Assembly (NCBI RefSeq): GCF_048771995.1
Contig: NC_133030.1
Location: forward strand, 62,879,501-62,943,500
Origin: Taeniopygia guttata
Lineage: Eukaryota; Chordata; Aves; Passeriformes; Estrildidae
Direction: 5' to 3'
DNA length: 64,000 bases
Below the pieces are notes generated by a model that made no database searches, was not told the DNA's origin, and worked only from the letters and a program-made list of their open reading frames with translations. Made by a program: the position numbers and the translations under genes. Shown here in pieces: positions 1-64,000 of this stretch; positions within the stretch are counted from its first letter, which is position 1; the number at the start of each line of letters is the position of its first letter.

Positions 1-960
1 TGACCCTGCCACGACTCCGCTCTTCCTCCACTGCTGAGCCTGAATTATGAAATAGGACTTGGAGGAGTTCAGACATACCTGGTGCCTCAGGGGATTAGGA
101 TTTAGCAGATCCTGCCTGCCTTGTGCTTTGCCCAGCAGTTGGAGCATCCCTCCCTCCCAGATCTTAAGCAGCAGAGAAATTAATTTTACCTCTGAAGGCT
201 GGGCTGTGGGATGAGGGTGCTCCTGCTCTAAACCCCCTTTTGTCTGCGCTGCAGGGCTTTGATGCCTGGCCCAGGGAAGGGGAGCCCCCCCTTCCTCCCC
301 ATCTGAGGGCAGAGCAGGATTTTGAAATGACTTATCTGGTGCAGAAAGGCAGAAAATCAAGTGTAAATCTCCAGCCATGGAGAGGTTTCACTGCTGGGAT
401 GGATGGGGGCAGTGAGAGAGGGAATTGATGGTTCCTGTCCACGGCGCTTAAATCAGGGAGGTCTCGTGAAATGCAGATTTAGGGGGGGTTGATTCATTTC
501 AGGGGGTACTTGGAGGGCCACAAAGCCTCTGGGCAGTGGGCAGGAAGGTGAGAGGCTTCTCCTCTCAGCCTCCTCCTCTTGCCCCCAGGCTGGGGGCAGT
601 GCAGGGGGGCAGATCAGACCCCAGTGGCTAATTAGGCACCAGCTCTGGAGTGGGTTTCACTGAGCCCACGCTTTGCCAAGGGCTGTAGGAAATAGGGAGG
701 GCTCAACATATTTATTTTTCTCTTTGTCCTTCTTTCCTGGTGATTTGTCAGCCACACCATAGTGAGGGTCTGAGCAGCAGCATCTCACCCTGCTCTTGGT
801 GGGAGGAGTGGGTAGCAGGGCCTCCCCTGCTCTGTTCAGGGGGATATTTGGCATTTTTGGGGATAAACAGCACACAGGGCTGGCTCATGGGCATCTGCTC
901 CAGTGAGAGGTTTGATTTTGGCACCTCCTTGGAGCTCCTCTGAAAGGACAAGGGGCTTGA

Positions 961-1020
961 GCAGCTCTAAGGTTGGTCTTGATGACCTTGGAGGTCTTTT
1001 CCACCCTTAATGATTCTCTA
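961..1020 (+). mobile_element. CR1 LINE 3'-tail fragment
   Basis: It reads as the end of an avian CR1: GGTTGGTCTTGATGACCTTG, then GAGGTCTTTTCCACCCTTAA, then TGATTCT. Confidence 0.75.
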
Positions 1021-1692
1021 ACCCTTCCTCCTCAGTGTTGGCTGGGAGTGAGAAGCTGTTCAGCTCAGCAGTGAATTTCCTGCACTCAGGAACCATGGAT
1101 GGCTGCTTTTTAGTTCTGTGTGTGCTCAGTATTCCCTAAATATTGGGAATGGTGGGAACATCAAAGGCACCAGGTGCTCTGCTGGGGTTTGGGTTGGGAA
1201 AGCAGGAGATGGAGAGGCTTAGAGGATGCTGCAGGTGTGGGAGGTGTCTGTGTCCTCCTGGTTGAGAGGTGATGGGGCTGGAAAGGAGATGGATTTGTGC
1301 TTCCAGGGATGGGACTGCAGGATGTGATAAGGGAAGAGCTGGAACCCAGTGCTAACAAAAGCACCCTGGCTCTGGAAATGGGATTTTGGGGTGCCTGAGC
1401 TGGGATCCCCTCAGCAGCTGGGCTCAGGCGCAGCTGGTTTGGAAGTTGGAGCAAACTTTGTTCTCCTCAAGCTGTGGAGGGTCACTTTTCCCTCCTGGGG
1501 ATGTTCTTGAGCTGCACAGTTTTTTAATTACAAGAGGCAAACAAGCTCACCCGTGGTGCTCAGAGCACAGAGAGGAGAGGAATCAGCTGCCAGCCTGCAA
1601 ATGCTGAAAGCACAGAAGTGGGGAGATGCTCCTGGTGTCCCCTTTGCTGTGCTTGCAGGGGGCACTTGTGATGGCACTTGTGTTTCTGAGAG

Positions 1693-1775
1693 CCACAGAG
1701 CAGCTTGGCTTGGAAAGGACATTGAAAATCATCTCATTCCAGTGCAGGAACACTTCCACTAAACCACTGAATTTC
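1693..1775 (-). mobile_element. Diverged CR1 fragment (possible)
   Basis: GGCTTGGAAAGGACATTGAA and ATCTCATTCCAGTGCAGGAA, then ACACTTCCACTA, resemble the inverted CR1 tail but are more eroded than the other copies. Confidence 0.5.
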
Positions 1776-3522
1776 CAGCTGCAGCAGTGGGGAAACACAG
1801 TCAGCATGGCAGGGATGGAAACAGGATTCTTCAGGGAATCCAGAAGGAAATTCAGCTGTAGCTTCACTATTGCTTAATTCCAGCTTCTTCCCCCTCCTCC
1901 ATCTCTCCAAAGACAGACGGAGGTACGGCTCTGTCTTAGGAATAATAAAAATGATTTCTGAAGAAAAACAAAGCCCCCAGCCCTCTCTTGTGTGGGAGGG
2001 AGAAAATAACAGGGTGAATGAGTAGCCACGAATATTAGCATTTCAGAGAGAGCTGCTGGATGGAGATTGTTCACCACCGGGCGGGCTTTAATAGGAGTGA
2101 TAAGGTTTGCTTTTGTTCTGGGGCTCTTCCTTAATCAGCCTGGCTCCTCCTGATTTTTCTATCGGTGCACTCCATCGCCCAACTTTCATGTGCTGAGTCC
2201 CAGCTGCAGCAAATCTTGTTAAAATGGCCTTGTTCAAACACGGGCGCCGGGTTTGTTCCCTAGAGCTGCGCCGAGGCTGGATGGAGAGCGGGGCTGCAGG
2301 AATCAAAGCACTCCTCAGCCTGTGTATTTTATAATTCATTGCATAGCTAAGTTGTGGAATTTTTTTTTTTTTTTTCCCCTCTAACAAGCTTGAAGCCTTT
2401 TCTTCCATATCTAAAGGAATATTATCCGAGGAGGCATTTGGGTGAGGGGGTTTGGAGACCCGCTGCTTTCTGTGTTTCCTTTGTCAGTGGTGGAACAGCT
2501 TCCCTGTGCCTTATTAGTATTGCACTCTTGCATTTCTTTTATATCAGAGCCCTCTGCAAATAAAATTTTCAAAAGCTGCTGCTCTCGCCACCGCGAGTGG
2601 CGGAAAATAAAAGATGATGGAGTCCTGGGGGGTTTCAGCAGTCAGGTTAGCAAACAGTGAAACAAAGCGTGGCACGGAGCCTTCCCCTAATTGAATCCCT
2701 GGTTAATTTGGTCCTGGTTTAATTTGCCCCCTGCTCCAGACGTCGGAGGATTCTCACTGAAAACAGCCCAAAACGTGCTGATTTATTTTTTTTTTGTTTT
2801 GATCCTCGCCTGCCAGTGCTCCCGGATAATTCAGTCCCCAAAGGCAGGAGCTGGCTGGGGGAAGCTGGAGCCGGGGAATGTGGAGCCCCTGTAATTAGAT
2901 GATGACTCCAAAGGGTTATTTAGATCTTGCAGTTGGCTTTGGCTGCTCAGCACAGGCTGGGACCTGCCCCACCATCAGCTGCTCCTGTCGGCCTCCAGAG
3001 ACTCCAAACTTGCCCAGTTTTTTTCTGCTCTGCCGCTCGTTTGGGCATTTTTAATGGAGCTGAAATTCAAACCCACAGAAAGCAGCGGCGGCCGCCCAGG
3101 TGTCTGCAGGATCTGGAGACTTGAGCTGCCTCAGTGCAACTCTGTCCCTAATTAAACCTGCCTGGGGCTGCTAATGGAGATGAGTGCGAGGAGGAGAGGC
3201 CTGATGGACTTTCCATGCAAGGTGGAGGGGTTTTTTCCCCCCCCAGTCCTGTTAACTTGATCTGGGAATTGGGGAAGGGTGAGGAAGAGGAAGTTTCTAC
3301 TTTGTGGCAGCTTTTTTTGGCAGGGAGCAGCAGCAATTCTAACCATCAGACCCAAAGCCTGGGTGAGGGCAGTGGAGATCCAGACATGGAGCTGCCATTG
3401 GCATTTGCCCACCAGGAACGGTGGCGGCAAGTGGGTGCTCAAAATCCTGCTGAACGAACAAACCAGCCCAGAGGCAGCTCAGAAATCACTTTCCTGATGT
3501 GTTTTGTGCTTGGATTCCCCAG

Positions 3523-3686
3523 ATTCCTCCCCAGAAGCACAGCCCAAGTACATCAAAGGTGGCAAACGCTACGGGCGCCGTTCCCTGCCGGAGTTCCAGG
3601 AGTCGGTGGAGGACTTTGCCGAGGTGACGGTCATCGAGCCCCTGAGCGAGGAGGCACATCCTGCACACATTGCTGCCAGCCAGGAG
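3523..3686 (+). CDS. NIN: NIN exon w1 (first in window)
   Basis: The exon begins after ATTCCCCAG with a split codon (phase 1) and ends GAG|GTCAGC in phase 0. It encodes about 54 residues including SPEAQPKYIKGGKRYGRRS and LPEFQESVEDFAEVTVIEPL, which are strongly conserved in ninein. The phase-1 start shows that at least one coding exon lies upstream of the window. A second AG 11 nt further in (3532-3533) could act as an alternative acceptor but would change the frame. Confidence 0.95.
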
Positions 3687-6600
3687 GTCAGCAGGGAGGG
3701 CTGGGTGCTGGGCTGGCCTTGGCACCTCTGGGCATCACCTCTGGGCATCGTTGCTCCTCATATCCAGAGGGGTTGGGATGTGCTTGGAGCATTCCCAGTA
3801 AAGGCATCGGCTGCTCTCCTTGCCTGTCCTTAGGATGGGTGTTGGGGTGGCCTTGTCACCTGTGGATGTGGCTGCTGCCCACACCCAAAGGGGGTTGGGA
3901 TGTCCTAATGCCTGTAGTGGCCATTCTCCTTGGGAATCAGCCATGCCAGGCGTGGCTCCCTTGCTCCGTGTGCCGTGGGAAGCGGGGAAGGAGGGGGTGA
4001 TGTGCTCCTGGCACTGCTGGCTCCTGGCTGGAGTGTGGGCCAGCAATTAAGCAAGGGCTGAGCTGCCTCAGCTAACGAGGTGTGGGCTGGGAGCAGAAAG
4101 GAGCACGTCCACATCCATTAGTGCAGCTGCCAAAATCCGCCCGTGGCTCCAGCAGAAGGGATGGTGAACAGCAGAGCCCCACAGCCAGCAGCTGCTTTGG
4201 GACAGTGGCATCCAATTGCTCCAAAAAAATCCCCATTCCTGGTTTTGTGCTCCAGATTTGTGGCTCTCTTTCAATCCCAGAATCTCCTTTTGCTTCCCCA
4301 GACAGGAAAGCCAAAGGAGCCGAGTGGTTGGAATTGGTGCTGTGTGACAGCATTTCCCTGGAGCTGGGCTGCTTCCAGCCTGCCCTGCTGTGCCAAGTAT
4401 TGTTGATTCAGGAGCATTTTCCCAGTGGAAAAACTCCCTCCCCTGTCTCGTGGCTTCACTTGGAGCCTCTGCAGCTGCTGTTGTAGGGGGACACCCAACC
4501 CTGTGTGAGATAGCAAGGAAGGAGTTCCCAATTCCCGTGGTTTCAGTGTTATTCCTATGCAGCTGATCTTAAAAATGATAACAAAACCCCAGAGCAGCAC
4601 CTCAAAGCAAAGCTTTTCCACCACTCCCAGCTGCTTTTCCCTGCTCCTGGTGACCTTTGCTCACACCTCAGGGATGCTCATCCATCTCCTGGTGTTGGCC
4701 ACATGGGCTGCCCTGACCTTGGAATCGATGTTAATCCGCCCACACTCCCCAGGGAAGTGATGTCCTTGGTGGAAGAGGCTACTCTGATCTTACCCCTTGG
4801 TTTTGGCTGTCACAGAGGTGTAAAAGGGTAGTCCATTAACAAGGTCACTTAATTAACCCAGCTGTGCCGTGGGGGCTGGCTCAGTCTCCTGCTGGGAACG
4901 CTTGTTGCACCTTTTGGGCTGGTGGGATGGTTAATTCCTTTGCAAGTGGGGCAAAAAACAGGTTGAACTTGTGAAATCCCTACTTTTATCAGCATTGCTG
5001 TCTCCAAAGCAGATCCTCTTGGTATGCATGGAAATGACTTGCTGGAAGGTGTTGGGGGGTCCCAGGGGGGTGTTGGAGGCTCCTGGTGCATTAATTCCTT
5101 GGGATTTGGCCCAGGGAGCAGCTTTTGCCCTGTTCTCTGCTGTTGTGTGTACAAACACGCTGCTGGCGTTCTGCAAGCCTGTCCCTGGCCTGAGAACTGG
5201 GGCAGGATGGCTTAATTGGTGCTTGCTCCCAAGCAGTGCCAATTAAAAGGGCTCAGGCTGTGTCTGAGAGGTTTCCTTCCCTCCCTCCCTGCCCTGGTAA
5301 ACACGAGGGGAAAAGGCTGGAAGGCTGCCCAGGGAGGCTCCCTGACCTCCATCCCCAGGGGGTTTTTCAGGTGCTGTTGGATTAGGGAATGAGTAGCTGG
5401 ATTTGGCATTAACCCTGCTGTGAGTGGGGGGTGCTGGTGGCATCCTGAGGGTCCCTCTGTCCTTGTGGGTGCTGTCTGTGCTGACTTCCAAACCTCCCTG
5501 AGCATCCATCCACCACCTCCCCTCCCCAGCTGCTGGCTCTGCTGTGGGACAGGTCCCTCCTGCTTGCAGGTTCATGGAATCCCAGGATGGTTTGAGTTGG
5601 AAAGGACCCTAAAGCCCATCTCATTCCAACCTTCTACCATGGGCAGGGACAATTTCCACTAGTCCAGGTTGCTCCAAGCCCTGACTTTGAGGATTTTGAA
5701 TCTGCTGGCACATCCCAGTTCTGTCCCTTCAGTGCCACTTGCTCCCATGCTCTGTGTGTTTCTGAATTGTTTCCAGCACGTTCTGGCATTGAAGCAGAAC
5801 ATTCCAGGAGTTGAATCTCCTGCTTTTCTCTCAGGGTGAGACTCCCAAAGTGGGCCTGTCCTGGAAATCCAGGATTTGTGATTACCAGCTCAGGATAGTG
5901 CCTGCTCCCAGAAAAAGTGTTTTACTGCTGTGGCTGGTGCTTTGGAGCAAAGTGTGGGGATTTGACAGCTTTTTTTTGGAGGGTTTCTGCTCAGGCTGCT
6001 CAGCCCAGGGAGCTGCTGTGTGGATCTGGGAAGAACAAAATCCATCAGCAGCGGGGCTCGGGCTCACCTCGTGGCATGCGCTGCTGATCATCATGTTAAT
6101 TAGCAATATATTCCGGGGGAGAACAAAGGTCTGGCTGGCTGGAGCAGATGGCAGGGGGGGAGAGAGAGGTGGCTGCAGCCCCATCCCGGGCCCAGCACCC
6201 GGCCCAGGCTGCAGATGCTGTGCAGCATTCAGAGTTTGGAGCCATCTGCTCCCCGCACGCGCCCGGCCGGGATAACGCATTCCTGGCATCTGACCCGGGG
6301 CCAGCTGGAGCCCTGCCGGGGCTGGGGGACAATGAGTGCTGACATGGGGTGTCCCACCCGCCCCAGCCCCTCTTTGTCCCCTCCCAGAGGTGGCTGACCC
6401 CCAGCCCCAGCGCACAAAGGGACCCCGGAGGGAGGGGAGGCCACACCAGCGCCCCGGGGTCGTTTCAGGGGGTGCCAACCCAGAGCCCCCCGGCTTTGTT
6501 TGGCCTCTGTGGGTTGTTGGTTGTGGTTTTGTAGAATCCCAGAGTGGTTTGGGTTGGAAGGGGAGCTTAAAGCTCATCCCATCCCCTGCCACAGCAGGGA

Positions 6601-9600
6601 CACCTTCCAGCATCCCAGGCTGCTCCAAGCCCTGTCCAGCCTGGCTTTGAACACTTGCAGGGATGGGACAGCAGCAGCTTTGTGGTTTTGCTGGAGATGG
6701 TTGAATTGGGGCGGGTCTGGTGCTCAATTAATCTGATTCTGTGTAAAAGTGTACATGTTGCTTGTGCAGAAAGACTTGGACACGGAGGATCTGCCTTCTG
6801 AGCGTCGCTGCCAGGCTCCCCTCAGTGTCCCAGCTGTCCCCAGGATGAGGATGGGTGGCTGCAGGGTGACAGCTCTGGCACCCAAGCCAACCCTCTCTCT
6901 GTGCAGAGTTTTCTGCATTTTCAGATGGCAGTTTATCACAGAGTCCCAGAATGGTTTGGGTTGGAAGGAGCCTTAAAGCCCATCCAGTTCCACCCCCCTC
7001 CATGGGCAGGGACACCGTCCACCATCCCAGGCTGCTCCAAGCCCTGTCCAGCCTGGCCTTGGGCACTTCCAGGGATCCAGGGACAGCCACAGCTTCTCTG
7101 GGCACCCTGTGCCAGGGCTCTGCTATTCTCTTTGTAAAAAACTTCCAGGGATGGGATTTAATGATTTAAAATGGCACCTGTTGCCTCAGCTCCTGCTTTT
7201 TGTCCCTCATGGGGCACTGGGATGCTGAGGCAGCGAAGGGCCCTTGCCTGGTCCTGCAGCTGAAACGGGAACAGCAGCAGAGCTAAAAACAGTCCAGTGA
7301 CTTAATTCAGTTTCCATGGCAACGTTGTAGATTAATGGCTTTTAGCTGTAATCTGAATGAGAAGCCCTGAACTTTTCTGTGATGATTTAGAGCCTCTTTG
7401 TGTCCTGGGTGACTTTGACTCCAAATCCATCAGTCACGTGCAGGCAGAACTATCCACTTGTACCACTGCAGGAGCAACATCTGCCACTGCTAAACCAGAA
7501 GTTATAAATACCCTGGGCTGCTACAAGGGTGGCAGGGATGAGCCAACGTGTAGTACATGAGGAAATCACCTTAAATGTTGTACTTTTGCTCCTGGTGCTG
7601 CCTGAGCTGATGGGATGATGCCAGAGGGAGCAGGGTGGTTTAAGACCACCAGGGAGTGGGTGTTTTTCCCCTTTGTTAAGCTCAGTGAGAGGCTTGTTGA
7701 CAGCAAAGCTCTCTCCTGATACAGGGCTGCATTTAGTGCAGGAGGTTTGAATTTGGCTTGGCTGAGCGTGGGGGAAAATAAAGTGCTGGAAGAAAAGGAT
7801 AACCTCAGCCATCAATCCCTCAAAGAAAAGCAGCGTGGTTTGCTCAGAGGGCACACCTCTCCCTGGCTCCCCACACCCTGCCAGGCTCTGATCTGTCCCC
7901 TCTGCTGGCTCCTTGGTGGGCTTGGGGCATCTCCGTGGGCTCTCCGCACGTGCCAGGACAAGGCAGGATCAAAGAGCCCTGGATTGCCAGGGAGATGAAA
8001 GCCTGGCAGCGCTGTTGGAGCCCTGCAGCTCCTTGGATGCTGATCTTTCATTCAGGGGATGTCCTGCAAGCAATAACTGGGGAACCTTTTGTTTTCTCCC
8101 CAGCACTGGAAGACGCGCGGCAGCGAGGAGGAGTACGAGGCTGAGGGTAAGAGCAGAGAGCAGCACCTGGCTGTGCTTATTCTCACTGCAGCTTTCAAGA
8201 GGGATCAGAGCAGCACGTGGAGAGGGGCTCTGGGTGTGTGGAGCATCCAGCCTGGCTGGGGCAGAGCTCAGGGAGGTGCAGCTGGGGATGAAAGCTGAGG
8301 CAGGGTGCATTTTGTGCCATACCCCCTCTGCCCTCCTTGTCCTGCTGTGGGTCCCTGACCTCTGTCCTGGTCCCCACTCCTGCCCCGGGGGGCTCTGGCT
8401 GTAGTGGAGTGTGGTGGGCACTAGATGTCAGCAGGGACCAGTCATTAAATGTTCCTTAATTGTCACAGAATTATAAAATGGAATGGTTTGGAAGGGACCT
8501 TAAAGCAATTCCATCCCCTGCCATGGGCAGGGACACCTTCCACTATCCCAGGTTATCCAAGTCCTGCCCAACCAGGCCTTGGACACTTCCAGGGATGGGA
8601 AATTTCTCTGGACAACCTGTGCCAGTGTTTTACTATCTTCATCACCAAAATCTTCCTTTTAATTACATCTTTCTCTTCCATATTTCAGCTGCTCTCTAAC
8701 CCCATCCAAAGAGGCCACCTTTTTTCTCCTAAATCTGCTTTTCCAGCCCCAGGAGGTGGCCTTGCACCTCCCTTGATCCCATAGCAGCCCAGGCAAGGGA
8801 GGGGTCCCTTTCCCATCTGTTCCAGCAGCTGAGGAAGCTCTGCTGCTCTTCCCCTGCTGGCCATCAGACTCATCCACATTCCCAAAGATCCTCCTGGCCA
8901 CAATCCAGCTGCTGGTCAGTCTGCAGCTGGTCAGGCACTGGGAGTCCCCATCCCTGGAGGGATGAAAAGCTGTGTGCATGTGGCACCTGGGGACCTAATG
9001 ACCATTGAGTCTAACTGTTCCAGCTGGCCAGGGAACAGTTGGACTCGATGGTCTTGGAGGTTTTTTTCCCAACCTCAACAATTCCATGGTTCTGTGGACA
9101 CGAGGCTCCTTCCCCTGGTGGGGAAGAACCTTCTGCCAGAGCCTGATACTGCTGGGACCAGTGTCCACATCCTAAAATCCAGAGTGGGCTCAACCCAGAC
9201 AAATGATCCCTTGGGTTCTGCAGAGCAGCAGCAGGTCCCCTGTGGGGTGCAGAACCCCCAGATCTTCTGGTCCTGGCTGCAGCCACCGGAGCAATCTCCC
9301 CCATTCCAGGGCAGCTGCGCTTCTGGAACCCGGACGACCTGAACGCCTCCCCCGGCGCCTCCCCCAGCCCAGACTGGATCGAGGAGAAGCTTCAGGAGGT
9401 CTGTGAGCACCTGGGCATCACCAGGGATGGCCACCTGAACAGGAAGAAGCTGGTTTCCATCTGTGAGCAGTACGGGCTGCACGCGGCGGCCGGGGAGGTG
9501 AGCGACCACGGGGGGACCCGTCCCACCACTGCCCCTGGCTGGGCTTTAGTGTGGGCCCCCAAAATCCCTCCTGGGATTCACCACAAGCACAAGTGGCTGC

Positions 9601-12600
9601 TTGGAAAGGAGTTTCCAGCTCCAGCTGTTGGTTTTCCAGCGAGGTTTTTGGTCCCAAACCATCAGGCTGCTCTAGGAGAAGGCAGCTGCCAGCCTGAGCC
9701 GTGGTGTGCGTGTCTCCTCACGCAGCCACAGAGGGATGTGGAATGTAAAAGCATGGCTTGGATTCCAAGCATGTCTCCTTAATCCTAGGAACTTTCTAGC
9801 TAGACAGTAAATATAGGTAAAATATTCATAGGTGGTTACTTTTGACTTTGTGAAGGCCTGTGGGTGTTTCTGTCCTGCAGCAAGAGCCCACGAGAAAATG
9901 AAATCTTTAATGACAAAAAAAGGCTCTTGTCAAATTAGGATTTAGTTTTATTTAAAAAGTCAGATTTTTTGCATCTTAAGATAACATGGCTTGTATTAAT
10001 TTCCTCCATAAAACAAGTTCCTGAGCAGGTATTCCTTTGCAGCATTCCCAGTGAAATGTTTTCAGGGTTTTAAGGCAATGGAAAAGATAAACTGTAGACA
10101 AAGAAATAGTGAGGGACTAATCTGCACATCTCCAGTCCTACTTTCGAGAAAACAGCATGCCCTGAAGCATCAAACAGATTTATGATAACCTTGCAGTGTC
10201 TTAGGGTTTGTTTTTTTTTTTTGCCTGGTCACTTCAAGCTGCTCAGGGTTTGGCATCTGTCTCAGTACCTCAAGCTGAATTCCTGAGGTCACACTGTCTC
10301 AGGAGCAGAATGAAATGAGGTGTTTTTTTTTCCTGCTGCTTCATTGAACAGCAGCTCCAAAATGACCAGGAGCTTTTTTATAATGGTGTATTGTTCCTGC
10401 AGTTTTCCACATGGAGAATATGGAAATGTGTCAGGCTGATGTAGCAGGTAGCTCTTTGCTCTTTTTGGAGCCTTGGGAATAGGATGTTTGCTCTGTGCCA
10501 GATTTTTTTGGCCTTTTATGTGATTTCTGTCTCCTTGCAGGTGCTTGAAGAGGTGCTCCATAACCTGGGACAAGATGGGACCATGAGCATAGAGGACTTC
10601 TTTTATGGCCTGTTTAGAAATGGGAAATCTCTCACGCCTTCAGCATCTACTCCATACCGGCAGCTGAAACGACACCTCTCCATGCAGGTGAGAAAGTGAG
10701 AGGTGAATCCTGGGGTAAAAGGAGCAGGAGAATTCCTGAACAATTCCCACCCAGCCTGTCTCCTCCTCTTCCTCACTGTCTGTCCCTGCAGGGGCAGCTT
10801 GAGGCAGGAGGTGGTGGCAGTGAGCTGCTGCATACCCTGCTCCAAAATTTCAAATTCTTGCTCAGAAAAAGCTCTGTTGTAGGAGATAAAACAGAGAATA
10901 CCTTCATGGGAAAAGGGACATGGCCCCCTTCAAAGTTTTGGGGCTTGGAGAGGGCTCTGGCAACCTGTGGAGTGCAGTGTGTAAATGGTAGAGCCTTGTA
11001 GAATTCCAAGGTGGTTTGTTTTGGAAGGGACCTTAAAGCTCATTTCAGCCCCCCTGCCATGGGCAAGGGCACCTTCCACTATCCCAGGGTGCTCCAAGGT
11101 CTGTCCAGCCTGGCCTGGAGCACTTCCAGGATGGGGCATTCAGTATAAACTGGGTGCAGGGGGATGCACTGCCTGGGATAGGCTGGGAACATGCAGGTCC
11201 CACATCTCTACTCCAACTTTTAGCTTTTTTCTGAGAAAGTTTGAAATCTGCTCCCTGGCTTTGCCTGGAGGCTGAGGACTCTACCCAAACCACTCTACAA
11301 GTGCTCCCTGCAGCTGTTTTAGGAAAAGTGACATTCCAAACCCAAAAATGAACAGTGGAAAACCCTTCTGGAGCAATGAAAAACTGCTCCTCGTGGGATT
11401 TATTTTAAATCCCGAGCGCCTGCTTGTGCCCCGGTGAGGTCAGCTCCCGCCGGGTTTTGCTTGGCAGCGAGGAAAAACAGAGCTTAATCCTTAATCTCTG
11501 GAGCAGTGCTAGGGAAATTCTGCTGCTAAACCCCTGTGGGCACTGCCTTTGCCCTCATCCTCCTCATCCTCTCTCCCAGTCCTTCGACGAGAGCGGCAGA
11601 CGCACGACCACCCCCTCGGCCATGCCCAGCACCGTCGGCTTCTCCCTCTTCTCCAGCCTGGATGATGGCATGGGCTACGGCTGCGTGGAGGGGGTCCTGG
11701 ACTGCTGGCACCAGGAGGGCATAGAGAACAGCCAGGAGATCCTGAAGGTAACCCCCAGCTGCATCTCACCCTCAGTTATGTGCGTTTTTTTCTCCCTGTG
11801 TTGGACGCTGAGTTTTTGGTGGTTTTCTTTGTCTCTGGTTTCTCCCCTTTTAAAACTTCCCACAGAGAAGCTGTGGCTTGTCCATCCCTGGAAGTGTTCA
11901 AGGCCAAGTTGGACAGGGCTTGGAGCAGCCTGGACTAGTGGAAGGTGTCTCTGCACATGGCAGGGAGTGGAACTGGATGATCATTAAGATCTGTTCCAGC
12001 CCAAACCATTCTGTAATTCTATAAAAATTCCCAGTGCTAGTGACAAGAGTTCTGGGAAATTTCCAATCATTTCCTTTATGGTGCATCCCAGAGAACAAGC
12101 AGCTAATGATAAAAATACACTCTGATTTCCAGCACAGCTTGAAGAGGTCACCTATATTTGTTAGGAAGCAATTTAATTCCTTTTCCTCTCTAAATAGCTG
12201 CACCTACAAACCTCTCAGCACTGGGGTGACCTGAATTATTGCTTGTGCTGAGGTGGAGGACAGCACTTGAAACCCTGCCCAGTCCTCAGTGTTCCATTAG
12301 AGTAAAAGGGTGATGGGGATGAAATCAGGTACCTGAATAAATCCATCCCTGTCCATCTCGTTAGAAGCTGTGGGTGGGAGAAGATAATTTCATGTGACCA
12401 TCACTGGATTCCCAATAATTCCCAACAATAATGAGTGTGATTCTCCTGGCTTTTGAATATCCATGTGGGTAGAGAACAGCCAGGCTGGAGTAACCTCTGC
12501 CATGGCTCAGGATTTAAAACCCACCCATCACCTCGCACTGGTTGAGAAGGTGGCACCACCTTCACCAGATTTGTGTGTCCACCTTCACTTTGTTGCTTTC

Positions 12601-15600
12601 CACTGGGAAATTGCTCTGTGCTGGTGTCACTGGGGTGGTTTCTCCAGTGTCTGCAGTGCTTCAGCCCCACCACAAGTGCTTTGCTTTGTGTTCCTGCAGG
12701 GTTAGGTTGGAAAAGTCCAGCTGTCAACTTAGTCCTTGTTCACCACTAAACCCTACCCACATCCATATGGGTTTTGAGCACTTCCAGGGAAAGAAAAGGC
12801 CTTTCTTCAATGCTTGGAGCAGCCTGGGATAGTGGAAGATGTCCCTGCCCATGGCAGGGGGTGGGACTGGATGACCTTTAATGTCTCTTCCAACCCAAAC
12901 CACTCTGGGATTTTACAAAATTCCAAGCAGCTGGTGATGATAACTTGTTTTCTAAGAGGTGAGATCCTCACCCTCAAACCCTTCCTGCAGGGCTGTTTCT
13001 GTGTTGCAAGATCTGCTTTTGTTTGACACAGACATCCCCAACCACCTCCTCGCAGCAGCTGATCCGTGCAAAGCCAGGTCTTGTTAGATCCTGCAGGGAA
13101 TTAGTGCAATTCATCAGTCCTGGGCTTAATTTCCTGCTGGTCTTGCAGCACAGGCAGGACACTTCCCATGTCCCCAGCAGCTCTGTTGTAGGGAGGTGGC
13201 AGAGATGTCTGGTTTATTGCCCTCGGGGCATCTGTGACAGATTAATTAGCCAGCAAAGATCTCTTCTGAGCCTGCTCGTTCTGGGCTGTCAATCCCTGCA
13301 CAAATGGCTCCAGGCTCCTGCAGGAAGCTCACCCTGCTCCAAGGCCTCGTTGTTTCCACAGGCTCTGGATTTCAGCTTGGATGGGAAGGTGAACCTGACA
13401 GAGCTGACGCTGGCGCTGGAGAACGAGCTCCTCATCACCAAGAACGGGGTCCACCAGGCAGCCCTGGCCAGCTTCAAAGCAGAGATCAGGCACTTGATGT
13501 GAGTCTCAGGGATGGCTGGATGTGGATGTGGATGTGCTGCTTCCTGCTTTGCTTGGCCAAGCAGGGGCTGAGGGAGCAGCTGAGGGGCACTGGGTGGCTC
13601 TGGAAGGCTCAGTTCTCTATTGGGAGTGCTCAGAAACTTCCAGCTGTCTTCTTTTGCCTGGGAAAAACATTCAAACCTCCATGGATTGCAGAAAAATGTA
13701 GCTGAAAAATAAAAAAGGGAAGCAGCAGGCTGTTGCCAGTCTGGGAGTGGTCACTGCTGTCCACAGTGGTCATTGATGGCCAAGGAAGGCACAGCTCAGG
13801 GCAGAAGCTGGTGGAGCTTCAGTACCTTCAGTCAAAACTGATCTGGGGCATTGCAGAGGTTCTGCCATGTGGTAAATGTGGAGGTGAGGTACAAACCCAC
13901 TGTAAATCCTCCTGGTTTTCCTTTGAAAGTCAACACAGTTTGACTTTGTGCAGGTTTCTCTATTGAAAAAGGAGGCTCCAGGGAGAGCTCAGGGCCCCTT
14001 GCAGGGCCTGAAGGGGCTCCAGGAGAGCTGGAGAGGGACTGGGGACAAGGGATGGAGGGACAGGACACAGGGAATGGCTCCCACTGCCAGAGGGCAGGGA
14101 TGGGTGGGAGATTGGGAAGGAGTTCCTGGCTGTGAGGGTGGGGAAGCCCTGGCACAGGGTGCCCAGAGAAGCTGTGGCTGCCCCTGGATCCCTGGCAGTG
14201 CCCAGGGCCAGGTTGGATGGGGCTTGGAGCAGCCTGGGACAGTGGAAGGTGTCCCTGCCATGGCAGAGTCTGGAATAAGAGGGTTTTGAAGGTCCCTTCC
14301 AACCCAAACCATTTCAGGATTTGAACTGTGGGGGCTGGACCACAGCTGAGGATCTCAGGTGTTGAGGTCTCAGGATCTGTGGGGACACCAAGACATGTCC
14401 AGAGCTGTTTGGGTAAAGGTTCAAATCCAGTGACTAAATCCAGTTGATGAGACCCTTGGAGATCTTTCCAAGCTTCTTCTCTGACGTTTCAAATCCCCTT
14501 TTTGGGGGAGCAGTGAGGGCTGACCCCTAATCCAGGCTGGCTCTGCTCTGCTCTGCCCAGGGAGAGGTTTGACCAGGTGGCCAGGGAGAAGGAGAAGCTG
14601 CGCTCAGACCTGGAAAAGGCGGAGAAGCTGAAATCCCTGATGGCCTCCGAAGTGGACGATCACCACGCCGCCATCGAGCGCCGCAACGAGTACAACCTCA
14701 GGTGGGCATCTGGGCCACCCATCCCTCCTCCTGGGACATGGTGACCACCCAGCTTCACCCCAGCAGTGCTTGTTGTGGGAATCCAGAGCTTCCCTCTGGC
14801 TGCCCTGGCAGGTCTGGGACCCTGGCAGGGGTCAGGAACCCCCCTGGACAGAGCCCCCAGAGACACTGGCTGTGATCTCTGTCCATGGAAAAGAGTTTTC
14901 AGTCTTACAGGATGAATTACAAGCTCTGAGTGTTTGATATGAATAATAATTAAGTGTGGCATGGGTGCAAAAGTAAAATTTTAGGATTCTAGATTAGGGG
15001 TCCAAAGGGGACAAGATGGAGGAAATTGGGTGTGCCTTGTCCTTTTTCTCCTTCTTCATGCCCTCCATGTTTCACTGTGGTGTTGGCATTTTTCTGTTGG
15101 TTTAGGCTGGGGACACACTGTCCAACGTAGGTGACAGATATTGGCACGTTATTGTAAATCCAGCACAGGTAGTTTGTGGTATTTAATGTTTGTACCATCC
15201 CACTGAGGGCAGAGCCCCACACGCTGCCCTGCAGGACAGAGCTGCGGCAGGGCAGCAGAACATGGTAGAGATAAACAGAATAAACAACCTTGAAACAGCA
15301 CAGACCAATTATGGCTTCTGCTTTGGCAGCGGGGCTGACAGACAGAGACTTTTACAATCTGGGAATCATCAATACCTCAGATTCTGACAGTTTGTCACCC
15401 TGTTCCTCTAACAAACCCCTGTCCCCTGCAGGAAGCTGGATGAGGAGTACAAGGAGCGAGTCGGTGCCCTGAAGAACGAGCTGCGCAGAGAGCGGGAGCA
15501 GATCCTGCAGCAGGCCAACAAACAGAGGCTGGAGCTGGAGCAGGAGATTGAAAAGCTGAAAACGGATGAGAACTACATCAGAGACCGCCTGGCCCTGGCC

Positions 15601-18600
15601 CTGAAGGTAACAGGGACTAAGCATAGGCAGGATTTCCCCCAAAAAGCCAGGAATACTCTGGGAAGGGCAGTGACTCTGCAGTCCATGTTGAAAGGATGAG
15701 TTCTGGGCTGTGTTGAGCTATGACTTAGCCAAAAGTCATTGAAGCAGCAAGATAGAGAGGGGTGTCCATGAGAATTGGTGCTTGGGGCACCTCGATGGGT
15801 TGTTCATGGATTCCTAACCTCCAGTTCAAACCTCTGCTGCCATCACATGCAGAGTGTGTGTGTGTGTGTGCACAGCTCTCAGATGAGCTGTCAAGCCAGG
15901 AGATAAAACATCTTGATCGAGTTTAAAATCCTCTTTTAAAAACAAACAGACCATCCAAAGCAAACTTGCTGGTAAGCCTTTTGATAATTTATCAAAATCC
16001 AGTGTTCACTCTTGCTGTGGCAGGAGTGGGTTATGTGTGAATGGATTCATAATTCCTGTCATCAGCTGAAGCTTGGAATATGTCATGCTTTGGCTTGATT
16101 GGGAGTTACCCTTATTTTGATGAGTTAACACCTGATTTTTTTCCTCTTCCAAGTGCTGATCTGCTGTGGGTTTTTTGTTTGGTCCAGGAAAACAGCCGCC
16201 TGGAAAATGAGCTCTTGGAAACGGGAGAAAAACTGGCCGAGTGTGAAAGTCTGGCAAGCAAACTGCAGAGGAACCTGGAAAATGTCCTGGCTGAGAAGGT
16301 AAATCCCCCTTTTCCCAGTGGGATTTCAGAATTAAATCACTTCTGAGTTGCTACATTCTAGCTGCCAGTTTAACTGATAGCCAGAGGCTCTTGGGGTCTC
16401 TATCCAGATTATCCAGGCACAGCCTGCCTTGGTGACTGACTCCCAGCTAAGGAAAATACAGATATTCCACCTTAACTGTAATTTTATTCTAATTAAAGCA
16501 GGGAGCCTTAGAATGAAGCAATCATCCTGCAGATCTCCAGGGATTTTTTTTTTTGGATGGGCCCAAATTGCAGGTCCTTTCCAGGGAAAAGATGATGCAG
16601 GGGGAGTGAGGTTTTACATGGCATCACTGATGGAAATAGGTGAAAATCGAGGTGAACAGCTGTTAATGGCTGTATTACATTTAAACTTTCAGAATATCAG
16701 CTTCTCCAAAGATGTTTAAGTCTGTGCAGCCATAGCCTAAGGTTCAAATATTGGGATTTCCAGCCTTCTTAAACTTGGCATTATTTACCACACTGAGATG
16801 TGCATATGCTAAAGTAGAAAGCTGTGATCTGGAATCAAAATGAGCATGAAGAGCTGTGCTAGATGGCAGACAGGTTTTTTGGGGAAGATACTCATTCCCT
16901 GCTAGGAGGAAAGCGGACTTTTTTTATTTAAAATAAAAATCCAGAGTGGAGAGAGGGGAGTGCAGGCTGCAGGACTGCTTGGAATGGCAGCCATGCTGTC
17001 CTGAGCAGGGCTGCAGGGTGGGTGGATAACTGGGCATTCCATTCCTGTGTTCCAGTTTGGTGACCTGGATCCCACCAGTGCAGAGTTTTTCCTGCAGGAG
17101 GAGAGGCTGGCCCAGATGAGGAGCGAGTACGAGCAGCAGTGCAGGGTAAGTGGGGCTGAGACCTGGCTCCTGTGTCCACCAGGAACATCACAGAACCATT
17201 TAGGTTGGAAAATCCCTCTGAGATTGAATCCAGCCATTCCCCCAGCACTAAGCATGCCCCAAGTGCCACATTCCAACAGAGGCACAAGGCAGGCTGGAAA
17301 GCTTTTCCACAGAACCCTCTGGCTGAGCCCTGTGAATTCAGAGTTGCAGGAACTTAGAGGAGAAATAAGATACATCCACATTTTGCTGGCATTCAGACCA
17401 GATTTTTTTTTTTTTTTAATAAACCTTAGAATAGAAAGTTTGCTTTCTCTTCCATCTTGTGTGCTTAAAGGACTTTAGGGTGAGCCTGCAGGTTTTATAT
17501 TTGCACATCTGCTTTCTGATATCTGCTCATCTGTTGCCCAGAGCAGCTGTGGTTGCCCCTGGATCCCTGGAAGTGTCCCTGGCTGGGTTGGATGGGGCTT
17601 GGAGCAACCTGGGATAGTGGAAGGTGTCCCTGCCATGACAGGAGGTGGAATGGGATGATCTTGGGAATCCCTTCCAACACAGACAATTTTGTAATTATAT
17701 GATCTGTTCTTCAGGATCATTTCTATTCAATAAAGGGCTGCCTTTGCTGTTGGATTGGGAACAGCACAGCAGCTCTCTTAGGAAGCTGCAGTTTGAAAGC
17801 AAAAATTGTCAATACTTCTCGATATGCAGCTGATTTTTCTCCTTTTGAGGATGGCAGATGTAAATCAGTACTCAAGGTTCACTTCCTGGGCCTTTCAGGA
17901 TTCTGTGTTTGCACATTGAGGGAGTTGTTTTCCTCAATAACTGCTGTTCCTGGAGTGGAGTGCACAGCTCTTGGCACAAACCCTGGGGATGTTCCTCTGG
18001 CAGGCAGGAGGAAGGACCAGATGGTAAATACAGTAATGAGGGGATCTCTTTCCTATTTTGATCTTTTGCTTCTGATTTGATTTTTCAAGTGGATGGTGTT
18101 TGAGGAGGCATTTCCCAACTGTTTGGAAATGTTACTAAAGCTGCTTTTTAATAAAAGGTCACAGGAAGAGGGAATAAAGAGAAAGCTCCCTGGAGCTCCT
18201 GTTAAACCTTCACCTTTGAGAGTCTGGTATTGTAGAATCATCAGAGAATCTCCCAGAATGGTTTAGATTGAAAGGGACCTTAAAAACCATCTTGTTCCAC
18301 CTCTTGCCATGGCAGGGACACCTTCTACCATCCCAGGGTGCTCCAAGCCCCAGTGTCCAACCTGGACATCCAGGGGCAGCCACAGCTTCTCTGGGAATTC
18401 TGTTCCAGGGCCTCCCCACCCTCAGAGCCAGGAATTTCTTCCCAATATCCCATCCAGCCCTGCCCTCTGGCAGTGGGAAGCCGTTCCCCTCCTTGTTAGA
18501 CTGTGGCACTATGGGTTTTTGGCAAGTTTTTCTGTGCTGTAATTCCCACCTGAATGTCCTGTGGTGGGGCTGGGTCAGTGCTCAGCAGCCTTGGCTCCTT

Positions 18601-21600
18601 TTCACTCAGCTTTTTTTGTTGCCCTCTCTGTCAGGAGCTGCAGGACCAGATTGATGAGCTGCACTCAGAGCTGCAGGAGCACCGTGCCCAAGGCAAAGTG
18701 CTCAGGCCTGCCCTGAAAAATTCCCTGTCAGAGGAGTTTGACATTGACATGAAGAGTCACGGCCACAGCGGGATTGAGCCTGACCAAGGTAAAGAAATCC
18801 CTCCTGTAGGACTGAGATGCTGTTTATAACATATTAGAGGTCGTTCCATGAAAACCTTCCCAGTGAGACTTGGTCACCACCTCCAATTTGGTGTTTAATG
18901 TTAATTTGGACTGTGGCTGCTGGACCAAATTTAAAGCTGAAGTGGAAGTTTGCAGTTACTTGGCTGTGTTTGTGATGGGAGTTTGAGAGCTGCTCAACGA
19001 ATTTGAACTGATGAAATAATTCTTTTGAGAATTATATCTGTCTATGTATCGTATAATTAATGCTTTTATATTTATATAAATTATTACTTGATTACTATTT
19101 CTAAAGGACTCGGTTCAGAAGACTGCAACCCATTAAATATGAGCATAGAGGCAGAAATGGCCATTGAGCAGATGAAGGAGCAGCACCACAGGGATCTGCA
19201 TCACCTCAAACAGGAGCTTGAAGACACAGTAAGTGTTGGAATGAGATGGTCTTTAAGGTCCCTTCCCACCCAAATCAATTTGGGATTCTATGTTCCCAGT
19301 AAGAAATAAAGCTGAGCACTTATGCATTCTTTCCAGAGAAATAAATATAAGTTGCTGAAATGTAAACCAAAATATTCAGTAGAACGAATATACAAAACTA
19401 GATGGAAATATTGAAGAAAACATCCCTGTGGAATATTCTGTGGAAAATGAACAAATCCATCCCATTTTCCCTTCTGCAGGTGAGCCATTATGAAAAGCAG
19501 CTGGATGAGACAAAAGCCCGCTGGGAGAAGGAGCAAGAGGATATGAGGCAGAAGTATGCTGAGGAGATGCATGTCATGGAAAAGCAGATCACTGGCCTTA
19601 AAAATCAAATAGCAGAGCTGCAGGGAGAGGCAGCAGCGTTCAGGGGGCAGCAGGAGAAGCTGGACTGTAAATACAACGAGGAGAAAAACAATTTACAGAT
19701 GCATTTCGATGAGGAGAAAGCCAATCTGCAGGAACGGCTGAGGCAGGAGCATGAGGAGGATGTCAGGGCCAGACTGGAGCAGGCGAGTGAGAAGTTCAGG
19801 CAGGAACGTGAGGAGCTGATCCAAAACAGTGTCTGGGTGGAGGAGAAGATGAGAGTTGTGGTGCAGGCGCTGCAGGAGGAGAAGGGGGAGCTGGAACGTG
19901 GCTTCCAGCAGCAGCTGAAGAGGCTGGCGGAGGTGCACGCCCTGGAGAAGGAGGAGCTCCAGGAAGAGCTGCTGAGGAAGCACCAGCAGGAGCTGGAGGA
20001 GGAAAGGTGAGTGTCACCTCGGGTGGGGACAGTGCTGGAGCCTGGTGACCGAGGTGAACCCAGTGCAGAAACGCTTCCCTGGTGGGGAATTCCAAGTGTC
20101 CTGACTGCCCAGTGCTGTTCCTGCTCTGTTCCACAGCACTGGGCTGCTCTCCAGGGTTTCTTCTCTTCTGACCTTTCTCAAGCAGATTTAGATTCATTTT
20201 TAGCTCGCCCAGAGGCAACAATAGTGTTAAAGCATAACCAGGAGTGATTAACTCGAGCTCTGTTCAGGATCCCTGTGCTCCACAAACCCCTTTAGAACTC
20301 GTGGGTTTGCAGAGTTCTTTGCTGAAGAAGGAAAGGGGTGGCAGGGAAGTGCTTTTAGCCAACACAGAGTGTCAAAAGAAACTGAAGCCACCCCGGGGTG
20401 ATGGGGGTGAGAGCATCTGCCCCCCCCAAAATCTGAGCACAGGAACTGAAGGGCACGTATTGCACATGAAACCTTTTCTGAGGACATTCCATGAGTTGTT
20501 GCACTTTTCCAAGGCAGTTTTTCTTTTTGAAGTTTCACCAAATTGCCTCGAATTTAACTTACAGCTCCCAGAAACACCCATCCAATAGTGGGTGTGGAAA
20601 AAAAAAAAAAAAGTAAATTTCCAACTTGTTTTATTCAGCCTAAAAAGCCACTTTAATCTCTGAGGTAGTTTAGTAATATCTTATGTTAACCATGTCTAGG
20701 AAAAAAATGGCAAGTGACTATAACAGAAGAGCATCTCATGCACAAACTCAGTTCTCTGTGGACACACAAACACTTGTGAATAAATATGAAGAAACCCTCC
20801 AGAGTCTGGAAGGACGTTACCAGCGAGAGCTGCAGGAACTTGCAGAGCAGCAAAGAGAGGAGAAATCCCAGTGGGAGTTTGAAAGGGATGAAATTGCTCA
20901 GGAGGTGGCTGAAGCCCACGAGCAGCTGAAGGAAAGCTTGGCAAGTGAGAAGGCTGTTTGTTGTGCCCTGACCCAGGAGAAGGATCTCCTGGAGAAGAAT
21001 TTCAAGGAAGAAGTGAACAAGTTGGTGTGTGAGAGGGAGCAGCTGGAGAAGGAGCTGCGGGAGCTGAGGAATGCTGCCCAGGAGCAAGAGGAAAAGATGA
21101 AGGAGAAAATAAGCCAACTCCAAAATGACCATGAAAAAGAGCTCAAGGAGAAAGCTGAACATATATCCACAGTGGAGCAAAATGGGAAACTGGTTAGGGA
21201 AAAGCTGGAGAGACTGGACAGTGAGTATAAGCGAGAGAAAGAAGAGCTCAATTCCAAACTTCTTGCTTTGGAGAGTTTAAACAGAGACATTTGTGAAAGA
21301 GCAGAGACAGAAAAGGCTGAGATGGGTTTGGAAGTCTCAGACCTCCGAGGGAAAATACAGAAATTGCAGTGGGAAACACGGAGTTTTTCTGCTCTGCAGA
21401 GCTATTACAGGGTCCTGGAGAGTGAGTATGCAAAAGCCAAGAGCCAAATCGCTGCTTTTCCTGGAGCAGCTCCTCTGGGAGATGATGGGGATGTTCTCCA
21501 AAACCTGCAGAAGGTGCACGAGCAGGCAGTGAAGGAGAATGTCAGGATGGCTGCCCAGATCCTGAGGCTGCAGCACCGGCTGGAAGCAGCAGAGCAGGAG

Positions 21601-24600
21601 CTGCAACTTCCCAGTCCCAGCTGCTCCCAGTCTGGCTCAGAACCAGAGGAAATGGATCCCAGTTTTGAAGGGTTGCCCAGTGATTGTCATGATGGAGCAG
21701 ATTTCAGTGTCCTTCCACCCCTGGAGGCTGGTACTACAGACCTGGAAGAAATGTCAGAGGCAGATTGGGATTTGGAGGAGGGATGTGTGAAAGCCAGAGC
21801 TGGTGGCCACCCTGAGGCACAGGGATGTTGGATCCAGGGAAGTCAAGCAGCTTTGGATGCTGATGGCAACCAGGATTGTGATAAAAACCTTTCTTGGGTA
21901 CCCCTGCTGCCAAAAAAGAGAGAGCTGGAGGAAGTTCCCGAGCCAAAAGCGCTGCACAACGATATCACACAGCAGAAGGTTCATCTGCTAAATCACAGAA
22001 GAGCTCCCAAAAATAAAGGGTTTGTTTCTGGTGCTTTGAAGATGCAGGTGGAGCTGGAGAGGGCTGAAGAGCTGAGTGAAGACTCTCTCATGCTGGATCA
22101 CCCTCTTGGGGCAGCAAACGGTGACCTGAAGAGCGTAATAGCTCAACTTTGGAAAAGGATGGAAGAGCTGGAAGACAGATCCACGGCACAGGCTGAACTT
22201 CTGTCCCTACAAGAAGAAATTCAGCTAGAAAACGAGGATCTGAAAGCTGAAGTGATGCAGTTAATTGAAAAAAACAGAGTGCTGGAAGACAACCTGCATA
22301 GGCTGAGAAGGCTTTGTCGTGAACAAGAAGAAAGCGAGGTGAAAAGCGTAAAGTTTGAAGAAGAAAACGCCAAATTCCTCATGCAAGTTAAACAATTGGA
22401 AGATGCCCAAGAACAAGATGCTCAAGGAAATGCAGATGTGCTGAGTGAGAGGAGAGGTGGGAAGCTGGAAGAACATCCCACGGTGTTCACGGGCCGGCAG
22501 GACAAGAATCCCCAAAGCGACAGCGCCGTGCCACAAGCGGGAAAAGCAGGAATGAGGGAGCCCAAGGCCCAGGTGGAGGAGAAGGCTCTGGCTCACCCAG
22601 AGGAGAGGAGGGCAGTGACCCAGGGCTTGCAGAGCACGTGCACTGAGCTGCAGCAGAAGGTTGACCTGCTGAGGTAACGTAACGCGGCGTTAGCCACTAA
22701 CCCAGCGCTGCCTCGGCTGCTCCTTTAACCACCCTAGTTTAACTCTGATTTAACTCTGAGTAGCAACCAGTGCTGTGGACTCCTAACTCCTCTAATCGTG
22801 GATAAAGACCGCTGGAATAAATATCTGTGTGTGACTTACTCCTCCCTGTGCCCGCCACCTAAGCAGGAGCACCTGCCAGCTGTCCTGTGTGTGGATGTCA
22901 CCGTCACCGTGTGTAGCTCCAGCACCAACCCATTGTATTTCCGTGTCCAAAACCCATGGTAACACTTCCAGAGTGCTTTGTAGCTTTTACTAATATCCAC
23001 ATCGCTCAGTTTGTTCCCTTTTCTAGAGGTGAATGTTGCTCACAAGGCTAAAATTGCTCCTGTTTTTCCTCAGTGTTTCGGTGAATGCTGTAGAATTATG
23101 GTAATTTGAAATGCTTAAAGTGCTTCTATTTTTCTCAGTATTTAAGTTAATATTAGAGAATTATAGGGACTTTTTTTCCCAGTTAGCAAACCCTTAGGAG
23201 TGGGGTATGGTAAATATAGTTATAAAACACATATTCATGATATTATACTCATCATAGGTTTTACCTACTTTTTTTAACTACTGTGTTCCAGCAAGGATTT
23301 CTTTTTTTTAATATGGATAAAGTGGCTACAAGTGGTTTAATTATTGTTCAGCATCAGCTTCCTGCAGGAAATTGTTCTTTCAGGTGTCCCACCATGGCTA
23401 AGTTATTTCTGTGCAGTCTCCTGAGGACAGAAAAAACACTTCCCAACCGTGCTGTTCCCAGAATTCTGAATTCCAGTTGGGGAAACAGCTCACTCTCCTG
23501 GCAATTGCATGTTGTGGTGTTCAGTTGTTATTTGTAGCTTAAGAACTCAAAAATATGTAGAATATTAGTGTGAAGCTTTAGATTTTGACTTACTTGAGCT
23601 GCTCAAAAACATGCCCTGAAATCCCAGGGTTTTTTTTAAAGTTTCTTGTAAAAATGTGGGTTTTTTTGAACAAACTGGGGGAGCGCTCCTGCTGAATTAA
23701 TGTAAAATATAACTACACCATTTATACATAAAACAAGGCAATTGTAGCTTTGTTTTTGAAGCATTACAGGTAGCTCTGACTTGGGGGACTCTCTCCCTCT
23801 CCAGGTGTCCTACAGGAACTTTCTCACTTCTCTCCTGTCTCTGGCACAGGTGTGAGGCCGAGAAGCTCCGCGAGGAAAACGCCGTCCTGAAAAAGGAAGT
23901 GACTTTATTAAATGAGGAAGGGAGCGCTTCCAGCCTGAAACTGAGGGAGCTGAATGGATCCCGGGAAGAAATGAGGTGAGAATTGCATGGGGAATGCACC
24001 CTGTGATGCCTTCAGGCTGTTGTGTGGCTCAGCCACAATGGGTTCATCCCTTCTCTCCAAGCTCCTTCGTGTGTTAGGTGCTGTACAGATCCAAAATGGG
24101 GTTATTTCATGGTGCTGTTGGAAATCCAGCAGGTTGTCAGGTTATTCCTCATCCTTTTCCCTGCCCCAGCTTGTCCTGCCCATCCCCAGAGCCAGGCAGG
24201 GGTTCAGCTGTGGGCATTGAGGTGACCCAGTAACACGCACAGGACTGCCTTGGTGACCTGATGCAATTGTTTGTGCTTCAGCAAAGGCAGGGAGAGGCTC
24301 ACCTGACAGATTATTCCAGTGCTTGGGTCTTTGGCAAGTGCAGAACCATCCATGATCCTGGGATTATTCTTCCCCTCTAGGAAAATCCCACATGGGGCAC
24401 CTTGAGAGGTTGAGCACTTGCCAAGTTGATGCAGAACAGGGATGCTGAGCAATAAATAAAAAAATATCCACAATTAGCATTTCTGGTAGTGTTTTAAAAA
24501 AACAGCTCATAAGGTTGGAAAAGACCTCCAAGATCATCAAGTCCAACCATTAACCCAGCACTGCCAAGGCCACCACTGAGCCATGTCCCCAAATGCCACA

Positions 24601-27600
24601 TCCACATGGATTTTAAATCCCTCCAGGGATGGGGATTCCACCACTACCTTGGGCAGTGAAGAAACCTTTCCCAATACCCAATCTAAACCTCCCCTGGCAC
24701 AACTTGAGGTGATGTTCTCCTGTGCAATCCTGCAGTTGTGTATATTGATAATTGATTTTAGTGTTAATGAGCTTTCGTTTTTCCACAGGCAGAAGATAGA
24801 GGCTGTGAGAAAGGAGAAAGTGGCTGTGCAGAAGATGGTGGACAACCTGAAAAAGCAGGTGTGTGCCCTGAGCCCAAAAACTTCTCTGTAGAAACCATCA
24901 CTGCATCAAAGCTGTTCCTTGGATAGTCAAAAAGACAGCTGCAGACAAGCATTTTATGAATTTAAATGTTTTGGTGACTGTTTTGTTGCCTCTTTGGGGT
25001 TGATTTGAGGCTTGCTTGAGCTGCTCATAAGACACAAGCTGTAATTGTCCAGCTTACAGGTCTGAGAGCACTTTCCAAAGTCAACTTGGAAAGTTTATTT
25101 TATAGAAATACAAAGTTTAAACCTTTTGTTTTGTAGTTTTTATGCAATTCTCTGCAGTAGCCCATGGAAAATATAGATTGTGATTCAACCTCTACTTATT
25201 TCCCAGATGGCTTGGACTAGGAATTCTGCCGGTTGTATCCTTGTGGCTGCTACTTTTATTTTAAGGGTGGCTTGTTATAATGGGTGAAATAAAAAGGATC
25301 AATTACTTTTTACATCCATGCCATCATGGTATTGCTTAGGAAAATACTTGCTCAGAATAATCTGTTAGGATAACCCTCAAAATCCACACCAGCATGGCAA
25401 AGTGTGCTGTGTTGGGTGACTGGTGTGATATGATTGGTCTCTAATTATGACAAATTATTTGTTTGGAGTCACTTGTCAGAGTGGGACTTGTCAGACCTTA
25501 ATAGAAAGGGAATATCCAAAATCTCATTCCTGGTGTAAAATCACTGCTGTCCCCACTCAGGTGGCTGATCTGAAGACCAGGAACCAACAGCTGGACTCTG
25601 AAAACACAGAACTCAGCCAGAGGAACTCCAAAAACCAAGCAGATGTGCAGGATCTCAATCAACAGCTGGCAAGGGTGCTCAAGCAAAAGGAAAGGGAAGA
25701 GGGGAAGTGTACCCTGGAAGAATGGGAAAAGGAGAGGCTGCTGCTGAAAGAGGAACTGGAAAACTCCAAAATTGAGGTACAGGTTTTGGTAGGACAGTTG
25801 GACTTTGGGGGCTTTGGAATTGGTATCTCTGTCCTGGGATGGCATTTCAAAGCTGAGCTTTGCTAAGTGCTGGCTTAAACAAAGCAGCAGCCAAAAGCCA
25901 GGAGGGAAAAATGTGCAGGTTTGTCTTGAAAACACAGCTTAGGGGTGCCAAATATTTCCCTGCACTTCCCAGCATGGCTGCTGTTCATCCAGTGCTGTCT
26001 CAGCTCTATCCAGGGGCTGCAGCATCCTCTGCTTAAACTTTGCTCTGTGACTCTCCTAAATTGAAATCTGAGCCTTTTATTTTTTGCAGTCATCAAATAT
26101 GGTGTCGTCTTTGGAGATGGATTTGTCAAAAATGAAGGTTCAAGCTCATCTACTGGAGCAGGAGAACCACATCCTCAAGCAGGAGCTGGAGAAGACAAAA
26201 CAGGTTTGGCATCCTCTTGCCCAGAGGAGCTGTGGCTGTCCCTGGATCCCTGGAAGTGTCCAAGGGCAGGTTGGGTGGGGCCTGGGGCAGCCTGGGAGAG
26301 TGGAAAGTGTCCCTGCTTATTCCAGAGGGATTGGAACTTGATGACCTTTAAAGGTCCCTTCCAACCCAAACCCTTCTGGGATGCTATTTGAGTGCCATCA
26401 GATAAATTTTCACCATCTCTTTATGGATGAAATTTTCACCATCTCTTAGTGGATGAAAATTAAGAGGTGGAAGTAGTTGATTTCTTTAAAGAAAGGTCAT
26501 AAAACTAAGGGAATGTAACTCCTCTTCAAACAGTTTCCAGGTGCAGCACACAATTCTTCAAATAAGGTTGGGTTCACTTAGACTTTGCCAAAAGATTTTT
26601 GGGAGTAGTGGATCTACAAAGAGAAGCTCTGGTTGAGATAAAGATTTAAAGCTCTATTTAAGGGATAGACAGGGCAAGTGGGATCCACAGGAGAACATTT
26701 CCCTGTTTAACTGGATATAACCCATTTTAGCTCCATTTAAGGAGTGAGCTCTTCCAGCATGCCCTGTCAGGGAGAATTCCTGTTGCTAAACCCATCTGGA
26801 GATCTGGGAGTCTCACAAGGTCTGAGGATAATTTCCTGGAGAGCTCAGTTATCTCCTGTACAAGCACAGCTCAATTGCCTGTAAATATATGCTAATAAAA
26901 ACAGATAATGAAGGCTTCAAACGAGTAATTCCCTGATTAGGGCTCCACAAAGTCATTTTCTGCACACTGTAAAACACTCAGTTGAGGCACCCAGTGCTCA
27001 GGGTAGATAATGGTGTTAAAAAGCAAAAGCAGCTGAGGCCTATTCAGAAAGGAGAGGATTGTGGCTGGAGTGTAATTACAGGAGATGGAATGAGGAAAAG
27101 GCAGTGATAAAGCACTGGGGCAGTTGGGAAAAGCATTGGAAGTCAGCAGTGCAGTGATTTTCCCTCTGTGTGTTTTAACACACGGTGATTTCCATGGCAT
27201 ATTACGGAAAAATCCTTCCCTGTGAGGGTAGTGAGGCTCTGGCACAGGCTCCTGGATCCCTTGGAAGTGTCCAAGGACACCTTGGAGCAACCTGGGATAG
27301 TGGAAGGTGTTCCTGCTTATTCCAAAGGGATTGGAATTTGATGACCTTTAAAGGTCCCTTCCAACCCAAACCATTTGGGCATCCCCTGATTTTCGTGAGG
27401 GTTCCCCAAATACTGTGACAGCATGAAAATGCAACTCTGAGGGTTTTGTTTCCCACAGCTGCCCAGATGTCCTGATCTCTCTGACCTTCAAAATGAAGTT
27501 TCAAGTTTAATCACTAAAAATGAAAAGCTGCAGGAAGAGAAGGAAGCCCTGAGTGAGGAACTGAACAGATGCATTGATAAGGTAAGAAAGGACTGCAAAT

Positions 27601-30600
27601 CCACATCACTATGTGCTCTAAAGGGCTGTTTAAATTCCTGTATTTGTATCAACTTAACCTGTAAAACTTCTCTGGGTGTTTTTTCCTCACCCTCAAGCTA
27701 AATAAAGGCTTAATTGCCACTGTTTAGATTTTTTTTTTTTCCCTAGCTGGTCTTAAGAGAGGAAAGCTTAAATTCTGGAGCACAGCTTTACTGTAATTTG
27801 ATTATGTAGAAAATTCCAAACATTGCAAGGAAGAGAGGCCTGGATATAAATACTGCAGCAGGACAAGGAAGACAGTGTTCTTGGACTTTTATTGCATCTC
27901 TAACCTACTGTAACTCTGAACTGGAGCAGAGCAGTCTGCACACTGTAAATAATAATCCCATTGTGTGGAAATTTAGGGAACTGAGGGGCTTTTTACTTTC
28001 CTGCATTTTCCTTCCTTCCTTAGCTTTAACTCCCTCTAGGGTAACCCATGAAGTCAAATGGAGTCAAAAACAAATTCCTGAGTGAGGATTTCTGATGTAA
28101 TCTCATTGCAGGTAGCTCAAGTCAGCTGCCTGGAGAGTGCAATTGGCAGCCTGAAGCAGGAGCAGAAATCCTGGGAGCAGCAGAGTCAGGCACTGAAAGC
28201 ACAGCTCAGCCTCTCCCAGGACAAGGTATGAAACACTGATTTATGTTCTAGCTCTGGATAAAAGCATTTTGATCATCTCCTGTAGTGCTTTTTCTCATGA
28301 AAGCCCCTCCTGATGCTGTGCAGCTGAGAACGGCTGCTTGAGGGGCTTTCCAAGTGAGGTTCTTAAAGGACAAAAGGAAACTTGTTACACACAGTGAGGG
28401 ATTTTTCTCTCTACAGACAAGTTACTTTTGCCAATTCCCTCTGCCTGGTGATTCCTAAAATGCTGCAGAGACTCTGCTGTTGCTCCTCTGTCCTGGTGCA
28501 GGCTCATCCTTCCCCAGGCAGGGATGGGATCAAGTGGTTCCCTGCTTGGCTGAGCATTCCTGGAGTAGGAAGAATTCCTGCCAGGAAGAACAAACAATTC
28601 AAGGGAAAGCTTCTTTCCAGGATATCACAGTAAATGCTCAGGGCTGGAAGATGTTTCTGGTGAATGCAGCACTGTGGTTCTATCCAAAGTGGGTGGCTGC
28701 AAGCTTGGAACAGAAAGTTGGGAAATAATTTGGAATCATAGAGTTTTAAGGGTAGAAAATCCCTATAAGACTGAGTCCAACCATTCCCCCAGCACTGCCC
28801 AGGCCACCACTGCCCCATGTCCCCATGTCCACCCAGCTTTTAAATCCCTTCAGGGATGGGGACTGCACCACTGCCCTGGGCCGCTGTGCCAATGCTCAAA
28901 AACCCTTTCCATGAGGAAATTTTCCCTAATATCCAATCTAAACCTCCTCTGACACACCTTGAGGCTGTTTCCTCATCCTGTCCCTTGCTCCCCAGGAGCA
29001 CAGCCTGACCCCCTTCAGCTCCACCTTCCTGTCAGGGATGAGTAGAGAGCAATAAATTCAATTTAACGTTTTCAAAGGAGGAAAGCATTGTTTTAACTTC
29101 ACTCCTTCCATCAGAGAATCCTAAATACCTGGGATACCTGATCCACACAGGGAATCTTGATCCAGCAAAAGCCAAGCTGTGTTCCTGTTCCTTCCAGGTT
29201 CAGAGCCTCAATGAAACTCTGCAGAGCACCAACCTCCAAATGTCCAGGCTGAAATCTGACCTGCAGGTGACACAGCAGGAGAAGGAAGGTCTGAAACAAG
29301 AAGTGATGGCATTGCACAAACAGCTGCAGAGCACCAGTGAAAAGGTAAAGGGCTTCAGGCATCTCAGGAGGTAGCTATAATTATTGATAATGGATATCAT
29401 GTGCAGGTTTTAAGGTGATTTTTAAAAACTGTATTTTTTAAAACGTGGACAGGCAATGATCAGTCCCTCTCCTGAGTCTCCATTCTTCCCTAAAAGAAAC
29501 CTTTTGCCAGTCAAACCCCCAAATCTGTGGGCAATGCATTAATTTACACCTATCAACTATAAAAATTAAACCAGTCGTTGGTAGAGGATCTAATTTTCAG
29601 TGCAACTTGACTTTGAAAGGTACAGAATTACATCAGCCTCTCAGCTAATGAGGATTTGTAACTGAAGGAGGTTGTAGACAGCAGTCTTGGGATTGCTGTT
29701 ATGAATTCAGTTACTAATTTGGCTTGTTTGCCATGTAATTAAGGAATATTTAATGTCCACGTGGAAAAGAGGCTGTTTCAGAATTGTACAACAGGAGCTA
29801 AATTACAGCTATTAGTGCATAATATACAATACTGAGTTCTGTTTGGCTCTAAGGAGAGCATAAATTGCTTTTTTTGTGTTGCTGAACTCTGTGCACTCCT
29901 TGTGCACACAGCTATTATCCATCATTTTAATAGAGGGAAGCACTTGGGATTGCACATTGGATTTCTTAAGGGAAAACAGTGAGTGGGCTGGGAGGGAGAT
30001 GGGAATGCTGCAACTTTGGAGCCTGCACTTACTGAAAATCCACCTAAAACCCACCTGAGTAGAGCAAATGTCTGCTTCTTTGTTGAAGGCCTAACCCTGC
30101 AATTCTGTCTGTCTTAAGAACCGGGTTCTGGAAGTGGCTGTGCCTCCCTCAGGGCTGCAGGACCAGCAGGGGCTGATCCATTGGGATGAGCAGGAGCAGG
30201 AGCAGAGGCTGCTCAGGCAGGAGAACGAGAGGCTGCAGAGGGAAGTGCAGAGCACTAAAACAGACCTGGCTCACTCCAGGGAAAAGGTAAGCTGGGCAAG
30301 CTGGCTCTGGAAGTCACTCAGACCACAATGCATAGCTCACAATCCAAGCAGGTTTTGAATATCTCCAGAGAATGAGACTCCACAACACTCCCAGGATACT
30401 TCTTTTCTTTAAAAGACAATCCTAAAATCCTTTAAAAATCCAATATTAAGAATCTTTTTGTTAACTTGAAGTTGGACTGAAACCTTGGACAAGGACTGGT
30501 AATCTTTTTGTTAACTTGAAGTTGGACTGAAACCTTGGACAAGGACTGGTAATCTTTTTGTTAACTTGAAGTTGGACTGAAACCTTGGACAAGGACTGGT

Positions 30601-33600
30601 AATCTTTTTGTTAACTTGAAGTTGGACTGAAACCTTGGACAAGGACTACCGTCCTTGTCCAAGGTTTCAGTCCAACTTCAAGTTAACAAAAAGATTCTTA
30701 ATATTCCTAACATTCTTCTTGTGCAATTTCTTGGCTCACAGTTCTTAGTGGATTATGGGGAGGATGAAGGGAAAGAAGGCCAAGATATCAAAGCAAATAT
30801 GTCCAAAATATCCCAGAGTTGCCCAGAGAAGCTGTGGCTGCCCTTTGATCCCTGGAAATGTCCAAGACCAGCTTGGACAGGACTTGGAGCAGCCTGGGAT
30901 AGTGGGAGGTGTTCCTGCCCATGGCAGGGGTGGGATGGGTTGGGATTTAAGGTCCTTTCCAACCCAAACCATCCTGGGATTCTGTGATTCCAAAATCTGG
31001 TATTTTAGAAGAAGTGCAGCTATCTGGAACATCTTTTCCCATTTGTTCATCCCTGATCTCCTCAGATCCGACAGCTGGAATCCACAATCCTTTCCCTAAA
31101 GCACCAAAAGCACCAAAGCCAGGCAGGGATTGTCAAAGCCATCGAGCAGGAGAAGCTGAGCTTGAAGAGAGAGTGTGAACAGCTTCAGAAGGAGTTGTCA
31201 TCTGCAAACAGGAAGGTGAGTTTTGGGTGGTAAACACACAATTCAGTGCAGGGGTTTCCATCTCTCAGAAGCTCAAGGGATAAGCTGTGTTTTAAGTGTG
31301 TGGAACATGGACAGGCAATGATCAGTCCATCCCTCGAGTCTCCATTCTTCCCTAAAAGAAATCTTTTGCCAATAAAACCCCCAAATCTGTGGACAATGCA
31401 TTAATTTACGCCTGTCAGCTGTAAAAATGAAACCAGTCATTGATCTAATTTTCAGTGCAACTTGGGTTTGAAAGGTACAGAATTACACCAACCTCTCAGC
31501 TAAGATAATTTTCTTCTGCTGCTCTGAATTTTGTGCTCTTTGCCTCTCACAAATCTTTGTCTGAAGGAGCTGACAGGGCTCTGTGCATCTGCTGTGAGAC
31601 AGCTCTTGTAGCAAAGCACTTTTCCAAATACTCCTGGTTTTTAGACTTGTCTGGGTATTCAGTGGTTCATGAGGGGGGAAAAAACAGATGAAATGAGAAA
31701 TTGCTGCTTTTCTAAGGAAACTTTTTGTCTCTGATAGATCAGTCAGATGAATTCCCTTGAACGTGAACTGGAAACCAGCTCAGAAAACGAAGGGCTGAGA
31801 AAAAAGCAAGTCAAGCTGGATGATCAGTTAATGGAGGTACTTTTCAATCACTGTTGACTGTGGGCCTTTATCACTATTTTAGTGAATTTATTTTATTTTA
31901 AACAACTTATGGATGTGTAGCAACAGAGAACTTAATCGAAACTAGAAGAATTAACCTCTCCTGATTTTTAATCTCATCTTTCATAACCAAGCAAACATCC
32001 TGCTCTCTGAAGCATGTTTTGCTTAGTCATAATTCACATATGGCTTCAGATATAAAATCAAATAGCAAAGAAATTTGTTTCTGTACTTGTGGCAAGGCTG
32101 ACACTTCCCTCTTCCTTCCCAAAACATGTCACCTCAAATTTCCTATCTAATGGTTGTGTGATGCTGCTCTTCATATAGAAACCTGTTCTTATTTCCTCTG
32201 TGAATGATTTGCTGAATTTGAGCTTAATATTATCTAAATCATGGAAAAAAAAAAACAATTTACACAGCTTACTGTTAATTTAAAGGCATAAGTGAAAACT
32301 GTAGTGGAGATTCTTCCAAAAGCTGCTGTAAAAGTTCTGCAGGAGATGGATCATGGTGGATATCAAAATTTAGGAGTGTTTGGTTATAGGAATGGGCACC
32401 TTAAGTGTGTATTGTGTGTCCCATAAGGTCAGCCCAGACCTCCAAGTTCTCTCTCAGTAGTCTTGCCTAAATTTGATGTCCTGGATTTGAGTTTAAAACA
32501 TAATAATAATTTTTTTAAATCCTACAATTTTGACTTGTTCCATAAGTCAGAGCATCTTTTAGATGAGGCTTCTATAACACTTCATAAATGGCTTCATGTT
32601 TTTCATCAAATGGGAGCCATTAGGCTGAAAATCCTATGTAATTAGTAATAAAACTGTAAAAACCTAATTAGGAAATACGAGATTTTGACAAGTTAATGAA
32701 AAGACTGTTTTTATTCCTTGTGAATTTATTTATATAGTCTTAATTAAGCATTGGGAAAATGCCAAACACTCAAACCCATAAACACCCACCCTGGCATTGC
32801 CTTTTCTCCTGAAATGTGTATTTCAAACAGGCAGGATTTTGTTCCTCCTTGAAACCTTTTCCCAGCAGGTGTGTACAACATTCACTCAGGGATTTGTGAC
32901 TTCTAACTCTCTCTTTTGTGCCTGTTCTCCTTTTGTCCATGGCTAACGTGGCTAGAACTCAGTGGTTGGAACTAGCAGAGAAGGGGGCAGTTCTCTCTCT
33001 GAAATAGTGTGTGAAGGTAGAGCAATCATTTTTAATGTACCCCCATAGCATGGAGAAAACACTTTTTTTTTTTTTTTTTAATGGATTTTTTTTCCTTTTA
33101 ATTCCATGCATCTCTTAAGTAAAGAAGCCACTATTCATTTCAGTGTCAATTTTGGACAGCTGCAGCAGGTTCTTTGTGGTTCTGCACCCCAAGGAGCTGC
33201 GTGTTCCTAAGGGATTGCCATGAAAATGGACACAAGTCACCCCATTGCTTCCAAAAGAACTAAAATTGGAAGTGGGAGAATGAAAAGTGGCTTCCTGCTA
33301 CCCCATTGCCTGTGAGGCTTGAAGGTGTTTGCATATTTACCTCTGGTGCCTGCATGCTTTTCCACCAGACTGTCCAATGTTTCCTTAAATTAATTAATTT
33401 CTGATCCCACTTGGCATCATCCTGGTAGTTTAGCAAGCTCATGGTTGTTCCATTTTCTTCCACGGATGAAAACAGCAGGGCTGTATTGTTTTCATTGTTG
33501 TTTCATTAGTAATTATTTTTAAGATGCTGCTAACACTAATTGACTATTTCCTCATTAGTTACTCACATGTTTTACAACTTGACAGAAGCCCTGAAAGAAA

Positions 33601-36600
33601 TTCCACCAAAAGCTCATTATTTTCATTGTTTATATTGTAAGGAAAAGAACACTCCTTTACAGACAGAGAACCCTTAGATAGCTTTAAAAAGTACAAATAA
33701 TTTTATTTTGAAGTATTTATAAATGTTTTCTGTTTACCTGGACCAGCAGAGATAGGGATGGTAACAGGGCCAGAAGAGCTGCACCATTGTGAAAAATATT
33801 TACAGTTAGAGATGAAGTCAGTAATTGAAATATTATCCAAATTGGTAATTTTGCTAGTTGTGAAAGGGAATTAAAATCAGCTATGAAAGGGAATTAAAAT
33901 CAGTTGTGAAAGGGAAATGAAAATCACCAAGATAATCTTATACACCTTTTCCTAAGGGAACAGAGTAATGGTTTTAAGGCAACAGGACCTTTATGGAAAG
34001 AAATTATTAATGCTACACACATTCCAGATACAAATGAGTTTGTCTGAACCTTAAAGGTTTTTACTGTCCAGCTGTGGTCCTTTTTAGTATAATTAACTCT
34101 TCCACCTAACTGTGAGTTACTTACCTGGGTTTTGCTTTAGCCTGGAAAAATTCTAAATTATTTCACATGACTGTCTTAGCTTTTAATATCTCCACAGTTA
34201 GGAGTGAACATTAGGAAATATCTATAGGGTGTTATATACTGAATTCTGGACATAATGTCAGAGATAAATGTTCCTTTTCCATCCTAAAGACCAGAAATAA
34301 CCAGCACAACTTCAGCCTTCCCCTCGAAATGGGAAATTATTGCTACTTAAAGCTCACCAACTAAACTTTGATAGGAATTCATAAAAACTCAGTGACTTTC
34401 ATCATTCAGGCCTGAAGTGATGAATCAAAGCCCAGCTTCCTTTGTGTGAAATTCCATCTTTTTGTCACCTTCTGTCACCGAGCTCAGGTTTCTCTTGCAG
34501 AGAGAAATCTGAGAGCAAGCTGGCAGAAGGAGCAGGTGCTGATGTTGGAATTTTGGCATTTTGCAGATGCTGCAGTCCGGGGGGATGCTTAGCCAGAGCT
34601 CCCAGCAGCAGGGCTGTGCCACGGTGCCCAGGGAACAATTCCTGCAGCTCCAGCAGCAGCTGCTCCAGGCAGAGAGGAGGAGTCAGCACCTCCAGGAAGA
34701 GCTCCAGAGCAGACCCTCGGGGACAAACATGCAGCAGGTAAGCTCCCCCCACCCTGAAAGTGAAGATTTTTAAAGTTGGCTTGGGGGTTTTTGGGTTTTT
34801 TTTTATTCTGGTGAGATCCATTCTCTGTTTATGCCAGTTCAAAAATGAAATTTCATGGCAGCAAGGATACGTGCAAAAAATGCTGTTTAGTATGGTTAGC
34901 CTGAGCCAGAGCTTTGTTCTGAAGTCCTCTGAATTTTTTTTGAGATCAAACCACTCCCATCCACATTTAACTGGTTTTTCTCCTTCTGCTCCATGTGCAG
35001 AGGCTTTTTTTTGTTTGTTTGTTTTGTTTCTTTATCTCCTGATCGTGTCTGGAACTCTTATTTTTAAAATACACCACACCAGATATTGCACAGACATCCA
35101 TCACATAAAATCCTAATTTGTGCTGTTGCTGTCACATGGAGTTGTGTCAGTTGTAGCAGGGCAGAACAGTAATTAATCCTTTTTTCTAAGGATTTTTTTC
35201 TTAATCCTTTTTCTTCCTGATTTGGCCATGAGGCAAGACAATGTTACTGTTGTACAGAAACTTCAACGTTGGCATTTCTGAGGGAAAACCAATTCCAAGG
35301 AAGATTAATTCATCCACTGCCCACATTGGGCAGAGTCACTTTTAGTGTTAATTATTTACCTTTTAAAACTGAATTATAGGCAAGAGAAAGGTTTGCATCT
35401 GCCATATAAAAACTGCCAAATTATTCTTTTCTTCAAAAAGTAATTGGATCTCTAAAGCTTTGGCTCAGGCCAAATAAGGTCTTAAAATAATATTACAACT
35501 CTGCCTTATGAGAAAAGATAAAACTCTAAGTAACCTAAAAGTATATTTAATATTTTATCTATTTTAGATTAGATATTATTTAGATTTCTACTTAGATTAG
35601 ATGAATAAATTAGATAAAATACTATTAGCTATTTATTCATCTGGTAGCGGGAAAAAAAAACACTCCTCTTATATTTTAAATTTAGATTGCAGTTATACTT
35701 TAAAATTATACCTTAAAATAATAATAATAAGATCAAAATTTTGAAGCTCAAAAATCTCTGAATGTGGTAATAGGTATTCCAGAAAAAAAAAGGTATTGTG
35801 GAGAGAGTGTAGGCAGTAACCAGTTTTTAAAGTATCCAAAACTTGGAGTAAATTTCTTTTTTTAAAAGAAAGGCATAAAATCAAAATGTTTCATTAAAAA
35901 ATAAAAGCAAATAATTTCAGGTTAAGTAGAAATAAATTGATTATAGGGTTTCTTTTCAGAAGTGCATCACCACAGGCTGAAATACTTGGTCCTGTGTACC
36001 ATGGGGAGCAAAATGTGCAGTTTAATTTAAAAATCAATCAAAGCCATATTGCAGCAGTGGGGAAATGAATGTCCTGGGATTGCATTAGGAGTGATGAGTT
36101 TGTAATTTAGATTTTGGAACAATCTGCAAACGAGTCACATCCTGGAACTTGCAGTTCTAGAGAGGAAATGCTCCTGCAATTCCTGGAAAAGCTTTGTGAA
36201 TTTAAAAACACTTAGAGAAGCTGTGCTAATATTTGCTGTCAATGCACTAATGCATTTAATCATCTTAATTTTTTTGAGTGAATAGTCTGGTTTGTAACAC
36301 CCTCTTTTTATTACATAACTTTCTCAATAATTATTAAAAACCTGTAGTTGTAAACAAAGCCAGACTTGTTTGTCTCCACTTTGTAAGCACCTCCTGCTTG
36401 AATCTCTGTTGATTTTTCTTTGCCATCCTGATTTTTAGGGTTTGACACTTAGTTGAGCTCATGTCCCTTTTAATGTCCCCTTCAGCACCCTGAAAGCTTC
36501 CATCCTAATCCCTCTCCATCATCCTTTCACCAGTGAGGACAAGGTCAGGTTATCTCCCTGCTTTTCTGTGTAAAATCAGTCATTTAGTTCTGCTGCTGCT

Positions 36601-39600
36601 TTGCTTTTTGCAGCTTTCTTAGATCCTGTGTAATGAGGGATCCAAAGTTATCCTCATTATTTTTTTCTTTTAATGGAATTATTTTGTCTTTATCCTGCTT
36701 TGCAGTTTTCATTGCTTTTTGGTTCTCTGTGGTTTTTCATTCATTTTACAGTCAGTTCCTGAGTTATTTTCACCCAAAGGCTGATGTTACATGTTTAAAT
36801 TTCACTAAATTAAATTATAACTCCTGAGCTGTTTGTACTGTGTTAACCTGTCTGGACTCTTCTGAATTTCCCATGACTGTTTCTGCTGTGTCCAGTGCTG
36901 TGATTACCTCATATCCCTTTCTCAATTACCAAATTTGGGAGCTTGTTAATTACCCAGTATTTCCCAAAGCTTGCCTAGCACTGATTAATATTTGAGTTGC
37001 TCAGTTCCCCCTTTGTACAGCTCTTTATTTCAAATTTCGTATCACCTCTGACCAGCTGTTTGTTCCCTCTGAGGAAAAAACAACAAAGTTTGAGATACAA
37101 AATGCAAAGTTTTCAATGGAGGGCCAGTTTGGCTACATTTTTCCCAAATGCTTGGCAATCTGTGAGATTTTATATATTTTTTAAATATATATTTATATAT
37201 AATGTTTGGCTGCATTTTTCCCAAATGCTTGTCAGTCTGTTAAGTTTTTATATAGATATTTAAAAAAAAAAATATATATTATATTTATATATCATGTTTG
37301 GCTACATTTTCCCCAAATGTTTTGCAATCTGAGATTTTTATATAGATATTTTTAAATATATATGTATTATATTCATATATGATGTTTTGCTACATTTTTT
37401 CCCAAGTGCTTGTCAATCTGTGAGTTTTTATATATATTATATGAGATTTTCATGCTATAAATGAGATTTTTAGAGAGAGAGAGAGGAGGATTTACTCTTT
37501 ATAAATTTTGCTAACTTAATCACTGCCACTGATTTTTTTAAAAAACCTTAGATGTAGAAAATACCCCCTCAATCTCTCAGCTGTGTAGTGCTAATAATAA
37601 TAATTACAGCTATAAAATATAAGATAATCTGCATGTTTTTTCTCTTTGTGTGTGTATTTTTTTTTTTGTCCTGCGTTGCTTGCTTTGCTTGTATTGGTGA
37701 TTTTTTTTTTATATTATTTTTTGCTTGAAGTGTTGATGTTTTGAAGAAAAACCTGGATATCAGGGTGAAGTATTCCCACTTGCCTTCTTTCTCTAGGCCT
37801 TGCTACCGGAGCAGCGAGCAGTGCATGCAGATTCCTACAGGAGGATTGGGCACCTCTGACACCTCTGCCTGCTCTTCATCCCATTCCTTTTCCATGATAA
37901 ACACACAAAAACACAGAACTGGCATAAGCTGAGAAAATTGTGGATCAAATTTTCTTTCCCCCCCTCTTTTTTCCCTTTTTTGTCCCAAAAAAACAGCAAA
38001 AAAAAAGGTCTCCTCAGTGTTATTTTCTTATTTATTTGTCTAGAAGCTATTTTGTGAAAGCTCAGAAGCTTCCAGAAGCTTTTTTAAATTTGTTACAAAC
38101 GGGTTTTATTTATGTTATTTAAATTGTGCAGTTGTTCAGTATGGGAAAGAGCCTATTTTTCTCAAATGGTACTAATTTTATATGAGATTTGAAGAAAACC
38201 TGGGGTATTTATACTGCATTTTTGTATAAGATGTATAAACTTTTTAACAGGGAAAGATGACTTTTTTTGATGTAAATGAAAAATAAAATCTTTTTTTAAG
38301 CATAATGTCTCTTGTCTTCATAGATATCAATAATTTCCACTTCAAGAATTAACAGGGTTTAGACAAAATATTTATCTTTGATAATGAACATTGTTACATC
38401 AGGACTTCTGGGCAATATTTGTGGTGGGGTCTACTAGAGTACAGAAGCTCAGCTTTTCTTTAGCAGATGTACCTGAAAAATTAGGAAAATGAGGAATCTT
38501 CTACTGCTGTGGCCATAAAATAAAAAGGGAAAATTATTGTTTATTGGAGAAAATTCTTTCGTTTTTATTTTGTCTCCAGCTAGGATTTTAATAAAATTTC
38601 ATTAATTTATTGGGATTTAATTAATTTATTTAATCCTAATTTAATTAAATTAGGATTTTAATACTTTAATAGTTCAGCAAAACACCTCTTTAAGGCCTGT
38701 GATTTTTCTAGTTGGAGCCATGAACCATTTCAGCTGTTTTCTTGTAAAGATCTTTTTTCTCCTATTTTTAATGACCTTAAAGCTGCTGCCTGAGCTGACT
38801 TCTCTCATTTAACATGAAATAATGTGAATTGAGAATATTTAAGGCAAAAAAATCCAGGGATCACAGGTATTGAGACTTCTCTAATTCTTCTTTTCCACAT
38901 AATTACTCACTCAGTGCTCCTGCAACCAATGGGAAGTGGAATAGTGAATTCCAGGGTTTTGAATGCCAATAAAATTCCATTAATTCAGAAAAATATCCAC
39001 ACCACCCACACTCTAAAACTGTTTTCTATGTGACTCTTAAGCTTTTTAATTAAAATTAATTATTATATAACCTCATACACAGATTTTAATTTCTGATGCT
39101 ACAGCAAATAAAATGTTGAGTGAGTTCAATCAGCCCCTGAAGGAATAATTTTGTAGGGTTTTAGACGAGGAACTCCCTACCTGAAGCAGATTTTCATTTA
39201 TCCTCCTCCACAGGTGGGATGGGTTTGGGTTTGAAGGTGTTTTATTTTGGGTTGGTGCTTTCTCAAACTTTATCTCTCCTCAAATCACTGCCTGGAATTT
39301 GAGTAACAAACCAGCATTAAAATAAAGTCTCAATTTTCCTGCAGTCAGTGTCGAAAGTTCCTAAATCCAAACAAGTTCTTTTGTAATTCCTGATGTTTCT
39401 TTTTTTTTTGGGGGAAAATTTCCCTCAGGTGTTGGTGTAAAGGCCTCATGACACAGAATTATGATTCTTTTAGTTACACTGTCACCTTGCTGAAGAAAAA
39501 AGAAAAACTAGTTTTTAGGAATATGAAAACTAATCTAAAAAGATGTAAAAAATGAAGTTTGGAGTCCTGCTTTTTTTGGGTATTACTCAATTTCAAGGGA

Positions 39601-40998
39601 TCTTTGGCATGGGAGAGTTACATTGTCAAACATGACCTTATGACTTCACCTTGTTTTTATTCTAAAACCATTAAATTGGCATTTTGTTTCCCACATTCAT
39701 CAGAAATTTGGCAGCACCAAAGAACAAGAAAAGGAAATTATCCAGCTCTGACTTCCAGATAATACAGAACATTAGAATTTTATGTAATTTTTCCTTGAGT
39801 TGGTATAATTTCAATTATAAGTTGCTTGGAAAACCAGTGCAATGCTGAAAGTGTCCTTTAAGTGCTGCCAGAATATTTTGCTTCTATGAAGGTTTTATTA
39901 ATTTAGTTGCCTCTTAATCAGACTGAAGTGTGGAGGGCCACCTATTTTCTTGAGCATAAACTGGAAAAACAAAATAGACTGCTGAATGGGAACTGATTTT
40001 TAAGTGATTTTTCACATAAATGTTGCTTTCCAGGGGGATCACGAGCAGCTTCTAAAAATGATGGAAGAGCGGATGATGGACGTGGAGCAGAAATTAAGGC
40101 TTGTGAAGAGGCTTCTCCAAGATAAAGTACATCAGCTGAAAGAACAAGTAAGTGTTCTTGGACTTCCTCAAACCTTCCCCATTCCTTCTTTAAACCCCTA
40201 AGTGGGGAAAAGCTGCCAAGCTGTTGTTCAGAATAAAGATATTTAATAAAACCAGAGCTCAACTACAGCACAGTTGCCCAAAACTTCATAAAACTCCAAA
40301 CTGGGGACTGAATCCACTACTCATTAGTCTCCTAAATCAGGAAACAAAAATCAAATTTCAGCTGAGGATGCTAACTGGAAAAGGATGCTTAGAAAAGGAG
40401 GAAAAAATAATTTCTGGAGGAGAAAATATTGATTTCTTTGAGGCCTCCTACCCCAAATTCATCCTGTGTTTGATGTAGTTTTGGGGTTTTTGGAAGTATC
40501 TCTGTGGGCTTGTGGTTTCTCTTGTGCACTAAATTTATCCTTGAAGGATAAATGCTGTAAAGGAGAATTCACCTGAAAAAATGGATTTTAAACCCTCTGT
40601 TATCTACCCCATCTCCTTAAAAAAACCTTTCCAGCCTCAAAACTTTCACAGCATCTCTGTGTTTTTAATGAGGAGTGGGGTTTTACTTTGATATTTGAGC
40701 TATAAATAACATATTCACCTACTTCCCCACCTCCTTTGGAGTTTTAATGTGCCATTTGCTGAGTGCCTGTGTCCCATTCCCAACCCAGCTTGCCAAAAAC
40801 ACCAAGGCAGATGCCGTGGTCAAGGATCTCTACGTGGAGAACGCGCAGCTGCTGAAGGCTCTGGAGGTGACAGAGCAGAGGCAGAAAACTGCAGAGAGGA
40901 AAAATTATTTACTGGAAGAGAAAATTGCCAACCTCAACAGGATAGTGAAGAACTTGGCCTCCCCCTCCTTCAGCCCAGCACCAGAGATCAGGTCATAG
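3523..40998 (+). CDS. NIN: Ninein gene, all but the first exons (27 coding exons)
   Basis: Ninein is a large coiled-coil protein of the subdistal appendages of the mother centriole. It anchors microtubule minus ends and binds the gamma-tubulin complex. The spliced exons at the listed positions give 1986 residues that follow human ninein end to end as I remember it: KRYGRRSLPEFQES near the start, EF-hand-like segments (window residues about 85-160 and 239-250), then almost continuous coiled coil from about residue 280, ending VENAQLLKALEVTEQRQK and a short SFSPAPEIRS tail. All introns are GT-AG and all phases match. The start codon and roughly the first 90 residues (N-terminal EF-hand pair) are upstream of the window; no such exon is visible in 1-3522. 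Identity is near certain; exon edges are judged by eye. Confidence 0.97.
5573..5705 (-). mobile_element. CR1 fragment
   Basis: An inverted CR1 3' UTR: ATGGAATCCCAGGATGGTTT, TTGGAAAGGACCCTAAAGCC, ATGGGCAGGGACAATTTCCA. Confidence 0.85.
6531..6680 (-). mobile_element. CR1 fragment
   Basis: An inverted CR1 3' UTR: AGAATCCCAGAGTGGTTTGG, AGCAGGGACACCTTCCAGCA, AGGCTGCTCCAAGCCCTGTC. Confidence 0.9.
6934..7140 (-). mobile_element. CR1 fragment
   Basis: An inverted CR1 3' UTR: GTCCCAGAATGGTTTGGGTT, GGGCAGGGACACCGTCCACC, CCAGGGACAGCCACAGCTTC. Confidence 0.92.
8104..8146 (+). CDS. NIN: NIN exon w2 (43 nt)
   Basis: A small exon between CCCCAG and GTAAGA encodes HWKTRGSEEYEAEG. It matches human HWKTQRSEEYEAEG and joins phase 0 on the left to phase 1 on the right. 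Its small size makes it easy for gene finders to miss. Confidence 0.95.
8463..8665 (-). mobile_element. CR1 fragment
   Basis: An inverted CR1: GGAATGGTTTGGAAGGGACC, ATGGGCAGGGACACCTTCCA, TCTCTGGACAACCTGTGCCA. Confidence 0.88.
8991..9100 (+). mobile_element. CR1 tail with an inverted partner
   Basis: CAGTTGGACTCGATGGTCTT and GGAGGTTTTTTTCCCAACCT are a forward CR1 tail. Immediately before it, GACCATTGAGTCTAACTGTT is the same motif inverted, so the two form a fold-back (9000-9021 with 9032-9053). Confidence 0.75.
9310..9497 (+). CDS. NIN: NIN exon w3 (EF-hand-like region, first half)
   Basis: The exon runs from ATTCCAG to GAG|GTGAGC. It encodes QLRFWNPDDLNAS, then WIEEKLQEVCEHLGITRDG and the following HLNRKKLVSICEQYGL. 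This is the first of a degenerate EF-hand pair: the loop around ITRDGHLNRKKL lacks the acidic residue at position 1, so calcium binding is unlikely. It enters in phase 1 and leaves in phase 0. Confidence 0.95.
10541..10687 (+). CDS. NIN: NIN exon w4 (EF-hand-like region, second half)
   Basis: The exon of 49 codons follows CCTTGCAG and ends ATGCAG|GTGAGA. It encodes the second EF-hand-like loop, NLGQDGTMSIED, followed by FFYGLFRNGKSLTPSASTPY and RQLKRHLSMQ. The human loop as I recall it reads NLDPDGTMSVED, so this bird has Gly in place of Asp at loop position 3. Confidence 0.95.
10998..11145 (-). mobile_element. CR1 fragment
   Basis: An inverted CR1 tail: TAGAATTCCAAGGTGGTTTG, ATGGGCAAGGGCACCTTCCA, GTCCAGCCTGGCCTGGAGCA. 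Confidence 0.88.
11580..11747 (+). CDS. NIN: NIN exon w5
   Basis: The exon of 56 codons (CTCTCCCAG to AAG|GTAACC) encodes SFDESGRRTTTPSAMPST, then a segment ending EEGIENSQEILK-like (here QEGIENSQEILK). It is a conserved linker between the EF-hand-like pair and the next EF-hand. Confidence 0.95.
11862..12022 (+). mobile_element. CR1 fragment
   Basis: A forward CR1 3' end: GGACAGGGCTTGGAGCAGCC, GTGGAACTGGATGATCATTA, CAGCCCAAACCATTCTGTAA. Confidence 0.9.
12808..12918 (+). mobile_element. CR1 fragment
   Basis: A forward CR1 3' end: TGCTTGGAGCAGCCTGGGAT, GACCTTTAATGTCTCTTCCA, ACCCAAACCACTCTGGGATT. Confidence 0.88.
13362..13498 (+). CDS. NIN: NIN exon w6 (canonical EF-hand loop)
   Basis: The exon runs from TTTCCACAG to TTGAT|GTGAGT and leaves in phase 2. 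It opens with ALDFSLDGKVNLTELTLALE. The loop DFSLDGKVNLTE has D, S, D, G, hydrophobic, N and E at loop positions 1, 3, 5, 6, 8, 9 and 12, so it is the only complete-looking calcium loop in the visible part of the protein. The rest (TKNGVHQAALASFKAEIRHL) leads into the coiled coil. Confidence 0.95.
13975..14330 (+). mobile_element. CR1 3' region, longer copy
   Basis: About 355 bases of forward CR1: CCTGAAGGGGCTCCAGGAGA, then CAGAGAAGCTGTGGCTGCCC, then GGTCCCTTCCAACCCAAACC. This is the same subfamily as the copies at 58045 and 60175. Confidence 0.92.
14561..14701 (+). CDS. NIN: NIN exon w7 (start of coiled coil)
   Basis: Phase 2 in and phase 2 out (CTGCCCAG to CTCAG|GTGGGC). It encodes ERFDQVAREKEKLRSDLEKA and SLMASEVDDHHAAIERRNEY, almost identical to human ninein. 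This is the start of the long coiled coil. Confidence 0.95.
15432..15606 (+). CDS. NIN: NIN exon w8
   Basis: Coiled-coil exon from CCCTGCAG to CTGAAG|GTAACA, phase 2 in and 0 out. It encodes KLDEEYKERVGALKNELRRE, then EQILQQANKQRLELEQEIEK and DENYIRDRLALALK. Confidence 0.95.
15855..15872 (+). repeat. (GT)n microsatellite
   Basis: A short GT run in the NIN intron after exon w8. Confidence 0.85.
16188..16298 (+). CDS. NIN: NIN exon w9
   Basis: Coiled-coil exon of 37 codons between GGTCCAG and GAAG|GTAAAT. It encodes ENSRLENELLETGEKLAECE and ends LQRNLENVLAEK, as in human ninein. Phase 0 on both sides and a multiple of three. Confidence 0.95.
17056..17145 (+). CDS. NIN: NIN exon w10
   Basis: A 30-codon exon (GTTCCAG to AGG|GTAAGT) encoding FGDLDPTSAEFFLQEERLAQ and MRSEYEQQCR. 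This is a well conserved ninein block. Phase 0 on both sides. Confidence 0.95.
17186..17300 (-). mobile_element. CR1 fragment (GATTGAATCCA subfamily)
   Basis: ACAGAACCATTTAGGTTGGA and AATCCCTCTGAGATTGAATC, then CAGCCATTCCCCCAGCACTA, match an inverted CR1 of a different subfamily from the GGGACCTTAAAG type. Confidence 0.75.
17536..17705 (+). mobile_element. CR1 fragment
   Basis: A forward CR1: GCCCAGAGCAGCTGTGGTTG, GGATGGGGCTTGGAGCAACC, ending GTAATTATATGAT. Confidence 0.9.
18232..18500 (-). mobile_element. CR1 3' region
   Basis: An inverted CR1: TCCCAGAATGGTTTAGATTG, CATGGCAGGGACACCTTCTA, then GCAGCCACAGCTTCTCTGGG and CCCTGCCCTCTGGCAGTGGG. Confidence 0.92.
18635..18788 (+). CDS. NIN: NIN exon w11
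   Basis: The exon begins after CTCTGTCAG with ELQDQIDELHSELQEHRAQG and ends DQ|G in phase 1 at GTAAAG. The middle, SLSEEFDIDMKSHGHSGIEP, is less conserved than the flanks. Confidence 0.93.
19107..19228 (+). CDS. NIN: NIN exon w12
   Basis: The exon begins after TTTCTAAAG in phase 1 with GLGSEDCNPLNMSIEAEMAI, then EQMKEQHHRDLHHLKQELED, and ends at ACA|GTAAGT in phase 0. The acceptor tract is weak (AT-rich), but homology fixes the edge. A CR1 tail fragment begins within a few bases of the donor. Confidence 0.93.
19232..19292 (+). mobile_element. CR1 tail abutting a NIN donor
   Basis: GGAATGAGATGGTCTTTAAG, GTCCCTTCCCACCCAAATCA and TTTGGGATTCTATG form a forward CR1 tail starting three bases into the intron after exon w12. 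Confidence 0.85.
19480..20006 (+). CDS. NIN: NIN exon w13 (527 nt, coiled coil)
   Basis: The exon follows CTTCTGCAG and ends AAAG|GTGAGT in phase 2. It encodes VSHYEKQLDETKARWEKEQE through HALEKEELQEELLRKHQQEL. It is entirely Glu/Lys/Gln/Leu-rich coiled coil with many short EEK and QE runs, and it matches the corresponding human exon in position and ends. Confidence 0.95.
20700..22673 (+). CDS. NIN: NIN giant exon w14 (1974 nt)
   Basis: A single open exon of 658 codons between CATGTCTAG and GCTGAG|GTAACG, phase 2 on both sides and an exact multiple of three, so it can be skipped without shifting the frame. The first half is coiled coil (NRRASHAQTQFSVD, LEGRYQRELQELAEQQREEK). The middle (window residues about 1020-1150) is an acidic, Ser/Pro-rich, poorly conserved stretch, and the end returns to coiled coil (LQSTCTELQQKVDLLR). 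From memory, the mammalian counterpart (Nin exon 18) is spliced out in neurons and is needed for centrosomal targeting; that regulation in this bird is inference. Confidence 0.96.
23850..23975 (+). CDS. NIN: NIN exon w15
   Basis: The exon runs from CTGGCACAG to AATGAG|GTGAGA, phase 2 on both sides, 126 nt and so frame-neutral if skipped. It encodes CEAEKLREENAVLKKEVTLL and NEEGSASSLKLRELNGSREE, as in human ninein. A TGCATG motif lies 8 bases into the following intron (23984). Confidence 0.95.
24507..24730 (-). mobile_element. CR1 fragment (AAGACCTCCAAGATC subfamily)
   Basis: GGTTGGAAAAGACCTCCAAG, ATCATCAAGTCCAACCATTA and ACCCAGCACTGCCAAGGCCA are an inverted CR1 of a widespread avian subfamily. 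It ends just before the acceptor region of exon w16. Confidence 0.9.
24789..24858 (+). CDS. NIN: NIN exon w16 (70 nt)
   Basis: A short exon after TTTTTCCACAG ending AAGCAG|GTGTGT. It encodes QKIEAVRKEKVAVQKMVDNL and KKQ. Phase 2 in and 0 out. Confidence 0.94.
25561..25776 (+). CDS. NIN: NIN exon w17
   Basis: Seventy-two codons of coiled coil between CCCACTCAG and ATTGAG|GTACAG. It encodes VADLKTRNQQLDSENTELSQ through EEWEKERLLLKEELENSKIE. Phase 0 on both sides. Confidence 0.95.
26090..26203 (+). CDS. NIN: NIN exon w18
   Basis: Thirty-eight codons after TTTTTTGCAG: SSNMVSSLEMDLSKMKVQAH, then LLEQENHILKQELEKTKQ. The donor CAG|GTTTGG is weak, and CR1 sequence begins about a dozen bases later. 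Phase 0 on both sides. Confidence 0.94.
26212..26388 (+). mobile_element. CR1 fragment abutting a NIN donor
   Basis: A forward CR1 beginning about a dozen bases after the weak donor of exon w18: GCCCAGAGGAGCTGTGGCTG, then GATGACCTTTAAAGGTCCCT and CCAACCCAAACCCTTCTGGG. Confidence 0.9.
27200..27400 (+). mobile_element. CR1 fragment
   Basis: A forward CR1: AAATCCTTCCCTGTGAGGGT, GGAGCAACCTGGGATAGTGG and CCTTCCAACCCAAACCATTT. Confidence 0.9.
27459..27581 (+). CDS. NIN: NIN exon w19
   Basis: The exon runs from TTTCCCACAG to GATAAG|GTAAGA. It encodes LPRCPDLSDLQNEVSSLITK and EKEALSEELNRCIDK. RCPDLSD is a diagnostic ninein string. Phase 0 on both sides. Confidence 0.95.
28112..28225 (+). CDS. NIN: NIN exon w20
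   Basis: Thirty-eight codons after ATTGCAG, ending ACAAG|GTATGA. It encodes VAQVSCLESAIGSLKQEQKS then WEQQSQALKAQLSLSQDK. Coiled coil, phase 0 on both sides. Confidence 0.94.
28730..29060 (-). mobile_element. CR1 fragment (ACTGAGTCCAACCATT subfamily)
   Basis: AATCATAGAGTTTTAAGGGT, ACTGAGTCCAACCATTCCCC, then AATCTAAACCTCCTCTGACA and GAGGCTGTTTCCTCATCCTG form a long inverted CR1 3' region. Confidence 0.92.
29198..29344 (+). CDS. NIN: NIN exon w21
   Basis: Forty-nine codons from CCTTCCAG to GAAAAG|GTAAAG. It encodes VQSLNETLQSTNLQMSRLKS, then VTQQEKEGLKQEVMALHKQL. Phase 0 on both sides. About 100 bases into the next intron lies a 202-bp block that recurs after exon w23. Confidence 0.95.
29447..29648 (+). 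repeat. Intronic duplicate block, copy A
   Basis: The block starts GGACAGGCAATGATCAGTCC and ends CATCAGCCTCTCAGCTAA. It recurs at 31309-31503 with about 90 percent identity by eye. It does not look like CR1. Confidence 0.85.
30119..30286 (+). CDS. NIN: NIN exon w22
   Basis: Fifty-six codons from TGTCTTAAG to AAAAG|GTAAGC. It encodes NRVLEVAVPPSGLQDQQGLI and RLLRQENERLQREVQSTKTD. It is a Gln/Glu-rich coil in the C-terminal region that, in human ninein, has been reported to bind GSK3-beta. Phase 0 on both sides. Confidence 0.94.
30442..30705 (+). repeat. 50-bp tandem repeat (4 copies) ending in a palindrome
   Basis: Copies start at 30451, 30501, 30551 and 30601 (unit begins AATCTTTTTGTTAACTTGAA). 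The fourth is followed by four bases (TACC) and a full inverted copy at 30651-30705. The inverted copy also includes the AATATTAAG that precedes the first unit. Confidence 0.97.
30818..30992 (+). mobile_element. CR1 fragment
   Basis: A forward CR1: TGCCCAGAGAAGCTGTGGCT, GGACTTGGAGCAGCCTGGGA and CCAACCCAAACCATCCTGGG. Confidence 0.92.
31066..31215 (+). CDS. NIN: NIN exon w23
   Basis: Fifty codons from GATCTCCTCAG to AGGAAG|GTGAGT: IRQLESTILSLKHQKHQSQA, then EQEKLSLKRECEQLQKELSS. Phase 0 on both sides. Confidence 0.94.
31309..31503 (+). repeat. Intronic duplicate block, copy B
   Basis: Direct-orientation partner of 29447-29648, about 7 bases shorter through small indels. Each copy starts about 95-105 bases after a NIN exon donor (exons w21 and w23). 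Confidence 0.85.
31738..31836 (+). CDS. NIN: NIN exon w24 (99 nt)
   Basis: Thirty-three codons after CTCTGATAG, ending ATGGAG|GTACTT. It encodes ISQMNSLERELETSSENEGL and RKKQVKLDDQLME, matching human SQMNSLEQELET and KKKQVKLDEQLME. Phase 0 on both sides. Confidence 0.94.
31837..34566 (+). other. NIN: NIN intron w24
   Basis: A 2.7-kb AT-rich intron without recognisable exon or CR1. It holds a T-run around 33062 and three tandem copies of a 23-bp unit containing TGAAAGGGAATTAAAATCA at 33857-33926. Confidence 0.7.
33857..33926 (+). repeat. 23-bp tandem repeat, 3 copies
   Basis: Three adjacent copies of GTTGTGAAAGGGAATTAAAA-TCA-type units, with a few substitutions. Confidence 0.8.
34567..34737 (+). 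CDS. NIN: NIN exon w25
   Basis: Fifty-seven codons after ATTTTGCAG, ending CAGCAG|GTAAGC. It encodes VPREQFLQLQQQLLQAERRS, identical over most of its length to human VPREQFLQLQRQLLQAER. Its phase-0 donor can be joined to exon w26 (40034) or to the alternative terminal exon at 37797. Confidence 0.95.
34738..37796 (+). other. NIN: NIN intron w25, upstream of the alternative terminal exon
   Basis: AT-rich, with no exon or CR1 seen apart from the flanking ones. It contains a four-copy AT-rich tandem repeat at 37128-37440 and several poly-T runs (near 37660 and 37702). Confidence 0.7.
37128..37440 (+). repeat. AT-rich tandem repeat, 4 copies of about 77-92 bp
   Basis: TTTGGCTACATTTTTCCCAA-type starts occur at 37128, 37205, 37297 and 37385. 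Each is followed by a GCAATCTGTGAG-like piece and a run of TA-rich sequence. Confidence 0.85.
37797..37859 (+). CDS. NIN: NIN alternative terminal exon, own stop codon
   Basis: After a strong pyrimidine tract (CTTCTTTCTCTAG) a phase-0 reading frame gives ALLPEQRAVHADSYRRIGHL and then TGA. I recall the same string as the alternative C-terminus of a mammalian ninein isoform. No good donor lies inside the coding part, and an AATAAA follows at 38282, so in this bird it works as a terminal exon. Using it replaces exons w26 and w27 (the last 107 residues) with 20 residues. The exon carries a TGCATG (37822) and another lies 162 bases upstream of the exon (37630), both potential Rbfox sites. Confidence 0.85.
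   Translation, partial: ALLPEQRAVHADSYRRIGHL
38282..38287 (+). terminator. NIN: Poly(A) signal of the alternative NIN terminal exon
   Basis: AATAAA lies 423 bases after the alternative stop and is followed by a T-rich run and TGTCTCTTGTCTT, a plausible downstream element. The span 37860 to about 38310 would be the 3' UTR of the short-tail isoform. Confidence 0.7.
38311..40033 (+). other. NIN: NIN intron between the alternative and common 3' exons
   Basis: AT-rich unique sequence. No exon, CR1 or tandem array is recognised. Confidence 0.6.
40034..40147 (+). CDS. NIN: NIN exon w26
   Basis: Thirty-eight codons after TTTCCAG, ending GAACAA|GTAAGT. It encodes GDHEQLLKMMEERMMDVEQK and LRLVKRLLQDKVHQLKEQ, matching human MEERMIEVEQKLKLVKRLLQ. 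Phase 0 on both sides. Confidence 0.95.
40789..40998 (+). CDS. NIN: NIN last coding exon w27
   Basis: The exon follows CAACCCAG and runs to TAG at 40996-40998. It encodes KNTKADAVVKDLYVENAQLL, LKALEVTEQRQKTAERKNYL and an end at SFSPAPEIRS. Mammalian ninein ends similarly with a short Ser/Pro/Thr tail after the last coil. Confidence 0.96.
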   Translation, partial: LAKNTKADAVVKDLYVENAQLLKALEVTEQRQKTAERKNYLLEEKIANLNRIVKNLASPSFSPAPEIRS

Positions 40999-41086
40999 CA
41001 GAAGCTGCTGTGTGTCACAGCCCCGTGCACTTTACTGAAATGGGAATATTTCAGCTTCTCACTGTGTTGCCTTTTTTTTTTTTTTA

Positions 41087-41181
41087 CTGAATGAGTTTTT
41101 GTTACAAATGCCTCCCCAGAGAGCACAGAGCTGATTCCCAAAATGGACACTACCAAAGGAGAATGTTGTTGGTTGCTAAAC
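41087..41181 (+). repeat. NIN: NIN 3' UTR segment duplicated at 45.5 kb (source copy)
   Basis: It contains TTACAAATGCCTCCCCAGAG and ACACTACCAAAGGAGAATGT. The same text recurs exactly 4440 bases downstream. Confidence 0.93.
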
Positions 41182-42674
41182 TGGCTTTCTGCTAAGTTTT
41201 GCCTAAAAATAATCATCACTATGTAAGAAAAAAAAAAAACCCAAACTTATGTTTATAGGTTAACTCAGTTTGGCTTTCATTTAAAATCCAGATTCTGAGT
41301 TTCCTGTACTGGATCATCTAGATTGGAGCTAAGGCCTAAAGTAAACTCATGTTGAACTGAAAACAATATTTTCAGCTTTCATGCTCCAAACCTAGAAATG
41401 CTGAGGGGTCAGTCTTCAACACTGTCAGTAGAAATGTTATTGAAGGCAAGACTTTGCTGGTATGGTCTGTGTCCTGTAAACTGATTCTGGTTTCTCTAAA
41501 GCAATTATTCATTAGGCTTCTGGGTTGTTCTTCATGGCTATTTCTCTGCAGAGCCCAGAAAAAAAACAAAAAAACCCGGTTTATTTAAAATATAGTACTA
41601 GACTACTGCCTCCAACTAAATGTGACAGAATTTCATCTGAAGAAATTTCCCAGCTAGCAGATAAAGACTATTATTTCCTTTTTTGTTTTAAGGCTGTGCT
41701 GCCACACAAATCTGAACTGTGGAGGCCTTACTGGTTTTGTATATGGAAATAAGTTAAACCAAGGAAGAGTCACTCAACAGAAGCAAAGATGGGAGTTTTG
41801 TTTATGTGATTTGTAAATTCAGTAAAGCAGTGCAGTGTATTTATTGAACAGCTGGCAGAAGAATGAAGAAGGGCACTTGGAGGATTTTGTCAGTGGGATC
41901 CTGTTGTTGGAACCCTCATGAACGTGGAGCTTTGCCAGGAATGCAGCATTTGTTCTGACCTGAGGAATCATTTGGAAAAGTCTTGTCTTTTGTGTTAATC
42001 CTAGTGCAGAATCTAAGCCTGTCATTAGTTGTGGAGAAGCACATTCAGTGTCATTATGAAGAACTCAGGGAGTAACAACCTAAATCAGCTTCCTTCAGCT
42101 ATAAATGTGGGTATTAAAGTCAGCAGAAGGAGATAAACACACTTTAGGGAAAGCAGGATAAACCCAATTGGATTTGGGTGAGTATTTCCTTGGTGCTCCT
42201 CACCCAAGTAGCAGAGGAGCATCAAGGTTTGGGATGAGGGTGGTACCTCCTCCTGGGTCAGGAGAGAAATGCAAATTTTTGGGAACACCTTCAAGACAGA
42301 GGGGTTTGCCAGAGAAGCAGCTGGATGAGAGCCTGCCTGCTCAAGGGTGTGTGTGTGTTAACCTGCCCTGCCTCCCCCAGAGCAGCCAGGCACAAAAATT
42401 CTGGAATACTTGAAACTAGACCTCTTAAAATGCAAGAGATTGGGAGGGGGAGGAAGAGGTGCTTTGTCTCAGAGAACACTGGCAAGCTCATCATTCTGTC
42501 AGGAGCCAAAAGTCCTCCAGAAACTGGGGTAACACAGCCTGCAGGCTGTGGAGGAGCCTCTGGAAAATGAGTTTTACTGTGTACTGATGTGGCTGAGAGG
42601 GTGTTCCCTGTGTCTCTGGGGGTACTTACCAATTTTAGAGGGTTTGTGGACTGGACTAGGCACAGGAAGTGAAC

Positions 42675-43029
42675 TTTTCCTCCTCCTTTTCCTCCTCCTT
42701 TTCCTCCTCCTTTTCCTCCTCCTTTTCCTCCTCCTTTTCCTCCTCCTTTTCCTCCTCCTTTTCCTCCTCCTTTTCCTCCTCCTTTTCCTCCTCCTTTTCC
42801 TCCTCCTTTTCCTCCTCCTTTTCCTCCTCCTTTTCCTCCTCCTTTTCCTCCTCCTTTTCCTCCTCCTTTTCCTCCTCCTTTTCCTCCTCCTTTTCCTCCT
42901 CCTTTTCCTCCTCCTTTTCCTCCTCCTTTTCCTCCTCCTTTTCCTCCTCCTTTTCCTCCTCCTTTTCCTCCTCCTTTTCCTCCTCCTTTTCCTCCTCCTT
43001 TTCCTCCTCCTTTTCCTCCTCCTTTTCCC
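42675..43029 (+). repeat. Pure 12-bp polypyrimidine array (TTTTCCTCCTCC), about 29.6 copies
   Basis: No interruption is visible over 355 bases. The plus strand is all pyrimidine and the minus strand all purine. It lies 1.7 kb after the NIN stop. Confidence 0.98.
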
Positions 43030-43317
43030 TATCTATTGCTTTGTGCAGGCAACAAAGTGGAAATGGAAATGGAATCATGGGAGAACATCATGTTGGAGTC
43101 CTGATAAATTATTTCACTGCTGTGCTCTTCTAAATGCATGTAGTGGAGATTTCTCCAAGTCATCCCAAATTCAAGGAATTTACAGATTTTTTCAGAGGCT
43201 GCAAAAATATTTTCACAAACTGGAAGGGTCTGAAATTGATAGAAATCTGAGGGTTTAAAAAGCTGAAGTAGTGATTTCTTGGTCTCTTTTCTCAGCAAGT
43301 GGTCTGAGTTACATGAT

Positions 43318-43323
43318 AATAAA
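43318..43323 (+). terminator. NIN: Candidate distal NIN poly(A) signal
   Basis: AATAAA is followed within 5-35 bases by a GT-rich stretch (CTGTGTGGGT, GCTGTGTGTTGGG). It is the best-looking signal downstream of the NIN stop. If used, the 3' UTR would be about 2.3 kb and would include the 12-bp pyrimidine array. Alternatives are AGTAAA near 41820 and AATAAA at 44302. Confidence 0.35.
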
Positions 43324-44875
43324 TCTCTGTGTGGGTACCAGGGCTGTGTGTTGGGAATTTGAGCACACCCTAAACCCATGCTCTGGAAATTAGCAAAGTT
43401 CCAAAATATTTCCAGGAAACAAAAGATATGAGGTTCGGAACTGTATTTGGAAAAAAAAATTATTATCTAGTACATTTTAAGACTACTTCATACCTTGACC
43501 TTGATTTACTTGTGTCTGTAACCAAAGTCTAAAAGGAAGGAATGAAAATGTCACTTAAATTATTGTGCAGTTACTTTCATGTTGCTCACTTTAAAGGCTG
43601 GACTATTTAAGTAATTCTTTGAATCTCCTGGTAGTTACCAGGCTTTTATAAACCAAACATAGACATTGCTAGAGCACAGCACCAAAATGGGAGAAGCAGA
43701 AATAGGGAAAAGGGACTTTTGGCTTTTCCTTTTCTCCCCTATCCTACTTTGCTGTACTCCTCTTTCACTAATCTTCAAAAAAAAAAAAAAAAAACTCAAC
43801 TACAGGAGAGAGGAGGAGGAGGAAAACATCCTGTTGGTAAATACCTTGAGGCAAAACTGCAATTTCAGTGGAAGATTTGTGTGGATTCATTCTCAGAAGT
43901 GCCTTTTGCCTCCCTGTGTTGTACAGGACAATTCAGGACAATCCCTTCCCAAAAGGAAGGATCAGAGAAAGGCAGAGCTGCTTCCAGATGGGTGGCACGT
44001 CGCTCCTGAATTCTTTGTGTCAGCTCAGAAGAGAAGCAGCTGTTTTACAAAGTCCAGGCTACTGAAAATAAGCATAAGAAACACATAATTTATTAAGCAT
44101 TTAGGGGTGTTTTGTGCATGAATGTGTCTCCTATGCAGAATAGGCAAAAACCAAAGTATTTAATGTTTATTTTGCAGTCAAAAATCACTGAACTTTTAGG
44201 CCTTGTTCCTACAACAGGTCCTGCCACGTCATATATGAACTACTTCATTACCACAAAGTATTTTAAATGTTTTCAGCTCTTACTTTATGAATCACTGTGA
44301 AAATAAAGGCACATGGACATTTCAGGTTGGGGGTTTTGGAAGGGGACAGACCCCAAGTTAAATAGAGGTGTACAAAATTCACGCAGTTGAAGTGCTGCTT
44401 GTCAATTTAGAATGATTTAAAAGTCTACACGGTGGCTCCAAGTAGTACTTTAAATAAAAGGAAAAATTGAGTTGCTTGAATTCTGGTTGAGGAAAGAAAC
44501 GGGATTTTAACATTTTTGATTTTAGCCAGGTAATGTGTTAGGTACAGCAGGGGGAAACAGTCTGGATTGATCAAGACTAAAATCCTTTTGTTTACTTCCA
44601 GCACATGCCATCCCTGTCACTCAGGTTTTCCATCATTTACCTGTCCAATCTCCTGTTTGGTGTCATTTCATGACAAACAACTTCTGTATAAAGGAAAACA
44701 AATGTATATTTTTTTTTTCTACTGAGTTTGTTTTGTTCTGGTGTAATATATTGTCCTTAGAACATCATGTAAAGCTGAGAGAGGAAGCAACTGACACATT
44801 ATTTATAATGAGCATAAAAAATACATTAATGTATGATGCATACTTGTGTCTTTTTGGTTTTTATCCAGCATGAAA

Positions 44876-45045
44876 ATAATAGAATAATTTGGGTTGGGAG
44901 GGATCTAAAGCCCATCCATTCCCACCCCTGCCATGGCAGGGACACCTTCCACTATCCCAAGGTTGTTCCAAGCCCTGTCCAAGCTGGCCTTGGACACTTC
45001 CAGGGATCCAGGGGCAGGCACCACCTCTATTCCCATGGATGTTGT
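44876..45045 (-). mobile_element. CR1 fragment
   Basis: An inverted CR1: AATAATTTGGGTTGGGAGGG, CATGGCAGGGACACCTTCCA and GGACACTTCCAGGGATCCAG. Confidence 0.9.
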
Positions 45046-45417
45046 AAACACATCAAATAGTATCTGCAAGTTTATCAAAGGCATGCACAGTAATAAAAAG
45101 GATGGCTTGACAGCTGTGAAAAAGTAGTTTTTGCATTACAAAAGTACGAAATTGAAGTGTAAAAAGCTGACAGGTAGTGAACACACCTTGGCTTATGTTC
45201 AGCTGAAGTTGCATCCCTACTTTTCGCCTTTATATGGGAAGTACTGAGGGCTTGTTGCAAGAGTTTCACAGAGTCCTGGGGTGGGAAAGGCAGGAGGGGA
45301 CCACCGTGGGTCCCTGCTCTTGGTCAGACAGGGGTACAGGGGTACAGAAATGTGCCCAGCTCTGGGCCCCTCATGACAAGAAACACCGAGGGGCTGGAGT
45401 GTGTCCAGGGAAGGGAA

Positions 45418-45815
45418 AAGAGCTGGGAAGGGGCTGGGGAGTTCCTGAGGGAGCTGGGAAGGGCCTGGAGAATCCCTGAGGGAGATGGGAAGGGGCTGGA
45501 GAATTCCTGAAGGAGCTGGGAAGGGGCTGAATTAATTTTTGTTACAAATGCCTCCCCAGAGAGCACAGAGCTGATTCCCAAAATGGACACTACCAAAGGA
45601 GAATTTTGTTGGTTGCTAAACCGAAGAATCCCTGAGGGAGCTGGGAAGGGGCTGGAGAACTCCTGAGGGAGCTGGGAAGGAGTTGGAGAACTCCTGAGGG
45701 AGATGGGAAGGGGCTGGAGAGTTCCTGAGGGAGCTGGGAAGGGGTTGGAGAGTTCCTGAGGGAGATGGGAAGGGGATGGAGAACTCCTGAGGGAGCTGGG
45801 AAGGGGCTGAGCCTG
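45418..45815 (+). repeat. 31-bp minisatellite within CR1
   Basis: Units of the form GAGCTGGGAAGGGGCTGGAG plus ANTTCCTGAGG occur about nine times, interrupted once by the 95-bp insert. Confidence 0.93.
45527..45621 (+). repeat. Copy of NIN 3' UTR segment inside a minisatellite
   Basis: About 92 of 95 bases are identical to 41087-41181 (85 of 86 over the core 45536-45621). It interrupts the 31-bp array between GGGGCTG and GAAGAATCCCTG. Confidence 0.93.
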
Positions 45816-46140
45816 GAGCAAAGGAGGCTCAGGGGGGACCTTGTGGCTCTGCACAGCTCCTGCCAGGAGGGGACAGCCGGGGGGTCGGGCTCTGCTCCCA
45901 TGGGACAGGGCAAGGAGAAATGGTCTCAAGCTGTGCTAGGGGAGGTTTAAATGGGACACCAGAGAAAATTTCTCCACAGAAAGCGTTGTCAGGTAGCGGA
46001 AGGGGCGGCCCGGGAGTGCCCATCCCTGGAGGATGTGGCACTGAGTGCTCTGGGCCGGGGACAAGGTGGGCACCGGGCACGGCTTTGGACTCGCTGATCT
46101 CGGAGAGCTTTTCCAACCTCAGTGATTCAGTGATTCTCCC

Positions 46141-46908
46141 ACTGTGGGGTTCTGTCACTCTGTCATTCTGGGGTTTCTGTCATTTCCGGGGTTTCTGTCA
46201 TTGTTCCAGGATTTCTGTCATTATTCCAGGATTTCGGTCATTCTGGGGTTGGTCATTCCGGGGGTTCTGTCATTCCAGGATTTCGGTCACTCCGGGATTT
46301 ATGTCATTTTGGGGTTTCTGTCATTGAGGGGTTTCTGTCATTCCAGGATTTCTGTCATTCCGAGGTTTCTGTCATTCCGAGGTTTATGTCACTCCGGGGT
46401 TTCAGTCATTATTCCAGGATTTCTGTTATTCCAGGATTTCTGTTATTCCAGGATTTCTCTAATCCCGGCATTTCTGTCATTTCGGGATTTCTCTCTTTCC
46501 GGGATTTCTGTTATTCCAGGATTTCTCTCACTCCGGGATTTCTGTCATTATTCCAGGATTTCTCTCACTCCGGGATTTCTCTCACTCCGGGATTTCTGTC
46601 ATTATTCCAGGATTTCTCTAACTCTGGGATTTCTCTCACTCTAGGATTTCTCTCACTCCGGGATTTCTCTTATTCCAGGATTTCTCTCACTCCGGAATTT
46701 CTGTTATTCCGGGATTTCTCTCACTCCGGGATTTCTCTCATCCCGGGGTTTCAGTCATTATTCCAGGATTTCTGTCATTCCGGGATTTCTCTCTTTCCGG
46801 GATTTCTGTTATTCCGGGATTTCTCTCATTCCAGGATTTCTCTCACTCCGGGGTTTCTCCCATCCCGGGATTTCTCCCATTCCGGGATTTCCCTCACTCC
46901 GCGCTTTC
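46141..46908 (+). repeat. 18-bp minisatellite upstream of SAV1
   Basis: About 40 variant units of the GATTTCTCTCACTCCGGG type (also GATTTCTGTCATTCCAGG). It begins at the end of a CR1 tail and runs into the SAV1 CpG island. Confidence 0.95.
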
Positions 46909-47211
46909 TCTCCTCCCGCCCTGCCCGTTCCCGCCGCTCCGCGCTGTGCCGCGCCCTCCCGGCCGCGCGGGGGCGCTGTGGCCGCGGCCCCTCCCGCGCT
47001 GCCCCGCGGCCGTGCCGGAGGGCGGCGGCCGCCGCCTTCCCACAAGGCCCCGCGCGCCCGCCGCGTCCCCTCAGCGACCCCGGCCCCATCCCGATCCCAT
47101 CCCCATCCCCATCCCAACCCCGCTCCCGGTCCCGGCTCGGCCCCCGGGGGCGGCTTCGGAGCGGGGGGCGGCGCCGGGCATGCGGGCGGTGGCGGCGGGC
47201 CGGGAGGTGGG

Positions 47212-61633
<14,422 letters not shown>

Positions 61634-62555
61634 GCCGGCCCACACACACACACAAACTGAAACAAAAGTGCTTTTGGTGAAAAGGCAGCTTATTTTTGTT
61701 GACGTTGCACCTTTGTTATTATCCTCTTGAATATTTTTCTACATGTATTATGTGTTGTTTATAAAAAGTGGGAATTGTTTGTTAATCTTTTTTTTTTTTT
61801 TTTTGCCGTGCCGGGAGTAGTTTGTTATCCTGAGAAACCACCAGCCTCGATCCCTTCCCCACGGTCAGCTGCAGTATTAAAAGCTGGCTGTGTATTTCTT
61901 TAGGGCAATAGATGCAACTGTCACGTCCTGGCTTCCAAACGTTGTCCAAAGGCAGATGCCTGTTGAGGTGTTTCCCTGGGGATTTGGGATCCCTCTCCTG
62001 GAGAGCTCTGCTCTTTGTTTACAGCTTTAATGTACAGAACCAGCCCCGGGCCTGTTCAGTCACACCAGGAGCCCATTTCACCCCTCGGGTCCGAGCGCTT
62101 CGCCGAGGCGAAGCCGAGTTGCCTTATTTTTTACTTTAGCTCATTAGTACTCCAGATTTACTCCTCATTTCCACACAGATTACTCAGAGGGGGAACACTT
62201 GTACCTTCCTAAAGACCAAGATCCCTAAGCAGAGTGGTTTTGATCCTGCATTTCCCAAAACCTGACCCGCTCCAGTGGAAAGGCAGCAGCATTGTCTGAC
62301 CCACTGTGCCACCCCAGGGGGAAAATCAGGGATGTAACAGCAATTACTGGGTTGTTTTGTTTTGTTTTTGTTTTTTTTTTAATGAGCTTTTGTCTTAAAG
62401 CTCCTCACTTGGGGAAAATCTTTAATTGTGCAGTTACCCTCTCCAGTAATTTCATTTGGTTCATTAATTATCCTGATACGTTATTTATGGGTTCTTTTCA
62501 GTGCAATAAACACTGCAGACAAAAAAAGTACATTTATTGTAAATCCTATTCATTC

Positions 62556-62561
62556 AATAAA
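62556..62561 (+). terminator. SAV1: SAV1 poly(A) signal
   Basis: AATAAA is followed by TCATTTTGTTCATTG and then GGGTTTGTGTGACTG, a typical downstream GT-rich element. A second AATAAA sits at 62505. The 3' UTR would be about 950 bases (61634 to about 62580). Confidence 0.7.
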
Positions 62562-62809
62562 AATCATTTTGTTCATTGAATGAAGGGTTTGTGTGACTGA
62601 TTTCTGGGTTTTAGAACTTAAAATGAACCACTCTTACCAGCAGTAAAAGCCCCATGGGATGCTTGAGATGCTCAAAGCTCTGGCTCTGTCAGTGGATAAA
62701 TGACCCTCAAAACACCAACTCTGAAATCCCAAATCAAACCAAACACGTAAAAAAACCCAGAGGAGAAGCTTTTGCCTGGATAATAAATAACTTTTCCCTG
62801 CAGAACCAA

Positions 62810-63577
62810 CTTCTTAGGAACCAAAAGCAAACTTTAATAGTCCTGACAATAAAAGAATAGAACTGTACGACACGTTCTATGCGCTATCATGGATAAATAT
62901 GTACAGAAATGCAGAGAAACTTCCTCCAGCACGGCTACAAAGTGACGCTTTGTGCAGACAAACAAACGGTTCCTCACAGCACCGGTAACAGACCATAGCA
63001 GAAGTGCCCTTACAGTGTCTGATAAAGCAAGTTAATACACTTTAATTATGTTCATGTAATTAAACAGTTAAACGAAGGAAAAAAAACGTGGTTACATGTT
63101 GTAACTTCTTCAAGTACCTGAAATAAATTGGCTTTTGGATAAGCTTCGGCCATTTTAGTTGCGGTATCACGTAAATTATCGTTTCCTCAGTGGTGACTAA
63201 TTAAGAAGGGGGGAAATAAGGCTTCGTAAATGAGCTGCGAGTCGCTGGCTATGACAAACCAAAGCTCTGGGCTGCGGCAGGGCCGTATGTACAGAGGGAC
63301 AGGACACATCCATCCACCCGCGCTGGCCGGGAGCGGGGCGGACCCGAGCGGGGCTGGAAGGGGCTGGAAGGAGCCGGGGCACGGCCGGGCTGGAAGGGAC
63401 CGGGGCCGGGGCACGGCCGATCCTGCTGCTCCTTCCCGGCCGGGCTGGAAGGGGCTGGAAGGGACCGGGGCACGGCCGGGCTGGAAGGAGCCGGGGCCGG
63501 GGCACGGCTGCTGCTGCTGCTCCTTCCCGGCCGGGCTGGAAGGGGCTGGAAGGGACCGGGGCCGGGGCTCGGCCGCT
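62810..63577 (-). other. ATL1: Probable ATL1 3' UTR
   Basis: The sequence downstream of the ATL1 stop begins with a GC-rich minisatellite and continues into AT-rich sequence. On the minus strand ATTAAA occurs at 62836-62831, a variant poly(A) signal that would end the transcript about 230 bases from the SAV1 end. The 3' limit is inferred. Confidence 0.45.
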
Positions 63578-63585
63578 CTACTCGT
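63351..63585 (-). repeat. 91-bp GC-rich minisatellite reaching the ATL1 stop
   Basis: GGGCTGGAAGGGGCTGGAAG recurs at 63351, 63442 and 63533, exactly 91 bases apart. The third copy, ending TCGGCCGCTCTACTCGTCCT, runs over the ATL1 stop codon. Confidence 0.88.
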
Positions 63586-63688
63586 CCTTGCGGTCGGGGC
63601 GGGCGTCGGGCGCGGCCCGTGGCGCGGGGAAGGCGTGCTGGTACAGGTGTCGGTGCGTGGCGGCCGCGCTGTACAGTTTGTACAAGGC
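63578..63688 (-). CDS. ATL1: Atlastin-1 last coding exon
   Basis: Read on the minus strand, the acceptor TCTCTCCGCAG at 63698-63689 opens [20 protein letters not shown] and ends RPDRKDE with a stop at 63580-63578 (36 residues). Human atlastin-1 has [20 protein letters not shown] at the same place, so the call is secure. Atlastin-1 is a dynamin-like GTPase of the tubular ER that drives homotypic membrane fusion. This exon encodes the end of the cytosolic C-terminal amphipathic helix plus the variable tail. The tail here ([16 protein letters not shown]) is Pro/Ala/Arg-rich, unlike the human Ser/Glu/Lys tail, and is very GC-rich. All other exons lie beyond the right edge. The gene converges on SAV1. 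Confidence 0.96.
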
Positions 63689-64000
63689 CTGCGGAGAGAG
63701 AGACACGGGCACTGAGCCGCCCTGACCGAGCCGGGACAGGGATCATTGCCCTCAGAGCAGCTCCCCTGCCATGCTGGGAGAGCAGGATTGCATTCCCTGT
63801 GCTGCCAGGGAGGTGCTGGGATGGATGAGCTGTGCCCTCTGCATTCAGCTCAATGCAATATGGGGTGTTTTTTCCCAAAAAACAACACCCACAGCAGCTC
63901 CAGCAGCACAGAGCAGCCTGGCCAGGCCCGGGGCTCCTCAGCTCTCCTGCACCTGCACAGTCGGTGCCCCAAAACAATCTGAGGGTTGGCTTTGACCTCC
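63689..64000 (-). other. ATL1: ATL1 last intron, 3' part
   Basis: The minus strand upstream of the last exon has a pyrimidine-rich acceptor tract (GTGTCTCTCTCTCCGCAG). No preceding atlastin exon is visible before the window ends. Confidence 0.6.

Follow-up and report, generated by a model that had tools for sequence, protein, structure and literature searches.

How did a 95-base piece of a presumed 3' UTR come to stand inside a 31-bp tandem array 4.4 kb away? The question is raised by a 64-kb stretch of zebra finch DNA, referred to here as the window, in which positions 41087-41181 and 45527-45621 are 92/95 identical, on the same strand and at an offset of exactly 4440 bases (start-to-start). 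The best explanation, and quite probably the right one, is a templated insertion made in break repair, with nearby DNA copied through short microhomology. The coordinates of the relevant features are collected in Table 1.

Table 1. Positions in the window of the donor, the insert, the interrupted array and the CpG-rich stretch
Feature	Positions	Strand	Remarks
Donor	41087..41181	+	95 bases; 92/95 match to 45527-45621
Donor right edge CTGG	41181..41184	+	same as the array's CTGG (shared run 4); likely return microhomology
31-bp array, left part	45420..45529	+	about 3.5 units, ends at CTG; TRF row 45420-45529
Left shared CTG	45527..45529	+	common to array and donor; likely departure microhomology
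Inserted stretch	45530..45624	+	95 nt replacing one array base, net +94; splits one array unit
31-bp array, right part	45625..45811	+	restarts at unit index 18; TRF row 45631-45809
CpG-rich stretch	46501..47500 (about)	+	CpG o/e 0.84-1.01

The duplicated piece and the interrupted array

The three mismatches between donor and copy lie at donor positions 41093, 41095 and 41165, and the longest exact run within the pair is 69 bases; the longest exact direct repeat in 40 simulated first-order Markov sequences of the window's length was 15-21 bases. A BLAST self-comparison of the whole window, with 120 off-diagonal matches kept, contains two pairs that pass strict limits (at least 93% identity, at least 40 bp, more than 300 bp apart): the donor/copy pair and the inverted pair 13972-14118/61093-61238. 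A looser search covered same-strand pairs of at least 30 bp and at least 90% identity, 300-5000 bp apart, and omitted 14-base seed words occurring at more than six places or built from only two letters. It returned 29 pairs. Of these, 20 fall inside the two tandem arrays (46159-46909 and 60351-61113), eight overlap with repeat families or lie next to them, and the remaining one is the donor/copy pair itself.

The donor follows an upstream open frame that ends at 40995 (stop TAG, 40996-40998), with a gap of 88 bases between the stop codon and the donor's first base. This frame presumably encodes the C-terminus of ninein (NIN); Pfam gave no family for the two upstream-gene pieces among the three proteins submitted. 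The donor is thus presumed to belong to the 3' UTR of the upstream gene.

On the acceptor side, the 31-bp unit fits 104/110 bases to the left of the insert (45420-45529) and 173/187 to the right (45625-45811). The unit index runs from 16 at the last base on the left to 18 at the first on the right, so that the phase is kept; the net gain is 94 bp, and no more than one array base has been lost or altered, if whole units are left out of account. Because the acceptor is a tandem array, loss or duplication is readable only modulo 31, and to within one base on that scale no target-site duplication (TSD) was found at the insert. The array is regarded as the acceptor because it is the interrupted partner, its phase kept with a net +94. 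A first-pass annotation had given the coordinates, an identity of about 92/95, the orientation and the 4440 spacing, all exact on re-measurement; it had also held that the copy interrupts the array, which resumes in near-perfect register, and both statements were borne out by the one split unit, with 31-bp units on either side. The repeat that holds the array (45262..46158, + strand) is presumably a CR1 3' region. Its part to the right of the array (45812-46160) has six further BLAST matches in the window (21-138 bp, 70-95%), and the left flank (45262-45419) has no other BLAST match within the window.

Junctions and age of the copy

Direct observations are the copy, its edges, the phase of the array, the absence of both tail and TSD, and the CTG and CTGG common to donor and array. 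At the right junction the copy reads CCGA, against CTGG in both donor and array, so that two of the four letters have changed (45622 T to C, 45624 G to A); the return microhomology is accordingly deduced by comparing donor with array, without the copy. A model that follows the array up to CTG, passes to the donor and goes back to the array at CTGG mismatches the sequence at 5/98 predicted bases (45533, 45535, 45605, 45622 and 45624), the other 121 of its 219 bases being the array's own letters, which match by construction. Four of the five mismatches are within 9 bases of a switch point. This clustering may reflect error-prone synthesis or short untemplated filler, the number being too small to decide. 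Shared runs of 3 on the left and 4 on the right are both reached in 0.26% of 291,135 random donor placements in the window, a figure that is post hoc, given the two changed letters at the right-hand CTGG of the copy.

The right end of the insert (45610-45640) contains no A-run of at least 5 and no match to two provisional CR1-tail patterns, in agreement with the earlier observation that the copied piece has neither a poly(A) nor a CR1 tail. A TTTTT run near the left end is present in the donor too and is therefore not an added poly(A/T) tract.

The age of the copy was estimated with a two-branch formula, which assumes a neutral donor, at the zebra finch mutation rate of 2.0e-9 per bp per year (PMC12047795); a second rate, 3.3e-9, was an assumed value. 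At 2.0e-9, the 3/95 differences give 7.9 My (95% Poisson range 1.6-23), the single difference in the 86 bases 41096-41181 gives 2.9 My (0.07-16), and the 5/98 model mismatches give 12.8 My (4.1-30). Constraint on the 3' UTR at the donor would make the event older than these estimates state. An age of probably millions of years leads one to expect no variation between individuals; the insert is probably fixed, not polymorphic, and a segregating variant is unlikely. The copy had been called recent, which may hold on the scale of genera or families but has to be qualified at an age of about 8 My (1.6-23) from the 3/95 differences.

Probable break repair with a nearby template, and its rivals

In the proposed sequence of events, the 31-bp array would first have suffered a double-strand break or a stalled fork in an ancestral germline. 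A 3' end with CTG as its last bases would then have paired with the CTG at 41087, nearby on the chromosome, about 94 donor bases would have been copied and the strand then displaced, and rejoining to the other break end would have proceeded via CTGG (donor 41181-41184 and the CTGG in the array), restoring the array in phase around the patch. That a break occurred, how it was repaired, that DNA was the template and which way the copying went are inferences. The patch has no evident function.

In Pace et al. 2009 (PMC2671141), repair-mediated duplications of this kind are described from interrupted transposable elements, where the insert is captured DNA from within 5 kb. Among the human duplicons reported there, the donor lies within 5 kb in 824/1,136 and under 3 kb in 753/1,136; the proximal inserts have a mean of 162 bp and a maximum of 619, and 11/824 donors are 3' UTRs. 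The array insert agrees with that class in several respects: (i) its donor, 4440 bases away start-to-start, falls between the published bounds of 50 bp and 5 kb; (ii) it exceeds the 50 bp set as the least length of an insert in an interrupted repeat whose two parts rejoin, the array running in phase around 95 nt; (iii) its junctions, with CTG on the left and the donor/array CTGG on the right, correspond to the described microhomology of 2-9 nt, small deletion or filler; and (iv) no poly(A/T) tract of at least 5 has been added at an insert end. In the published class the host repeat is an annotated transposable element, for which the presumed CR1 3' region would be the counterpart, and the captured sequence has a single other place in the genome; within the window the 95 bases have one. 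As in those cases there is one donor segment, and the size of 95, the distance of 4.4 kb and the 3' UTR donor are all in the published range. Unlike those cases, the acceptor here is a tandem array, and its junctions are cleaner than in most of the 39 proximal cases, only two of which show microhomology alone, the rest having a deletion, filler or TSD (Table 1 of PMC2671141). A distance of 4.4 kb also lies in the tail of the published distribution, which counts against a perfect fit. On this comparison the insert appears to belong to a described class, by a mechanism that is well supported and not new.

Other known systems resemble the locus in part. Like the doublets of Thomas et al. 2004, known here through their mention in PMC2671141, the pair is short, near-identical and close together. 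The short bordering microhomology, sometimes with one mismatch, recalls the MMBIR-linked templated insertions of Osia et al. 2021 (PMC8421209), although the software of that study was aimed at inverted copies no farther than 100 bp from the template, whereas the present copy is direct and 4.4 kb away. Template-switch insertions are also reported as a product of human meiotic break repair (PMC7615360).

The template itself could have been RNA, a reverse-transcribed fragment of the NIN transcript having filled the break as in class 2 templated sequence insertion polymorphisms (TSIPs). The donor lies in presumed transcribed sequence and the copy stands in the sense orientation of the transcript. 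Tail-less RNA-templated patches have been described, and class 2 TSIPs, which are without TSD or poly(A) and have junctions with microhomology, microdeletion or added bases (Onozawa and Aplan 2016, PMC5110952), would look much like the array insert, with its end-joining-like junctions and a size within their experimental range of 73-414 bp. The experimental inserts reviewed there, however, come from distant regions, whereas this pair is 4.4 kb apart in cis, a proximity for which an RNA patch alone does not account; nor does anything in the sequence point to RNA, since the piece spans no identifiable splice junction. Moreover, of the acceptors inspected in PMC2671141, none of the 39 whose donor lay within 5 kb carried a poly(A/T) tract, compared with 17/29 of the others, and an RNA template is for that reason judged less likely than DNA, and unlikely as a whole. 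The first-pass annotation had proposed a short templated insertion during repair of a break in the array, which is supported, from either nearby DNA or the NIN transcript; of these two templates, DNA is favoured.

That both 95-base places are independent members of a dispersed low-copy repeat is improbable, the piece having two places in the 64-kb window, that is, one besides the donor, and the next best match in the BLAST self-comparison covering 28 bp at 82%. A 29-base core of the copied piece had no exact match in scans of prokaryote genomes and viral contigs, collections that contain no bird genomes, and blastn of 45418-45815 against plasmids gave no match. Retrotransposition of a piece of NIN mRNA by CR1-type LINE machinery would suit a site within a presumably CR1-like element and a donor presumed to be mRNA, but LINE-mediated insertions, like class 1 TSIPs, are recognised by a tail and a TSD no shorter than 5 bp. 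The array insert shows no A-run, no CR1-type tail and, with the phase kept to within one base modulo 31, no TSD, which makes this origin highly improbable. An assembly or library chimera deserves equally little credence: the two places share a window, and arrays pose difficulties in assembly, but a chimera from the same molecule is usually identical, and the copy differs at 3/95 positions and at two further edge positions.

Copying of nearby DNA in break repair remains the preferred reading, and the single case, as a clean scar of a described, ordinary repair process, matters little alone. Its use is as a worked example: the array period limits the loss at the break to one base at most, whole units apart, and the survey of Pace et al. 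2009 (PMC2671141) included a single bird, chicken, with only six repair-mediated duplications. Tandem arrays could act as a sensitive recorder of such patches in long-read bird genomes.

Genes and repeats around the locus

Downstream of the array, the exon 56075-56353 encodes WW domains, as given by Pfam, and matches PDB 7bqf, SAV1 (E 6.2e-49). The CpG-rich stretch presumably contains the first coding exon of SAV1. Rfam at the gathering threshold gave no family in 40700-47500. A 17-bp array of about 43 units (46159-46909) reaches the edge of the CpG-rich stretch before SAV1 and has apparently grown from the 3' end of the CR1-like element.

A meiotic break at the CpG island is not claimed as the cause of the insertion; the CpG-rich stretch starts about 0.9 kb downstream of the insert, and the reported zebra finch crossover enrichment is confined to within 100 bp (PMC12047795). 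The broader idea that CR1-born minisatellites beside promoter CpG islands are germline break sites in birds, which are not known to have PRDM9, and record faulty repair as in-phase patches from neighbour genes, possibly via the neighbour's transcript, is speculative and improbable. A G-quadruplex as the cause of the break is suggestive at best and is not claimed either: G4 starts on the + strand number 0, 7 and 23 in 45390-45815 with loops of 1-7, up to 12 and up to 15, respectively, and 23, 71 and 108 in the whole window.

Between donor and acceptor, at 42674-43028, there is a 12-bp polypyrimidine unit (CTTTTCCTCCTC) in 29.6 copies at 100% identity. Polypyrimidine tracts can form triplexes and stall replication, and this tract could be related to local breakage.

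Further repeats were noted elsewhere in the window. The inverted pair 13972-14118/61093-61238 is 96% identical over 147 bp, with 69 bases exact; part of its first member lies in a repeat that recurs at 18368-18478, and the second borders on the 34/38-bp array 60351-61113. The stretches 29442-29648 and 31304-31503, on the same strand and about 1.86 kb apart, match at 89% (29442-29580) and at 58/62 bases (29587-29648), and may represent either an element's terminal repeats or a locally duplicated segment. At 30442-30705, a 50-bp unit in 3.9 exact copies (30451-30647) is directly followed by an inverted copy, the outer ends matching each other (AATATTAAGAATC / GATTCTTAATATT); the structure resembles a fold-back element in which one arm has expanded internally.
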